Source: an uncultured Nitrospirota bacterium
GTDB lineage: Bacteria; CG2-30-53-67
NCBI GenBank assembly: GCA_947259355.1
Contig: CAMYMF010000023.1
Span: 1 to 64,000, forward strand
Direction: 5' to 3'
DNA: 64,000 nucleotides
The position numbers were made by a program, and so were the translations under genes. The notes under the pieces are model-generated. The model made no database searches. It worked only from the letters and a program-made list of their open reading frames with translations, and was not told where the DNA came from. Below, piece by piece: positions 1-64,000 of the stretch. Position 1 is the stretch's first letter. Each line of letters opens with the position of its first letter.

Positions 1-2
1 AA

Positions 3-2600
<2,598 letters not shown>

Positions 2601-3043
2601 CCGCATTTGTCCGGACAGAGCAAAGTGCTCGGGCCTCCCGAGCGGGCTTATAGGGGAAGAACATTTCGGTACCGCGAAGATTATCACAGCTAGAAACGGG
2701 GACGACGGGCTGCTCGCTCACGCGAGGGGCAGTCTGGTCCCCTCTTCGCCCTAATCCGAGATGGTTTCACGCACATGTGCACGAGAGAGGAACTTGTGTC
2801 ATCGCTCTGGTTCGAAAGGTTCTGGCCAAAGACGGCCCGTCGCCTCGGATTCACCGAACGGCGCGACACGATTCGTCGGAATTTCCCTAACCCGGACCTG
2901 TAAGAAATCTTCTTACGCGAAAATCAGAATTATTCGACTTTTCGAAAAAGTATGTTTCGACTATAGTTGCTACCGTCTCCAAATCGATGAACCGTCCTGT
3001 TAAACAGTCCTGTCTTAGAAGGCCAATGGAAGGAAGAAGCGTT
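2601..3043. other. Intergenic region with a short hairpin
   Basis: No convincing gene. A perfect 7-bp stem with a 3-base loop (2627-2643, GCTCGGG/CCCGAGC) follows the oxidoreductase stop by 26 bases but has no T-run, so it is only terminator-like. Upstream of the binding protein there is a weak promoter-like pair (TTTCGA, 16 bp, TATAGT, about 2940-2967). Confidence 0.3.
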
Positions 3044-4252
3044 ATGCCTACCCGGTGGACAGTCCTTTTTTCCCTAGCTGCGTTCTCTACCATTTTGCTG
3101 AGTTTTGTCGGACCGCTGTTCGGGCAAAACTCGGAGCCGATTACCATCGGCATCGTTCAAGCGGAACGATTCCCCTATGCAACGATGATGAAGAATTCCT
3201 TTGAAATGGCCCTGGAGGTGATCAACCAAGGCGGGGGCATCAAGGGACGGCCATTGAGACTGGTCTACGGGGATGACCAGGCGGACCAGCGGGCGGGGGT
3301 GAAGGCGGTCAAGGAACTGGCGGAAAAAAATGACATTGTGATGTTCGTCGGGGGCTATTCCAGTTCGAACACCGTTTACACGACGGCCGTGGCAGATCAG
3401 CTGAACATCCCCTTCCTGGTCACAACGGCAGCCGATGACAGGATCACCCAAAGAAAAATGAAGAATGTCTACCGGCTGAACCCCCCCGTCAATGACTACG
3501 CTAAAGGCCTGGAAGGAATGCTGCTGGACACCATACAACCAGCGTCGCTGGCGATCCTGTACGAAAACAGCCCCTTTGGAACGGGCGCCGCGCTCCGCAT
3601 GATGTGGTTCTGCCGAGAGCACGATATCAAGATCGGCAAGATGATCTCCTATCACCGGGAAAGAAGGGATCCCGCCTATTTCCAGAAGCTCGTGAAACCT
3701 CTGATCCAGGATCCGCCGGATGCGATCTATATGGTGAGCTATCTCAACGACGGGGCGCGGCTGGTCAAGACGATACGCGAATCAGGTATCGGTTCTCTGC
3801 TCCTCGGGGGGGCCGGAGGTTTCACTCACTACAAATTCCCAGCGAAGGCCGGCAACGCGGCTGATAAACTGGTGACGGCAACGCTGTGGACACAACAATT
3901 GCCCTATGCCGGGACCCGTCAGTATTACGATCAATACGGCAAGAAGTATCAAAGCGCCCCCGACTATCACGGCGCAGAGGCCTATTCGGGGCTCCTGGTG
4001 GCCGCCGATGCTTTGAAGCGCGCGGCGTCGCTCAAGCCCAAAGATGTGCGCGCGGCGTTGGATGAGACGCGCATGGAGACCCCCTTCGGGCCCGTGCATT
4101 TCACATCCTACGGGAGATATCAGCGCCAGAACAGTCTTCCCACCATGGTGCTTCAGGTGATCGATGGGAAGTTCGAATTCGTCTGGCCGGAAGACGTGGC
4201 AACATCCAGCTTTGTGCCGCCCTCCGGTTGGAAAAGTTCCAAAAGAGAGTAA
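3044..4252 (+). CDS. Branched-chain amino-acid-type ABC transporter substrate-binding protein (LivK family)
   Basis: Periplasmic type I solute-binding protein, 402 residues. The chosen ATG follows GGAAGGAAGAA; two earlier in-frame ATGs lack a comparable ribosome-binding site. An N-terminal signal peptide (residues 1-27, hydrophobic FSLAAFSTILLSF) precedes the mature start ITIGIVQAERFPYA. The two-lobed Peripla_BP_6 pattern is visible: VINQGGGIKGRPLRLVYGDD, then FVGGYSSSNT and LNIPFLVTTAAD. No permease or ATPase genes lie nearby, so it is either an orphan receptor or works with a transporter elsewhere. It sits directly before the TAXI-TRAP genes, suggesting a shared role in carboxylate or amino-acid uptake. 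The ligand cannot be told from sequence. Confidence 0.85.
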   Translation: MPTRWTVLFSLAAFSTILLSFVGPLFGQNSEPITIGIVQAERFPYATMMKNSFEMALEVINQGGGIKGRPLRLVYGDDQADQRAGVKAVKELAEKNDIVMFVGGYSSSNTVYTTAVADQLNIPFLVTTAADDRITQRKMKNVYRLNPPVNDYAKGLEGMLLDTIQPASLAILYENSPFGTGAALRMMWFCREHDIKIGKMISYHRERRDPAYFQKLVKPLIQDPPDAIYMVSYLNDGARLVKTIRESGIGSLLLGGAGGFTHYKFPAKAGNAADKLVTATLWTQQLPYAGTRQYYDQYGKKYQSAPDYHGAEAYSGLLVAADALKRAASLKPKDVRAALDETRMETPFGPVHFTSYGRYQRQNSLPTMVLQVIDGKFEFVWPEDVATSSFVPPSGWKSSKRE

Positions 4253-4359
4253 GGTGAGCTCACTCAGACACCACTCGGCGAAAGGGGGTGATCAGACCGA
4301 AGCAATCTCAATCGATTGAACCAATGTCCATTCATGCTTTAGATAAGGAGTGTTGAACA

Positions 4360-5337
4360 ATGAAAAAGAATTGGATGAAACGAAGTCTCTGGGTCATCGC
4401 TTTTGCGGCGGCAGCCCTTTTCTTCTCGGCGGAAGTCTTTGCCGCAAAAAGAATGATTTTCATGGGCGGGCCGGCCGGGGGAACCTTTCAGGTCGTGGCC
4501 AACGCCATTCAGGTCTACAAACCGGTCAAAGCGATCAAGGAATTCAAGATCAGAGCGCAGTCATCGGCAGGATCGGTCGAAAACCTTCGGAAAGTCAACG
4601 CCGGCCGAGGCCATTTCGGGGTCGTCTATTCGGGACATGTGTACCAGGGTCGCAACGGCATGATGAAGAACGATCCGAACAAATATGAAAACGTCATGGC
4701 CGTGGCCTGGCTGTATGGGGCGCCGGCCCAACTCGTGGTCAAGGCAGGCTCGGGAATCAAAACGACCAAGGATCTCGTCGGGAAGAAGGTGGGGGTCGGT
4801 AATGCCGGTTCCGGAGCCTTTGCCAACTGCGAACTCTTCTTCGCCCATCTCGGTATCTGGGACAAGGTTGAACGTAACGCCATGGGATACAACGATGCGG
4901 CGGCCGCCTTTGGCAACAATCAGCTCGATGCCTTCTGGCTCTTCACCGCCTTCCCGAGCGGGGCCGTGATCATGGCGGCACAGACCAACGATATTGCGCT
5001 CATTGACCTCCACAAAGACGCGGAAGAGAGCGGATTTCTTGAGAAATACCCCTATTTTGCGAAGATCGCAGTTCCCGGGGGAACTTACAAGGGTGTCGAT
5101 CAGGAGACCGCTACATTCCAGGACTCGACCCTGTGGGTGGCCCATGCCGATGTCCCTGACGATGTGGTCTACAAGCTTCTTTCGACGATTTACACCGACG
5201 AAGGGCTGAAACACATGGTGAGCCAGAAAAAGACCTTCAAGAACATGAGTATCGAAACGGGTGTGACGGGCATTGTGACCCCGCTGCATCCCGGTGCCAT
5301 CAAGTTCTGGACCGAAAAGGGGGTTTTGAAACCGTAG
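4360..5337 (+). CDS. TRAP transporter solute receptor, TAXI family
   Basis: Periplasmic binding protein of a sodium-coupled TRAP transporter, 325 residues. The start has AAGGAG nine bases upstream. The signal peptide (residues 1-28) ends VFA-AK, and the mature protein begins with the TAXI hallmark FMGGPAGGTFQVVANAIQVY. Other family features are VKAGSGIKTTKDLVGKKVGVG and the C-terminal HPGAIKFWTEKG. A strong hairpin and then the fused TRAP permease follow, so the two should be co-transcribed. TAXI systems characterised so far take up glutamate, 2-oxoglutarate or related dicarboxylates; the ligand here is unknown. Confidence 0.92.
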   Translation: MKKNWMKRSLWVIAFAAAALFFSAEVFAAKRMIFMGGPAGGTFQVVANAIQVYKPVKAIKEFKIRAQSSAGSVENLRKVNAGRGHFGVVYSGHVYQGRNGMMKNDPNKYENVMAVAWLYGAPAQLVVKAGSGIKTTKDLVGKKVGVGNAGSGAFANCELFFAHLGIWDKVERNAMGYNDAAAAFGNNQLDAFWLFTAFPSGAVIMAAQTNDIALIDLHKDAEESGFLEKYPYFAKIAVPGGTYKGVDQETATFQDSTLWVAHADVPDDVVYKLLSTIYTDEGLKHMVSQKKTFKNMSIETGVTGIVTPLHPGAIKFWTEKGVLKP

Positions 5338-5352
5338 CAGTCAGAGAGCGGA

Positions 5353-5395
5353 CGGGGCGACCGGCGGCGCCCCCCCAATGCCGCCGGTCGCCCCG
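5353..5395 (+). other. Strong intercistronic hairpin between TAXI receptor and TRAP permease
   Basis: A perfect 16-bp GC-rich stem (5353-5368 with 5380-5395) with an 11-base loop starts 15 bases after the receptor stop. No T-run follows, so it is unlikely to be a complete intrinsic terminator. By analogy with the malE-malF intergenic hairpin it may protect the receptor mRNA from 3' exonucleases, giving more receptor than permease. That role is inference. Confidence 0.7.
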
Positions 5396-5538
5396 GACCT
5401 CTTGGGTGAAAACACTTTGGAACCCGAAGGCAACCAGAGACGGATCACAGCCCTCTGTTTGGCTTCTGTCGCAGAGGCCTGAGGATCCATTTCAACCTTA
5501 CCCCACCGGACAAAACCGGATAAAAGGCAGGCAGACCC

Positions 5539-7272
5539 GTGTATGATAAATTAAACAAAATAGAAAAAATCATCTTCGATGTCGGTTCCTTGGCTCTGGT
5601 CCTGATCTACTGTTATTCGGCCGTACTCAAGCCGGCGGCCACACAGTATCACCGGGGGGTCTACGTGATCATCACGTATGTCCTCGTCTTTTTGCTCTAT
5701 CAGTCCAAGTCCCGGGTGATGCGGCTGTTGGATTACCTGCTGATCCTTCTTTCCATCGTCACCGTCGGCTACTGGATCTTTAATTTCGAGGCGATCAATT
5801 ACCGCACCGGTATGGAGACGCAGCTAGATACCATCATCGCCATCGTCGGGGTGCTCCTCGGTATCGAGTTGGCCCGTCGGGTCGTCGGCGGCGCATTCGT
5901 CATTATTGGGCTCCTCATGCTCGGCTACGGGGTCTATGGTGATTACATGCCCGACCTCATTGCCCATGCGGGAGATACCTTTCCGGCATTGTGCACCAGC
6001 ATTTTTTACAAGAGCGACGGCATATTTGGCATCATGGCGAACGTCCTCGCCACCTATGTGCTTCTTTTCGTTCTCTTCGGCGCGTATCTGGAAAAATGCG
6101 GCGCCCAGAGATTCTTCATCGATTGGCCCCTGGCCGCTGTGGGCCATAAAGTCGGTGGCCCCGGCAAGGTGTCGGTCATTGCCAGCGGTCTCTTCGGCTC
6201 CATTTCCGGAAGTGCTATCGCCAACACCGTCTCCACCGGCGCCTTTACCATCCCCATGATGAAGAAGGCCGGGTTCAGACCGCATATCGCCGGCGGCATT
6301 GAGCCCGCCGCTTCCATCGGCGGCATGTTCATGCCCCCCATCATGGGTGCCGGCGGCTTCATCATGGCAGAGCTGACCGGTCTCCCCTATTCAAGAATCA
6401 TGCTGGTGGCCATCTTCCCGGCCGTCATGTACTTCTTCAGCGTCTTCGTCATGGTCCACTACGAAGCCAAGAAGGACAACGTGGTGGGGGATCGCTCTGA
6501 GCACAGTGCCATGGATATCCTGAAATCGGAATGGTTTTACATCCTGCCGCTGGTGGGGATCACCATTTTCATGCTGACTGGCTACTCTCCCGGTTATTCC
6601 GCAGTACTCGGGATTGCAGTCTGTCTCGCCGTCAGCTGGGTCCGCAAGGAAACCCGCATCGGCCCCAAGGAATTCCTGGAAGCCGCTCGCTCCGGGACCG
6701 AGGCGAGCCTCAAGATCGGCGCGACGGTGGGGGTCATCGGGATCATCATCGGCGTGCTCACCTTCAGCGGATTGATACTCACCTTTGCCGACATCGTCAT
6801 CGAACTGGCCGGGGGCTCCCTGATCCTGACGATTCTGCTCATTGCCCTCGCGTCGTTGATTCTCGGCATGGGCGTTCCGGTCACCGCGGCCTACCTGATC
6901 ACTGCGGTGGTGGCGGTTCCCGCGCTGATCCATCTCGGGGTCAATGAACTCGCCGCGCACATGATCGTCTACTGGCTCTCTCAGGATTCCAACATCACCC
7001 CGCCCGTCTGCATTGCGGCCTTTGCCGGGGCGACCATCGCCAAGGCCAACATGTGGAAAACGGCCTTCAGTGCGTTCAAGTTTGCCAAGTTTCTCTATCT
7101 GGGACCCTTCCTCTTCGGATACGTGCCAGCCTTTTCCCTCGACGGCACACCGATGGATATTGCGAAAGCCTTTGTATTGATCATCATCGGAACCTATGCC
7201 TATTCCTGGTTCCTGAGCGGGATCTGGGTCAATCGACTGAAGGGCGTTTTCCAGAAAGCCCCGGCCAGTTGA
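5539..7272 (+). CDS. TRAP transporter fused permease (DctQM-type, TAXI-associated)
   Basis: Inner-membrane permease, 577 residues, in which the small 4-helix and large 12-helix TRAP subunits are joined, as is usual for TAXI systems. It starts at GTG (MYDKLNKIEK). The N-terminal third has about four hydrophobic segments and the rest is a DctM-like domain with GLFGSISGSAIANTVSTGAF, GIEPAASIGGMFMPPIMGAG and a late VPVTAAYLITAVVAVPALIHLG stretch typical of the family. It follows the receptor gene by about 200 bases and is followed after 43 bases by a universal stress protein. It imports a small organic acid using a sodium gradient; the substrate is unknown. Confidence 0.93.
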   Translation: MYDKLNKIEKIIFDVGSLALVLIYCYSAVLKPAATQYHRGVYVIITYVLVFLLYQSKSRVMRLLDYLLILLSIVTVGYWIFNFEAINYRTGMETQLDTIIAIVGVLLGIELARRVVGGAFVIIGLLMLGYGVYGDYMPDLIAHAGDTFPALCTSIFYKSDGIFGIMANVLATYVLLFVLFGAYLEKCGAQRFFIDWPLAAVGHKVGGPGKVSVIASGLFGSISGSAIANTVSTGAFTIPMMKKAGFRPHIAGGIEPAASIGGMFMPPIMGAGGFIMAELTGLPYSRIMLVAIFPAVMYFFSVFVMVHYEAKKDNVVGDRSEHSAMDILKSEWFYILPLVGITIFMLTGYSPGYSAVLGIAVCLAVSWVRKETRIGPKEFLEAARSGTEASLKIGATVGVIGIIIGVLTFSGLILTFADIVIELAGGSLILTILLIALASLILGMGVPVTAAYLITAVVAVPALIHLGVNELAAHMIVYWLSQDSNITPPVCIAAFAGATIAKANMWKTAFSAFKFAKFLYLGPFLFGYVPAFSLDGTPMDIAKAFVLIIIGTYAYSWFLSGIWVNRLKGVFQKAPAS

Positions 7273-7315
7273 TCTACATACGTGACGCGGCTTCTAACAG
7301 AAAGGGCAGCAGAAG

Positions 7316-7858
7316 ATGAAACTCCCCAAGATTGATATCCGGAAGATACTGTTAACCACCGATCTTCACGAACGCGGCCGTTACGCCTTTGCCTATGCGG
7401 CGAGTCTCGCCAATCGCTATGGAGCCGAGCTGACGGTCTTTCATGTGGTCGAGTCCGACTCGCATGTGGACGAAGCGGTGGTCGGGTACATCAGCGACGA
7501 ACTGTGGGAGAGGATCAAGACGCAAAACCTGCAGGAGGCGCGAGACATCTTGGTCAAAGCCAAAATAGAAGACGATACCTACATCAAAGAATGTGTCGGG
7601 GAATTTTGTAAATTGGTTCAGAAAGACGCACCCGAGCATGGAGAACTGATCTATAGCATCGTGACGAAATCAGGACACCCCGTTGAGGAGATTCTCAAGG
7701 AGGCCGAGGCAGGCAACTACGATCTCATCGTCATGGGGAGTCACGGGAAAGGCAACCTGCCCGACGCGATGATCGGCAGCGTTGCGAGAAGGGTTGTACG
7801 ACGCTCGAGAATACCCGTGCTCATGGTCCGGCACGCCGACACGGAACAGGACGAATGA
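7316..7858 (+). CDS. Universal stress protein (UspA family)
   Basis: Cytoplasmic single-domain Usp of 180 residues. The beta-1 start RKILLTTDLHERGRYAFAYA and the C-terminal nucleotide-binding pattern G-2x-G-9x-G-S (GSHGKGN to IGSVARR, residues about 142-157) are intact, so ATP binding is expected. It lies 43 bases after the TRAP permease and is probably in the same transcript. Usp genes next to TRAP operons are common, and in one characterised case (TeaD of Halomonas) the Usp regulates transporter activity. That role here is inference. Confidence 0.9.
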   Translation: MKLPKIDIRKILLTTDLHERGRYAFAYAASLANRYGAELTVFHVVESDSHVDEAVVGYISDELWERIKTQNLQEARDILVKAKIEDDTYIKECVGEFCKLVQKDAPEHGELIYSIVTKSGHPVEEILKEAEAGNYDLIVMGSHGKGNLPDAMIGSVARRVVRRSRIPVLMVRHADTEQDE

Positions 7859-8010
7859 AACAGTGGCGGAAAGCCTTGTCGGGTGGTGCGCCCGCACGGG
7901 TTCTTGCCATCTCCTGCCAATCCGGGACTTTGATAAATCTTTGAGAATCCATCTGTTGTGAGGTATTGAATTCGGTGGGGGGGCCGGGAACCCGCAGGAG
8001 GGACCCTATC

Positions 8011-9747
8011 ATGCCCAAGAGGATTTACGATTTCAAGTATGACGAGTATGGCAATACCCGCGCCATCAAGGTGTCTGCGCGCGGCATCGACGTCATGCGC
8101 AACAGTTACGTGAACAAGGGCTCGGCCTTCAGCGAGGAAGAACGTCGCGATTTTGACCTGTACGGCATGCTGCCGCCTGCCATCCGCTCGTTGGAGCAGC
8201 AGGTTCGAAACAGCGTCGAGAAGTGTGACCGCAAGCAGGATGATATCGAGCAATTTATTTTCATCCGTGCCCTTTTTGACCGCAATGTGACCCTGGCCCA
8301 CGCGATGATCAAGAGCGACATCGAACGGTTCATGCGGATCATCTACACCCCCACAGTCGGCATTGCCTGCCAGCAGTACTCCTCCATGTTCCGTACCGCG
8401 CACGGCATTCACTTCTACCCCGGCAATATCGACGATGCCGAAGAAATCCTGCGGAGTTTTGCCCACAGGGACATCCGGGTCGCGGTGGTGACTGACAATC
8501 AGGGGATCCTCGGTATCGGGGATCAGGGCGCCGGCGGCATTGCCATCTGTCTGGGTAAACTGATGCTCTATACCCAGGGCGCCGGCATTGCCCCCTGGCA
8601 CTGCCTACCCATTTCCCTGGATGTGGGGACCGACAACCCAGCGTTACTGGATGATGAGAATTATCTCGGCTGGCGTCATAAAAGGATAAAAGGAGACGAA
8701 TATCTCTCCTTTGTAAACCGCTTTGCCCAGGCTTTCAAGACGGTATTCCCGAACGCCCTGTGTCAATGGGAGGACTTCTCGAAGCAGTTGGCCTTTCAGG
8801 TGAGAGATGCCTTTCTGCACGAGCTCGTCTCGTTCAACGATGATATCCAGGGCACCGGCGCCGTCACCCTGGCCGGTATTATCGCCGCCATGAGAGTGAA
8901 GGGGGAAGCGCTGCGGGATCAGGTTTTTCTCATCCACGGTGCTGGCGCCGGCGGCGTGGGCATTGCCGAGCAGATCGCGACCGCCCTGATGGAAGAGGGT
9001 CTCTCCGAATCTGAGGCAGCCGAGCGGATCTTTACTCTGGACAGCCGCGGACTCGTCACATCGGATCGGAAACTGGACCCGTACAAGCAAAAGTTTGCCA
9101 AGAACCCTGCGGCGCTGCCTTGGTTCAAAAGCCCGGACGACGGTACCCTGCTCAATACCACGAAGAACGCGAAAGTAACTGTCCTCATCGGCACATCGGG
9201 GCAGCCCCGCTGTTTCACGAAAGAGGTTGTGGAGGCCGTGCTGGCCAACACGGATCGGCCGGTGATCCTCCCGCTGAGCAATCCCACGGATCAATCGGAA
9301 GCGACGCCGGCGGACCTCTATGAATGGACCTCGGGCCGTGCCCTGGTGGCAACTGGAAGCCCTTTTCCGCCCGTCACATCGGGAGGTGAGCAAATCCGCA
9401 TCGGCCAGTGCAACAACGTGTTTATCTTTCCCGGTGTCGGGCTCGGTGTGCTGGCCTCGGGGGCTCGGGTGGTGTTGCCGACATTCTTTACGGCAGGCGC
9501 CCGTGCCGTTGCCGAATATGTCACCGGAGAGGATCTGAAGAAGGGCATTTTGATGCCGCCCGTGGAATCCCTCCGGAAGGTCAGTCAGAATGTGGCGCTC
9601 GCCGTCGGATACGCCGCCATCAAGGAGAAGGTCAGCGGATCGTGTGCATTTAGCACTTATCAGCACAACAACGAGTCACACCGTCTCGAAAGAATTATCG
9701 AAAAAATGCAGTGGAATCCGGTCCATTTGCCGTTGATTCCGGTTTGA
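8011..9747 (+). CDS. NAD(P)-dependent malic enzyme (oxidative decarboxylating malate dehydrogenase)
   Basis: Converts malate to pyruvate and CO2 with NAD(P)+ in the cytoplasm; 578 residues, the size of the large SfcA/MaeA-type enzymes. The ATG at 8011 is chosen because AGGAGG lies 10 bases upstream; an in-frame ATG 45 bases earlier has none. Family signatures seen are IYTPTVGIACQQYS, VVTDNQGILGIGDQGAGG (catalytic region), FNDDIQGTGAVTLAGI (metal-binding Asp pair) and the nucleotide fold VFLIHGAGAGGVGIAEQI. Between the TRAP operon and frdCAB it links C4-acid and pyruvate pools. The cofactor preference cannot be read reliably. Confidence 0.95.
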   Translation: MPKRIYDFKYDEYGNTRAIKVSARGIDVMRNSYVNKGSAFSEEERRDFDLYGMLPPAIRSLEQQVRNSVEKCDRKQDDIEQFIFIRALFDRNVTLAHAMIKSDIERFMRIIYTPTVGIACQQYSSMFRTAHGIHFYPGNIDDAEEILRSFAHRDIRVAVVTDNQGILGIGDQGAGGIAICLGKLMLYTQGAGIAPWHCLPISLDVGTDNPALLDDENYLGWRHKRIKGDEYLSFVNRFAQAFKTVFPNALCQWEDFSKQLAFQVRDAFLHELVSFNDDIQGTGAVTLAGIIAAMRVKGEALRDQVFLIHGAGAGGVGIAEQIATALMEEGLSESEAAERIFTLDSRGLVTSDRKLDPYKQKFAKNPAALPWFKSPDDGTLLNTTKNAKVTVLIGTSGQPRCFTKEVVEAVLANTDRPVILPLSNPTDQSEATPADLYEWTSGRALVATGSPFPPVTSGGEQIRIGQCNNVFIFPGVGLGVLASGARVVLPTFFTAGARAVAEYVTGEDLKKGILMPPVESLRKVSQNVALAVGYAAIKEKVSGSCAFSTYQHNNESHRLERIIEKMQWNPVHLPLIPV

Positions 9748-9783
9748 TGGGGCTTGGCCTGCCACGAAAAAACCGGGCGCCTG

Positions 9784-9812
9784 TTTACATGACTCGGCTG
9801 TTCTGATACTGT
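9784..9812 (+). promoter_or_regulatory. Probable sigma-70 promoter for frdCAB
   Basis: TTTACA, 17 bp, TACTGT, lying about 100 bases before the cytochrome b start. The position and spacing fit a promoter for frdCAB, but the match is only moderate. Confidence 0.45.
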
Positions 9813-9910
9813 AGGCACCGCTCCTGGCCGGCCATCCATTCTGCCTGGCGTTTGCCGGACGATCTGACGTCCAAATTCCGTTATCAACTAAACCTGAGAG
9901 AGAATGACCC

Positions 9911-10582
9911 ATGCTGACCTTCTGGAAGAGCACTGTCGGGAAGAAGCTTCTTATGGCGGCGACAGGGCTGATGATGATCTTCTTTGTCCTGGCCCACGTG
10001 CTGGGAAATTTCACCATCTACTTCGGTTGGATCAATACGTATGCCGAACACCTCCATGCCCTGCCCGCCCTGCTCTGGGCATTCCGCCTCTTCATGCTGG
10101 CCATGCTGGGCCTCCATGTTTTTCTGGGGATTCAGCTCAGCTGGGAGAATCGAGCCGCCCGCGGCGAGGCGTATGCGATGAAGGCGACCCGCCGGACGAC
10201 CTTCGCCGCCAAGAACATGATCTGGACCGGGGCCGTCATCGGTGCCTTTCTCATCTATCATCTGCTCCATTTCACCGTGCAGGTGATCCAGCCCGAGTTT
10301 GCCGCCCGGGCGAATCTGGACGCAGCCGGTCACCCCGACGTCTTTCGCATGCTGGTTCTGAGTTTTCAGAGCCTCCCCATGGCCGCCCTCTACGTGCTGG
10401 CCATGATCGCCCTGCTGCTTCATTTAACCCACGGCATTCAAAGCTTTTTTCAGACATTCGGGTTGAGCAACGACAACACGCTGCCGGTGACCCAGAAAAC
10501 CGGTACCGTCATGGCGGCACTGCTCTTCATCGGGTACATCTCCGTGCCCATTTTCATTTTGATTGGTCTGCTGAGTGTGTAG
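9911..10582 (+). CDS. frdC: Succinate dehydrogenase/fumarate reductase cytochrome b558 subunit
   Basis: Inner-membrane dihaem subunit that links the flavoprotein to the quinone pool; 223 residues with about five hydrophobic helices. It matches the b558 family of Bacteroides, Bacillus and Geobacter: [50 protein letters not shown] and [18 protein letters not shown], with histidines in helices 1, 2, 3 and 5 as candidate haem ligands. Followed after 8 bases by the flavoprotein gene. In Geobacter sulfurreducens this type of single complex works both as succinate dehydrogenase and fumarate reductase. Confidence 0.93.
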
Positions 10583-10590
10583 GAGGTCCC

Positions 10591-12504
10591 GTGATTCTGG
10601 ATGGAAAGGTACCCCCCGGCCCCGTTGCCGAGAAATGGGACAAGCGGCGCCAGGAGATGAAGCTCGTCAACCCGGCGAATAAACGCAAGTACAAGATCAT
10701 CGTGGTCGGCACTGGACTGGCAGGTGCCTCGGCCGCCGCCTCTCTGGGAGAGCTCGGTTACAATATCGAGGCCTTCTGCTATCAAGACAGCGCCCGCCGG
10801 GCACACAGCATCGCTGCCCAGGGCGGGATCAACGCTGCCAAGAACTACCCCAACGACGGGGACAGCATTTTTCGCCTCTTCTACGACACCGTGAAGGGGG
10901 GCGATTTCCGCGCCAGGGAGGCCAATGTCTACCGCCTCGCCACGGTCAGCAACAACATTATCGACCAGTGCGTGGCCCAGGGTGTTCCCTTTGCCCGGGA
11001 CTATGCGGGCTACCTGGACAACCGCTCCTTCGGTGGCGCCCAGGTTTCCCGGACCTTCTACGCCCGGGGCCAAACCGGGCAGCAGCTCCTGCTGGGGGCC
11101 TATTCGGCCCTCTCCCGCCAAGTCAAGGCGGGCTCGGTAAAGCTCTACCCTCGCACCGAGATGCTCGACCTGGTCCTCGTCGATGGAGAAGCCAAGGGGA
11201 TCACCGTTCGGGATCTGGTCACAGGAGAGATCCGAAGCCATGCAGCCGACGCCGTTTGTCTCTGCACCGGCGGCTACGGCAACGTCTTCTATCTCTCCAC
11301 CAACGCCATGGGCTGCAACGTGACCGCCACCTACCGGGCTTACAAGAAAGGAGCCTTTTTTGCCAATCCGTGCTACACGCAGATACACCCTACGTGCATT
11401 CCGGTATCGGGAGACTACCAGTCCAAGCTGACACTCATGTCGGAGTCACTCCGGAATGACGGCCGGGTCTGGGTGCCGAAGGCAAAGGGCGATGTGCGAC
11501 CGCCCGGTGAGATCCCCGAGGAGGAGCGGGACTACTATCTGGAGCGCAAGTATCCGAGTTTCGGCAATCTCGCACCCCGGGACATCGCCTCCCGGGCCGC
11601 CAAGGAAGTCTGCGACGAGGGCCGGGGCATCGGCTCCAGCGGGCGGGGGGTCTATCTCGACTTTGCCGCTTCCATCGAGCGTCTGGGAGAGGATGTCATC
11701 CGGGAACGGTACGGCAACCTCTTCGAGATGTACGAACGGATCACCGACGAAGACGCCTATAAGCGACCCATGCGCATCTATCCCGCGCCCCACTACACCA
11801 TGGGCGGCCTCTGGGTCGATTACGATTTGCAAAGCAATATTCCGGGCCTCTTTGTTCTGGGCGAGGCCAATTTCTCCGATCACGGCGCCAACCGCCTGGG
11901 GGCCAGCGCCCTCATGCAGGGGCTGGCGGACGGCTATTTCGTCATCCCCTACACCATCGCCAACTATCTGGCCGGGACCCAAGCAGGGAAAGTGGGTGCG
12001 GATCATGGGGAGTTCAAGAAATCGGCCGACGATGTGGCGCTCCTCACCCAAAAGCTGCTCGCGGTCAATGGCAGCAAGACAGTGAATGACTTCCATCGGG
12101 AGCTGGGGCTCATCATGTGGGAGAACGTCGGCATGGCCCGGAACGAAGAAGGCTTGAAAAAGGCTCTGTCTGAAATACCGGTGCTTCGGGCAGAGTTCTG
12201 GGAGAATGTCAAGGTGCCGGGAAACGGCGCCGACCTAAACCAGGAACTGGAGAAGGCGGGCCGGGTTGCGGACTTTCTGGAGTTCGGCGAACTCATGGCG
12301 CGCGATGCCCTGGACCGCAACGAATCCTGCGGCGGGCATTTCCGAACGGAATACCAGACGCCCGACGGCGAGGCCCTGCGGGATGACGAGAACTTCAGCT
12401 ACGTGTCGGCCTGGGCATTCCGGGGGGTGGACCAGGCGCCGGAACTGCACCAGGAGCCCCTCGTCTTCGAAACCGTGCAGCCATCTGTCAGGAGCTACAA
12501 ATAA
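10591..12504 (+). CDS. frdA: Succinate dehydrogenase/fumarate reductase flavoprotein subunit
   Basis: Catalytic FAD subunit, 637 residues, on the cytoplasmic face of the membrane. The start is GTG at 10591, preceded by AGGAGG with 4 bases between; the frame is open much further upstream but that part only shadows frdC. Features: dinucleotide fold [20 protein letters not shown] (residues about 35-54), the [17 protein letters not shown] segment that carries the covalent FAD histidine, and [14 protein letters not shown] followed by [20 protein letters not shown]. Its stop TAA shares one base with the ATG of the iron-sulfur gene, so translation is coupled. Confidence 0.95.
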
Positions 12505-13253
12505 TGAATCTTATACTCCACGTCTGGCGGCAGGGGCGGCCCGACGCTCCCGGCCGCATCGAACAGTACCCCGCAAAAGATATCAGCCCCGACATGTCCT
12601 TTCTGGAAATGCTCGATGTGGTGAACGACGAGTTGATCAAGAACGGCCAGGAACCGATCGCCTTCGACCATGATTGTCGTGAAGGGATTTGCGGCGCATG
12701 CTCACAGGTGATCAACGGGCTGGCCCATGGCCCCCAGGAACTGACGACGGTCTGTCAGCTCCACATGCGGCATTTCAGGGACGGCGATACCATCTATATC
12801 GAACCGTGGCGTTCCCGGGCCTTTCCCGTGACCAAGGATCTGATCGTCGACCGCACCGCTATGGACCGAATCATACAGGGTGGGGGCTACACCTCGGCCC
12901 ATACAGGCGGCTGTGCCGATGGCAATGCGGTGATGATCCCCAAGGAGGATGCGGACACCGCGATGGACGCGGCCCAGTGCATTGGCTGCGGCGCCTGCGT
13001 GGCAGCCTGCCCCAATGGATCGGCCATGCTCTTCACCAGTGCCAAGGTCTCCCATCTGGCCATGCTCCCCCAAGGACAGGTGGAAGCCACCAAACGGGTC
13101 TGCCGAATGACGGAAGTCATGAAGCGCGAGGGATTCGGCAACTGCACCAATCACTACGAATGTGAGGCGGCCTGCCCGAAGGGAATCCGCGTCAAATTCA
13201 TTGCCAAGCTGAACCGCGAATACTTGAAGGCCGTCAGGTCCGGCGCCAAGTAG
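12504..13253 (+). CDS. frdB: Succinate dehydrogenase/fumarate reductase iron-sulfur subunit
   Basis: Carries electrons between FAD and the quinone/haem subunit; 249 residues. The N-terminal 2Fe-2S ferredoxin domain has CREGICGAC and a later Cys (about residues 53-76). The C-terminal domain has [12 protein letters not shown] and a second group ending in CEAACPKG, as in FrdB/SdhB proteins with three clusters. It is translationally coupled to frdA by a one-base overlap and is the last gene of the operon; the next frame (13289) is a pyruvate kinase remnant. Confidence 0.95.
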
Positions 13254-13288
13254 CGAGAGTCCGGCTCTGATATGTACGTTAACGCTCC

Positions 13289-13423
13289 GTGACGCTTCCC
13301 GCCCACAAGACGAAAATCATCTGCGCCATCGGCCCGGCGTCGGATTCGCTCGAGATCATGATCGAAATGATCCGGGCCGGCATGAATGTGACCCGTTTGA
13401 ACTTCTCCCACGGCGATTTTACG
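13289..13423 (+). pseudogene. Pyruvate kinase, N-terminal remnant
   Basis: A GTG-initiated frame gives the unmistakable pyruvate kinase N terminus: [14 protein letters not shown], then [16 protein letters not shown], about 45 residues. The homology stops abruptly after the SHGD motif; the frame then runs on as unrelated residues into the antisense of the neighbouring dehydrogenase. A complete enzyme needs about 470-580 residues, so this piece cannot be functional. The break lies near 13420, only about 27 bases from the stop of the convergent gene. It could be a deletion remnant or an assembly join. Confidence 0.85.
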
Positions 13424-13449
13424 TTATCCGGCCCCCTTCCCTGCTTCAT

Positions 13450-14466
13450 TCAGATATGCAATATGATCTTTCCGAAGCTTCTGCGGGATTCCATGAGCTC
13501 ATGGGCCCGAGCCACCTCGTCGAAACGGAACGTGGCACCGATGACCGGTCGGATCTGGTGGCGCTCCACGAAAGATCCTAGCGCCTCCCAGCTCTGTCTC
13601 AACACGGCCATCTCGTTTAACAAATACCCCAGATGGGTGGAGAGCACTCCGTAGGAATGGACGCCCATGTCGAGCAGACGGGCTCTCGGCAATGCGCGCC
13701 AAGCCTGCCACCACGACAGTGGGTTCCATCGGTTCAGCGCAAGACTCGCAAAGCCGGCAACCACGATCCGCCCGAAAGGGGCGAGCAGATTGAGACTCTT
13801 CCGGTAGACCTCCCCTCCCACCAGCTCCAGCACCACGTCCACACCGCGCCCGTCGGTCTCCTCTCGGAGGGCAGTCTCGAAGTCCTGGCGCCGATAGTTG
13901 ACGGCACGGTCCACCCCCAGTTTTTCCAATAATTCGATTTTTGCGTCGCTTCCCGCCGTGCCGAAGACCGAACAGCCGAAGCGCTTGGCCAGCTGCACCG
14001 CCGCGCTTCCGACCCCCCCGGCGGCCGCGTGGACCAGCACTGCGTCGCTCCGCCGCAGTCTGGCCATTTCAAAGAGAGCGACCCAGGCGGTCATGTAGTT
14101 CACCAAAAAAGCGGCGTTCTCCTCGGAAGAGAAGAAATCGACGGCAGGCAGCGCCTGGACTTCCGGAACAACCACGGCCTCTGCGTAGCAACCAAACTGG
14201 GCCCCCACCAGAACTTTCTCGCCCACACGCCGCTGGTCTACACCCTCCCCCACGGCATCGATCACGCCATAGGCTTCCATTCCCGGCACATAGGGAAGCT
14301 TCGGTGCCCAGCGATACAGCCCTTTTCGCGAGAGGATTTCGGCATAGTTGAGCCCGATGGTCTCGATGCGGACCCGCACCTCACCGGGCCCGGCCAAAGG
14401 CTCGGCCAGATCCGAGACCTGCAGCACCGACCCTCCGCCGTGCCTTGCCATGACAATGGCCTTCAT
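13450..14466 (-). CDS. Zinc-type alcohol dehydrogenase-like / NADPH:quinone reductase (MDR superfamily)
   Basis: Cytoplasmic medium-chain oxidoreductase of 338 residues. The N-terminal GroES-like fold has [24 protein letters not shown], and the nucleotide-binding site is [22 protein letters not shown] (residues about 140-161), the pattern of quinone oxidoreductases. The cysteines that bind catalytic zinc in alcohol dehydrogenases are absent, which supports the QOR subgroup (similar to VAT-1-like proteins). It stands alone and converges on the pyruvate kinase remnant. The physiological substrate is unknown. Confidence 0.88.
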
Positions 14467-14831
14467 AAAGAAGCACCCCTAGCAAAAAAGCGCACGAAGG
14501 TCGTTCACTTCGGGGATTTCCCCACTTTCCTCAGCAAATATAACCGGCTCGGCAGCACTCGTAAAGCAACGCTTCTTATGAGCAGCGCTCATTTAGCTCA
14601 AATCCTCTCGATCCATGCAACAGGTTCTGCAGGTTTCGACAAACGGCGCCAGCCAATTATCGCCTAGGGTGCCGAGGCGCAGATACGCCGATTTGTCGAT
14701 TCCCTTCCACTGGGTAGCCCTTTACCCAATTGTGAAGCGCATTTCATAAGATCGCCACTTCTCGGTGATCGCATCTGCTTCAAGAAGTCAATAAAAACAT
14801 AGGGTTCTGCTGCTGAACGCGACACAGCGAG
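14467..14831. other. Intergenic region upstream of the pilus tip operon
   Basis: No gene is supported. It contains a 6-bp inverted repeat with a 6-base spacer (14711-14728, TGGGTA/TACCCA) about 100 bases upstream of the sigma-54 promoter, a position where an activator site would be expected. Whether it is an operator is unknown. Confidence 0.3.
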
Positions 14832-14848
14832 TTGGTACGCATCTTGCT
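14832..14848 (+). promoter_or_regulatory. Sigma-54 (RpoN) promoter of the pilus tip operon
   Basis: TTGGTACG, 4 bases, TTGCT: the invariant GG and GC are exactly 10 bases apart, matching the -24/-12 consensus with one substitution. The start codon of the first gene lies 45 bases downstream. Sigma-54 with a PilR-type activator is the usual control of pilin genes in this group, so the context supports it. Confidence 0.75.
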
Positions 14849-14893
14849 GTACCTTCCATTTACTGTTGGTAATTGCTTCGTGGAGGGTAACCC

Positions 14894-15226
14894 ATGGGTC
14901 TGAGTCATCGAAACAACCGAAAAAGACACACTTGGAAAGTCTCGCTGCTGGCCATCATCTTGTCCATGGTCGGCCTGAACCCCGCCGCAGCGGACGAAAA
15001 CCTGCAACTCGCCGGTTACGTGGAAAGCATCGACATGAAAGACGGGATCATCGTGGTGGATGTGCGCACGGCGGGGTGTGAAGGCATCAAGACCTTCGTC
15101 TTTGAACCGAAGGACGATCTCTTTGATCGCAAAGACATCGGAAGAAAGGTCGAGTTCTTTATCAACAGCACCGACTGCACGAAAAAGAAAGTCTATACGA
15201 TCAAGAGGGAAGGAGACAGCCAATGA
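14894..15226 (+). CDS. Small exported protein encoded upstream of PilY1
   Basis: 110 residues, first gene of the pilus operon, with GGAGGG 7 bases before the ATG. The N terminus is basic and then hydrophobic (VSLLAIILSMVGLNPAAA), a signal peptide ending near residue 34. The mature part of about 75 residues has two cysteines (TAGCEG and STDCTK) that could form a disulfide. No family is recognised. Its stop overlaps the PilY1 start (ATGA), so production is coupled, and a role in PilY1 export, folding or pilus-tip assembly is a reasonable guess. Confidence 0.75.
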   Translation: MGLSHRNNRKRHTWKVSLLAIILSMVGLNPAAADENLQLAGYVESIDMKDGIIVVDVRTAGCEGIKTFVFEPKDDLFDRKDIGRKVEFFINSTDCTKKKVYTIKREGDSQ

Positions 15227-18200
15227 AGAGATGGTTCATCAAACTGATCTGTTTGGGCCTTATGGCTTCCTTTCATTCTTCGTCCCCCATCACGGAGGCT
15301 GCAGACCTTGAAGACTACTGCCAGCTACCCGCAATCTACTCGGCCCTGGCCCGCCCGAATGTGGTGCTCGCCATCGACGCAAGCGGTAGTATGGGATATA
15401 ACGCCTACTCCTATGGCGGTGCTTCGTACGATTCGAACACAGTCTACGAAGGCTATTTTGACCCGAGCAAGAATTACATACTCGTCAGTGGCATCTATGA
15501 GGAGACAACCCTTCCGGCCTGCAACAAGGTTTGCACCCGCTGGTCGTGGTGGGGACGGTGCCGCCGGTGGGAGTTCCCTGCGGGCTGCTCCCCTGTCTCC
15601 TCGGGGAACCGGCTGAATTTTGACTACATGGACCGCATCGACCTGCTCCGGTGGGTCATGACGGGCGGAACCCCCCAGAGCTGCTCCGGCTCGGATGCTT
15701 TCGACCCCGATTATTGCAATCCCCAGCTTTGGGACCTTGCAGGAAATGCGACGAAGGTCGGCTCCGTCTGCAACGACAGCCTCGATGTGAATGGCGACGC
15801 CATCGCGGACGGTGGCTGTATTCTTCGCACCAACGACGGCGAGTTCCTGAAGGTCCCATGGAACCGTATTTACGACGGGCTCATCCATCAAGTGAAAAAG
15901 CTCGACACCCTGCCCCGTTTCGGCGTTCTCTTTTACAGTGACAATGGTGTGCGGAGCGAAAAAGTCTATGTGGGCGACTTCGTCAACAGCAGCGTTGCCG
16001 ATCCGGTTTTCCCTTATAAGAATTTGATTGCCCACATCAACTCCTCGGTACCCAGTGGTGCCACCCCCACCGGTCCTGCCATGTGGGATGTACTCAACTA
16101 CTATGCACAACAGACGCCGCAGTATGGCGGCTTTGATCCTGAGGACGCTGCGGTGACGGGGGACGAATGGAAAAACCCCATGTATCTGTGCGAAGACGGA
16201 CCTTGTGAAGACTATCCCTGTGCGCAGAACTTCGTCATTCTTCTCTCCGATGGGGAATGGAACCGGCCGTGGTTCAACAATGCCGTTGCCGATCCCGTCC
16301 ATCCGGCCTACGAGATGCATTATACCGGATTCACGAACCAGCCGCTCAATGTGGCGTCGTCCGTGGAGAGTGTCTACAGCGTCAGCCTTTTCATGGATAC
16401 CACCGGTGGTGTTAACGGTATGCAGAATGTCGCCATGTATGGCTCCTTTGACACTCGCAGTGGGACATGGCCCGGCGGCACGACCGGAAAACCGTCGCCC
16501 GACAGCAAGGCCGACGCAATTCCATCGCCTTCCTCTACAGACTGGGACAGCAACGGAGATGGACTGCCCGACGCTTTCAAGTCGGCCTCCGACGCCATTG
16601 GTATTCGGGATGCGCTTCTCGACTCCGTTCTCGACATCTTCCGGAGAACTTCCTCCGGAACGGCCGCGTCAGTGCTATCGTCCGGGCAGGGGCACGGGGC
16701 CAGTCTGCTCCAGGCCCTCTATTACCCGATCCGAAGCATATGGAATGCAGGAAAAGGCGCATATGACGAAGTCTCCTGGGCGGGCAGTCTTTCGAATTTC
16801 TGGTTCCTCACCGATCCCACCCTGGCCAGAATCGGTCTTCGGGAGGACCGCCTCGCCATGAAGTACCTTGAGCCTGCCTTGGACCCGAAGGTACAGACGT
16901 ACTGGGACCCCACGACGGAGACCACGCGAGCACACATTTGCGACGATGACCCAAACACCGGTGCCTGTGTGACGACCCTAAACGACACCGAGATTGAGAA
17001 TACCAGCGTCCTGTGGCGGGCCGAGGAGACCTTGTTTCAGAGAAACCCGGCGGACAGAAAGATCTACGTGAATTTGAACAACACCTCCGCACTTCCTCTG
17101 TTTACCGACGCGCTCGATGCAACCCTGGTGCCCTATCTCGGGGCGGCCAACAATGCAGAGGCTGCAAATATCATCAATTATGTTCGCGGCGTAGACGATC
17201 TCGACGGCAATGGCGCACCTGATGACAATATCCGGTCCCGGACCACCACGATCGGTGGTGTGGAGAATACCTGGAAACTCGGCGATGTCATCAACTCCAC
17301 GCCGGCCATCTCATCCTGGGTTCCCCTGCAGACCTATCACAAGCAGTACAAGTTGAAGCAGGATTCCACCTACGGAAAACGAGGGCAGGATGTCTCCTAT
17401 GACGATGCCATTGACAACAATTACTATATCACCAGCAGTGTCTACCGCAGTCGTGGCATGGTTTATGTCGGTTCCAATGACGGTATGCTGCACGCCTTCA
17501 AATTGGGGATGCTCAAGGACGAGTGGTCGGGGCAGACCACGGGTCAGAAGGCGAAACTCGATCCGCCCATCAATCTCGAATCGTTTGGTCACGAAAAATG
17601 GGCCTTCATCCCCAGGAACGTGCTCCCCTACCTGAAAGCGCAGATGGATGAGAATTACTGTCATGTCTACACCCTGGACCTGAGCCCCCTCATTATTGAC
17701 GCCAGCATCGGCGGGTCAGCAGGCGCTGACAAAACCGTTGCGGACTGGCGAACGGTACTCATCGGCGGGATGAACCGCGGGGGTGCGTGTCGAAAACCGG
17801 GCACCTGTTCGGCCACAGACGATTGCGTCGATACCCCGGCCTCGGATCCTGCCGATGGCACCAAAGGACTGGGATATTCCGTCTATTTTGCCCTCGATAT
17901 CACCGACGAGGACAATCCGAAACTCCTCTGGGAATTCAGTCATGAACAATTGGGTTACGCCACCTCCACGCCCGCCGTCATTCGAATCGGCGACTGGCGG
18001 AAGAACGGCAACTGGTACGTGGTGGTGGGATCCGGACCGACGGGCCCCATCGAGCAGCGTCAATTCAAAGGCCGCTCGAACCAGAACCTGAACATCTTTG
18101 TCCTGGATCTCAGAGGCGATGGCACCGGCCAGCCGCAGCTGGAGAGAATCATCTCCACCGGGATCCCCAATGCCTTTGGGGCTCCCATGATGAACACCGG

Positions 18201-19083
18201 CAGTGACACCGATGAGGACTTCCAGGACGATGCGGTCTACCTGGGCTATACAAAGCTGAACGGAGCAGGTACCGAATGGAACGAAGGCGGCGTCCTGAGG
18301 GTGTTGACCAACAGCACCACCCCCGCGGGTTGGAGCAATCCGAGCCATGTGATTCAGGACATCGGGCCGGTCACGACCAGTATCGGCAAGCTGCGCGACG
18401 CCAAGACGGGTAAATTGTGGCTCTACTTCGGTACGGGCCGGTACTTCTTCAATACCCGGGCGGAGAAGGATGATCCCACCAGTCAAAGACGGCTCTTCGG
18501 CGTGAAAGAGCCCTGCTATGACAATTACACGCGCAAGATGACGGCGGGATGTACCACAACGGTCTCGGAGCCTCCGGATGTGAAGATGAAAGACGTGACG
18601 GACGTGGCCAATGCCCCCAACAGCGCCATGGCAAATGATGACGCCCTCGTGAGCGGCTGGTACGTGAATCTCAATTTGCCGGGCTCCCGCACGTACCTCG
18701 AGGGCGCCACACCGACGTCCGCAGGCAGTCTGGTCACGAGAAACTACTATGCCGAGCGGGTGATCACCGATCCCCTCCCCACCCATCTCGGTGTGGTATT
18801 CTTCACGACCTTTGAACCCTATAACGAAAAGTGCGTGGCCGGCGGGAAGTCCTTCATCTGGGCCATGAAGTATGACACGGGCGGTCTTCCCACAGACCTG
18901 CTCAAGGGCAAAGCGCTGACACAGGTCTCCACGGGCAGCATCGAAGAGGTTTCCATGGAGGGCACCTTCGGCACGACCCGGAAATCCTATGCCATTGAGG
19001 GGGTACCCCCGACAAAGCAAGGCATGGCCGTGGCCACGTCTCCCAAACCGAAGAACAAAGTCCTTCACAAGAGGGTGAAATAA
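15223..19083 (+). CDS. pilY1: PilY1-like type IV pilus tip adhesin/assembly protein
   Basis: Exported protein of 1286 residues. After a signal peptide (about residues 1-27) comes a von Willebrand A-like region with an intact metal-binding DxSxS (residues 52-56 in LAIDASGSMGYN). A Cys/Trp-rich insert (about 100-125) follows. The C-terminal half is the PilC/PilY beta-propeller, shown by VYVGSNDGMLHAFKLG (about residue 748) and LWEFSHEQLGYATSTPAVI, and there is an Asp/Asn-rich calcium-like loop DDLDGNGAPDDN near 663. PilY1 proteins sit at the pilus tip with the minor pilins, prime assembly and mediate adhesion or surface sensing. The gene overlaps its neighbours on both sides. Confidence 0.93.
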   Translation: MKRWFIKLICLGLMASFHSSSPITEAADLEDYCQLPAIYSALARPNVVLAIDASGSMGYNAYSYGGASYDSNTVYEGYFDPSKNYILVSGIYEETTLPACNKVCTRWSWWGRCRRWEFPAGCSPVSSGNRLNFDYMDRIDLLRWVMTGGTPQSCSGSDAFDPDYCNPQLWDLAGNATKVGSVCNDSLDVNGDAIADGGCILRTNDGEFLKVPWNRIYDGLIHQVKKLDTLPRFGVLFYSDNGVRSEKVYVGDFVNSSVADPVFPYKNLIAHINSSVPSGATPTGPAMWDVLNYYAQQTPQYGGFDPEDAAVTGDEWKNPMYLCEDGPCEDYPCAQNFVILLSDGEWNRPWFNNAVADPVHPAYEMHYTGFTNQPLNVASSVESVYSVSLFMDTTGGVNGMQNVAMYGSFDTRSGTWPGGTTGKPSPDSKADAIPSPSSTDWDSNGDGLPDAFKSASDAIGIRDALLDSVLDIFRRTSSGTAASVLSSGQGHGASLLQALYYPIRSIWNAGKGAYDEVSWAGSLSNFWFLTDPTLARIGLREDRLAMKYLEPALDPKVQTYWDPTTETTRAHICDDDPNTGACVTTLNDTEIENTSVLWRAEETLFQRNPADRKIYVNLNNTSALPLFTDALDATLVPYLGAANNAEAANIINYVRGVDDLDGNGAPDDNIRSRTTTIGGVENTWKLGDVINSTPAISSWVPLQTYHKQYKLKQDSTYGKRGQDVSYDDAIDNNYYITSSVYRSRGMVYVGSNDGMLHAFKLGMLKDEWSGQTTGQKAKLDPPINLESFGHEKWAFIPRNVLPYLKAQMDENYCHVYTLDLSPLIIDASIGGSAGADKTVADWRTVLIGGMNRGGACRKPGTCSATDDCVDTPASDPADGTKGLGYSVYFALDITDEDNPKLLWEFSHEQLGYATSTPAVIRIGDWRKNGNWYVVVGSGPTGPIEQRQFKGRSNQNLNIFVLDLRGDGTGQPQLERIISTGIPNAFGAPMMNTGSDTDEDFQDDAVYLGYTKLNGAGTEWNEGGVLRVLTNSTTPAGWSNPSHVIQDIGPVTTSIGKLRDAKTGKLWLYFGTGRYFFNTRAEKDDPTSQRRLFGVKEPCYDNYTRKMTAGCTTTVSEPPDVKMKDVTDVANAPNSAMANDDALVSGWYVNLNLPGSRTYLEGATPTSAGSLVTRNYYAERVITDPLPTHLGVVFFTTFEPYNEKCVAGGKSFIWAMKYDTGGLPTDLLKGKALTQVSTGSIEEVSMEGTFGTTRKSYAIEGVPPTKQGMAVATSPKPKNKVLHKRVK

Positions 19084-19580
19084 TGAACAGCCATGGCTTC
19101 ACCTTGATTCAACTGCTGATTGTGGTCACCATCGTCGGCATTCTGTCTTTACTGCTGGGACAATCCCTGCAGGGAAATCTCGGCGCGGCGCGGGTTGACG
19201 GGGACCTTGTGGAGTTCCAGGCCGATCTGGCCAATGCCAGGGCACGGGCCATACACAGGGGCCATCTCTATTTTGTAACCGTCAACACCGCCGCAGGAAC
19301 CTATCAGATCACCGAGGACACGAATGACAACGGCCTTCTGGAAGGCGCACCGGACACGCCCCTGTTCCTCACTCCCAAACAGCTGACGCAAGATCCGGTG
19401 GCCGATCCGGTCACCTGGGCCGGCGGCCAGATCGTGATGAATACGAGGGGATTCATTGCCCCCACAGGGACCCTTCAGGTAACCCCCACCTATCTGAACC
19501 CCAATTACGACTGCATTCAATTGTCTGCTACGGCCATCAATATCGGTTTGATGAACGGAGGAAACTGTGCAATCAAATGA
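19083..19580 (+). CDS. Type IV minor pilin, FimT/GspH-like, with Gln at position 5
   Basis: 165 residues. A class III prepilin leader gives G5-F6 cleavage followed by TLIQLLIVVTIVGIL, the hydrophobic N-terminal helix. The residue at mature position 5 is Gln, where nearly all pilins have Glu. Mid-region features (DLANARARAIHRG) and length fit the GspH/FimT group. The ATG shares one base with the PilY1 stop. Expected to form the tip-priming complex with PilV, PilW, PilX and PilY1. Confidence 0.85.
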   Translation: MNSHGFTLIQLLIVVTIVGILSLLLGQSLQGNLGAARVDGDLVEFQADLANARARAIHRGHLYFVTVNTAAGTYQITEDTNDNGLLEGAPDTPLFLTPKQLTQDPVADPVTWAGGQIVMNTRGFIAPTGTLQVTPTYLNPNYDCIQLSATAINIGLMNGGNCAIK

Positions 19581-19950
19581 CAAAGGATTCACACTGGTCG
19601 AGGTGATGGTGGCCATGTTGATCTCTCTGCTGGTGTTCCTGGGACTCATGCAGAGCGGCCTGGCCGGCATTGACCAAAACATGCGCAACCATTTGCGGGA
19701 GGAAGCCATCGGCATTGCCGAAATGGATGTTGTCACGGCCCGCAACTCAGCCTATCCTCCAGCGCCCGTGGTCAACGCCACCGTGGCCCGAAACTTTCGG
19801 AGTATTCAGGGGTTCAACTACACGGTCAACCGGAACCTGGTGCCTGTCGATGTCTGTCACACGCAGGTCAATATCACCGTCTCCTGGCCTTGGAAGGGGC
19901 AAACATTTAATCACACCACATCAACGATCCTGAGGGACCCATCATGTTAA
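19567..19950 (+). CDS. pilV: Type IV pilus minor pilin PilV-like
   Basis: 127 residues from a GTG start that overlaps the previous gene by 14 bases; GGAGGAAAC lies just upstream. The prepilin signal KGFTLVEVMVAMLISLLVFLG has the conserved Glu5, and the short globular part with two cysteines fits PilV. It is a membrane-inserted minor pilin, cleaved by PilD and built into the pilus tip. The next gene overlaps its 3' end. Confidence 0.85.
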   Translation: MQSNDKGFTLVEVMVAMLISLLVFLGLMQSGLAGIDQNMRNHLREEAIGIAEMDVVTARNSAYPPAPVVNATVARNFRSIQGFNYTVNRNLVPVDVCHTQVNITVSWPWKGQTFNHTTSTILRDPSC

Positions 19951-21017
19951 AGCGCGAGGATGGTTTCAGTCTGATAGAGCTGATGGTCACCGTGACGGTT
20001 TTGGGCATGACCATTGCCGCAGCGTCGAATGTATTCGTGGTCCTCTTCAAACAGCTCAAGCAGCAAACCAGCATTACCGAAGTGGCCCTCCAGGACATCG
20101 TCAACCTGGAAATATTGAAGCGGGACATTGAACACGCGGGCTACGGCCTGCCCTGGACCCTTCCGGTGGGCGTCGCCTACACGGAAACCAATAGTGCCAG
20201 TCCCGCGTACAATGATTCACCATCCACCCCCCCGAGAGCACTGGTCAGCGACAACAACAATGGGCTCTTTGGCTCCGATTATCTGGTACTCAAGTCCGTC
20301 TATACGGCCAATAACAATGTGTCGCAGCTTTGGACCCGTCTGGCTGTCAACGGGGTCACCAGAGCAAACATCTCTGGACAGACACTGAATAACGGCGATG
20401 GCGTTATTGTGATGAACACCGAATCGGGCGGCAATACGTTGGTGGCGGACGGGGTAACTTTTGGCACCACCTTTGGAAATGTCACCAGTGCTGCGGGCGT
20501 CAATTTCCAACCGACCGACCAGGGCACGTATGTGGTCTACGCTGTCAGTCCGACCGTGCCGGTCAGACCCTTCAACCGATCGGATTACTTCATCTCTAAC
20601 GTCAACGTTCCAACCCGGTGTGCAGGCAATACAGGGGTGCTGGTGAAGGCCGATGTCGCCCAAGACGTACCCGGGACATTGACCACCTCTCCGCTGCTGG
20701 AGTGCGTTGCCGACATGCAGGTTGTGTACTATCGCGACATCGATGGAGACGGTGCACCGGACGCCGTTGGGACAACGGGCAATATTTCCGCACTGAACGC
20801 ACAGCAAATAAGAGAACAGGTAATAGAGGTGCGAGTCTATATTCTCGCCCATGAGGGAAGGCGCGATCGTGATTTCATATATCCTACGAACACTGTCATC
20901 GTGGGACCCACGGCCGCGCTGGGCAGCAACTTCGATCTCACAACGACGGATCCTCTCTGGGCAAACTACCGTTGGAAGGTTCACACACTGGTGATACGGC
21001 CGGATACCCTGGGCTGA
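19944..21017 (+). CDS. pilW: Type IV pilus assembly protein PilW-like
   Basis: 357 residues, overlapping pilV by 7 bases. The leader DGFSLIELMVTVTVLGMTI is a canonical prepilin signal with Glu5. LKRDIEHAGYGLPW shortly after the helix is typical of PilW (usual form RDIRMAGY). The globular part contains a low-complexity Asp-rich loop DIDGDGAPDAVG near residue 268. A minor pilin of the PilVWX-PilY1 tip complex. Confidence 0.85.
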   Translation: MLKREDGFSLIELMVTVTVLGMTIAAASNVFVVLFKQLKQQTSITEVALQDIVNLEILKRDIEHAGYGLPWTLPVGVAYTETNSASPAYNDSPSTPPRALVSDNNNGLFGSDYLVLKSVYTANNNVSQLWTRLAVNGVTRANISGQTLNNGDGVIVMNTESGGNTLVADGVTFGTTFGNVTSAAGVNFQPTDQGTYVVYAVSPTVPVRPFNRSDYFISNVNVPTRCAGNTGVLVKADVAQDVPGTLTTSPLLECVADMQVVYYRDIDGDGAPDAVGTTGNISALNAQQIREQVIEVRVYILAHEGRRDRDFIYPTNTVIVGPTAALGSNFDLTTTDPLWANYRWKVHTLVIRPDTLG

Positions 21018-21046
21018 TGTTTACGATGAGGACAAGGGGAAAGGAA

Positions 21047-21558
21047 ATGAAACCGTTACAGGAGAAAAGCTTTGGGGGCACAGAAGTGCGGCTGTCTGAT
21101 CGGGAGCGGGGTGCTGCCCTGGTGCTGGTGATGATCTTGACGGGCGTGGCCCTGACACTGACCGCTGCCATGATCTATGCGGTCACCAGCACCAGGGCAG
21201 CACCCCGCTTTGCATGGAAGAGAAGATCCGTCGGGCGACGTTCCTCGCCGACGGCACATTGAACTGGGACGCCACCTGCGACGCCACCGTGGCCATAGAT
21301 CCCGCAGTTCCCACGAGCTACGACATGACTTTCACCCTTGGCGCCGGTCCCAGCTATAACGTCTTTGCAAAAATAGCCGACACCGTGAGCGGCAATTCTG
21401 CCGATGAATCCGGTCTGGATATTCCGGGAGTCGTTCTGTCCAACCCGGGCGTCATCAGCGTGAAGAGCTTCCCTTTTCTTTATACTGTTGAATGCCTGGC
21501 TGTAGACGCGGTCAACGCTCTGGAGAGGGGGCGTGTCTCCGTCCTGCACCAATACTAA
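21047..21558 (+). pseudogene. pilX: PilX-like minor pilin, frame-disrupted
   Basis: Starting at ATG 21047, the first part encodes ERGAALVLVMILTGVALTLT, the N-terminal helix typical of PilX, then AMIYAVTS. At about 21183 the frame is lost. From 21210 a different frame, down to the stop at 21556-21558, encodes MEEKIRRATFLADGTLNW and about 100 residues resembling a pilin globular part. The 27 bases at the join (21183-21209) are a perfect inverted copy of 21105-21131 in the same gene. An intact PilX would need extra residues here, so material is missing and replaced by the inverted copy. Confidence 0.7.
21105..21209. repeat. Perfect 27-bp inverted repeat inside pilX
   Basis: Arms 21105-21131 and 21183-21209 are exact reverse complements, 51 bases apart. 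The left arm is ordinary coding sequence for the helix. The right arm lies precisely where the reading frame breaks, so the right arm is the likely secondary copy. Confidence 0.9.
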
Positions 21559-21575
21559 GATACAGAGAGGATATC

Positions 21576-22325
21576 ATGGAAAAAAGATTTCTCCTATCCA
21601 TTGCCCTGATCTTCTGCGTTGCCTGCAGTGCGGATCGACCCCTTCAGGGACGTGTTTCGAGCAGCATGGAAGTTACACAGACCGGCGGGACAGAGGAGGC
21701 TGAGCAAATCATCGGGTCCGCTGTTTCGCAAACACCCATTGACCGCGACGCGGAGAAGACGTCGACATCCGAATCCAATCGCCCGCCGACCCTGACCATG
21801 GTCAAGCTGACCCCTGAGATCTTTTCACCGGGGGATATGTTGGGCGTTGAAGCGTCCGCCAAGGACGAGGACGGCGATGACGTGGTCATTCTATATGAAT
21901 GGACCTTCAACGGGCATGTTGCGGGGAGCTCCAAGCGCCTTGAAGTGCCGCTGAAGAAAGGAGACCATTTTGCGGTAAAGGTGACTCCCTTCGACGGCAA
22001 GACGTATGGTAAATCAGTCGAGTTAGACCGGGAGATTGTCAATACCCCTCCCGAGATTGAGGCCAATGAACGCTTCTTTTTCGATGGAACCTACTTTGAA
22101 TATCAAGCGAGGGCGGTCGATCCCGACGGCGATGGGTTGACATATTCCCTCCTGGCACCGCCTCCGGGAATGACCATTGTTCCGACAACGGGATTGATCA
22201 AGTGGGTGGTCCCGGAAGATTTCACCGGCATCTCTGTGATATCCGTCCAAGTGGAGGATGGGCGGGGCGGCAAAGCAAACTACACCCTCAATTTCACGAT
22301 AGAGTCTGAAGAGGCAACCCTTTGA
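21576..22325 (+). CDS. Lipoprotein with Ig/cadherin-like repeats, end of the pilus operon
   Basis: 249 residues, with AGAGAGG before the ATG. The signal peptide ends in FCVAC (Cys17), a lipobox with an unusual residue at -3 but otherwise plausible. After a Ser/Thr/Glu-rich linker come two beta-sandwich repeats: one with PPTLTMVKLTPEIFSPGD and KDEDGDDVVILYEW (PKD-like), and one with RAVDPDGDGLTYSLLAPPPG and IKWVVPEDFTG (putative Ig, He_PIG type). It lies 18 bases after the pilX stop, so probably co-transcribed. It may anchor or contact the pilus tip at the outer membrane; this is inference. Confidence 0.75.
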   Translation: MEKRFLLSIALIFCVACSADRPLQGRVSSSMEVTQTGGTEEAEQIIGSAVSQTPIDRDAEKTSTSESNRPPTLTMVKLTPEIFSPGDMLGVEASAKDEDGDDVVILYEWTFNGHVAGSSKRLEVPLKKGDHFAVKVTPFDGKTYGKSVELDREIVNTPPEIEANERFFFDGTYFEYQARAVDPDGDGLTYSLLAPPPGMTIVPTTGLIKWVVPEDFTGISVISVQVEDGRGGKANYTLNFTIESEEATL

Positions 22326-22825
22326 CGCGGCTCCTGCATGCCCGTTGGGACCCCCATCGTCGGGGCGCTGGGCGAGCACACCGAGGGGGGTGACACTGTC
22401 GGTGCACTCCTAACAAGGCAACGTCAAACATGACGGCACCTGGACAGGCCATCCCCCTTTTTTCACGTCTGTTGAACAGCACCCTTACCCTCCTCGTGCT
22501 GTACGAAGCGAAGTACATCCCCATCCATTGAACTCAAGGGCCAATCCGGCATCGTTTTCTCCCCTCATCTGCACAGACGCCAAAACATAAACTCATACAT
22601 CATGTTTATTTAATAACTATATGTTTTATAGAGCTTTTATTGGCTTCAAGGTTTGACGAAACCACAAGGTCAGCTTGTACGTCCTTGGGCCCATTGGACA
22701 GACAGGAGGCCAGCCGGTACTCTTGTCACGCGGTGAAGCGTTTGAAGCCTGTCGCAAGGTCGAGAGTTGTCATGGGACGGCGCTTCGCAGCAGTTGCTCG
22801 AGATGTATCAAAAAGGAGGTCCGTC
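22326..22825. other. Intergenic region
   Basis: No supported gene. A run of GGGGGGTG (about 22384) could pair with CATCCCCC just before a T-run (22450-22462), a long-range candidate terminator for the pilus operon, but the loop is over 50 bases. An AT-rich stretch (22590-22635) precedes the next gene. Confidence 0.25.
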
Positions 22826-23332
22826 ATGAAACCCTGGACCCTCCCCGTCGCCGTCGTATCGCTGATTCTTCTAACACACGCCCCGCCGGCCGGGGCTGCT
22901 ACGAAGGTCATCAACGGCCCGCAACCTGCAACCCTGCAGTGGGGGTCGGACGAAAGCCCCACCATTGCGCTGGCAGGCAGTCGGCACGCTCGCGGGCACT
23001 CCTGGGGACGTTCGCATCGGGGCGCGCATCGGCACTCGCTTCATCGCTCGCACAAATATGGACATCGCCATTCCTTGCGTCATTTCCGAGACTACCGGTA
23101 CGACCATCGATATCGCCCCACGTACAAGTATGAGTACCGTCGCGGCTTTGGTCGTTCTCACAAACACGACCACTCCCGTTTCTATTTCTTCGGATCCTTC
23201 GGATACCCCTACTATGGCTATTATCCGGCTCCGTATTATCGCGGCGGGCCATATCCCTACCGATACGATCCGTATGGTGCAAAACCCGATCGGTACCATG
23301 GAGGTTTTTGGTTCTTCGGCTTGGGCCGATGA
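22826..23332 (+). CDS. Exported His/Arg/Tyr-rich protein of unknown function
   Basis: 168 residues; the ATG has AAGGAGG 8 bases upstream. A signal peptide (LPVAVVSLILLTHAPPAGAA) ends near residue 25. The mature protein is dominated by His, Arg, Tyr and Gly: a His/Arg/Ser tract (about 55-95) with HR and SH repeats, then a Tyr/Pro/Gly tract (about 125-160). Such composition suggests metal binding or an unstructured envelope protein. No domain is recognised and the neighbours give no clue. Confidence 0.65.
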   Translation: MKPWTLPVAVVSLILLTHAPPAGAATKVINGPQPATLQWGSDESPTIALAGSRHARGHSWGRSHRGAHRHSLHRSHKYGHRHSLRHFRDYRYDHRYRPTYKYEYRRGFGRSHKHDHSRFYFFGSFGYPYYGYYPAPYYRGGPYPYRYDPYGAKPDRYHGGFWFFGLGR

Positions 23333-23488
23333 AGGGTATTCAAGATCAGGGGAGCTTTTAGCGGAGAGGATCCCCCGACAACTCAAGCATTGCGTCACCC
23401 TTTAAGCGGCGGCGAATCCCGGCGGTTACCGGCGAATTGAGCTGTCTGCCGCGGATCTTCGACTTGAAAGACACACATGGCGTCAGGA

Positions 23489-24334
23489 TCAGGAGTCCTC
23501 GGGGAAGAACAACTGGCGCGATCGGTGGATCCATTGGGGCAGAATAACCATTTCCTGGCTGGAGAGGGTTCGTTCCCATCGCTGGAGCAGGGTGGCGTAG
23601 AAGCGGTCCGGCGTATAGAGGTGCTGCAAACCGAGCGAAATTAGAAGATAGACTCTCAAGGCGATGGTCAGTCTGATCTGCGGCATCGCACCGCGCAGTA
23701 AACCGTACATGCGAATCCGATTGACGGCATATTCCCAACGTGTCTTGAGTGGCTCCTCAGATGCCGTCTGAAGCATGGGCCAGAAAAGAGGCGTCCCGAT
23801 GAGGACCGGGGCTGCGGCAAATCCTGCCAGTGAAAGCGTGAGAAAACCGGTCCCCTTCTTGCGCTGGCCGTTGAGCATCTGGCCCCACCCCGGAACAACC
23901 AGCGATGCAAACATGGGAAGAACCGGCACCGGCACCCCTCGGAAAACACCTGGTCTGGTAGCGAGGGCCGCGGTGTAGGCCTGGACCGCTTGGAACATCC
24001 AGAGCACGATCCCGCAGAGATAGAGCGCGCTGCACGTTGTCATCAAGAATAAGGGGGGCACGCCATAGGCGGCTAAGAGGGTCGACACTTGGTGCCAATG
24101 CAACACAACGAACACCACTCCCCAACCATACAAAGCCATGAGCAGACTAAAAAGAAGGCCCCGTTTCCACTGCCCATTGTAGAACTGCCCGGTGCCCCAC
24201 ACTAAAAGCGACAGACTGAACGCGAGGGCCGGATTCTTCCAGCTGCTTCGTGGGCGCTGCACGATTTTGAACTGCATCTCAGGGTGTGCTTTTTTCTCGC
24301 CGGTATCGGTGATTTCCCATATTTTCTTGGCCAT
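23489..24334 (-). CDS. Polytopic membrane protein, family not recognised
   Basis: 281 residues. A cytoplasmic N terminus of about 40 residues is followed by four to five hydrophobic helices. Two similar motifs recur, one after helix 1 (GTGQFYNGQWKRGLLFSLLMAL) and one near residue 150 (PGWGQMLNGQRKKGTGFLTLSLAG), each a GxGQxxNGQxxKG turn, as in TM2/DUF5683-like membrane proteins. This points to an internal duplication. Function unknown. It converges on the His-rich gene. Confidence 0.7.
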   Translation of the reverse strand: MAKKIWEITDTGEKKAHPEMQFKIVQRPRSSWKNPALAFSLSLLVWGTGQFYNGQWKRGLLFSLLMALYGWGVVFVVLHWHQVSTLLAAYGVPPLFLMTTCSALYLCGIVLWMFQAVQAYTAALATRPGVFRGVPVPVLPMFASLVVPGWGQMLNGQRKKGTGFLTLSLAGFAAAPVLIGTPLFWPMLQTASEEPLKTRWEYAVNRIRMYGLLRGAMPQIRLTIALRVYLLISLGLQHLYTPDRFYATLLQRWERTLSSQEMVILPQWIHRSRQLFFPEDS

Positions 24335-24680
24335 CCGCTCCTCTCCCTATCCTCACAACAGTGCTATTCCCCATCTGGAAGCCGTCTGATTACCATTTTA
24401 GGACGATTTGACCGATAGTAACAGTCTTTTTCGCCAAAATGCGCCACCTTTCGTCGCGCCTGGCGAGACTGAAGGCCTCTTCAGGGAGTCGGCCGCTGAA
24501 AAGACATTCATTATCAAGCAGTTAACGCATCTCCGTTCCGAAGTTTCGCGCACTTGCCAGTCACGGAAATGCTTGCTATCTACTGGGTTAAGGCTTTGTA
24601 GCCGGACCGAGCTACTGCGGGAATGGTTACGGGAAGAAGATGACGCCCCGCATGGGGGCGGTTCCTCCCGGAGGAAAACG
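24335..24680. other. Intergenic region between divergent genes
   Basis: A frame continuous with the downstream dehydrogenase is open here, but it shows no family resemblance and lacks a ribosome-binding site. No clear promoter consensus was found. Confidence 0.3.
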
Positions 24681-25898
24681 ATGCATCCGAGAATCGTGAT
24701 TGTGGGGGCGGGATTTGCGGGGCTGGAAACAGCCCTTTCCCTGAAGTCGCTGATGAAGCGGGCGGCGGACATTACTGTCATCGACCGCAACGACCACCAA
24801 TCCTTTCTCCCCTCCATTCATGAGGTCATTTCGGGCAAAGTCCGTCCCGACCAGATAGAAATCGCTCTCCCCCCCCTTCTCGATGCTGCCAGGATTGCGT
24901 TCGTACAGGATGAAGTTCACGAAATCGATACGAGCCGACGCAAGGTGCACACAGCGCTGGCGGCCCTTCCCTTCGACTATCTGGTGATCGCCTGCGGAGC
25001 GGCCGTGCGGTTCTATGGCGTGCCGGGGGCCCGTGAGTTTGCCTACGCCTTTCGCACCCCCGAACAGGCCGATCGGATCGGCAGCGAGGTACGCGCCCTC
25101 ATCGAGGATCCTCGACGCCCGGTCCGGATTCTGATCGCCGGAGGCGGCTTGGAAGGAATCGAAATCGCAGGAGAACTGCTCGATCTTGTCAGCGAAGCCG
25201 GACAAGCAGAAGCCCTCGAATCGAGGGCGCTCTCCATTGAACTCATCGAGGCAGCCGCAAGGCTCCTTCCGGGCTGTTCCGAGCGCGTACAGGATTTCGT
25301 GGAGGAGTATCTCGCGGGACGTGGTGTACAGCTGTTGAAAGGAAGCGCCATTACCGAGGTTCGCAAGGACGCGCTTTTGCTTGCCTCAGGAGAGACTCGA
25401 GAGATGTCGATGCTTATTTGGACCGGTGGTATCCAACCGCCCGAGTGGATTCGCAACCTCTCCCTCGCCAGGCATCCCGACGGTTGGCTGCAGGTAACGG
25501 ACCGCCTGCACAGTCCGGACGACGATCATATTTATGCCATTGGAGATGTCATCAGCTTCACATCGCCCGAGCATCCCCAGACCCTTCCCCGGGAAGCGCA
25601 TTATGCACTCGACCAGGCCCGTGTCTCGGCTCTGAACATTTGCTACGACGCGCGGGGATACCGAAAAATCGGCTATCACCCGCCTACGAAACCGCAGGCC
25701 ATCTCCCTTGGCAAGGCCATGGGTGTCCTCGCCTCGGACACCTTCTTTTCCAACGGTCCCTGGGTCGTCCGCCTCAAGAAACTGGTGGAAAAGCGCCACA
25801 TGCTGATGTATCGGGCGCGGCCCTATCTCTCCACGCTTACCGACGCTGTGCCCGGCGCCGAATTCCGTCATTTACTCCGACTGCTGATGCCAATCTGA
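24681..25898 (+). CDS. NAD(P)H:quinone dehydrogenase, NDH-2-like FAD oxidoreductase
   Basis: 405 residues, start ATG with GGAGG 5 bases upstream. FAD fold RIVIVGAGFAGLETALSL at the N terminus, NAD(P)H fold RILIAGGGLEGIEIAGEL near residue 150, and a second FAD contact YAIGDVISF near 285. The C-terminal stretch with hydrophobic and basic residues resembles the membrane-anchoring part of type II NADH dehydrogenases. Such enzymes pass electrons from NADH to quinone without pumping protons. It ends 5 bases before a convergent cytochrome gene, which suits a respiratory role but does not prove a link. Confidence 0.85.
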   Translation: MHPRIVIVGAGFAGLETALSLKSLMKRAADITVIDRNDHQSFLPSIHEVISGKVRPDQIEIALPPLLDAARIAFVQDEVHEIDTSRRKVHTALAALPFDYLVIACGAAVRFYGVPGAREFAYAFRTPEQADRIGSEVRALIEDPRRPVRILIAGGGLEGIEIAGELLDLVSEAGQAEALESRALSIELIEAAARLLPGCSERVQDFVEEYLAGRGVQLLKGSAITEVRKDALLLASGETREMSMLIWTGGIQPPEWIRNLSLARHPDGWLQVTDRLHSPDDDHIYAIGDVISFTSPEHPQTLPREAHYALDQARVSALNICYDARGYRKIGYHPPTKPQAISLGKAMGVLASDTFFSNGPWVVRLKKLVEKRHMLMYRARPYLSTLTDAVPGAEFRHLLRLLMPI

Positions 25899-25903
25899 CA
25901 GGG

Positions 25904-26491
25904 TTACTTAGAAACCGGTCGCTTGATGGAGAAGGCGCCCCGGACCATCCCCACCGAATAACCCGTGGCGTTGTCATGGGGGTAGTTCTGTTGAAGCAGT
26001 TTATGAACGTCCGCCGGCAGGCTTTCTTTGGGACCGTGACACATCATGCAGACATGGCCCGCCGGAATGGCTTTCATGTAACGAAAGAAGGGTTCGCCAT
26101 TCTCCGTCACCGTCTCGGCATGTTCCAGGTCCTTGGGCGCTGCGCCTGCCGCAGCTTTCTTGTCGAATTCCTGAAGAACGTAGCGTTCCCATGCATCCGG
26201 GATGTCGAGAGGGTTTCGCGCTTTGAGGCTCACCCGCTTAACCATCCAGCCGTTTTCCCGTGAAAGCCTCGAAGAAACTTCGGGAGCAACTTCGGAACAG
26301 ACCGTAATGGCTGCTGCCGGACCGCCTGCCTGCATCTGCTTCTGCAAATGCGATTTCAGCTCACCGCCGAACTTCTTAATGACTTCCCTGGCTTCGCTCA
26401 CATAGCCTTCCTCACCCTGTCCCAGCGCCTGCTCGTACCCTGACAAAGCAACCACAGCAACCAGTGCAACTCCTACGACATACTTGCGCAT
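25904..26491 (-). CDS. DUF3365 (Tll0287-like) monohaem c-type cytochrome
   Basis: 195 residues, start ATG preceded by GGAGG. Signal peptide 1-24. The DUF3365 domain (about 30-195) has VCSEVAPEVSS near residue 65 and one haem-binding site CMMCHG (148-153). The family is periplasmic; some members form the sensor part of kinases, others are free haem proteins, possibly redox or small-ligand sensors. The -CxxCH- plus a conserved Cys65 fit the Tll0287-type fold. It is the last gene in a run of minus-strand electron-transfer genes. Confidence 0.85.
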   Translation of the reverse strand: MRKYVVGVALVAVVALSGYEQALGQGEEGYVSEAREVIKKFGGELKSHLQKQMQAGGPAAAITVCSEVAPEVSSRLSRENGWMVKRVSLKARNPLDIPDAWERYVLQEFDKKAAAGAAPKDLEHAETVTENGEPFFRYMKAIPAGHVCMMCHGPKESLPADVHKLLQQNYPHDNATGYSVGMVRGAFSIKRPVSK

Positions 26492-26691
26492 CTCAACCTC
26501 CTTCAGCAATTAGACACATAACGAGATGCGAATAATAGCATACGCCCGCCCGGTGCACAAGTCATTTCCACCTCCAGCATGGAATAGTAATTTTGCATAG
26601 ATTTCAATAGGTTTTGGAAAAAACAAGAGATACTAGTTGAAGTCTTGTCGCGTCCATCTCATGAAGAGAACCCTGCCAGCAAACACCCTGG

Positions 26692-27168
26692 TTATTCGAT
26701 GGTGGCAATAACCTTCACGCCAGCCATGGAGAGATCCTTCTCCAACAGGTAGCCGATGCCGCCCGGGTGCTGCGCCACCCGCCGCTGCACCAACAGGGAG
26801 GAATGAAGCATTTGCGGCGGATTGATGGCCGTGTTGTTCAGCTTCTTCTGGATCCAATCCCGGTGCACCCAGAGGGCTTCCTGTTTGAGGACAGTCTGCG
26901 AAAACTTGCGACGGGCCCCGTCAGTGATGTTGAGGTCAAAAAAGGTCACCTGCGTGCCATCGGCCCAGGGGATCAATCCGTTCTCGTACAGAATCCTGAC
27001 TTCTCGTAACGTAAGCATCTCCACGGGGTTGTGCGCGTTGACAATGATCACAAGACGCTCATCGGCCGCGACCTCTGTCGAGACGCTCATCACCAGACAG
27101 ACCGCCAAAACGAACAGAGGCAACCGATGCGCTATCTTGGAGTGGCCGCGATTCAATTGATTCATCAT
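26692..27168 (-). CDS. Small PstS-like periplasmic binding protein
   Basis: 158 residues from an ATG with AGAGGG upstream. Signal peptide 1-35 (LFVLAVCLVMSVSTEVAA). The mature part ERLVIIVNAHNPVEMLTLREVRILYENG is the phosphate-binding-like fold (PBP_like_2), shortened to about one lobe and missing the usual phosphate Ser-Gly loop. Proteins of this size often sit beside outer-membrane porins and multihaem cytochromes and probably do not transport phosphate. No permease or ATPase is nearby. Its role is unknown. Confidence 0.8.
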   Translation of the reverse strand: MMNQLNRGHSKIAHRLPLFVLAVCLVMSVSTEVAADERLVIIVNAHNPVEMLTLREVRILYENGLIPWADGTQVTFFDLNITDGARRKFSQTVLKQEALWVHRDWIQKKLNNTAINPPQMLHSSLLVQRRVAQHPGGIGYLLEKDLSMAGVKVIATIE

Positions 27169-27381
27169 CCGACCCTCTTTGGCAACACAGGTTTGGTGGG
27201 CCGCTACGGAGCGGTCTGACTCGCCCGAGGATCCAGGGTGCCTGTAAACGGCGTCCCTACCCGTCTGACCAAGATACATAAGGCGAGCGGAATTGTCGAG
27301 CGAGCCTATCGGAAAGAGAAGGGCGGCGTCAATGCCGGTGTGATTCAACGACGGCCCCACGCCTCGAGGAATGCCCCCGTA

Positions 27382-28155
27382 CTACCCTGCGTCTTTCGGC
27401 ATTCCCGTTCCCGGGGCGGACCCAGGCGTCTGTCCTACGATTTCGAGCAGTTCGACATCGAAAATAAGAGTGGCATTCGGACCGATTTTCTGGCCGGCTC
27501 CGCGGGGGCCGTACGCAAGATCCGAGGGAATGAAGAGACGGTACCTGCTGCCGACCGACATCAACTGAAGCCCCTCGGTCCACCCTCGGATGACGCGGTT
27601 TAGATAGAAAGTGGCCGGCTGTCCCCTTTTGTGGGAACTGTCGAATTCCGTACCATCCAGAAGGGTTCCCGCGTAGTGGACGCGCACCTGATCCGAGGCC
27701 TTCGGTTTGGGGCCTGTCCCCTCAGTGACGACCTGGTACTGCAGACCGCTTGCCATGGTGACGACGCCCGCTTTCTTGGCGTTTTCAGCGAGGAAGGCTT
27801 CCCCGGCCGCGCGGTTCTTCTCCCCCGCAGCCGCCGCTTCTGCCGCTCGCTCTTCCCGGATCTTCTGCGTGTACTCCCGCTTGATCTCTGCCGCCTCCTC
27901 CGGAGGAATGCGGGGGTCTTGGGCATGGAAGCTATCCCGAAGGCCCTCGATGACCAGTTCCAGATCCAAACCGCTGTCTTGATTCCTGAGGCTGCTACCC
28001 ACATCCTGCCCGACGAGATAGCTGACCTTCTCCGTCGTTGTGGTCAATTCTTTCGAGGGCGCGGCCTCCTGGGTCGGCGGCGTTGCAGAGGGAGCACAGG
28101 AGGCAGCGGTGAACCAGAAACCCGCTGCCAGCAGCCATCGCAAGCATGGAGTCAT
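27382..28155 (-). CDS. FKBP-type peptidyl-prolyl cis-trans isomerase, exported lipoprotein
   Basis: 257 residues. Start ATG with AAAGGAA upstream. A signal peptide ends in TAASC (Cys20), so a periplasmic lipoprotein is likely. The FKBP N-terminal dimerisation and coiled region spans about 42-128 (KVSYLVGQDVGSSL; charged helix EEAAEIKREYTQKIREE), and the catalytic FKBP domain about 138-239 (VRVHYAGTLLDGTEFDSS, NRVIRGWTEGL, IPSDLAYGPRGAG). It resembles Mip/FkpA. It lies 130 bases after the 11-haem gene in the same direction; a chaperone role for the secreted cytochromes is a sensible inference. Confidence 0.92.
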   Translation of the reverse strand: MTPCLRWLLAAGFWFTAASCAPSATPPTQEAAPSKELTTTTEKVSYLVGQDVGSSLRNQDSGLDLELVIEGLRDSFHAQDPRIPPEEAAEIKREYTQKIREERAAEAAAAGEKNRAAGEAFLAENAKKAGVVTMASGLQYQVVTEGTGPKPKASDQVRVHYAGTLLDGTEFDSSHKRGQPATFYLNRVIRGWTEGLQLMSVGSRYRLFIPSDLAYGPRGAGQKIGPNATLIFDVELLEIVGQTPGSAPGTGMPKDAG

Positions 28156-28285
28156 CTTTCGTTCCTTTCTCTGAAAGCCGTGAGGACCTTGAGGAGAGAC
28201 GCAGAACCGCAAGAGCGGTGCAGAGCCACGGAGTCGGGTTTTTTATACCCGTCACACAGGCCTGTCGAAACATTGCGGCGCGCCC

Positions 28286-29725
28286 TCACTCCGGGAGGAA
28301 TGAGTTGTTGTGGTTGTGGCACTCCGTACAATCCTCTCCATCGAAATGGCCGACGTAGTTTCCGGTTCCGTCCAGGTCCCCCGGGGCGCGACCGTCATAG
28401 CGATGGTGGTTGGTCTGGGAATGACAGGTCTCGCAAACGTTCTCATTGAACGGCGCCCCGTCAGCGAAAGACCCCTCCCCTTCCCCGCTCGAGTACAAGA
28501 TCACACTGTCCGGATCGATACTTTGATTTATATATCGGCGAATGGCATCGATGTTCTCTCCTTCGGGGAACATGGGGTCATGACAGTCGATACACTCCGT
28601 GGCATAATCGTATTTCCCCGTGCCGCTGACCGCACTCGAGTGGGACCGACGGGTGCCGTGGCATTTGGTACACTCCTCGCTCGGAATGAAGGCCGAGAAC
28701 TGCGTATTGCCCTCGGGATCTACCAGATGGCAGAATTCACAATTGGCGATGAAGAAGTCGGTGTTGTGCGGCGGCGGTATGCCCAGACCCTCGGCACCGA
28801 AGGAGAAGGCAAACCCGTTCCCGTGTCGGTGACACTGGGTGCAGTTCTGCCGGTCAAAGTGCCCGACATAATTGCCGCCTGGATCGAGATCGCCCGGCGC
28901 CATCCCGTTTCGTCGGTGATGATTCGTCCGGGTGTGGCACATCTCACAGATATTCTCCTCGTGGGGCGGTCCGTCGGCAAAGGAGCCCGTACCCGTGGGC
29001 GCGATAAATTGGATGATGCTCTCCAGGGTCTGGCCGGTCACATTATTGAAGTAGGAGAGAAACCGCTTGATATACTTCCCGTAGGACGTGCCGAAAGCGT
29101 TGTTCTGTTCCTGTTCGTGTGGATTGTGGCAGGTCACGCATGCGGACACCCAGTTCCCATATTTCGTTCCCACAACGGTTGAATCATGTAGTTTTACGTT
29201 CGGGGCAGATCCGAACCCGTAGGGAAACGGCAAGGGGTACTGATCCTTGAGGGTCCCGTTCAAGGGGTCTGAGGTGTCACTGGAACTGGCGTGGCATCGC
29301 TGGCATTGAAACTTGAGGTTGCTCTGAAAGTTGTTCCAGTCGTGGCATTTACCGCACAGGAGCTGGATATTATCGGAGCGAATCGTTCCGTCCAGATTGC
29401 GCAGTGGCGACAGATGGGGGGCATCGTTTCCCGGATGGCAAGACCGGCCGTCATAGCTCACCGAATTGCAGCTCACCCCTGAGATGCCGCCCAGGAGGGT
29501 CGCCCCATGGCATTCGGTGCACTGCTGTGGATTGGCCAGAAAGGCGTCGGCATGAAACTCGCCGCTGTTTCGGTTCAACCAGCCGGAGACATGCTGGCCC
29601 GACTCGGAGAGGACCACCGCGCCGCCACTGGAACTCGAGCCCGAATTCGAGCTGCTGCACCCCACCGCGAACGCGGTAGCGATGAGTCCCAGGAGAACGA
29701 CAACTCTTCTCATCTGCGGTGGCAT
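28286..29725 (-). CDS. Eleven-haem c-type cytochrome lipoprotein
   Basis: 479 residues. The ATG at 29725 follows GAGAGG and overlaps the upstream gene's 3' end. Lipobox AVGC gives Cys23, followed by a Ser-rich linker. Eleven CxxCH motifs start at residues 69, 124, 141, 196, 260, 295, 329, 352, 378, 431 and 466. One further pattern, Cys86 to Cys96-His97, could be a non-canonical twelfth site. Residues about 248-305 and 418-476 are near copies (GSFADG, CE-CH, TNHHR, APGDLD, GNYVGHF, CT-CH), a duplicated two-haem module. Expected on the outer membrane, passing electrons to or from the outside. Confidence 0.93.
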   Translation of the reverse strand: MPPQMRRVVVLLGLIATAFAVGCSSSNSGSSSSGGAVVLSESGQHVSGWLNRNSGEFHADAFLANPQQCTECHGATLLGGISGVSCNSVSYDGRSCHPGNDAPHLSPLRNLDGTIRSDNIQLLCGKCHDWNNFQSNLKFQCQRCHASSSDTSDPLNGTLKDQYPLPFPYGFGSAPNVKLHDSTVVGTKYGNWVSACVTCHNPHEQEQNNAFGTSYGKYIKRFLSYFNNVTGQTLESIIQFIAPTGTGSFADGPPHEENICEMCHTRTNHHRRNGMAPGDLDPGGNYVGHFDRQNCTQCHRHGNGFAFSFGAEGLGIPPPHNTDFFIANCEFCHLVDPEGNTQFSAFIPSEECTKCHGTRRSHSSAVSGTGKYDYATECIDCHDPMFPEGENIDAIRRYINQSIDPDSVILYSSGEGEGSFADGAPFNENVCETCHSQTNHHRYDGRAPGDLDGTGNYVGHFDGEDCTECHNHNNSFLPE

Positions 29726-30153
29726 GCTTTGCACCTCTCGTTGTTGTTGCGGCCGTGGCATTTCATGCAGGAGGCCGGATTGATCCTTCCGTCGATGCGA
29801 TGCTGCTGCAGATAGTCGCCCCGGTGCGGAAGAAACCGTTGCGGCGAGTCCTTGAACTTGTCGCTCGGTTTGATCTCTTCCTTGTTGGCATGGCAGTCCG
29901 AACAGAAAGCATCCTGATGGCAGAGATTGCAGATCTGTTTCCGCTGGGCCGCATGGAATTTGTGTCGCACATTGAAATCGGCCGTATGACTCAGGGCAGC
30001 CAGTTCATCCTCGTGGCAATAACTGCACTGCGGCGCCTCTTCGAACTCCACGGGATGGACCTTGGGAAAGCTGGTGCGTACTGAGCAGGCGTACGTCAGC
30101 AGGTGGAGCGAAAGCAGCCCAGCCAGTCCCAGCAAGAGGTTCGTGCGTTTCAT
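29710..30153 (-). CDS. Pentahaem c-type cytochrome lipoprotein
   Basis: 147 residues. The ATG has AAGGAG 9 bases upstream; the frame is open for 20 more codons but without a site. Signal peptide with Cys23 in LTYAC as a likely lipidation site. Five CxxCH motifs at residues 43, 75, 84, 129 and 141, with many spare histidines (residues 56, 64, 67, 110, 118) for bis-His ligation. The segment QICNLCHQDAFCSDCHANKE and the ending CMKCHGRNNNERCKACHRR are typical of small cytochromes in Geobacter-type envelope clusters. It overlaps the 11-haem gene by 16 bases, so the two are co-expressed. Confidence 0.92.
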   Translation of the reverse strand: MKRTNLLLGLAGLLSLHLLTYACSVRTSFPKVHPVEFEEAPQCSYCHEDELAALSHTADFNVRHKFHAAQRKQICNLCHQDAFCSDCHANKEEIKPSDKFKDSPQRFLPHRGDYLQQHRIDGRINPASCMKCHGRNNNERCKACHRR

Positions 30154-30174
30154 CTTGACCAACTCCTTCCAACG

Positions 30175-30207
30175 AAAAAACAATGGCCGCGCTTGGCGCA
30201 GCGCGGC
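30175..30207 (-). terminator. Intercistronic terminator/attenuator between porin-cytochrome and pentahaem genes
   Basis: Reading the minus strand, a perfect 8-bp stem (30200-30207 with 30186-30193, GCCGCGCT/AGCGCGGC) with a 6-base loop is followed by 5 bases and then six T (30180-30175). It ends 22 bases before the pentahaem start codon. The offset of the T-run makes partial rather than complete termination likely. Confidence 0.6.
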
Positions 30208-30228
30208 AACCACCTTAGGGTTGCAGCT

Positions 30229-32511
30229 TCACTGCTGCTTTACGTGGCACCCGGTGCACTTGACGGGCGCCGGTTTGCCCTGACCCGCCATCTCCTTGTG
30301 GCATCCCTGGCAACGCTTGTGCATGGCGTCCTTGAAACTGGGCACCCCTTCCATCGCGCCATGACACTCAGAACAGGCCGTCGGGGATAGTTCGGTGACA
30401 TCATCCATATGGTGGCAGACCTGGCAGTTCTGGTTGACGATCGACTGATGCTTGCGATGGGGGAACGGAACAGCGGGCATCAGTTTTGCCACATGATCGA
30501 TGAGGATGAATTCCGGCGAGGGAGGCGGCCCGGTCGGTTCAGGTTCAGGTTCCGGTTGAGGCTCAGGCTTGCTAACAGCCGTGTCCGGCGGGGTCTGCAC
30601 CCGCACGGGGGGCTCGGGCACCGGTGCCGCGGCGGGTGGTTCTGCCCACCGGACCGGTTCGCGAGGCATGGCGGGCTTCTCGATGACACCGGGCATCGGT
30701 TCCGGGGCAAAAATCGTCCGCTCCCTCAGCGCGGGATCCCGCGGATCGATGAGGCCCTTCTGAATGGTCGGCAGGGTTTTCACAAGCGGTCCGAGTCGCT
30801 GGAAATAGGCAGGAAGCTGCTCCACAGAGTGCTCGCCTTCCCGGCGCGAACCGTAGATGCCTGAAATCAGCGTGTAGGCGCTCCACCCCCGTACTCGGTA
30901 GGCCAGCACCATGGCATCGTAATCGGGAATGAGCCGCGCCAAGTCCTTGAGGATTGCCTCCCGGTCGGCGGAGATTTCGATCTGAATGGTATACTTGTCC
31001 TGCGGAATCGCTGCGATGCGCTCCCGCCAGGTTCCGAGCTGCGCCGTCCAACTCTCAGGCGTCATGGCGCCCGGATCGATGGGCGCCGCAATGGGCTCGA
31101 TCGTCTCCTCGACGATCTGCTGCGGACGCTTGGCCTCCGCAATCACCCGGGGCTCAACGACTCTGAGCTCCTCTTTGGGGGCTGTAGGCGCGGGCGGTGC
31201 GACGGCGGGAGCGGCCGGCACCGCTGCCATCTCGGGCTCCGTTTTGTCCCGTTGGAACCGCATCAGCGCAAGGGGCCCAAAATTATAGATGAACTTGATG
31301 AAACCTCGATAGTCATAGTCAAAGGTCGGATTGCGCGAGTATTCCACATCGGCCGCAATGCGCGCGTTCGCCGTGAGCCCGTAGCCCAACGCCGCGGAAA
31401 TCGCGTAGGCATTCTTGATGTCGTTGATCTTCTGGTCATAGCTTACATTGAAGACGTCGGCCGTCAGATCGAGCTTTCCGAACCGCCTGTATCCGTAAAC
31501 TCGAGACTCATAGTATTTGCGTCGCTCAGTTTGTCCGTCCATCCGGTAAAACGAAATGCCCGCGCGCGTGGTCTCCGAGTCGGTATAGTTGACACTGGCA
31601 CCATAATAGTCCGCGCGCTCCTCAATGTCATAGTCGAATCGCTTGTAGTCCGCGCTGGCCGACAGGTTAAAGGGAAGCATATAGGCCACTTGCACGCCCC
31701 AAAGGAAAAGCTCCTCATCGCGGTTGATGATCTCGGGGTCAAAAAAGAACGCTGCATTGGAGACGGAGGTGAAATAATCCTCGTAGCTGATGGCGGAAAT
31801 CTCCGAGCTGACCCGAAGCTTCTCCAGGGGCAGCAGGGTGAGGTAATAGCTGTGCTCCATCCACCCCGAGGTTTCGTCGTTGAGGGTAGACCGGCCGTTG
31901 ATGCGGACCCACTCAAAGGGAAAGAATTCTACATCCACGCCAGCCTCGGATCTGAAATCGGACGAATCGTTTTTTGCCCGCAGATAGGATAGACCGATCC
32001 GATAGAGATCGGACACTTCGTGAAAGAGCCGTCCCCCGAAAATGGAGTCCCCGTCCCGGTCATCGAAATCAGACTCCACAGGAATCCCGCCGTAGGCCGA
32101 GACCCCGAAGCCTCCCTTGAGATCAGTCCTGAAGGAAACCCCATCCACCAGTTCGGAGGCCACGCCCTCATAAACGAGTACACGGCCGAGGTTGAGCAAC
32201 GTGTTGCCCTGGGGCCTGCGGTACCCGAGATAGGCGTATTGTAGATCACCATTAAAGCTCCGGTTGTCGAAGCTCTTCTCGTTCGACAGATCCTGGCGAA
32301 GCCACCCGCCGAGATGAAGGGTCAGATCCCTCGAGGCAAACTCATCGAGACGAAAATCCAAATACTCGAAAAGCGGAAGAATGTGTTCGTCGTCAATGGT
32401 CTCCCGCGCCCGAAAGTATGTGCTCGACCGGCCGGTCACATCGACGGCCAACAAGGTACAGGGCATGACCAGAAGCAGAAGACCCACGATCGCTGTGCAG
32501 ACAAATCGCAT
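30229..32511 (-). CDS. Outer-membrane beta-barrel / SPOR / tetrahaem cytochrome fusion protein
   Basis: 760 residues. Signal peptide 1-22. Residues about 25-420 are rich in alternating aromatic beta-strands (for example GDLQYAYLGYRRPQ, RIGLSYLRAK, SADYKRFDYD, RGFIKFIYNFGPLALMRF), as in an outer-membrane barrel. An Ala/Pro linker (425-500) leads to a SPOR-like domain (about 505-585: KYTIQIEISADREAILKDL, WSAYTLISGIYGSRREGE), which in known cases binds denuded peptidoglycan. A Pro/Glu linker (590-665) leads to a class III c3-like domain (680-760) with CxxCH at 696, 713, 734 and 752 and ligand histidines H685, H688, H701. First gene of the cytochrome run. A one-chain pore plus haem arm is inferred; the barrel assignment rests on pattern, not homology I can name. 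Confidence 0.85.
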   Translation of the reverse strand: MRFVCTAIVGLLLLVMPCTLLAVDVTGRSSTYFRARETIDDEHILPLFEYLDFRLDEFASRDLTLHLGGWLRQDLSNEKSFDNRSFNGDLQYAYLGYRRPQGNTLLNLGRVLVYEGVASELVDGVSFRTDLKGGFGVSAYGGIPVESDFDDRDGDSIFGGRLFHEVSDLYRIGLSYLRAKNDSSDFRSEAGVDVEFFPFEWVRINGRSTLNDETSGWMEHSYYLTLLPLEKLRVSSEISAISYEDYFTSVSNAAFFFDPEIINRDEELFLWGVQVAYMLPFNLSASADYKRFDYDIEERADYYGASVNYTDSETTRAGISFYRMDGQTERRKYYESRVYGYRRFGKLDLTADVFNVSYDQKINDIKNAYAISAALGYGLTANARIAADVEYSRNPTFDYDYRGFIKFIYNFGPLALMRFQRDKTEPEMAAVPAAPAVAPPAPTAPKEELRVVEPRVIAEAKRPQQIVEETIEPIAAPIDPGAMTPESWTAQLGTWRERIAAIPQDKYTIQIEISADREAILKDLARLIPDYDAMVLAYRVRGWSAYTLISGIYGSRREGEHSVEQLPAYFQRLGPLVKTLPTIQKGLIDPRDPALRERTIFAPEPMPGVIEKPAMPREPVRWAEPPAAAPVPEPPVRVQTPPDTAVSKPEPQPEPEPEPTGPPPSPEFILIDHVAKLMPAVPFPHRKHQSIVNQNCQVCHHMDDVTELSPTACSECHGAMEGVPSFKDAMHKRCQGCHKEMAGQGKPAPVKCTGCHVKQQ

Positions 32512-32697
32512 ACCGCATCCCCGTCATTCACCCACATCGGGTTGCCCGGAATCCCACCGGCACCCCGAGTCAAATGAGAGAGCCTTTGCGCCTGACGTGC
32601 CCCATTGCGCCTTGCGGGCCTTCTCAAATACGGCAGACCGAACCAAGAGTTTCTCAATTGCCTGTGAGTGAATCTCCCCGGCTGGGAAAACGGTACT
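32512..32697 (-). other. Long 5' leader of the porin-cytochrome gene
   Basis: If transcription starts at the promoter at 32698-32725, the leader is about 180 nt. It is GC-rich and contains two similar AGGCGCAA boxes 24 bases apart and several complementary G/C runs. No riboswitch family could be assigned by eye. Confidence 0.35.
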
Positions 32698-32725
32698 ATC
32701 ATACATGAACAGCAAAAAAAAACAA
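32698..32725 (-). promoter_or_regulatory. Probable sigma-70 promoter of the porin-cytochrome operon
   Basis: On the minus strand TTGTTT, 16 bp, TATGAT. The -35 lies in a nine-T tract and a second A/T tract follows upstream, which suggests bent DNA. It is about 187 bases before the start codon. Confidence 0.5.
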
Positions 32726-33517
32726 CTTTTTTACGCAAATTTGTTACATATGCTAAACAATTCCGGACACACGTGACGTGTAGGTACTATGCGGAGCGCA
32801 AAGCTTCATTGTACTCCCCGATGAAGAGACCTGCTGCCTTCAGCGAAGCCGCCACGAGTGAAACGCACCCAAACGCTGATCGAGAACTTCATAAACAACA
32901 TTACTATATACAGACAAGATGCTGTAATTAAATACTCTTTTGGCGCGCAGAATCTCATGAAATAACCATTCATCCCTTCAAAAGATGGCTTTGGCCTCCC
33001 GGAAAAGGGCCGTTTCTTCCCTTATGCGGAGCCCCCCGTCGGGGAAAGAGGATGCTGAGAGATTTCTTTCAACCCATAGCATCTCTGCTCAACGCCTCTG
33101 CAAAACGGAGTCAAGACAAATACGGACCAATTGATCAGGGCGTGTCACGGCGAATCCTCCCGTGGTAGCACGCCAGTACTGCGGCGAGAGCCGGAGTGCG
33201 TCTGACCCGCCCCGCAGAACCGAGCCCTTGCGAATGTATTAAGACGAACAACGTCACGCTTTGGCGAAGATGTCTTTGTCATGACGGACGCCGCGCGAAA
33301 CGATCCCACAGAGGAACAAGACGCAATGAGCCGGCCTCGGTGGACCCGCTGCAATACAGCCAATGATTTACCGGGAGAAGACCGACGTCGCCCGTCTGAT
33401 CGATGCAAGGACTGTCAGGATAGAACCGTTTTAGGATCCGATGAGGCCCGAAGAGCGGTCGGATCCTCAAGAGCGCCGAAGCTGCGCCTGTCGTTTCCTC
33501 CTGGCGTGAAAGATATA
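32726..33517. other. Intergenic region, no gene seen
   Basis: About 0.8 kb between divergent transcription units. Short open frames exist on both strands, but none has a ribosome-binding site with family resemblance. An AT-rich part (32870-32960) and small inverted repeats (for example GATGCT/AGCATC around 33050-33085) were seen; no RNA gene was recognised. Confidence 0.35.
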
Positions 33518-33546
33518 TTGACGGATTCGCGACCTGTGCGTTAAAA
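33518..33546 (+). promoter_or_regulatory. Sigma-70 promoter of the HD-GYP gene
   Basis: TTGACG, 17 bp, TTAAAA (or TAAAAT with 18 bp), ending 35 bases before the GTG start of the HD-GYP gene. Confidence 0.65.
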
Positions 33547-33580
33547 TTTTAATATATTCAGCAGCATAAAGGAGATCGTC

Positions 33581-34540
33581 GTGATCAATCCATATCCGCC
33601 TTTTGTCATGCGTGAGGACCTCTATGCCTGTGACGGCGCCCTTATTTTGCGGCAGGGTGAGATCATCACGCCCAGTGTCCTTCAGGAGATCATGAAGAAA
33701 GGGGCCTCCCGCAATAAGGAGGAGACACTCCTGAAAGAGAAGGAGCTCTTTGAAGACATCATGACGGTCATGAACGAAGAGAATTACAAGATCGTTTTTG
33801 AAAGGGAGGAAGACAAGAACTCCGTCATGGACGTGGTCGGAGAGATCCCGCTGACCGAGGATATCTGTCGGGAGATGGAAGTGTTCAAGGTGATGGATCA
33901 CTACACGTATCGGCATGTCCTCGTCACGACAGCGCTCACGACCCGTCTCTACAAGGACTTGTGCCAGGACCCCCAAGAGGTACTTCTGGCCGCAGCCACG
34001 GCCTTGACACACGATTTTGGGAAATCACGAATCCCCATTGAGGTACTTCAGAGTTCCAGGAAGCTCAATTATGAAGAGTTTCTCTATATCCTGGAACACC
34101 CCTGGATCGGCTTTCTCCTGCTAACCTACTACACCGGCCGGAACGATTCGCTCTTTGCCCAGGTCGCCTTCAATCATCACGAAAAAATCGACGGCTCCGG
34201 TTACCCCAGAGGCGTGAAAGTGGACAATTCCTTCATTCAGGTTGTGACCATCTGCGATATGTTCGATGCCCTCATCTCTCCGCGAACCTATCGCATGATT
34301 CCTTTCAATATCCGCGGTGCCTTGGACTACCTCTGCGATGAAGCAGAAAGCGGCCGCCTCAACATGACCGCTGTCAGGATGCTCCTCGCCTACAATCGAC
34401 GGTCCAAACCTGCTTTGGGGTCGCTGGTCTGCTCCAAGGACCACAGCGGCTACGCCCCGCCCGAGGAAAAGAACAATTACAGCTGCCACGAGGATTATCA
34501 GGAACCCGATCTGGACGACAAACTGGGAACCGGCAAGTAA
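33581..34540 (+). CDS. HD-GYP domain protein, probable cyclic-di-GMP phosphodiesterase
   Basis: 319 residues from GTG, with AAGGAG upstream. An N-terminal region of about 100 residues (PPFVMREDLYACDGALILRQGE) resembles the prefix seen in many HD-GYP proteins. The catalytic domain has an H-based metal site at residues about 107-112, HD at 144-145 (THDFGKSRIP), H199-H200 and the GYP signature DGSGYPRG (204-211). Metal and GYP residues are complete, so cleavage of cyclic di-GMP to pGpG or GMP is expected. No sensor domain or membrane segment. Its promoter is its own. Confidence 0.88.
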   Translation: MINPYPPFVMREDLYACDGALILRQGEIITPSVLQEIMKKGASRNKEETLLKEKELFEDIMTVMNEENYKIVFEREEDKNSVMDVVGEIPLTEDICREMEVFKVMDHYTYRHVLVTTALTTRLYKDLCQDPQEVLLAAATALTHDFGKSRIPIEVLQSSRKLNYEEFLYILEHPWIGFLLLTYYTGRNDSLFAQVAFNHHEKIDGSGYPRGVKVDNSFIQVVTICDMFDALISPRTYRMIPFNIRGALDYLCDEAESGRLNMTAVRMLLAYNRRSKPALGSLVCSKDHSGYAPPEEKNNYSCHEDYQEPDLDDKLGTGK

Positions 34541-34555
34541 GCCCCGCTCAGCGTC

Positions 34556-35170
34556 TTACCACCCATAGGGGTATGGATAGTACGGATAGTAGGGATACCC
34601 GTATCGGTGCCAATACGGATCATAGCGGGGGCCGTACCAGTAATAGGGGTGCGGATAGTAGTAAGGACGCTCTGCATACGCCGGCCAGAGACGGATGCTG
34701 TGCACGCGAAGCGTCGGATAGGCATAACGCATCTCTCCCACCGGACGTTCTTCCCGGCCCGTCACTTCCGCCACGACGGTAATCCGGCGGTCCTTCGTGT
34801 AGACGGCAGTCTCGAGATAGCCTGGATAGAGGGCTAGAAAACGCCCGTGAGACGTGTCGACATCGAGCGGCTCATCGGTCCGATCCAACGGCTTCTGCAT
34901 GATTTCCAGTTCCGTTCCTTCCGCGCGGTTCTTGGAGGAGATGATGACACCACCATAGACCACGAGCTCTCCCAGATAACGGTTCGGATTCTGGCTGAGT
35001 TCTTCGAAGGAAAGCTCTCGATTGACCCTGGCGCTGAGCTCGGGCGGGACCACCCGGGACGCACACCCGGCAACGGCCAGAGCGCCCAGAAGACAAAGCA
35101 TGGCCCCTAAGCCGCACCGCCTTGGCGCTATCCCTGCCCATCTTTTCCCTTTTCCCTCTACGCTTGCCAT
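34556..35170 (-). CDS. Slp-family outer-membrane lipoprotein
   Basis: 204 residues. Start ATG with an AGGGGG run 6 bases upstream. Lipobox AVAGC gives Cys36. The mature protein has the Slp pattern: VNRELSFEELSQNPNRYLGELVVYGGVI, EIMQKPLD, GRFLALYPGYLE and ITVVAEVTG. The last 45 residues are an unusual Tyr/Pro/Trp/His-rich tail, reminiscent in composition of the exported protein at 22826. The E. coli relatives are induced by starvation or envelope stress; their exact function is unknown. Converges on the HD-GYP gene, 15 bases apart. Confidence 0.85.
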   Translation of the reverse strand: MASVEGKGKRWAGIAPRRCGLGAMLCLLGALAVAGCASRVVPPELSARVNRELSFEELSQNPNRYLGELVVYGGVIISSKNRAEGTELEIMQKPLDRTDEPLDVDTSHGRFLALYPGYLETAVYTKDRRITVVAEVTGREERPVGEMRYAYPTLRVHSIRLWPAYAERPYYYPHPYYWYGPRYDPYWHRYGYPYYPYYPYPYGW

Positions 35171-35475
35171 GCTTGTTTCCCCCTGTCTCCTGCGACCCGA
35201 AAGGCCCCCTCGCTGGACGTTTTTCAGTCGCAACTATACCGCCCAACCAGTCGCCTGTCCACCTCCACCAGCCCACCGACCGGACCCCAGAGGCCGCTGA
35301 GCAGCCCCTGGCAGCCGTCCTCCCACGGCCATGCCAAGGAGCCGAAAGTCTCCGTCGGCTGGCTCAACGCGTCAGCCCCTGGAATGTTGATCTTCCCGTA
35401 ACCATGGGGTATAGTGAACCCGTTCGCGCCGGGGCGGCAAACCGATGCAAGCCCCGCCCCCGATGGAAAGCAATT

Positions 35476-36783
35476 ATGGTGCATGCTCTCTTTGCAGATC
35501 AGAATCATCGGATCTACGACCACCCCGAGCTTGAGTTGGCGGGCCAGTCCGGGCGCCACTGGGTGCCGTTGAGCGAAGAAGACCTCGTGCCCCTTCCCGG
35601 GGGTACGAAACTCTTCGTTCTGCCGGGTCGCACCGCGGTGGGGTGGGATGGGGGCGCGCAGCGCTTTTGGCCGCTGTCGGTCGGTGAAATGGCTGGGCCC
35701 GTCAAATCAGGGCCGCCGCTGGCGGTCGCAGCATTTCTCCCCGCAGGCTACACTCGCCTGCACCTTCCGGCGGTCGCACTCTCGGCAAATTCCCCGGCCC
35801 TCCCCCTCTGGACCTACACCGCCCTTGGATGGACCGAACAGGGTTTTGCAGCATCGGCCCTCCGAATCGACCCCATGGACCACTCGGAAGCGGTCCATTA
35901 TGACGACCGCGATCTGGTGGAGAAGATCGCATCGAGGCTGCAGAAGGACCCGGCCAACCGCCTCCTGCATCATCTCAAACACTGCGCCGTGGCGTATCAC
36001 TGCTTCGCAGCGAAGAATCTCTTCCTCCAGCGATGGGAGGCCCCCCTGCCCACCTCCCCCGCGTGCAATGCCCAATGTGTCGGGTGTCTGTCGTATCAGG
36101 ACGGCGATGGATGCGAAGCTTCTCACGAGCGGATAGACTTCGTGCCCTCCGTATCGGAACTCGTGGCCGTCGCTTTGCCCCACTTGAACGCTGTCCCCCG
36201 AGCAATTGTGAGCTTTGGACAGGGTTGTGAAGGAGAACCCCTCCTTCAGACAGACTTGCTCGTCCGCGTCGTCGGCCAACTGCGAAAAGAAACCGACCGG
36301 GGCACGATCCATTTGAATACCAACGGCTTCGATCCGGAGGCCGTGATGCGTCTGGCCCGAGCGGGGCTGGACAGCATCCGCATCAGCTTGAATTCGGCGC
36401 GAGAGACGAGCTACCTCTCCTATTATCGGCCGCGGCATTATCGGTTCCGCGATGTGATCGCATCGATTGGCCGCGCACGAGATGCAGGGCTCTACACGGC
36501 AGTGAATCTGCTCGTCTTTCCGGGCATCACCGATCAGGAAGAAGAAGTCACGGCACTCATGGAGTTAATCCGGCGAGTGCAGCCCGATATGCTCCACATG
36601 AGAAACCTATCCATTGATCCGGAAGTTTATCTTCGACTCTACCCCGCGACAGACACGCCGGGGATGGGGGTACGCCGCCTGACCCATCTTCTGCGGCGCG
36701 AATTCCCGGAACTGGAGCTAGGCTATTTTAACCGCCCCAAAGAGCTCTTCGGGCGGAAACTGATCGCGGAGCTTAATCTGTAG
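35476..36783 (+). CDS. Radical SAM protein of unknown specificity
   Basis: 435 residues from ATG 35476 (GGAAAG upstream); earlier in-frame starts show no homology. The N-terminal 185 residues are not recognised. The radical SAM domain begins with CNAQCVGC (Cys197, Cys201, Cys204) for the 4Fe-4S cluster, followed by FGQGCEGEPLL, HLNTNGFDPEAVMRLARAGL and DSIRISLNSA, all typical barrel strands. An adjacent HAD hydrolase follows after 22 bases, so they may form an operon. The MoaA/PqqE-type pattern is general, and the substrate cannot be assigned. Confidence 0.88.
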   Translation: MVHALFADQNHRIYDHPELELAGQSGRHWVPLSEEDLVPLPGGTKLFVLPGRTAVGWDGGAQRFWPLSVGEMAGPVKSGPPLAVAAFLPAGYTRLHLPAVALSANSPALPLWTYTALGWTEQGFAASALRIDPMDHSEAVHYDDRDLVEKIASRLQKDPANRLLHHLKHCAVAYHCFAAKNLFLQRWEAPLPTSPACNAQCVGCLSYQDGDGCEASHERIDFVPSVSELVAVALPHLNAVPRAIVSFGQGCEGEPLLQTDLLVRVVGQLRKETDRGTIHLNTNGFDPEAVMRLARAGLDSIRISLNSARETSYLSYYRPRHYRFRDVIASIGRARDAGLYTAVNLLVFPGITDQEEEVTALMELIRRVQPDMLHMRNLSIDPEVYLRLYPATDTPGMGVRRLTHLLRREFPELELGYFNRPKELFGRKLIAELNL

Positions 36784-36805
36784 ACGGGAGGCAACGCTTC
36801 GAAGT

Positions 36806-37432
36806 ATGGATGCCATCTTTTTTGACCTCGGCGGGGTCATCGTCGATTTCGATCATCGAAGCATTGCCCACGATCTCCTGGGCACAGAAGCAGGTACCCG
36901 GGCTCTTGCTTCAGAAGAAGTCCACCAATGGCTCTTTCACCCGACGACAGGTCTAATCAATGCATTCAACGCTGGGCGCATATCCCCGCAGGAATTCCAC
37001 GGGACGATCTGTCGGAAATTCGGCCTTACCCTGTCTTTCGACCGGTTCGTGCATATATGGAGCAACATCTTTTCTGAAAACCGGCGCGTCAGCCGAATGA
37101 TTCATGCCCTCGCCGGCACGTTCCCGCTTTTTCTCATTTCCAATACCGATCCTCTCCACTTCGAATATATTGTAGCGCAGTACCCTGTGCTGCAAGCGTT
37201 TGAGGCATGGATTCTGTCCTACGAGGTGGGCGCCTGCAAACCTGATGAGAAAATATTCGTCGCCGCAAGCCAACGGGCAGGCGTTGCCCCGGATCGCTCG
37301 GTCTTCATCGATGACATTCCGGCCTATGTGGCAGCTGCAAAGAAGCTCGGTTTTCGAACCATCCATTACGAGTCTGCAGGGACACTGAAAGCCGTCCTCA
37401 CCGCTCTGCTCCCTTTTCAATTCCCGGATTGA
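36806..37432 (+). CDS. HAD-superfamily hydrolase (subfamily IA)
   Basis: 208 residues. Motif I FFDLGGVIVDFD (nucleophile Asp7), motif II SNTDPLH, motif III CKPDEKIF with Lys, and motif IV FIDDIPAYVAAA are all present with an intact Asp pair, so phosphatase activity is likely. The cap is helical, as in the YihX-like group. GGGAGG lies 14 bases before the ATG, a bit far. It follows the radical SAM gene by 22 bases. Confidence 0.88.
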   Translation: MDAIFFDLGGVIVDFDHRSIAHDLLGTEAGTRALASEEVHQWLFHPTTGLINAFNAGRISPQEFHGTICRKFGLTLSFDRFVHIWSNIFSENRRVSRMIHALAGTFPLFLISNTDPLHFEYIVAQYPVLQAFEAWILSYEVGACKPDEKIFVAASQRAGVAPDRSVFIDDIPAYVAAAKKLGFRTIHYESAGTLKAVLTALLPFQFPD

Positions 37433-37721
37433 GGGGCATTGTCGATGCCGATTGTGTTGTCCCCCGTCAAAAACACCATTATCAACCGGTTTGTCGCCCC
37501 TGAAAGGCCTCCGACTCAAAAGAATTACTTCTCCATCAGCAATTCGCCGAGTATTTCTTGATTAATACGTATTGTACATTTGCCGGAAAAAGTGCTATAT
37601 ATGAAGTGACACAAACTGGGGGCGTCTTTGAAACGGGTTGCGTGCGGGCCGGCCCCGCATTCTCTGCCACGCTCGTCCCGGGGGGGAGGAATGCTGGTGC
37701 GTATTCCGGCGACAAGCGGCA
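37433..37721 (+). other. Intergenic region upstream of the two-component pair
   Basis: Contains the probable promoter at 37572-37601; nothing else recognised. Confidence 0.3.
37572..37601 (+). promoter_or_regulatory. Probable sigma-70 promoter of the kinase/regulator pair
   Basis: TTGTAC, 18 bp, TATATA, about 120 bases before the kinase start. Confidence 0.5.
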
Positions 37722-38489
37722 ATGAGAATCGCCATGGCACGAAGACGTTATGGATTGCAGGCGGCATCGCCTTTGGAAACTGAGAACTGCGTCACGGCTG
37801 CGCCGTCGACGGAAGCGGTCATTGCAGGGTTATCGCATGACCTGCGTTCCCCGCTCAATACGATCATCGGGTTCTCCGACATTCTCCTCACGGGCCGCAT
37901 CGGGAAACTCAATGCCCAGCAGAAGAAGCAGATAGCCATTGTCCTGAACCGGGGGCAGGAACTGCTAGGCCTGATCGACCATCTGGTGGAATATGCGCGT
38001 CTGCTTCGGGGGGATGTCTCACTAGAGCTCTCAGCCGTCCTGCTCGTGCCCTTTCTCGAAAGACAGTTGGAGCTGTTGAAGGCCGATCTGGCGCCAGGCG
38101 GACCGACCCTTGTTCATGTCCCGCCGAAAAGGCCGCACCGGGTGGTGGCGGATGAACAGAAACTGATGCTCGTTGTACAAAAGGTGCTGCGGGTAGGCAT
38201 GGCGGTATCAACCCCACGCGTCATTCGCGTCGATGTCCAGACCATCCCCCAATCGGAGCGGAATGCATCAGAAGCCGACATCCGGCTGCGTTTTGGCTTC
38301 CAGGGTCGTATCCGGACAGAGCTGGACGATCTGTTGGAATGGGAAGGCAAAAATGCCGTTCCCGGCAAGATCCGCTTTAGTTTGCATCTGGCACGATTCT
38401 ATCTTAATCGGATGGGGGGAGAGCTCTCCCTCTGCCGAAAGAAGGGTCGCTTGGAATTTCATCTCGATTTATGCAAGGACAAGAAATGA
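37722..38489 (+). CDS. Histidine kinase-like protein with degenerate ATPase domain
   Basis: 255 residues from ATG 37722; a second ATG 12 bases later is equally possible, neither has a strong ribosome-binding site. HisKA domain with AGLSHDLRSPLNTIIGFSDIL (phospho-acceptor His) and a second helix. The C-terminal ATPase-like part lacks the N-box asparagines and the DxGxG loop and keeps only the last helix (YLNRMGGELSLCRKKG). No membrane segment or sensor domain. It may be phosphatase-only or a scaffold. Its stop overlaps the next gene (ATGA). Confidence 0.78.
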   Translation: MRIAMARRRYGLQAASPLETENCVTAAPSTEAVIAGLSHDLRSPLNTIIGFSDILLTGRIGKLNAQQKKQIAIVLNRGQELLGLIDHLVEYARLLRGDVSLELSAVLLVPFLERQLELLKADLAPGGPTLVHVPPKRPHRVVADEQKLMLVVQKVLRVGMAVSTPRVIRVDVQTIPQSERNASEADIRLRFGFQGRIRTELDDLLEWEGKNAVPGKIRFSLHLARFYLNRMGGELSLCRKKGRLEFHLDLCKDKK

Positions 38490-39469
38490 ACGAAATACTC
38501 ATCGTTGACGACATACCGGACAATCTGCTGCTTCTCAAGACCATCCTTGAGCTGAACGGATACGCGGTGCACGCCACACAGAACCCGAAAGAGACGCCCA
38601 AGCTGTTGAAAAAGAAACGGATCGATCTGGTCATTCTCGACGTGAACATGCCCGAAGTGAACGGCATCGATCTGTGCAAGCGGATCAAGAAGAACCCCAG
38701 CACGGCCCATATTCCTGTCATTCTGTTTACCGCTGAGAGAACCACCACGGAAGACGTCGTCGCCGGGCTGCGGGGCGGCGCCGACAAGTATCTAACGCGG
38801 CCCATTCAGGAGGCGGAGCTTCTGGCGTGGGTCCGCGCATCCATACGGGACAAACTCGCCTTCGATGACGCGTTCCGGCGGGTGACGGAAGAACGACGGG
38901 TTTTCGAACAGGCCTGTAACGAGTCGCCTCTGGCCATGGTGCTGTTCGACGCCGAGGGGACACCGTTCTATATGAATCCGGGCGCGCAGGCGATTTTCGC
39001 CCCCTATGGTGCCGTGACCAAGTCCCGCGTCAAACCAGCCTACGGATTGAACCCCGGCGTTGTGAAGCTGCTGAAGAAGCTTTACACCGACTCGCAGAAC
39101 GTGCGGCGCCGCAGCCGGTCACAGCGGACCGATACGGAATGGGTTCTACCCGACGAGCAGGTACTGAAAGTGCTGATTATGAAGCTCGACAAAGACCCGA
39201 AGGATCCCGAGGGTCACGACTATACCCTGGTCTCAACGGAAGTACCCTTGAAGAACCTGCCTTTCGATCCTGAAACGTTTGCCATTCGTCACGGCCTCTC
39301 CAAGCGCGAAAAAGAGCTGGTGACACTCATCTTTCAGGGGTTCAGCAATATGGAGATCGGGGAGCGCATGTTCATCAGTGAGCATACGGTAAAAGTCCAT
39401 CTGAAGCACATCTTCGACAAAGTGGGCGTCAAGAACAGAACCTCACTGATCCGAAAGCTCTTCGCCTGA
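38486..39469 (+). CDS. Response regulator: receiver, PAS-like, LuxR-type DNA-binding domain
   Basis: 327 residues. The receiver (residues 1-120: LIVDDIPDN, LVILDVNMPEVNG with the phospho-acceptor Asp, PVILFTA, and a K in GGADKYLTRP) is complete. A coiled linker leads to a PAS-like central domain (about 140-245: NESPLAMVLFDAEGTPFYMNPGAQ). A LuxR helix-turn-helix closes it (LSKREKELVTLIFQGFSNMEIGE, EHTVKVHLKHIFDKVGVKNR). Translation is coupled to the kinase-like gene. Order receiver-PAS-HTH is uncommon. Targets are unknown. Confidence 0.85.
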   Translation: MNEILIVDDIPDNLLLLKTILELNGYAVHATQNPKETPKLLKKKRIDLVILDVNMPEVNGIDLCKRIKKNPSTAHIPVILFTAERTTTEDVVAGLRGGADKYLTRPIQEAELLAWVRASIRDKLAFDDAFRRVTEERRVFEQACNESPLAMVLFDAEGTPFYMNPGAQAIFAPYGAVTKSRVKPAYGLNPGVVKLLKKLYTDSQNVRRRSRSQRTDTEWVLPDEQVLKVLIMKLDKDPKDPEGHDYTLVSTEVPLKNLPFDPETFAIRHGLSKREKELVTLIFQGFSNMEIGERMFISEHTVKVHLKHIFDKVGVKNRTSLIRKLFA

Positions 39470-39486
39470 GCACCCCAGCGGAGCCC

Positions 39487-39948
39487 ATGAAGTCGCTGCA
39501 TCCGTCCCGCGGACGCTGCCTTTTCAGATCTATTCTGCTGATGGTGGCCTTGTCTCAAGTTGCGGGCTGCTGTCTGCTGCCTGGCCTGGGCAGGCCGCGG
39601 GAGCGGGTCCTGATGACGGTCACCGCCTATTGTGCGTGCCGGGAATGTTGCGAGTGGAAACGGCAGTGTCTCATCGGACCGCCTGTCTACGCCACCGGCC
39701 CCCATCGCGGCGCGCGCAAGAAGGTCGGCATTACGTCCGACGGAACCCGCGCGAAAAAGGGTGTCATTGCCGCGGACATCACCCGATACCCCTATGGTAC
39801 CCGTATGCACGTCCCGGGATACGGCTGGGGCGAAGTCCACGATACCGGTCGGCTGATCAAGGGGGATCGAATCGACGTCTTCTTCAAGTCACACCGGGAT
39901 GCCGTGGCCTGGGGCAAGCAACGTCTCTGGGTCACAGTCATCCGGTAA
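39487..39948 (+). CDS. 3D-domain lipoprotein, probable lytic transglycosylase-like enzyme
   Basis: 153 residues, with a signal peptide and lipobox VAGC (Cys28). The 3D domain has VTAYCACRECCEWKR (three cysteines clustered) and GTRMHVPGYGWGEVHDTGRLIKGDRIDVFF, containing the aspartates for which the domain is named. Similar domains occur in MltA, YocH and Rpf2-type cell-wall enzymes that cut peptidoglycan. The small size suggests a stand-alone wall hydrolase or binding protein. It lies 17 bases after the response regulator. Confidence 0.85.
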   Translation: MKSLHPSRGRCLFRSILLMVALSQVAGCCLLPGLGRPRERVLMTVTAYCACRECCEWKRQCLIGPPVYATGPHRGARKKVGITSDGTRAKKGVIAADITRYPYGTRMHVPGYGWGEVHDTGRLIKGDRIDVFFKSHRDAVAWGKQRLWVTVIR

Positions 39949-39987
39949 GACAGCCCTGAGCCCGCAACCCGCCTCATCATTCCATGG

Positions 39988-41061
39988 CTATTTGCCGACG
40001 GTCTTGACCCGCAGGCTCTCGAGATCGGCCTGGGGGTCTTGAATCTTGTGCAGGTCCTCCGGGCGGAAGGCTCCCTTCTCCGTGATAATGGCGGTGACGT
40101 ACCGGGCCGGTGTCACGTCAAATGCGGGGTTGGCCGCCCGCGCGCCTTCGGGGGCCACCTGAACCTGATCAAACACCCGGGTCACCTCCGAGGCATCTCT
40201 CTCTTCAATGGGTATCTTCTCTCCCGACGCGATGGAAAAATCAATGGTGGAGGTGGGTGCTGCCACATAAAAGGGGATACCGTGTTCCTTGGCCAGGACG
40301 GCGACCGAATAGGTACCGATCTTGTTGGCCACGTCTCCGTTGGCCACCGTACGGTCCGTCCCGACAACCACGAGATCGATCATTCCCTTCTGCATGAAAT
40401 AGCCGGCCATGTTGTCCGTGATCAGGGTAACATCGATCCCCTCCTGCATGAGTTCCCACGCTGTCAGGCGCGCCCCCTGAAGGATGGGACGCGTTTCATC
40501 GGCAAAAACCTTGACCCGCCGTCCCTGTTCATGGGCAGCGTAAATGACGCCGAGGGCCGTGCCGAAACCGGCCGTCGCCAGGGATCCTGCGTTGCAGTGC
40601 GTCAGGATGGAGTCTCCGTCTTTCACGAACGCTGCCCCGTAAGATCCCATCGCGCGATTGACCGCGATGTCCTCTGCTTTCATCCGGATGGCCTCGTCGA
40701 CGAGAGACGCTTTGATGCGGGCCACCGGTTGTTCCTGGAGTCCCTCGGCAAAGGCCTGCATCCGGCGTATCGCCCAGAACAGGTTCACCGCCGTAGGTCT
40801 GGCGGACGCCATGTGGCTGCAAATGGGCTCCAGCTTTTTCAGGAATTCCGTTCCGTCCTGCGCATCGATATCCTGCGCACCCAGTGCAACGCCCATGGCC
40901 GCCGTAACGCCAATAGCCGGCGCACCCCGAACCACCAGATTCCGGATGGCCAACATCACGTCGCGGTAGTCGCTGTATTCGTTGAACACCACTTCCAAAG
41001 GCAATTTGGTCTGATCGACCAAAATCACCTTTCCCTCTTTCCAGTCAACCGTCGGTACCAT
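39988..41061 (-). CDS. mtnA: S-methyl-5-thioribose-1-phosphate isomerase
   Basis: 357 residues. Converts methylthioribose-1-phosphate to methylthioribulose-1-phosphate in methionine salvage. Family signatures: [39 protein letters not shown] (catalytic Cys), [14 protein letters not shown] and [20 protein letters not shown] (catalytic Asp). It ends the translation-gene run and starts 39 bases after pheT. No other methionine-salvage genes are seen here; in many anaerobes this enzyme works in a shortened pathway from methylthioadenosine. Confidence 0.95.
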
Positions 41062-41100
41062 GATGGCTCTCCTCGGATTCCGTGTCTCGAAGCAATGCGC

Positions 41101-43506
41101 TTAATCCCGCAGGGTGGCCCCCAGGGTGCGGTGCAGTTCGGTCACAATCTTGTCCCGAATTTCGTTGATCTCTTGATTTTTCAGCGTGCGGTCCGGCGCC
41201 TGGAACCGGACGGCAAAGGCCAGACTCTTCTGTCCAGCGGGAATGGGCGCGCCCCGATAGAGATCAAAAAGGCGCACCTCCCGTATCAGTTCGGGCTCGA
41301 TGTTTCGGATCTGTTCCGCCACCACCCCTGCCGGCACCTCGTCCGCAAGAACCAGCGCCAGGTCGCGCTCTACCGACGGAAAGCGAATGGGTGGCTCATA
41401 GACAATCGTCTCCGACGCCCTCTCAACCAACCGATCCAGGTCTAGTTCAAAGCAGATCGGCTGTCCCGTCAGGTCGTAGCGTTTGAGTACCGCGGGATGC
41501 AGCTCTCCGGCGTAGCCAACGGAGAGTCCGTCGCAGGCGATCTCCGCGCTCTTGCCCGGGTGCAAAAAAGCAAGCCCATCGTGGGGCCGCCATTCGCACC
41601 GAAGGAGTCGCAGCCGCTCGAAGAGCTCCTGGAGATCCCCTTTCAGATCGAAAAAGTCGAGTGAACGGGGGGTGACGTTCCAGCCCGCGCCAGCGTTTCG
41701 GCCTACCAGCAGGCCGGCCACCCGCATCGTTTCACGTGGAAGCCCGCCGTTTGTCTTCTCAAACACGCGCCCCATTTCAAAAATCCGCAGGTCGTCCACA
41801 GAGAGGCTCTGATTTCGCCGCGTCCCGTGCAGCAGCCCCGGCAGGAGCGTGGTCCGCAGGACCGACTGCTCTTCGCTGAGGGGATTGCGGATTCTGATCT
41901 GGCGCCGTCGGGGATCGGTTACCGGCAATCCGAGCCACTCGAGATCCAAAGGGTTGTGAAAACTGTAATGGATAGTCTCGGTGTAACCGAGGGAGACCAA
42001 AGATTCCCGAACAAGGACCGTCAGGCGTTGTTGTCGCGTCCGCTGCCCCGACAGGATGGATGCCGTGGGAATGGTGCTGGGAATGCGATTGTACCCGTAA
42101 ATCCGGGCGACCTCTTCAATGAGGTCGATTTCCCGTTCCAGGTCGACCCGGAACGGAGGAATGGATACCACACACCCCTGGGCATCCCGCTCTCCAATGT
42201 GCAGCCCCAGGCGCGTGAAGATGTCGGCGATTTCATCCGTTGTCAGTTTCAGGCCAAGCAGCGACGCAATCTCTCCCGTTCGCACCCGTAGGTCGCGACC
42301 GGCCCACGGCTCAGGGTAGACATCGATTCGCCCCCGGGCGATTTGTCCGCCCGCGACCTGCTGAATCAGTGCAGCCGCGCGATCTATCGCGTGGATCAAA
42401 CCTTCGATGTCGGTGCCGCGCTCGAAGCGGTGAGACGAGTCGGAGTGCAGCGCCAGCTTCTTCGCAGTTCGCCGAATCGAAGCCGGCTGGAAATAGGCGG
42501 CCTCCAGAAACACGCGGGTGGTCCCGGTGTGCACCTGCGTGTTGGCCCCCCCCATGATACCGGCCAGCGCCACAGGCTTTTCGCCGTCGCAGATCAAGAG
42601 CATCGATGGATCCAACTCGCGCTCGATCCCATCGAGGGTGCGGAGCCGTTCGCCGTGAACGGCCCGCCTCACTTCGATCCGGTGCTCCGCAAGCAGATCG
42701 TAGTCGAACGCGTGCAGCGGATGACCCATCTCCATGAGCACATAGTTTGTCACATCGACGACGTTGTTGATCGGCCGCAGGCCCACAGTCTGGAGGCGCT
42801 GCTGCAGCCAGGGAGGCGAGGGACCGACGCGCACATCCAGCACCATCCGACCGGCATATCGCGGGCACAGTTCGGTGTCGTCTACGCGCACGTCGGAAAG
42901 CGTGCCGACCTCGGGGCCGGCTTCCTGCAGAGCCGTGGAGGGTCCCCGAAAGCCGCCGCCCGTCAAGGCGGCCACCTCACGGGCCACACCCAGATGACTC
43001 AGGCAGTCAGCACGGTTCGGGGTCAGATCTATCTCCAGCACCAAGTCTCGTCTGCCGAGATAAGCCGCCGCCGGCGTGCCTACCGGCGCCTCCGGTGGAA
43101 GGATCATCACCCCATCGGCCTCATCGGAAATCCCGATTTCCTTTTCCGAACAGATCATACCGTGCGACACCACGCCGCGAATCGTGGTCTTTCCGATGGC
43201 CACCCCGCCGGCCAGCACAGCTCCGGGAAGCGCGACAATCACCTTATCGTGCAGCTGTTGGTTACGGGCCCCGCAGACGATCTGGCGGGTGTCTTGTCCA
43301 ACGTCAACCTGGCACACCGTGAGGCGCTCTGCGTCCGCGTGCGGATCCAGCGACACGATCTGTCCGATGACGACGTTCTCGAGGCCTTCCGCCAGGTCCG
43401 AAATCCCTTCGACCTCGAGTCCCGCCATGGTCAGGCGCTCGGCCAGTTCCGCCGGGGCTTCATGGATCTCCACAAAATCCTTGAGCCAGTTAAGACTGAT
43501 CAGCAC
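41101..43506 (-). CDS. pheT: Phenylalanine-tRNA ligase beta subunit
   Basis: 801 residues, full length. N-terminal LISLNWLKDFVEI, tRNA-binding OB domain (about 40-150, VCQVDVGQDTRQIVCGARN), B3/B4 domain, B5 and core (RFERGTDIEGLIHAIDRAA), and the C-terminal FDX-ACB anticodon-binding domain (about 705-801, PSVERDLALVLADEVPAG). Works as an alpha2-beta2 tetramer with PheS, 22 bases upstream. Confidence 0.97.
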   Translation of the reverse strand: MLISLNWLKDFVEIHEAPAELAERLTMAGLEVEGISDLAEGLENVVIGQIVSLDPHADAERLTVCQVDVGQDTRQIVCGARNQQLHDKVIVALPGAVLAGGVAIGKTTIRGVVSHGMICSEKEIGISDEADGVMILPPEAPVGTPAAAYLGRRDLVLEIDLTPNRADCLSHLGVAREVAALTGGGFRGPSTALQEAGPEVGTLSDVRVDDTELCPRYAGRMVLDVRVGPSPPWLQQRLQTVGLRPINNVVDVTNYVLMEMGHPLHAFDYDLLAEHRIEVRRAVHGERLRTLDGIERELDPSMLLICDGEKPVALAGIMGGANTQVHTGTTRVFLEAAYFQPASIRRTAKKLALHSDSSHRFERGTDIEGLIHAIDRAAALIQQVAGGQIARGRIDVYPEPWAGRDLRVRTGEIASLLGLKLTTDEIADIFTRLGLHIGERDAQGCVVSIPPFRVDLEREIDLIEEVARIYGYNRIPSTIPTASILSGQRTRQQRLTVLVRESLVSLGYTETIHYSFHNPLDLEWLGLPVTDPRRRQIRIRNPLSEEQSVLRTTLLPGLLHGTRRNQSLSVDDLRIFEMGRVFEKTNGGLPRETMRVAGLLVGRNAGAGWNVTPRSLDFFDLKGDLQELFERLRLLRCEWRPHDGLAFLHPGKSAEIACDGLSVGYAGELHPAVLKRYDLTGQPICFELDLDRLVERASETIVYEPPIRFPSVERDLALVLADEVPAGVVAEQIRNIEPELIREVRLFDLYRGAPIPAGQKSLAFAVRFQAPDRTLKNQEINEIRDKIVTELHRTLGATLRD

Positions 43507-43528
43507 CGGTCCCGATTCCTTCAGAGGG

Positions 43529-44981
<1,453 letters not shown>

Positions 44982-45094
44982 GGCTGAAACCTCCTTCGTT
45001 GATACCCCAAATACTCTGCCCTCGATGCCGCTGGACTGTCGCGCCCCTGCAGCAACGCTACCCCGGCCAGCGCCTGCAGACCACCGCGACGGTC

Positions 45095-45292
45095 CTAGAC
45101 ATAGGGAATCAGTTTGGCGATGGCTTTCTTATTCGCACTGTCGACGACGTCGGCTTGGCGAAGCCCCCGCTTGCGCTTGGTCGTCTTGCTCGTGAGAATA
45201 TGGCTGCTGAAGGCCTTGTGTCGCTTGATCTTCCCGGATGCCGTCTTTTTGAAGCGTTTGGCAGCCCCGCGATGTGTCTTAATTTTCGGCAT
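45095..45292 (-). CDS. rpmI: Ribosomal protein L35
   Basis: 65 residues. [31 protein letters not shown] matches L35 over its whole length. Between infC and rplT, the standard order. Confidence 0.98.
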
Positions 45293-45355
45293 GGTTCAGG
45301 TTCCCCCTGATCGTCGTTGATACCGGATCCCCTGGAAACTCGCCCTCCGGGGAGC

Positions 45356-45937
45356 TCAGGTGCTCTTGCTCTTCTGGGATCCGCTGGGTTTGGGTTTGGC
45401 TTTGGGCGCGAGGATCATGACCATGTTGCGGCCTTCCTTGGTCGGCATCTGTTCGACGACACTGATTTCCGCAAGTCTTTCCGCGATGCCTTCGAGTATC
45501 TTCCGGCCGCGCTCGGCGTACATCATTTCGCGGCCCCTGAACATCAGCGTCACTTTGGCCTTGTTCCCATCTTTAAGAAACCGCTCCGCATGGTGGATCT
45601 TGAAATCAAAGTCGTGAGCATCCGTGTTGGGCCTGAACTTGACCTCCTTGACGTGGATAACCTGCTGCTTCTTCTTAGCTAGACTGGCCTTCTTGCTCTT
45701 TTGAAACTGAAGCTTTCCGTAATCCATGATGCGGCACACCGGCGGTTTGGCCATGGGCGCAACCTCGACCAGATCGAGGCCCTTGTCCTCGCTGATTCTC
45801 AGGGCTTCACCGGTGGGCAAAATCCCTAGCTGGGTCCCGTCCTCGTCAACAACGCGCACCTCCTCGACGGTGATCTCGTTGTTCAGGCGCTCCTTCCGCT
45901 TCGTCACTTTTTGGTATCTTTTTGCTCGCAGATTCAC
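45356..45937 (-). CDS. infC: Translation initiation factor IF-3
   Basis: Up to 193 residues, two domains: N domain (RLNNEITVEEVRVVDEDGTQLGI, VAPMAKPPVCRIMDYGK) and C domain (VKEVKFRPNTDAHDFDFKI, VTLMFRGREMMYAERG). The first possible codon, GTG at 45935-45937, overlaps the last G of AGGAGG, too close to be used normally. The in-frame CTG at 45929-45931 sits 5 bases from AGGAGG and is a better-placed start. infC in many bacteria uses a rare start codon for self-regulation, so CTG is attractive. First ribosomal gene after thrS. Confidence 0.96.
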   Translation of the reverse strand: MNLRAKRYQKVTKRKERLNNEITVEEVRVVDEDGTQLGILPTGEALRISEDKGLDLVEVAPMAKPPVCRIMDYGKLQFQKSKKASLAKKKQQVIHVKEVKFRPNTDAHDFDFKIHHAERFLKDGNKAKVTLMFRGREMMYAERGRKILEGIAERLAEISVVEQMPTKEGRNMVMILAPKAKPKPSGSQKSKST

Positions 45938-46002
45938 CTCCTGTGTCTATGGACCGGAATTGCTCTGTCGCCCCGGACCGCATACCCCGCACACCCCACC
46001 GG

Positions 46003-47931
46003 TCACAGGATGTTGCGTTTCTCGTCAATCTCGGCGCGTATTTCCCCCAGTGTCGGCTCCAGCTGCCTTGTTCCGAGATCCCCGCGGTCCCGGGAACGCA
46101 GAGAGAGCGTCTCCGACGTGACCTCCTTGTCACCCACGATCACCATGTAGGGGATCTGCTGAACCTGCGCTTCACGGATCTTGTAGCCCATCTTCTCGTT
46201 TCGGGCATCCAGCTCACACCGAATCCCAGCAGCGTCAAAGCGCTCTTTCAATCGGCCAGCGTATGCGAGATGACGGTCCGCGATGTTGATGACCACCACC
46301 TGCGTCGGTGCCAACCAGACGGGAAACCGGCCGGCATAATGCTCGATGAGCACTGCCATGAAGCGCTCCAGGGACCCGAGAACGACCCGGTGCAGCATAA
46401 CGGGTCGGTGTTCCTCCCCGTCGGCACCGACGTATTTCAAGTCGAAACGCTCAGGGAGGGTGAAATCACACTGGATCGTCGCGCACTGCCAACTGCGGCC
46501 GATGGCATCCTTGATCTTGACATCGATCTTGGGGCCATAAAAAGCACCGTCCCCTTCGTTGATCATGTAGGGAAGCTTGTGCGCGGCGAGTGCATCCATC
46601 AGCGCCCGGGTGGCTCTCTCCCAGTCCTCATCAGAACCGATCGATTTGTCCGGGCGGGTGCTGATCTCCAGTTCGTATTCGAACCCGAAGATGGACATGA
46701 CCTCCTGAACAAAATCGATGACACCGATGATCTCGTTCGTCAGCTGTTCGGGTAGGCAGAAGATATGGGCATCGTCCTGGGTGAAGCCCCGAACCCGGAG
46801 CAGTCCGTGGAGGACGCCCGTTTTTTCGTGCCGATGGACCGTCCCCAATTCGAAATACCGAAGCGGCAGATCCCGGTAGCTTCTCGTCTTGGACCGGTAG
46901 ATCAACATGTGCGCGGGGCAGTTCATCGGCTTGATGCCGTATTCTTGCCCTTCGATTTCAGTGAAGTACATATTATCTTTGTAGTAATCGTAGTGGCCCG
47001 ATATTCGCCAGACATCGCTTTTCAGCATCTGCGGACCGATGACCGGCAGATACCCCCGCTTCAGATGTTCCGCCTTCTCGAAGTCCTCGAGCATCCACCG
47101 CAGCAGGGCACCCTTGGGGTGATACAGTATGAGGCCGCCCCCCGCTGTTTCGTTCAACTCGAAGAGACCCAGTTCCCGGCCGAGCTTTCGATGGTCACGC
47201 TTCTTGGCCTCGTCCAGCATCCGCAGATAGGCTTTCAGCGCATCCTTTGTGCTGAAAGCTGTCCCGTAGATGCGCTGCAGCATTGGGTTCTTCTCATCGC
47301 CCCGCCAGTAAGCACCAGCCACACTTAGCAGTTTGAAGTGTCTAACCAGTGAGGTGTTCGGCAGATGCGGACCCCGACAGAGGTCTTCAAACGAGCCTTG
47401 CTTGTAGAGGGAAACCGTCGAGGACTCGGGCATTTCTTCGATCAACTCCAATTTAAAACACTCGCCGCGGCTCCTGAAATACTCCAGGGCCTCCTTTCGC
47501 TCCAACTCCCTCCGAACAATGGGGTGGTTTTCATTGGCGATCTCCCGCATCCGGACCGTTATGGCCTTCAAATCCTCCGGCGTAAAGGGCTTCGGCGTAT
47601 CGAAATCGTAATAAAAACCGTTCTCTATCGTCGGACCGATGGCGATGCGGGTCCCCGGAAAGAGCTCCTGAACCGCCTGGGCCATCAGATGCGCCGCCGA
47701 GTGCCTCAGGATTTCCAAGCCCTCCGGAGATGAAAGGTAGATCATCTCCACCTGGGCCGAATCGTCGACTCTGTAACTCAAGTCGACAGCCTCGCCCTTC
47801 CATCGGGCAGCAATGGGTCGACGCCGCGGATCGGACGCCAGCGTGTCGAGCACTTCAGAGATTTCTGTGCCTATCTCGAAATTGCCGGCCGGACCGTCGT
47901 TGAGCAAGATTTTCACCGTTTTTTCACGCAT
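46003..47931 (-). CDS. thrS: Threonine-tRNA ligase
   Basis: 642 residues, usual length. TGS domain (1-65), editing domain with HSAAHLMAQAVQELFPG (HxxxH) and a later LCRGPHLPNTSLV Cys/His site, the class II core (RISGHYDYYKDNMYFTEIEGQEYGIKPMNCPAHM) and the anticodon-binding domain (QVVVINIADRHLAYAG). Editing residues are present. An intrinsic terminator ends just 24 bases before the start, so transcription control is likely. First gene of the thrS-infC-rpmI-rplT-pheS-pheT-mtnA run. Confidence 0.97.
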   Translation of the reverse strand: MREKTVKILLNDGPAGNFEIGTEISEVLDTLASDPRRRPIAARWKGEAVDLSYRVDDSAQVEMIYLSSPEGLEILRHSAAHLMAQAVQELFPGTRIAIGPTIENGFYYDFDTPKPFTPEDLKAITVRMREIANENHPIVRRELERKEALEYFRSRGECFKLELIEEMPESSTVSLYKQGSFEDLCRGPHLPNTSLVRHFKLLSVAGAYWRGDEKNPMLQRIYGTAFSTKDALKAYLRMLDEAKKRDHRKLGRELGLFELNETAGGGLILYHPKGALLRWMLEDFEKAEHLKRGYLPVIGPQMLKSDVWRISGHYDYYKDNMYFTEIEGQEYGIKPMNCPAHMLIYRSKTRSYRDLPLRYFELGTVHRHEKTGVLHGLLRVRGFTQDDAHIFCLPEQLTNEIIGVIDFVQEVMSIFGFEYELEISTRPDKSIGSDEDWERATRALMDALAAHKLPYMINEGDGAFYGPKIDVKIKDAIGRSWQCATIQCDFTLPERFDLKYVGADGEEHRPVMLHRVVLGSLERFMAVLIEHYAGRFPVWLAPTQVVVINIADRHLAYAGRLKERFDAAGIRCELDARNEKMGYKIREAQVQQIPYMVIVGDKEVTSETLSLRSRDRGDLGTRQLEPTLGEIRAEIDEKRNIL

Positions 47932-47955
47932 CCTTGAATCCGGCAGTGACCAAAC

Positions 47956-47996
47956 AAAAAAGGCATCACACCCAATGATGCATACGCTGTGATGCC
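47956..47996 (-). terminator. Intrinsic terminator between tRNA-Val and thrS
   Basis: On the minus strand a perfect 9-bp stem (47988-47996 with 47962-47970, GGCATCACA/TGTGATGCC) with a 17-base loop is followed by six T. It ends 24 bases before the thrS ATG and starts 56 bases after the tRNA, so it may both end the tRNA transcript and attenuate thrS. Confidence 0.85.
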
Positions 47997-48051
47997 CACT
48001 TACCCGAATTTAGTACTGCACAAATGGTCCTCTGGCCCGTCTCGTCTTCCT

Positions 48052-48128
48052 TGGTAGGCGGTACTGGAGTTGAACCAGCGACCTCCACGATGTCAACGTG
48101 GCGCTCTAACCAACTGAGCTAACCGCCT
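48052..48128 (-). tRNA. tRNA-Val (GAC anticodon)
   Basis: A 77-base cloverleaf with encoded CCA. The acceptor stem pairs fully (AGGCGGT with ACCGCCT). The D-arm begins TAGCTCAG. The anticodon loop TTGACAT carries GAC, flanked by the 5-bp stem CCACG/CGTGG. The T-arm has GCTGG, TTCAACT, CCAGT. Reads Val codons GUC/GUU. Confidence 0.96.
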
Positions 48129-48150
48129 ATTCAGAGTTAATTTCTGCCTA

Positions 48151-48179
48151 AGTTTATTGATTTTACAAAACCTTGTCAA
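48151..48179 (-). promoter_or_regulatory. Sigma-70 promoter of tRNA-Val
   Basis: TTGACA, 17 bp, TAAACT on the minus strand, 23 bases upstream of the mature tRNA 5' end. Confidence 0.8.
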
Positions 48180-48182
48180 GGC

Positions 48183-48215
48183 AAAAAATGAGGCAATGAG
48201 TGTCTCATTGCCTCA
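48183..48215 (-). terminator. Intrinsic terminator downstream of the HU gene
   Basis: On the minus strand a perfect 12-bp stem (TGAGGCAATGAG with CTCATTGCCTCA) with a 3-base loop is followed by a run of six T. About 115 bases after the HU stop; it insulates the tRNA promoter, which begins 4 bases further on. Confidence 0.85.
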
Positions 48216-48330
48216 CACAAGCGTGTTTGACTCAGCTTCTCCGGCCCCTTGGTCATGGAGCAGTAGATGGGTAGTGCTGCGACGGTGCAGATCTGAATGA
48301 CGTGACCCACCGTCCCCAGCTATCGCGAGT

Positions 48331-48600
48331 TTAGAGTTTGTCGCGAAGCCCTTTTCCCGGAGTGAATTTGGGGACTTTTCGGGCTTTGATCTTTATCGAC
48401 TCGCCCGTTTGCGGGTTCCTCCCGGTACGGGCCTTGCGCTTGACCACCGAGAAAGTGCCAAAGCCGACCAGGGTCACTCTATCTCCTTTCTTTAGAGATT
48501 TGCCCACGTTTTTGACCAGCGAGTCCAAAGCCCTGCCGGCGGCCGCCTTGCTGATTTTTGCATCGCCAGCCATCGCGTCGATCAATTCTGCCTTAGTCAT
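48331..48600 (-). CDS. hup: HU family DNA-binding protein
   Basis: 89 residues. The full HU fold is visible: [49 protein letters not shown] with the DNA-bending arm, and [16 protein letters not shown]. Dimeric nucleoid protein. It has its own strong promoter and terminator. A second, IHF-like relative is at 57411. Confidence 0.95.
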
Positions 48601-48683
48601 TCACAGTCCTCCTCTCCCCAAAGTATGGTTGGTCCACTAATTGAAAAAAAGTAAAGAAGAAATGATTGACTTGCGGTGATCGT

Positions 48684-48712
48684 AAAATAGCAACGGCTCC
48701 CACCCTTGTCAA
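48684..48712 (-). promoter_or_regulatory. Sigma-70 promoter of the HU gene
   Basis: TTGACA, 17 bp, TATTTT on the minus strand, 84 bases before the start codon. The spacer (G-rich GGGTGGGAGCC) closely resembles that of the promoter at 57794. Confidence 0.85.
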
Positions 48713-48771
48713 GAGAAAAGACGCTCTGGAAGCCCTTTTTATTCGCCGCAGCCCGCGATTCACGGGCATTC

Positions 48772-50229
48772 TCAGCGGGGCCCTTTCCCCGACACGTCGC
48801 CCTTCGGCTGCAGTCCATACTCCCGGATCTTCTTACGCAGCGTATTGCGATTGATGCCGAGAAGCTTGGACGCCTTGATCTGGTTCCCACCGACCTCTTT
48901 CAAAACCATCTCGATCAACGGGGCTTCCACCCGCTGGAGAATGAGCCTGAGGATCCCGCCCGCATTGACTTCGACCATCCGGTGGACAAATTGTGCGAGG
49001 TGCTGACGGATCAAGATGTCGAAACCAAGCTTCTGTGTCTCCGGTGTGCCGGCGCCGTTCTGCAGAAGACTTGAGAAAGACTCGGCCGTCAGATTCTTGC
49101 TGGTGGACATCACCACGGCCCGCTTCACCAAATTCTCCAGCTCGCGGACATTGCCCGGCCAGTCGTGGTTGAGCAGTGCCCCGAGGCTCTCGTCGGTGTA
49201 TCCGGTGACGGCGCTGCCGAGTTCATCCTGCGCCCGGTCGATAAAGAATTGCAGCAGCAGCGGAATATCCTCTTTACGCTCGCGCAGTGGCGGAATTCGG
49301 ATGGGCACTACATTGAGCCGAAAAAAAAGGTCGTCCCGGAACAACCCCTGGCGTACTTTCTCTTCCAGATTGCTGTTGGTAGCCGCGAGCACCCGCACGT
49401 CCGCGCCGATGGGACCGCTGCCGCCGACCCGTTCAATTTCTTTCTCCTGGAGGACCCGCAGCAGTTTCGTCTGGAGACCCATGTCAAGATCGCCGATCTC
49501 ATCGAGAAAGATCGTCCCCCCGTTGGCCTGCTCGAATTTGCCGATCTTTTGCGCGGCGGCCCCTGTAAAGGCGCCTTTTTCGTGTCCAAAGATCTCGGAC
49601 TCCATCAGTTCCCGCGGAACGGCCACAAGGTTGACGGGAACGAACGGTTTTCCCAGACGGCGGCTGTTGTAGTGAATGGTTTTCGCAATCACCTCCTTGC
49701 CGGTCCCGCTCTCACCCGTCAGAAGCACTGTAACATCACTCCCGGCCACCCGCCCGATAGTCTTGAAAATCTCCTGCATGGCTTGGCTTTCGCCCACGAC
49801 CGTGTCCGCCTCGAGTTTCCCACGGATTTCCTCTTTGAGGGTCTCCACTTCATCATTGAGTTCCAGGACGCGAAAGGCCTTGGTCACAATCAGTTTCAGC
49901 CCGTCGATATCGAAGGGTTTGGTGAGATAATCAAAGGCACCCCATTTCATCGCCTGAATGGCGTTGTCCATGGTGGCCTCTGCCGTCATGACGATCACCT
50001 GAGAAGAACTGCCGCGCGCCTGCAGGGTCTGCAACAGCTCCAGACCGCTCATCCCGGGCATCCGTATATCCACAATGAGCAGCGGAAAGGGCTCCCGTTC
50101 CAGACGCGCCACGGCTTCCTGAGCGCTTGACAGTGCGGACACCGCATAACCCTCTTTCTCCAGGGCTTTCGACAGCACTCGCCGCATGCTCTCTTCATCA
50201 TCGATGACCAAGACTTTTCTTTCTATCAT
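48772..50229 (-). CDS. ntrC: Sigma-54-dependent response regulator, NtrC-like
   Basis: 485 residues. Receiver with KVLVIDDEESMRRVL and LLIVDIRMPGMSGLE (phospho-acceptor Asp), AAA+ domain with Walker A GESGTGKEVI and the sigma-54 contact loop GAFTGA, Walker B GGTIFLDEIGDLD, and a Fis-type helix-turn-helix (IKASKLLGINRNTLRKKIREYG). Downstream of its cognate kinase with a 4-base overlap. Controls nitrogen-limitation genes in most relatives. The segment before GAFTGA reads PVNLVAVPRELMESE, slightly off the usual NCAAIP. Confidence 0.93.
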   Translation of the reverse strand: MIERKVLVIDDEESMRRVLSKALEKEGYAVSALSSAQEAVARLEREPFPLLIVDIRMPGMSGLELLQTLQARGSSSQVIVMTAEATMDNAIQAMKWGAFDYLTKPFDIDGLKLIVTKAFRVLELNDEVETLKEEIRGKLEADTVVGESQAMQEIFKTIGRVAGSDVTVLLTGESGTGKEVIAKTIHYNSRRLGKPFVPVNLVAVPRELMESEIFGHEKGAFTGAAAQKIGKFEQANGGTIFLDEIGDLDMGLQTKLLRVLQEKEIERVGGSGPIGADVRVLAATNSNLEEKVRQGLFRDDLFFRLNVVPIRIPPLRERKEDIPLLLQFFIDRAQDELGSAVTGYTDESLGALLNHDWPGNVRELENLVKRAVVMSTSKNLTAESFSSLLQNGAGTPETQKLGFDILIRQHLAQFVHRMVEVNAGGILRLILQRVEAPLIEMVLKEVGGNQIKASKLLGINRNTLRKKIREYGLQPKGDVSGKGPR

Positions 50230-51392
50230 GGAACCTCTCGAACCGACCCCTCAGGCGACATGGGCAGGCTCACGCTGAAGCGCGTGCCCGCACCCGGCCG
50301 GCTCTCCACATCGATCTTCCCGCCGTGATCCTCCACAATCCGGTAGCACAATGCCAGACCGAGTCCGACGCCCCGCGGCTTACGGGTGAAAAAAGGATCA
50401 AAGATGCTGCCGATCTCTTCGGGTGCAATGCCGCATCCCGAATCCTCCACATCGACGCAGATCATCCGGACTTTCTCCTGCGTTTGCTTGCGGATTTGAA
50501 ACCCCGACAACACGCGCGTCGTCAGCGAAAGTGTTCCCGACCCCGCCATGGCATCGATGGCGTTCTGAATGATGTTGAGAAACACCTGAGCCAGTTGATC
50601 CGCATCCCCATTGATGTCCGGCAGGCTGGGATCAAAGAGCCGTTCGATCCGTAAGACATCCTTTGGGTTCTCTATTTCGATGAGTGTTAGAACGCGAGTC
50701 AGAATTTCGTGGATGTTCACGGGCGCGAGGCGCGGTTCGTGCGGCTTCGAAAAATCCAGAAGCCCTTGGACGATCTGATTCAACCGGTCTACCTCACGGA
50801 TGATGATATCGGTTAGTTCTCTGGACGAATTTTCCGGAGCAAATTCCTCACGGAGCAGCTGAGAGGCTCCCCGAATCCCGCCCAAAGGATTCTTGATTTC
50901 GTGGGCCATGCCTGCCGCCAGGACACCCAGAGACGCGAGTCGCTCTCCCTTGCGGAGTCGCGCCTCGAGCGCTTTGAGCCGCGACATGTCCCGGAAAACA
51001 ATCACCACCCCAACGATCTGTCCCACCGTATCGACGAGAGGCGACGTGGCAAGACCGATGTCGCGGCGCTCTTTCAGGTATGGGCCCAAGGACGGGTTCG
51101 AATCGAGATAGCTCCGCCCCGTTTGCAACGACTTTGCCGCAAACCGCCCGATGGGCGAGCCTTTCGGAAAGCTGTCAAAGAGCGACGTTCCCAGCACCGA
51201 TTCACGCTTGAGACCGCTCATCTGCTCGGCGGTGGTCGTGAAAATCGTGATGCGGTACTGCCCATCGACGGCCACGATGCCGTCCATGAGGCTGGACAGA
51301 ATATTCTCGTAATAGTCTCGCACCTCCTCGACGGGATCCGGCGTTTTAGACGACCGGCGTTTGCTTCCGCCCATGGCATGGCTCCGTGACAT
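50226..51392 (-). CDS. ntrB: PAS-domain histidine kinase, NtrB-like
   Basis: 388 residues, cytoplasmic, no membrane helix. PAS domain (about 30-140, LSSLMDGIVAVDGQYRITIF). HisKA with LAAGMAHEIKNPLGGIRGAS (phospho-His), and an intact ATPase domain with N-box FLNIIQNAIDAM, G1 DVEDSGCGIAP and G2 KPRGVGLGLALCYRIVEDHGG. The start overlaps the dus gene by 47 bases and the stop overlaps ntrC. In enteric bacteria the homologue responds to PII protein. Confidence 0.92.
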   Translation of the reverse strand: MSRSHAMGGSKRRSSKTPDPVEEVRDYYENILSSLMDGIVAVDGQYRITIFTTTAEQMSGLKRESVLGTSLFDSFPKGSPIGRFAAKSLQTGRSYLDSNPSLGPYLKERRDIGLATSPLVDTVGQIVGVVIVFRDMSRLKALEARLRKGERLASLGVLAAGMAHEIKNPLGGIRGASQLLREEFAPENSSRELTDIIIREVDRLNQIVQGLLDFSKPHEPRLAPVNIHEILTRVLTLIEIENPKDVLRIERLFDPSLPDINGDADQLAQVFLNIIQNAIDAMAGSGTLSLTTRVLSGFQIRKQTQEKVRMICVDVEDSGCGIAPEEIGSIFDPFFTRKPRGVGLGLALCYRIVEDHGGKIDVESRPGAGTRFSVSLPMSPEGSVREVP

Positions 51393-52365
51393 CGCTCTGT
51401 AACGTCAGCATTGAGAAGTAGTCCTGTGCGGTCTCACAGAACTCGGCATAACCGGTCACCCCGTTGACGCGGTGTCTGAACCTTGCGGCGCCATGGAGGC
51501 CCCGCGCGTACCAGGCTGCAAATTTCCGCATGCGAAGAACGGCTCGCGCCTCTCCGACCAGGGATGCCTCCAGCGTCAGATGTTCGATCAGGGTCCGCAT
51601 GATGGTCTGCGGGTCGGGTGGCGGTAGCGCCTCTCCGGTCATCAGGAAGGCACGAATTCTACTAAAGATCCAAGGGTTTCCCAGGGCCGCCCGGCCGATC
51701 ATCACCCCATCGCAACCGGTCTGGAGAAGCATCCGCTTAGCATCCGCAGGCGTTTGCACATCCCCGTTGCCGATCACTGGAATCTTGACAGCTTCCTTCA
51801 CTTGGCGAATGTGCTCCCAGTTCGAACGGCCCTGAAACGCCTGCGTCCGCGTCCTCGGATGGAGGGTAACGGCCGAAACTCCTTCGGCTTCCGCCGCCTG
51901 CGCGATCTCGACGGCACAGATTTCTGAGGCATCCCATCCCGACCGGAGTTTCACCGTTACCGGTATTCGCGAGGCCCGCACCACCGCACGGATGATCGCC
52001 GAGGCCCGGGGCCGGTCCTGCAGCAGGGCCGCACCCGCTCCCGAACGAATGACTTTCTTCACGGGACACCCCATGTTGATATCGATCAGATCGACGGGCT
52101 CCTCGGATAGGAAGGCGGCGGCGTGCGCCATTTCATGGGGATCCGCCCCGAAGATCTGCGCCGCCACCGGTCTGGCGTCATCACGGCTCATGAAATATGT
52201 TTCCGAGCGCCGGGGGTTTCGGATCAGTGCCGCGGCGGAGATCATTTCGGTAAAGACCAGATCCGCCCCGCACCCTTTCGCAATCTTGCGAAAGGGAAGG
52301 CCTGTCACGCCAGCGATGGGAGCAAGAATCAGCCCCTGTCCTACATCCAACTGCTCAATTTTCAT
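51346..52365 (-). CDS. dusB: tRNA-dihydrouridine synthase (DusB/NifR3 type)
   Basis: 339 residues. FMN barrel motifs APIAGVTGLPFRKIAK, INMGCPVKKVIRSGAGAALL (catalytic Cys), TVKLRSGWD, VTLHPRTRTQAFQGRSNW and GNGDV, with the helical C-terminal domain. Reduces uridines in the D-loop of tRNA. Placement directly ahead of ntrB-ntrC is the same as nifR3-ntrBC of alphaproteobacteria, so it probably carries the operon promoter. Confidence 0.94.
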   Translation of the reverse strand: MKIEQLDVGQGLILAPIAGVTGLPFRKIAKGCGADLVFTEMISAAALIRNPRRSETYFMSRDDARPVAAQIFGADPHEMAHAAAFLSEEPVDLIDINMGCPVKKVIRSGAGAALLQDRPRASAIIRAVVRASRIPVTVKLRSGWDASEICAVEIAQAAEAEGVSAVTLHPRTRTQAFQGRSNWEHIRQVKEAVKIPVIGNGDVQTPADAKRMLLQTGCDGVMIGRAALGNPWIFSRIRAFLMTGEALPPPDPQTIMRTLIEHLTLEASLVGEARAVLRMRKFAAWYARGLHGAARFRHRVNGVTGYAEFCETAQDYFSMLTLQSDVTEPCHGRKQTPVV

Positions 52366-52431
52366 TGGCTCCCCGTTGTTGCTTCTTATGGTAAGCGGCC
52401 CTGCGACACCCGCCCCACCGGTGAAATCGTT

Positions 52432-52460
52432 AGTTTACGACGGCGACGATCCTCTGTCAA
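52432..52460 (-). promoter_or_regulatory. Sigma-70 promoter of dusB-ntrB-ntrC
   Basis: TTGACA, 17 bp, TAAACT on the minus strand, 67 bases before the dusB start and just after the tsaD stop. Confidence 0.8.
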
Positions 52461-52473
52461 CAGCACCCGGCTG

Positions 52474-53514
52474 TCAGCTGTCAGATTCAGCAGCAAGCAG
52501 AGGCAGATGGGCCTTGGCATTCAGGTCGAGTCGACTCTCATGGCCGGCTTCAAAGCGGTAGGTGGCTACCGCGGCGATCATGGCGGCATTGTCCGTACAC
52601 AGAATGGGGGACGGGATCAAAAGCTCATGGCCTGCCTTGCGCACCGTCGTCTCGAAGCGCTCCCGGAGGTACCGGTTGGCAGCCACTCCGCCGGCCACGA
52701 CGAGGCGCGTCAATCCTTGCTGCTCCATCGCCGCCATCGACTTCTCCAGCAGCACATCGACGACGGCTGCCTGAAAGGAAGCCGCAATGTGTGGCAGGTG
52801 GACGTGCAGCTCCTCCGAGCCCTCCCCTGTCGGGCCCCATCCGTTTCTGCGCAGGAAGTTGAGCACCGAGGTCTTCACGCCGCTGAAGCTAAATTCGAGC
52901 GATCCCTCCGCCAGCAAAGACCGGGGAAAGTCCGTGAAACAGCTGTCGCCACGCCGGGCCAGTTCGTCCAGGATCGGCCCCCCCGGATAGCCGAGCCCCA
53001 GCATCTTGGCGACTTTATCGAAAGCCTCTCCCGCCGCGTCATCCCGCGTTTTACCAAGCACCGTGTACTCGCCGAAGCGCCGCACCTCGATCAGCTCGGT
53101 ATGGCCCCCGGAGACCACAAGACAGAGGAAAGGAAAGGCCACCTTTTTCTCCAACCGCACGGCATGGATGTGGCCTTCAAGATGATGGACACCGACAAAC
53201 GGTATCCCTGCGCCAAAGGCCAGCGCCTTTCCGTACGATAGACCCACCAGGAGTGCCCCCACGAGACCCGGCCCGGCAGTCACGCCGATTAGATCCAGAT
53301 CCTCCAGGGTCACCTCCGCCTCCTGCAGGGCACAATCGACGACCTGACAAATCCGTTCGACGTGGTGGCGGGAGGCCAGCTCCGGCACCACGCCCCCGTA
53401 CTTGCGGTGCACGGAGATCTGGGATGCAATGATATTGGAACGAATCCTCGTGCCGTTCTCCACCACTGCGGCGGACGTCTCATCACAGGACGTTTCAACA
53501 CCGAGACAGAGCAT
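52474..53514 (-). CDS. tsaD: tRNA N6-threonylcarbamoyladenosine transferase
   Basis: 346 residues. LGVETSCDETSAAVV, the metal-binding site GVHHLEGHIHAV, and CLVVSGGHTELIEV with DDAAGEAFDKVAKMLGLGYPGG are diagnostic of TsaD/Gcp. Transfers the threonylcarbamoyl group to A37 of tRNAs reading ANN codons. It starts 38 bases after the deacetylase gene. Confidence 0.97.
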   Translation of the reverse strand: MLCLGVETSCDETSAAVVENGTRIRSNIIASQISVHRKYGGVVPELASRHHVERICQVVDCALQEAEVTLEDLDLIGVTAGPGLVGALLVGLSYGKALAFGAGIPFVGVHHLEGHIHAVRLEKKVAFPFLCLVVSGGHTELIEVRRFGEYTVLGKTRDDAAGEAFDKVAKMLGLGYPGGPILDELARRGDSCFTDFPRSLLAEGSLEFSFSGVKTSVLNFLRRNGWGPTGEGSEELHVHLPHIAASFQAAVVDVLLEKSMAAMEQQGLTRLVVAGGVAANRYLRERFETTVRKAGHELLIPSPILCTDNAAMIAAVATYRFEAGHESRLDLNAKAHLPLLAAESDS

Positions 53515-53552
53515 ACTTCCCCTTCAGTGGCTCTCTGTCCACGACCGGCCTA

Positions 53553-54770
53553 TCAAGAGCGACCGATCAGCGTGGAGACGGGCACGACGTCAATTCCCTC
53601 CGACTTCAAGCGCTGCACCGCCTTGCGAAGTACCGCGATCGTGTTCTTGCGGGGATGACAGATGGCGAGGGCAGATCCGTTGCGCTTGGCGAGCTGGATC
53701 ATCTTCTCGACCTGTTCCAAGATCCTTTTGGGGTCATCGACATGGTCCAGGAAGACGTCCCGTTTCGCGTAAGGCAGTCCAAGGCGAGCCGATTCTTTGT
53801 GCGCGACCGATCTCCCGATGGTCAGGCTGTCCACGAAAAAAAGGTTGCGTCTCTTCAATTCGTCGAGCACAACGCCCATCTGCCGACGATCCTGGGTAAA
53901 TCGGGACCCCATGTGGTTGTTGACGCCGGCCACGCCCGGAAATTCATCCAGAAAACGCCGCACCTGTTTGCGGATCTCCTCCTCCCCCATGCGGACCATC
54001 AGCGCCCCCTTGCCCGGATTTTTCCGCGGGTAGTCCAAAGGCTCCATGGGCAGATGGAGCATCACCTCTTTGCCCCGCTTACGAATCATCTTCTGGGCTT
54101 CGGCGGAAAATTCTCGGGACGGAAGGATCGCATAAGTCAGGGGAGCTTCCAAAGACAACAGGGCCATCAGGGGCTCGATGTTTGCGCCCACATCGTCGAC
54201 GATGATCGCCACGCGCGGTCCGCGCGGCTGCTCGAGCCGCACCGCTTTCGGCTTCGCAATACTCGCCAGGGTCAGTTCCCGCATCAGAAGACCGCGATAT
54301 CGCACGCTCAAAGTGGTACGGACCTGATCCCCCGTGATCACCTTGCGCTCGACCAGCGCGGCGGCCGGATACTGCCGGGCAAACGCCTCCAGATCCCTCC
54401 TCAGGGCACCGGCGGTCTCCGGATCGGCGAGGGACACTTCTCTTTGGATCAACGTATAGCGCAAGTTGCCCGATCCCGCATCGGAGCGCCGCGTGCGCAC
54501 CGCACCGGAAACGATGCTGTCGTCGGCCAGGAGGCTTTCCATGTGCCCGTCCAGCCGCGCCATGAAACGGTCCAACTCGCCGGGGCTGGGCCCCACGTCG
54601 CTTTCCATGGCTGTCTCCTGCACCCACTTGCCGATGCGTTCCCGGTGAAACTCCAGGGTGACAAGAATCGCCACCGCTGCGATTAATACAAACAGTGTTG
54701 CAGCAATGGAGAGCAGGATCCGCCGGGCACCGCGGCTCATTTTCCGCTTCTTTTTCTTCTTGGGACTCAT
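53553..54770 (-). CDS. Divergent polysaccharide deacetylase family protein
   Basis: 405 residues. A Lys-rich N terminus and a single membrane helix (about residues 15-40: ILLSIAATLFVLIAAVAILVT) place the rest in the periplasm. The domain (about 185-400) has RVAIIVDDVGANIEPLMALL, PLTYAILPSREFSAE, EVMLHLPMEPLDYPRKNPGKGAL, GVNNHMGSRFTQ and FFVDSLTIG, matching the PF04748 family. An Asp pair and His-containing loops are kept. The region 50-180 is not recognised. The true substrate is unknown. Confidence 0.92.
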   Translation of the reverse strand: MSPKKKKKRKMSRGARRILLSIAATLFVLIAAVAILVTLEFHRERIGKWVQETAMESDVGPSPGELDRFMARLDGHMESLLADDSIVSGAVRTRRSDAGSGNLRYTLIQREVSLADPETAGALRRDLEAFARQYPAAALVERKVITGDQVRTTLSVRYRGLLMRELTLASIAKPKAVRLEQPRGPRVAIIVDDVGANIEPLMALLSLEAPLTYAILPSREFSAEAQKMIRKRGKEVMLHLPMEPLDYPRKNPGKGALMVRMGEEEIRKQVRRFLDEFPGVAGVNNHMGSRFTQDRRQMGVVLDELKRRNLFFVDSLTIGRSVAHKESARLGLPYAKRDVFLDHVDDPKRILEQVEKMIQLAKRNGSALAICHPRKNTIAVLRKAVQRLKSEGIDVVPVSTLIGRS

Positions 54771-54818
54771 GAAAGCAGCTCACCTTTCCTCTGGCCTGGG
54801 AAACGAGGTCGGATCGCC

Positions 54819-56279
54819 TCAGAGCGTCTCCCGCAAGAGCCAGGCTTTGGCGCCTCGAAATTCCTCGACCCGAAGCACCAGGCACATAACGACATAGCTC
54901 ACGATACCCGCGAGTATACCACGGGACAGATAGAAGAGTTTTTCCAAAGTGTGTCCCGGAGATGCCCAGAGCGCGGTCCTGGCCCCCCAGTAGGCGCATG
55001 CCCCCATGACCAGAGACGCAAGGAGAATCTTCAGAAAGGAGCGCACGAATCTCCAGCCCTGAAGCCGCCCCAAGCGACCGCGCAGAATCCAGGTGAGCAT
55101 CCCGACGTTCAGCATGGAGGCCAGAGAGTTCGCCAATGCCAACCCCCCGTGTTTGAGTGGCGCCATGAGCAGAATGCTGAGGAGGACATTTGCCCCCACG
55201 GCTACGGCCCCCACTTTCATTGGCGTCCAGGTATCCTGCAGGGCATAGAATGTCTGGGCCACTACGCGCACCTCTGCAAAGGCCCACAAGCCGATGGCAT
55301 AATAGAACAGGGCCGACGCGGTCGCCACAGTCGCGGCATAGTCAAAATTGCCCCGTTGAAACAGGGTGCTGATAATGGGAACACTCAGCACAGCAAGCCC
55401 CACCATGGACGGGAGCATCAGGAAAAGAACGGTGCGCATCGTACGCGCCAGGGTTTCCACCATTTCCGGAATCTGCTGCTCCGCGGCGTGGCGGGCCAGG
55501 GTCGGCAGCATGGCCGTCGCCGCCGAGATCCCGAAAATACTCAGGGGAAACTGCACCAGGCGATCTGCATAAAACAGGTAGGAGATGCTTCCAACCGCGA
55601 GGAGGGAGGCCAGGATCTGTCCGACAAGAATATTGATCTGCAGCACGCTTTGACCGATCATCACCGGAACCATGAGACGCACCACGCGGCGCATGCCGCT
55701 GTGGGCGAAATCAAAGCGCGGTGCGAAGCGAAACCCCTGCCGGAGAATAAACGGCAGCTGTACGCCAATTTGCAATGCCCCGCCTAGAAGGACCCCGATA
55801 CAAAGGCTCAGAATGGGCACCGGCAGGTGGGGGGTCAGCGTGAGCGCACAGAGAATGATCGCGATATTCAGAATAGCCGGAGCCAACGCGGGGGAGCCGA
55901 AATGTTTCAGCGCGTTGAGAAACCCCATGAATGCCGCGGAGAGCCCCATGAAGATGGCAAAGGGAAAGGTCACTCGGGTCAACAATACCGCGAGGGAGAA
56001 CTGATCGGGATTGCCTGCAAAGCCCGGTGCAAGCACCCGTACAACGGCCGGCGTAAAGAGCATCCCCAGGATGACGAGGAGAGTCAGCATTGAGGAGACT
56101 ATGGTCATGACCACATTGGCCAGTTCCCACGCCTCCTTCTTGGAGCGTCGCTTCAGGTATTCGGTGAAGACGGGAACGAAGGATGCATTGAGCGTGCCCT
56201 CACCAAAAAGTCGCCTCAAATAGTTGGGGATACGGTTGGCCACAAAGAAGGCGTCAGTCGCGAGTCCGGCACCGAAGAG
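54819..56279 (-). pseudogene. murJ: Lipid II flippase MurJ with disrupted 5' end
   Basis: From LFGAGLATDAFFVANRIPNYLRRLFGEGT to the stop, about 486 residues match MurJ/MviN, with roughly 13 membrane helices. In the full family about 35-40 residues precede this point, including the Ser-Arg-x-x-Gly-x-x-Arg helix needed for flipping. Here the in-frame upstream codons (to ATG 56417) are unrelated and Arg/Pro-rich. In another frame GATIL and VAH, which look like the missing helix, end exactly 8 bases before the match (extra 56280-56287), so the 5' part is shifted and shortened. MurJ is normally essential, so this may be an error, or another copy exists. Confidence 0.75.
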
Positions 56280-56505
56280 GTTTGACCGTGTGCAACGGCA
56301 CCAGCCAGCAAGAGGATCAGGATTGTGGCGCCGGTTTGACTGGATTGGTTCAGGTGGCCGGGTTAAAGAGGGCCTGCGGGACCGACCCCATGCGATTGGA
56401 TGCCACTTATACCACACCCGGTGGGGTGGAACAATATAAATTCAGGGGAAAGGGTCTTTGAGAATCTAGAGAAAGGAGTCGCCGCTGTCCATGTGAACAG
56501 TGCGT

Positions 56506-56838
56506 TTAGGTTTGATCCAGTCCATCTCCGGTGACACTGTCCCGAATGCCATGGACCACGCCGGCTGTATTAGGTTCAGACACATCGAGATAGTTGAGTA
56601 TACTGAGAACATTTTCGTTGTTTAGAAAATAGCAGATCTGCGATCCCTTGCGCTCGGAATCGAGGATTCCCTTATTCTTCATCAAGATGAGGTGCTGAGA
56701 CACATTCGCCTGAGGAAGGGACAAGCTCTCCCAGATATTCTTGACGCACTTGTTTTCGTTCTTCAGATGCATGAGAATCCTGAGCCGGGTCGGATGTCCC
56801 ATTATTTTCAGCAGCTCAGCTGCGCTTTCAAAATCCAT
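56506..56838 (-). CDS. ArsR-family winged-helix transcription regulator
   Basis: 110 residues from ATG 56838 (GGAG 7 bases upstream; an ATG 15 bases earlier lacks one). ESAAELLKIMGHPTRLRILMHL, a single Cys at ENKCVKNIW, and LPQANVSQHLILMKNKGIL with the recognition helix are typical. The Cys sits where ELCVCDL occurs in metal sensors, but the second Cys is missing, so metal sensing is doubtful. It lies 42 bases after trxA and may be co-transcribed with it. Confidence 0.88.
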   Translation of the reverse strand: MDFESAAELLKIMGHPTRLRILMHLKNENKCVKNIWESLSLPQANVSQHLILMKNKGILDSERKGSQICYFLNNENVLSILNYLDVSEPNTAGVVHGIRDSVTGDGLDQT

Positions 56839-56880
56839 CACACTGCTCCACATCTACGGGTTGGGGTTGGCAATAAGGGA

Positions 56881-57210
56881 CTAGACGGCAGATTGGATTA
56901 CCTTCACGAGATTCTCTTTCGGCTGTGCACCGACGAGCTGTTCCACCATTTCACCGTTCTTGAAAAGAATGAGCGTCGGGATCGACATCACCCCATACTG
57001 CGCGGCCACGGAGCGGTTCTGGTCCACATTGATCTTTCCAATGGTCACCTTGCCGTCGTACTCCTCGGCAATTTCGTCGAGAACGGGCGCGATCATTCTG
57101 CACGGCGCACACCATTCCGCCCAGAAATCGACCAGCACGGGGGTTTGGGAGTTCTTTACTTCATCCTGAAAGTTCTGATCTGTGAGCGTTTTGATTTTGT
57201 CGGATCCCAC
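56881..57210 (-). CDS. trxA: Thioredoxin
   Basis: 109 residues. [22 protein letters not shown] carries a WCAPC active site, where WCGPC is usual. [25 protein letters not shown] supplies the cis-Pro loop. Cytoplasmic disulfide reductase. Has its own promoter upstream and precedes an ArsR gene. Confidence 0.95.
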
Positions 57211-57279
57211 TTTCTGCCTCCAATTTCCTTTGATTTCGGTAGTTATTTACGGTTGGTCAAACGTGGTAATTTGAATATG

Positions 57280-57308
57280 TTGATACCATTTTTAGATGGG
57301 GGAGTCAA
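57280..57308 (-). promoter_or_regulatory. Probable sigma-70 promoter of trxA
   Basis: TTGACT, 17 bp, TATCAA on the minus strand, 70 bases before the trxA start. Confidence 0.6.
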
Positions 57309-57349
57309 GCGAAAAGCAAACAAGTTAGAATATTATAATACCGTTAACG

Positions 57350-57371
57350 AAAAACCCGATGGAGGACCGGG
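57350..57371 (-). terminator. Intrinsic terminator of the IHF-like gene
   Basis: On the minus strand a 6-bp stem (CCCGGT with ATCGGG, one G-T pair) and 5-base loop are followed by five T, 40 bases after the stop of the gene at 57411. Confidence 0.65.
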
Positions 57372-57410
57372 CGTCGAGTTCGGGGCGGTTTGCCCCTGGG
57401 AAGGGAGCTC

Positions 57411-57689
57411 TTAATTATCGACGCGTAACTTCAATTCCTTACCGGCTTTGAAAAAGGGGACCCGCTTGGAGGGGACCTCAACCATCTCTCCCGTCTTCGG
57501 ATTGCGCCCCTCTCGGGAGCGCCTCTGGCGGATTTTGAAACTGCCAAAACCGCGAAGCTCCACCTTGTCCCCTTTGGCCAGGGCGTCCTTGATGCTCTCG
57601 AAGATCGTATTGACAATGACCTCAGTCTGTTTCTTGGTGAGCCCGTTGACGCTCTCGACGACGGTCTCCACCAATTCTGCCTTTGTCAT
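57411..57689 (-). CDS. HU/IHF family DNA-binding protein (IHF-like)
   Basis: 92 residues. MTKAELVETVVESVNGLTKKQTEVIV, KVELRGFGSFKIRQRRSREGRNPKTG and VEVPSKRVPFFKAGKELK. The KxRxxRxGRNP arm and the C-terminal PFFKAGKEL are closer to IHF subunits than to the HU at 48331. Bends DNA, which could assist the sigma-54 promoters of this genome. Whether it pairs with a second subunit is unknown. Confidence 0.92.
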   Translation of the reverse strand: MTKAELVETVVESVNGLTKKQTEVIVNTIFESIKDALAKGDKVELRGFGSFKIRQRRSREGRNPKTGEMVEVPSKRVPFFKAGKELKLRVDN

Positions 57690-58079
57690 TTTTCCCTCCT
57701 TGCTTGACTGACACCTTGAGATAAGGTCTGGAAGAATTCTCTCGATTCGGGAGCAATCTGACCCGGAATAGTATAAAGTCTAGATTTAATAACAACTTAG
57801 CACAGGCTCCCCACCCTGTCAAGGTTAAAAAACCGGTTTTTCCTAAACAAATCGGTAGGTTGTGGGACTCATGGGGGCGCTGGGCCCCGGAAAACAGATG
57901 CTGTGCGGCCGAATAGGCCCTGCTGCACTCTCCCTGGACGGAAACCCTCGAACGGAGTTTGCATCAGCCGGTCAATGGCGGCGCACGAACGACACGGCAT
58001 TCAGGAAAGGAGCAACCCGTGGGGTGTGTAACAGTACCTCAGCGTTCGCAAAGAGACGCTCGGATTGACAATGGAAAGA
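57690..58079. other. Intergenic region with an HU-type promoter
   Basis: Contains the promoter at 57794-57822. The remaining 250 bases up to the tlpA stop hold short open frames without family resemblance. A T-rich stretch at 57834-57842 is too weak to call a terminator. Confidence 0.35.
57794..57822 (-). promoter_or_regulatory. Sigma-70 promoter of the IHF-like gene
   Basis: TTGACA, 17 bp, TAAGTT on the minus strand, about 105 bases before the start codon. Spacer GGGTGGGGAGCC nearly equals that of the HU promoter at 48684. Confidence 0.8.
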
Positions 58080-58631
58080 TCAACCACTTTGAGGGGAGGA
58101 CGGTGGGAGAAGCTCTTCAATGGCCGAAATATTTCTTGGACTGCTCCAATTGTCCGGTCCGATCACCTTCAGGAGCAAAATGCCTTCCGCATCGATGAGA
58201 AAGGTTTCCGGAATCCCGGTAGTCTGATATAGGCCGGCCACCTTCTGCTGATGGTCGGCCAGCGTGGTAAAGGTGAAACCGTGTTTATCCATATACTGCT
58301 TGGCGCTACTCGCGTCCGTGTCCACGCTCACGGCCAGCATCTTGAAGGGCCTGCCTTTCATCAGCTTGTGGAGCTGCTCCATGGACGGCATCTCATCGCG
58401 GCAAGGAGGGCACCACGTAGCCCAGAAATTCAGAAACACCAACCGGCCTCGGAAATCAGACAGACGTGTTGTCCGTCCATTCATATCCTTCAGGACAAAG
58501 TCCGGCGCCGGCTTGCCTTGCTCCAGAGGTACGATTTGGGGAAAGTGTCCTCCCTGCTGAACCATATAGGCGAGGATCAATCCAAGAATAACGATCCCGG
58601 GGAGTATAAACTTTGCGCGCGATGAGGCCAT
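58080..58631 (-). CDS. TlpA/ResA-family thiol-disulfide oxidoreductase
   Basis: 183 residues, anchored by an N-terminal helix (residues about 8-25: ILPGIVILGLILAYMV), rest periplasmic. AlkC/TSA-redoxin fold with FRGRLVFLNFWATWCPPCRDEM (WCPPC), PFKMLAVSVDTDASSAKQYM and TTGIPETFLIDAEGILL (cis-Pro). ResA-like enzymes keep apocytochrome CxxCH cysteines reduced for haem attachment, which fits a genome rich in c-type cytochromes. No ccm or ccs genes are nearby. Confidence 0.92.
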   Translation of the reverse strand: MASSRAKFILPGIVILGLILAYMVQQGGHFPQIVPLEQGKPAPDFVLKDMNGRTTRLSDFRGRLVFLNFWATWCPPCRDEMPSMEQLHKLMKGRPFKMLAVSVDTDASSAKQYMDKHGFTFTTLADHQQKVAGLYQTTGIPETFLIDAEGILLLKVIGPDNWSSPRNISAIEELLPPSSPQSG

Positions 58632-58646
58632 CGCGGTCCCTCCTTC

Positions 58647-59099
58647 CTATCTCCGATAACGGCCCATCAGCACAGCCTCTGCAAGGATATGCCCCTTCAT
58701 CGCCTTGAGGAGGTCCGATTTTGTGGCCCCCGGCTTGAGCGCGACCGTTGTGTCCAGGGCGTAGAGTTTGAAAAAGTAGCGATGGGTCCCTCCCGGAGGA
58801 CAGGGGCCCCCGTAACCAATCCGACGAAAATCGGTGATCCCCTGCAAGGTGCCGTCAGGCAGTGCCTCCTCGCCGGCCACCGATGACGCCAGTCCCTGCG
58901 CCGCTTTCGGGATGTTATACACCACCCAGTGCACCCAGGTGCCCATGGGAGCATCGGGATCATCACAGATCAATGCAAACGATGCAGTTCCCTCCGGTGG
59001 ATCCGTCCAGGCAAGATCCGGAGAAACATCCTCACCGTCACAGGCGTGCCGGGAGGGAATCATCCCCCCCTCTTTAAACGCGGAACTGCTTATCTTCAC
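58647..59099 (-). CDS. YbhB/YbcL (PEBP) family protein
   Basis: 150 residues. KISSSAFKEGGMIPSRHACDGEDVSPDLAW, SFALICDDPDAPMGTWVHWVVYNIP and YGGPCPPGGTHRYFFKLYALD are the conserved phosphatidylethanolamine-binding-like motifs. Ends 15 bases before tlpA starts, probably an operon. Its cellular role in bacteria is unclear. Confidence 0.93.
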   Translation of the reverse strand: MKISSSAFKEGGMIPSRHACDGEDVSPDLAWTDPPEGTASFALICDDPDAPMGTWVHWVVYNIPKAAQGLASSVAGEEALPDGTLQGITDFRRIGYGGPCPPGGTHRYFFKLYALDTTVALKPGATKSDLLKAMKGHILAEAVLMGRYRR

Positions 59100-59160
59100 G
59101 GCCAGCCCTCCTCACGCTGTCCTGCCACCGGTTCCTGATTGCGGTGGTATTCATCAAATA

Positions 59161-59187
59161 CGCAGAGAGATTCGCCAACTCTCTGTG
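59161..59187. other. Hairpin between divergent PEBP and NUDIX genes
   Basis: A 9-bp stem (one G-T pair; CGCAGAGAG with CTCTCTGTG) and a 9-base loop. It lies in the divergent promoter region; function unknown. Confidence 0.35.
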
Positions 59188-59300
59188 CACCTGTTTACTA
59201 TAAACCCGTAGAAAAAGCAACCATCTCCATATTTGGACTCTTTATTCCTCCTGCCATTCATGATAGAGTCTGACCACCGATAAAGGGGGTATGCATTCTC

Positions 59301-59873
59301 ATGCTCAGAAAATGGAAACCCGCCGGTAAAAGAAGGCTTCAGCGCTGTCGTGTCTTCGATCTGCTGTGCGAAACATACGTTTCTCCGAGAACAGGAGAAC
59401 CTCACCCCTTCTATCTTCTCGAAACAGCTGACTGGACCAATATTATCCCCCTGACCCCAGAGAAAGAGGTGATCATGATCCGCCAGTTCAGAGCGGGTAT
59501 TCGAGAATTTACGCTGGAAATTCCAGGCGGCATGGTAGACGCGAGCGATGCTTCTCCGATGGCAGCCGCGCGACGAGAGATGCGCGAAGAAACCGGCTAC
59601 GACAGCGAACGAATCACCTTTCTTGGATCGGTCCACCCCAATCCGGCCATTCTGAACAATCGGTGCTCCACATTTCTCGCCTCCGATGTCCGCCGTACGG
59701 AGCGCCCTCAGCTAGACGGCGGTGAGGACATTGAGGTGGAATCGATACCACTGCGGCAGATACCCGAGTTGATCCGCCGAGGTCATATTACTCACAGCCT
59801 GGTATTGAATGCCTTTCAATGGTTGTGGAGCCCGTCGGCAAGCCATGAGATTGATGCTCACAGATTACCGTAG
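59301..59873 (+). CDS. NUDIX hydrolase, ADP-ribose pyrophosphatase-like
   Basis: 190 residues. The NUDIX box is intact: GGMVDASDASPMAAARREMREETGY (G5xE7-type spacing with REMREETGY, residues about 74-98). EFTLEIPGG before it and GSVHPNPAILNNRCSTFLA after it fit ADP-ribose or nucleoside-diphosphate-sugar hydrolases. GGGGGT lies about 7 bases upstream of the start. Confidence 0.9.
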   Translation: MLRKWKPAGKRRLQRCRVFDLLCETYVSPRTGEPHPFYLLETADWTNIIPLTPEKEVIMIRQFRAGIREFTLEIPGGMVDASDASPMAAARREMREETGYDSERITFLGSVHPNPAILNNRCSTFLASDVRRTERPQLDGGEDIEVESIPLRQIPELIRRGHITHSLVLNAFQWLWSPSASHEIDAHRLP

Positions 59874-60115
59874 GTAATGATTGACAAACCCATGATATTA
59901 AATGATTTTTTTGTTTGTTATACGGGTCCTCGACGGTCCCGCAATGTCCGTTTGCGGCAAGATCTACGAGGGGCACTCGATGCGTAGCAACGACTACGGA
60001 CCCAATGCGCTCATCCTGGCCATGAATAAGCTCGGACGGGGGGTTCTCCATGCCGGGGTCGGGTGTTGGAAACCCCGAAACAAACCATCAAGTGACCCTT
60101 CGATAGGGGTCACCC
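59874..60115 (+). other. Non-coding or decayed stretch
   Basis: A frame from 59902 is open for 177 codons but shows no family resemblance, and it runs out of phase with the better-looking fragment at 60116. I do not call a gene here. Confidence 0.3.
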
Positions 60116-60279
60116 TACAGGTACGAGGGCGGTCTCTTCAATGGCATCGGCTTTTTCGTGTTTCGCGAACTCGCCGGTCTCTGCGAAATCCTGACGTTCC
60201 CCGTTCCCCATCCCGAGGGCGAAGTGCCCGTCATGGATCCGCTCTTCCGGTATGTCCCGGAGCCACTTTCAAACCAGTA
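60116..60279 (+). pseudogene. Orphan C-terminal coding fragment
   Basis: A frame beginning YRYEGGLFNGIGFFVFREL and ending in RYVPEPLSNQ then TAG reads like the natural end of a protein, about 54 residues, with normal amino-acid composition. An in-frame stop at 60104 and the absence of a start mean it is not a complete gene. The family is not recognised. Confidence 0.4.
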
Positions 60280-60292
60280 GCCCCAAGGAGCC

Positions 60293-60321
60293 GGGCCGGT
60301 GACCTTCCACGTCACCGGCCC
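60293..60321. terminator. Hairpin downstream of the HtrA gene
   Basis: A perfect 11-bp GC-rich stem (GGGCCGGTGAC with GTCACCGGCCC) and 7-base loop, 9 bases beyond the htrA-like stop. No T-run on either strand, so termination is possible but uncertain; it could serve both convergent units. Confidence 0.5.
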
Positions 60322-60329
60322 CCTGCTTC

Positions 60330-61862
60330 TTACTTCTTCTCCCCTCGAATGGCGAAATACAGGGTGGTCTCCCCCCGCTTAACCCAGAACAGTGAGGGCT
60401 GCCCAGCCTTCTTCATTGCCACGGCGGAGCGGTAGTCTTCGATGGAACGGATCGGTTTCTGGTTGACCTCGAGGACCAGATCGCCTCGCTGAATCCCTGC
60501 TTCCGATGCGGGTCCCCCCCGTTCCAATTCAACCACCACAACCCCCTGGGTGTCCTCCAGGTTGAAGTACTCCGCCAACTCAGGGGTCAGCTCCTGGACC
60601 TTCATCCCGAAATCGCCGGCTTCTTCCTGTGCGAGGGAGGCAACTTTTTCCTCTTCCAGCTCCTCGATCTTCACACGGACCGTCTTCTCTTTGCCCTCGC
60701 TCAGCACCCGCACGTCCACCTTCTTCCCCACAGGTGTGGCAGCGACAATGGAGGGCAGATCCCGCATCTTGCCGACCTTCTTGCCGTCGAACTCGAGGAT
60801 GACATCACCCCGCTTCAGCCCCGCCTTCTGCGCCGGCCCGCCGGTCACAACCTCGGCCACCAGTGCACCTTCTTTGCTGTCCAGGCTCAGGCTCTCCGCA
60901 ATGTCCGGTGTGATATGCTGTACCATGACCCCCAGCCAGCCCCGGGTCACCCGGCCCTTCTCTTTGAGCTGCGGGAGAATGTCTAGCGCCACGTTGATGG
61001 GGATGGCAAAGCCGATCCCCTGGCCCGTGGAGATGATGGCCGTATTGATACCGATGACCTCACCCCGCGTATTGAACAGGGGGCCGCCGCTGTTGCCCGG
61101 ATTGATCGATGCATCCGTTTGAATGAAATTGTCATAGGGACCGGCGCCGATGACACGCCCCTTGGCGCTCACGATTCCGGCGGTCACCGTCTGCTCAAGA
61201 CCGAAGGGATTTCCGATGGCCACCACCCACTCGCCAATCTGCAGTTGATCGGAATTCCCCACGTGGACTACGGGCAGGTCCTTCTTGGCATCGACTTTGA
61301 TCAGGGCAATATCGGTCTTGGGATCCCGGCCGATGATTTTGGCATCGAACTCCTTTTCATTGGAAAGCTTGACTTTGATCTCCGTCGCATTCTCGATGAC
61401 GTGGTTGTTGGTGAGAATGAACCCCTCCTTGTCAATAATGAATCCCGATCCGAGGCTCTTGGACTTGAATTCCTGGGGGGGCACGTCGCCGAAGAAGCGC
61501 CGAAAGAACTCGTCGCCGAAAAAGTCCTCGAAGGGGCTGCGCTGCTGCGGCAGCTGGGGGTGGCGAAACCCCTCACGTTTGATGACCTGTGTTGTGCTGA
61601 TATTCACCACGGCCGGTTTCTCTTCCTTGACCAGATCTACAAATGACCGGGGCACTTGGGCCGCCACGAGCTCTGAGCCCGGTGCTTCGGAAGGCGCTTC
61701 CGGCTCCGCCTGGAGAATACCCGGCGTTTCCTGTCTCGGTTTAAAAAAATCGAATGCCGCATTGGCATCGGGTTGCGTGCCACGATAATCGGCATAGAAC
61801 ACACCGAGAAAAAAGGCCCCAAGGGCCACCAGAACCAACGAAACCTTTGTCTTTAATCTCAT
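60330..61862 (-). CDS. HtrA/DegP-type periplasmic serine protease
   Basis: 510 residues from ATG 61862 (AGGAG 6 bases upstream; an ATG 6 bases earlier touches that site and is less likely). An N-terminal helix (SLVLVALGAFFLGVFYA) acts as signal or anchor. Protease domain with His154 (TNNHVIENA), Asp184 (TDIALIKV) and Ser258 (NPGNSGGPL), then two PDZ domains (about 310-400 and 415-505). Degrades or refolds damaged envelope proteins. The HPQLPQQRSPFEDFFGDEFF loop before the protease core is the Do-family Q-linker. Confidence 0.96.
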   Translation of the reverse strand: MRLKTKVSLVLVALGAFFLGVFYADYRGTQPDANAAFDFFKPRQETPGILQAEPEAPSEAPGSELVAAQVPRSFVDLVKEEKPAVVNISTTQVIKREGFRHPQLPQQRSPFEDFFGDEFFRRFFGDVPPQEFKSKSLGSGFIIDKEGFILTNNHVIENATEIKVKLSNEKEFDAKIIGRDPKTDIALIKVDAKKDLPVVHVGNSDQLQIGEWVVAIGNPFGLEQTVTAGIVSAKGRVIGAGPYDNFIQTDASINPGNSGGPLFNTRGEVIGINTAIISTGQGIGFAIPINVALDILPQLKEKGRVTRGWLGVMVQHITPDIAESLSLDSKEGALVAEVVTGGPAQKAGLKRGDVILEFDGKKVGKMRDLPSIVAATPVGKKVDVRVLSEGKEKTVRVKIEELEEEKVASLAQEEAGDFGMKVQELTPELAEYFNLEDTQGVVVVELERGGPASEAGIQRGDLVLEVNQKPIRSIEDYRSAVAMKKAGQPSLFWVKRGETTLYFAIRGEKK

Positions 61863-62029
61863 CTCCATCTCCTCACTGCCAGTCAAAATTGCCGTTGTAC
61901 GACGGTGTTGCCCCCATGGCCGCAACAAACACGGCGACAGGATCCTCAACGGAGCGGATTCAAAGAGAAGCTTCCCGCCCCCACCCCTTCGCCGACGCTC
62001 TCTTCGCGCTTGGGGACTTCACCGGGTAG
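61863..62029. other. 5' region of the HtrA gene
   Basis: About 170 bases between the promoter at 62030 and the start codon; nothing recognised. Confidence 0.3.
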
Positions 62030-62058
62030 AAAATAGCTCAGATAGTGGCGTTTGACAA
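62030..62058 (-). promoter_or_regulatory. Probable sigma-70 promoter of the HtrA gene
   Basis: TTGTCA, 17 bp, TATTTT on the minus strand, leaving a leader of about 160 bases. Confidence 0.6.
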
Positions 62059-62161
62059 CCTCTTTCTTTTCAACATTTTGTTGGTACGGTCTGCAGACAC
62101 TTGTGTCGACGCCTGACTGTATCGGCGGGGAACGACCCGGCACCTTTCCTCGAAAGTCGGC

Positions 62162-62202
62162 AAAAAAAAGGCCTGCACCGGTCGGTCGGAACCGTGCAAG
62201 CC
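62162..62202 (-). terminator. Intrinsic terminator of the DUF4388 gene
   Basis: On the minus strand a stem of about 12 bp with one bulged G (GGCTTGCAC paired with GTGCAGGCC, then GGT with ACC) is followed by eight T, about 35 bases after the stop. Confidence 0.88.
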
Positions 62203-62235
62203 TGTGTGGATCTGCGCGTTCGGGCGTGTCAGAGC

Positions 62236-62691
62236 CTATTCAACGGCCATCCGTTCAATGATGTCCGAGAGCGTCACGTGAATATCGTCGCTCGCCACGA
62301 CCTCCTTTTCGTGGAAAGTAAAATAGACATTGCGCCAGGTGCTGAAGTCCTCAATGGCTGAAAATATCTGCTCCTGCACGAGGGTCTGAATACAATTGGG
62401 GTCCGTCCGTCCCGCTTCCACGACGATTCTGCCGAGCGGACCGCTGGCGGGGTTCTGCTGTTGCACGGCCAGCGAATCCTCCACATCGTCGTGCGTGAGG
62501 AATCCTTTCTGAATGAGCATATCCCCCAAATGTATGGCGTTGGGAGCCGTCGAGTCAACGATATTTCCATTCAGGAAGATCAGGGTGCCTTTTCCCTTGT
62601 CCGCTTCCAGTGTGAGTTCCCCCGTTTTGCGTTGTAGAGCAGTGATGAGCAAAATGTCCTCAAGGGTATACCCGTCCGCAAAATGTGCCAT
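62236..62691 (-). CDS. DUF4388 (PatA N-terminal-like) domain protein
   Basis: 151 residues from ATG 62691, preceded by GGGAGGAGAGG; an ATG 36 bases earlier is a weaker alternative. DUF4388 signature: GYTLEDILLITALQRKTGELTLE, KGTLIFLNGNIVDS and a second half (GDMLIQKGFLTHDDVEDSLA) that resembles the GspE N-terminal helical module. Common in Deltaproteobacteria, often with gliding or signalling genes. Divergent from smc. Function unknown. Confidence 0.88.
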   Translation of the reverse strand: MAHFADGYTLEDILLITALQRKTGELTLEADKGKGTLIFLNGNIVDSTAPNAIHLGDMLIQKGFLTHDDVEDSLAVQQQNPASGPLGRIVVEAGRTDPNCIQTLVQEQIFSAIEDFSTWRNVYFTFHEKEVVASDDIHVTLSDIIERMAVE

Positions 62692-62914
62692 CCTCTCCTC
62701 CCTGTGCTCCCTTGGATTTGAATTCATTATTTCATCCTTCCATCTCCAAGTCAATTTTTTTCTTCAAAAGATTGACATAATAGGGCAAAAGAGCCATGGG
62801 CCGTACACTATATATTGTGGTCGCATACAGAGTAGATCATTTTGTAGTATTTTCCGCTTTACATGCCCCTGGAATTGTGATAAGAGTCCCCAAAATCAAA
62901 ATGGGAGAGCTGCC

Positions 62915-64000
62915 ATGCGATTCAAGAGCATAGAAATCTCCGGCTTCAAGTCGTTCGCAGACCGAACCAAGATATATTTTCAGCCCGGCATGACCTCTAT
63001 CGTGGGGCCGAACGGTTGCGGGAAGAGCAATGTCTCCGATGCCCTCCGCTGGGTCTTGGGAGAACAGAGCGCGAAGCAGATTCGCGGTGAACGAATGGAG
63101 GATGTTATTTTCAGCGGCACCAGTGGCCGGGCGCCGTTGGGAATGGCGGAGGTCCACCTGATCGTCACCGATCTCGATGTGGGGGTCTCCTCGGATTTTG
63201 CCGGCTTTGATGAGATTCAGATCACCCGCCGCTACTACCGCTCGGGGGAAAGCGAGTACCTCATCAATCGGATTCCCTGCCGGTTGAGCGACATCCGGGA
63301 CCTCTTCATGGACACCGGCATGGGGGCCAAGGCGTACGCCATCATCGGTCAGGAGAAGATTGCGGAAATCCTCAATGCCAAGCCGAAAGAGAGGCGATTT
63401 ATTTTCGAGGAAGCGGCAGGCATTTCCAAGTACAAAGCCCGAAAGGATGAAGCCCTGCGGAAACTGGAGCGAACCCGGGACAACCTCTCTCGGGTGCGCG
63501 ACATCATCGCCGAGGTGACCCGACAAAAAAACTCCCTGAACCGCCAGGCCAAGAAAGCGGAGCGATACCAGAAATACAAAGAGGAGCTCCGGGAGATTGA
63601 GCTGCACCTCTCGTCGCTCGATTATGCCCTGCTTCGCAAACAATGGGAAGAATTGGAGAGAGACTATGGACAGAGCAAGAACAATGAGGTCGAACTGACG
63701 GCCCTCGCCGCCGCCGGCGAAACCCGCATGGAAGACCTGGAATTGCTCGTCCTTGATACCGAGAAACAACTCAACGAGGTGCAGGATCGCATTCGTGGTA
63801 TCGAGGGGGACATCTCCCGGGAAGAGAATCGGGTGGAAGTGCTGAAAGGCCAGGTGTCACACCTGAACATGGTCGTCGGCAACGCCCGTCGCGAAATTGC
63901 GCGCCTGGAGGAAGAAGTATCCCAGACCGAAGTGCAAACCCGACAGATGCACGAGGAGCACACGAGGCTTGAAGAAGACGTGGCAGTGCGGGAGGAACAA
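62915..64000 (+). CDS. smc: Chromosome segregation protein SMC, 3' partial
   Basis: The first 362 codons are inside the window; the frame runs off the right edge. Start ATG with GGGAGAG 5 bases upstream. MRFKSIEISGFKSFADRTKI, Walker A IVGPNGCGKSNVSDALRWVLG, the R-loop SAKQIRGERMEDVIFSGT and GQEKIAEILNAKPKERRFIFEEAAG are canonical. From about residue 165 a long coiled-coil of charged heptads begins. SMC with ScpA/ScpB compacts and separates chromosomes. Confidence 0.97.
   Translation, partial: MRFKSIEISGFKSFADRTKIYFQPGMTSIVGPNGCGKSNVSDALRWVLGEQSAKQIRGERMEDVIFSGTSGRAPLGMAEVHLIVTDLDVGVSSDFAGFDEIQITRRYYRSGESEYLINRIPCRLSDIRDLFMDTGMGAKAYAIIGQEKIAEILNAKPKERRFIFEEAAGISKYKARKDEALRKLERTRDNLSRVRDIIAEVTRQKNSLNRQAKKAERYQKYKEELREIELHLSSLDYALLRKQWEELERDYGQSKNNEVELTALAAAGETRMEDLELLVLDTEKQLNEVQDRIRGIEGDISREENRVEVLKGQVSHLNMVVGNARREIARLEEEVSQTEVQTRQMHEEHTRLEEDVAVREEQ

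Follow-up and report, generated by a model that had tools for sequence, protein, structure and literature searches.

The closest described relatives of the locus reported here are the Ext conduits of Geobacter (ExtEFG and ExtABCD; PMC6148476), with which it shares a homologous barrel gene followed by pentahaem and multihaem cytochrome genes in the same order. The relatives of those porins that were read, however, are barrels of about 430-450 aa alone, without the SPOR-like and c3 extension found in the present gene. Shewanella MtrCAB shares only the general idea of a porin combined with a haem wire, and no decahaem MtrA-like gene is present in the gene set of the window (the whole stretch of 64,000 nucleotides that was analysed). 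An earlier, sequence-only reading of this DNA had compared it with the Mtr and Omb-Oma-Omc conduits; its placement among porin-cytochrome systems holds, although the closest of these is Ext (ExtB/ExtE). Its premise that known conduits use separate proteins for pore and haem chain was too strong, as Cyc2 already unites a cytochrome and an outer-membrane barrel in one chain (PMC8406198). Cyc2 differs in having one N-terminal haem, a 16-strand porin and no wall domain (PMC8406198), whereas the fusion has four C-terminal haems and long linkers.

Barrels that carry a separate peptidoglycan-binding part in the same chain are known from OmpA and OmpM (OmpM: PMC10628300), but these are tethers and diffusion channels with other kinds of wall-binding part, and have neither haem nor a cytochrome operon. 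Class III cytochromes c are normally soluble periplasmic carriers, whereas in the fusion one is tethered to an outer-membrane porin. On our analysis, the novelty would lie in the domain arrangement barrel-SPOR-c3, the kind of conduit being already known: the protein would work like an Ext conduit tethered in the manner of OmpA or OmpM. For the passage of electrons across the periplasm, past the wall, to outer-membrane conduits, soluble carriers and direct docking have both been proposed; a third route, in which the conduit itself bears wall anchor and haem arm, becomes directly testable here.

One reading frame with three conserved domains

The window derives from the genome of an uncultured, groundwater-type Nitrospirota bacterium (G000). 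The plus strand has no 760-aa frame at 30229-32511; ORF reading places the coding frame on the minus strand (32511..30229), where barrel-like, SPOR-like and tetrahaem parts lie in one polypeptide at the positions first proposed for them:

30229..32511, minus strand: fusion gene, 760 aa, with signal peptide, Ext-type barrel, SPOR-like domain and tetrahaem c3 domain
32446..32511, minus strand: signal peptide, residues 1-22 (MRFVCTAIVGLLLLVMPCTLLA), from sequence reading and alignment with the orthologue
31276..32445, minus strand: predicted outer-membrane beta-barrel, residues 23-412, ExtB/ExtE family, about 20-21 predicted strands, from homologues, beta alternation and model/Foldseek
31069..31275, minus strand: linker 1, residues 413-481, Pro/Ala-rich (13 Pro in 69), loosely conserved with in-frame indels
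30736..31068, minus strand: SPOR-like domain, DamX type, residues 482-592 (core about 504-590)
30520..30735, minus strand: linker 2, residues 593-664, Pro-rich (24 Pro in 72)
30232..30519, minus strand: tetrahaem c3 domain, residues 665-760

The barrel is encoded as a separate gene in relatives, which is what one would expect if an assembly or frame artefact had joined separate genes here. We regard such an artefact as scarcely credible in view of three observations. First, another genome of the genus, assembled separately, has a full-length orthologue with 81% identity (G001; L017:6394-8703, CALZGC010000117.1). Second, selection follows the domains: between the two genes, barrel and c3 domain each have a dN/dS of 0.07 and the SPOR-like domain has 0.14, against 0.35 for linker 1 and 0.27 for linker 2. 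Lastly, the indels between them all fall within the linkers and preserve the frame. Purifying selection is strong on the three domains and much relaxed in the linkers; together with the in-frame indels, this indicates that all three are maintained in one chain.

A predicted Ext-type barrel and its cytochrome partners

The barrel profile matches a gene from a Geobacter-like genome (G043:C23:31570-32823, E 8e-88) that belongs to an extEFG-type gene set (L088). The G. sulfurreducens ExtB and ExtE proteins were compared through close relatives such as this one; the PpcA of G043 is 81% identical to a PpcA probe, and that probe has no identical copy among the searched genomes, so G. sulfurreducens is probably absent from the sample. 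Given the barrel homology and the extEFG- and extABCD-like gene sets of G043 and G033, we file the barrel in the ExtB/ExtE family of conduit porins, with a predicted role in electron conduction across the outer membrane.

Beta-strand alternation in the family profile lies 4.8 sd above shuffles, strand periodicity in the single sequence scores 3.5 (controls -1.5 to 0.6), and many family members show weak matches to porin families. A profile search of the PDB with 37 barrels returned no match, and no MtrB-type family model appears among the NCBIfam or Pfam hits of 37 barrel members, taken to an E of 1. The Foldseek matches listed for an AlphaFold model of the barrel alone are outer-membrane barrels, in keeping with the barrel first proposed for this half of the protein, but with TM scores of only 0.38-0.57 for a model of pLDDT 49 (60-80 in its last third). 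A full-chain model from a shallow, four-row alignment (pLDDT 34) was set aside for domain assignment. The barrel fold is best viewed as predicted, through homology and strand periodicity together with a model of moderate confidence.

Downstream of the fusion gene lie the following features:

30186..30207, minus strand: terminator-like hairpin with T run, in the gap between fusion and pentahaem genes (a similar one in L017)
29710..30153, minus strand: pentahaem cytochrome with lipoprotein-like signal, ExtC/ExtF-like, start assigned to the ATG after GGAAGGAG
28286..29761, minus strand: multihaem lipoprotein-like cytochrome, ExtD/ExtG-like, with 11 CXXCH and 1 CX9CH; true start probably near 29713

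The order barrel, pentahaem, multihaem (32511-28286, minus strand, in the window) is the same in L018, L019, L020 and L088, while the G001 contig (L017) ends inside the pentahaem gene. Most of the sets inspected have the barrel, then a small cytochrome with five haems and a PHRGDYLxxHxIDGR-like motif, then a multihaem, mostly lipoprotein-like cytochrome. The set in G043 is followed by YedY-like and NuoE-like genes, in agreement with the extEFG transcription unit, published as including a YedY homologue and a NiFe hydrogenase (PMC6148476); in G033 a multihaem gene is upstream of the barrel, as in extABCD.

A SPOR-like domain of the DamX type

A SPOR-like domain had been proposed at about residues 505-585, and profile searches bear this out. 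The Pfam SPOR model (PF05036) matches residues 504-567 below its curated cut-off (E 0.0024 and 18.6 bits for the domain alone, cut-off 21), and the NCBIfam DamX model matches residues 461-585 (E 8.4e-5). A profile of the domain and its paralogues (alignment A6) matches the SPOR domain of E. coli DamX (2LFV) over the whole domain (89 positions, E 6.7e-10), and this is its only significant match in the PDB. Q510 is equivalent to the glycan-contacting glutamine of DamX (Q351) and RlpA (Q270) and is invariant in alignment A6; Q351 is the one residue highly conserved across SPOR domains (PMC6895207). The basic residue K418 of DamX is likewise kept as K578, whereas S354 and W416 are replaced by I513 and L576. 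W416 has a key role in the septal localisation of DamX (PMC6895207), and the S354 and W416 positions vary among SPOR domains of known function.

DamX itself is a division protein of the inner membrane, unlike the fusion, in which the domain would hang from an outer-membrane barrel. Elsewhere in the window's genome, two large proteins (L022:5741-8425 and L022:14361-17102, plus strand) end in a DamX-like SPOR domain; each has a long N-terminal half, one likely TM helix and long low-complexity linkers, and is predicted to be bitopic. That related domains end predicted bitopic inner-membrane proteins, the usual SPOR layout, supports the SPOR-like identity.

An added tetrahaem c3 domain

The C-terminal domain has the hallmarks of a class III cytochrome c. 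The Pfam model (PF02085) matches residues 676-756 well above its cut-off (E 9.5e-13, 48.8 against 22.9 bits), four CXXCH motifs stand at 696, 713, 734 and 752, and histidines at the places expected for the distal ligands of c3 cytochromes (685, 688, 701 and 731) are all present. Its identity to the other c3-type frames of the genome is 43-55%; these frames begin with signal-peptide-like segments, and several stand alone and look soluble. The genome also encodes NapC/NirT-type candidate donors. As separate pentahaem and multihaem cytochrome genes still adjoin the fusion gene, the c3 domain is an addition to the usual haem proteins and not a replacement for them.

Separate fusions on the same barrel

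The barrel-SPOR-c3 order was found only in G000 and G001, of one genus, among about 950 genomes sampled; a search for the same order elsewhere, suggested by the sequence-only reading, thus succeeded in the second genome and nowhere else in that sample. Within the window's own phylum, 5 of 8 genomes have a relative of the barrel itself, and so do 94 of 141 genomes in the order to which L019, a Geobacteraceae bin, belongs. In the phyla of L018 and L019, relatives are present in 24 of 396 and 36 of 395 sampled genomes, respectively. Most of the relatives are open frames of about 420-500 aa that end with the barrel, judged by tabulated length, so that short extensions could escape where the sequence was not read. 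Some long frames, among them those of G825 and G570, owe their length to over-extended starts alone and were rejected as fusions.

Other fusions of the barrel do occur. In two genomes from one order of the L019 phylum (G668 and G933; L093:2767-4887, minus strand, and L122:1022-2992, plus strand) an Ext barrel is followed by a Pro/Ala linker and a C-terminal OmpA wall-binding domain (Pfam E 3.9e-22 and 2.2e-22, respectively). In G390 (L096:3908-5497, minus strand) a class I monohaem cytochrome c is N-terminal to the barrel (E 2.7e-9), and G978 (at the start of L129) has the same cytochrome c-barrel order, with a single in-frame TAG close to the junction. A tree built from 97 barrels puts the SPOR-c3, OmpA and cytochrome c fusions in three separate, well-supported places, each amid stand-alone barrels. 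From these separate places we read that wall binding and an extra cytochrome have each been attached to this barrel family more than once. The separate gains of wall-binding domains suggest that anchoring conduits to the wall may be generally useful. A literature search, with subscription journals mostly outside its coverage, returned no paper joining a SPOR domain with a multihaem cytochrome and no description of an Ext-like conduit bearing a SPOR or OmpA domain. As a separate observation, the Ext-type barrel at L036:1435-3102 (plus strand) carries a repetitive Pro/Ala tail of 120 residues with no terminal domain.

The OmpA fusions also bear on where the protein might sit. The sequence-only reading had the SPOR domain direct the conduit to division septa in particular, as sites enriched in denuded glycan. 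DamX is indeed the closest solved relative, and in E. coli, division proteins recognise denuded septal glycan through their SPOR domains (PMC6895207). We nevertheless consider septal placement unlikely: the residue equivalent to DamX W416 is leucine here, the mapped binding residues are kept only in part, relatives use OmpA domains instead, and localisation is not readable from sequence. OmpA wall-binding domains are not known to be septum-specific. Because relatives gained such a domain at the same place in the chain, a general wall anchor would be the more economical reading. The earlier proposal of a wall-anchored haem arm beneath the pore is supported as to an arm that could anchor and reach, with a general attachment to the wall favoured over the septum.

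A proposed wall-anchored haem arm

We think it probable, from the sequence comparisons above, that the protein serves as pore subunit in a trans-outer-membrane electron conduit of the Ext (ExtE/ExtB) type, to which a long periplasmic arm, anchoring and haem-bearing, has been added. As judged from family and gene order, the barrel would sit in the outer membrane and form, with the neighbouring pentahaem and 11-12-haem cytochromes, an outward haem wire. Both barrel ends would be periplasmic, as expected for an even number of strands. Linker 1 (69 aa) would lead to the DamX-type SPOR-like domain, which may tether the conduit to the glycan strands of peptidoglycan, and linker 2 (72 aa) would carry the c3 domain as a tethered counterpart to the soluble c3 cytochromes of the cell. 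This domain could take electrons from quinol-oxidising cytochromes of the inner membrane, or from soluble c3, and pass them to the conduit. By residue count (~0.3 nm per residue) the linkers could extend to some 20 nm each, which would let the haem arm span the periplasm. The recurrent OmpA and cytochrome c additions on the same barrel family support the reading of an added arm. As counterpoints, the genome encodes apparently soluble c3 proteins, so that a tethered c3 is not obviously needed, and the terminator-like hairpin parts the fusion gene from its two partner genes. The replacement of DamX S354 and W416, the Pfam SPOR score below its cut-off and the weakness of both AlphaFold models also count against it.

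Two other functions for the chain have to be weighed. It may be mainly a tether or spacer between outer membrane and wall, the SPOR-like domain contacting the wall or another protein and the c3 domain being a side electron store and not the main donor. Several stand-alone c3 proteins could feed the pentahaem protein directly, relatives manage with the barrel alone, and in G018 the barrel has a long Pro/Ala tail without a domain; but with a dN/dS of 0.07 the c3 domain ranks with the most constrained parts, and it keeps every haem motif, and elsewhere the Ext barrel is fused to another cytochrome, which makes this rather unlikely in our view. Alternatively, the protein may be a precursor whose linkers are cut after export, so that one soluble c3 and one SPOR fragment are freed for each barrel. 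Such processing would suit two Pro-rich linkers that are long and change fast, yet no conserved cut site was seen and in relatives the OmpA fusions are easiest to understand if the domain stays attached, and we hold cleavage to be very unlikely.

Within the preferred reading of an Ext conduit with an added arm, we more tentatively postulate, as a possibility that falls somewhat short of an even chance, that one chain combines pore, wall anchor and tethered shuttle in place of diffusing carriers, and that wall anchoring of conduits, which we found nowhere described, evolved repeatedly, through a SPOR-like domain in this genus and an OmpA domain in an order of another phylum.

Intergenic region and minor observations

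The gap between barrel and pentahaem genes measures about 75-85 bases and contains the hairpin in G000 and G001, as against overlapping or abutting genes in G004; this would fit the extra domains having been inserted at the barrel gene's 3' end. In a scan for terminator-like hairpins, such sites were no more frequent than in shuffled sequence. The hairpin-bearing gap might alter the ratio of barrel to cytochrome products.

At one position that appears to be homologous among the multihaem cytochromes, the second haem motif reads CXXCH in 25 cases and CX3 to CX11-CH in 27 others. This variable spacing suggests a candidate non-canonical, spacing-tolerant haem site, represented in the window by CX9CH. 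Directly downstream of the cytochrome genes, an FKBP-type prolyl isomerase with a lipoprotein-like signal is encoded (27382-28212, minus strand), which might aid the folding of the Pro-rich fusion protein.
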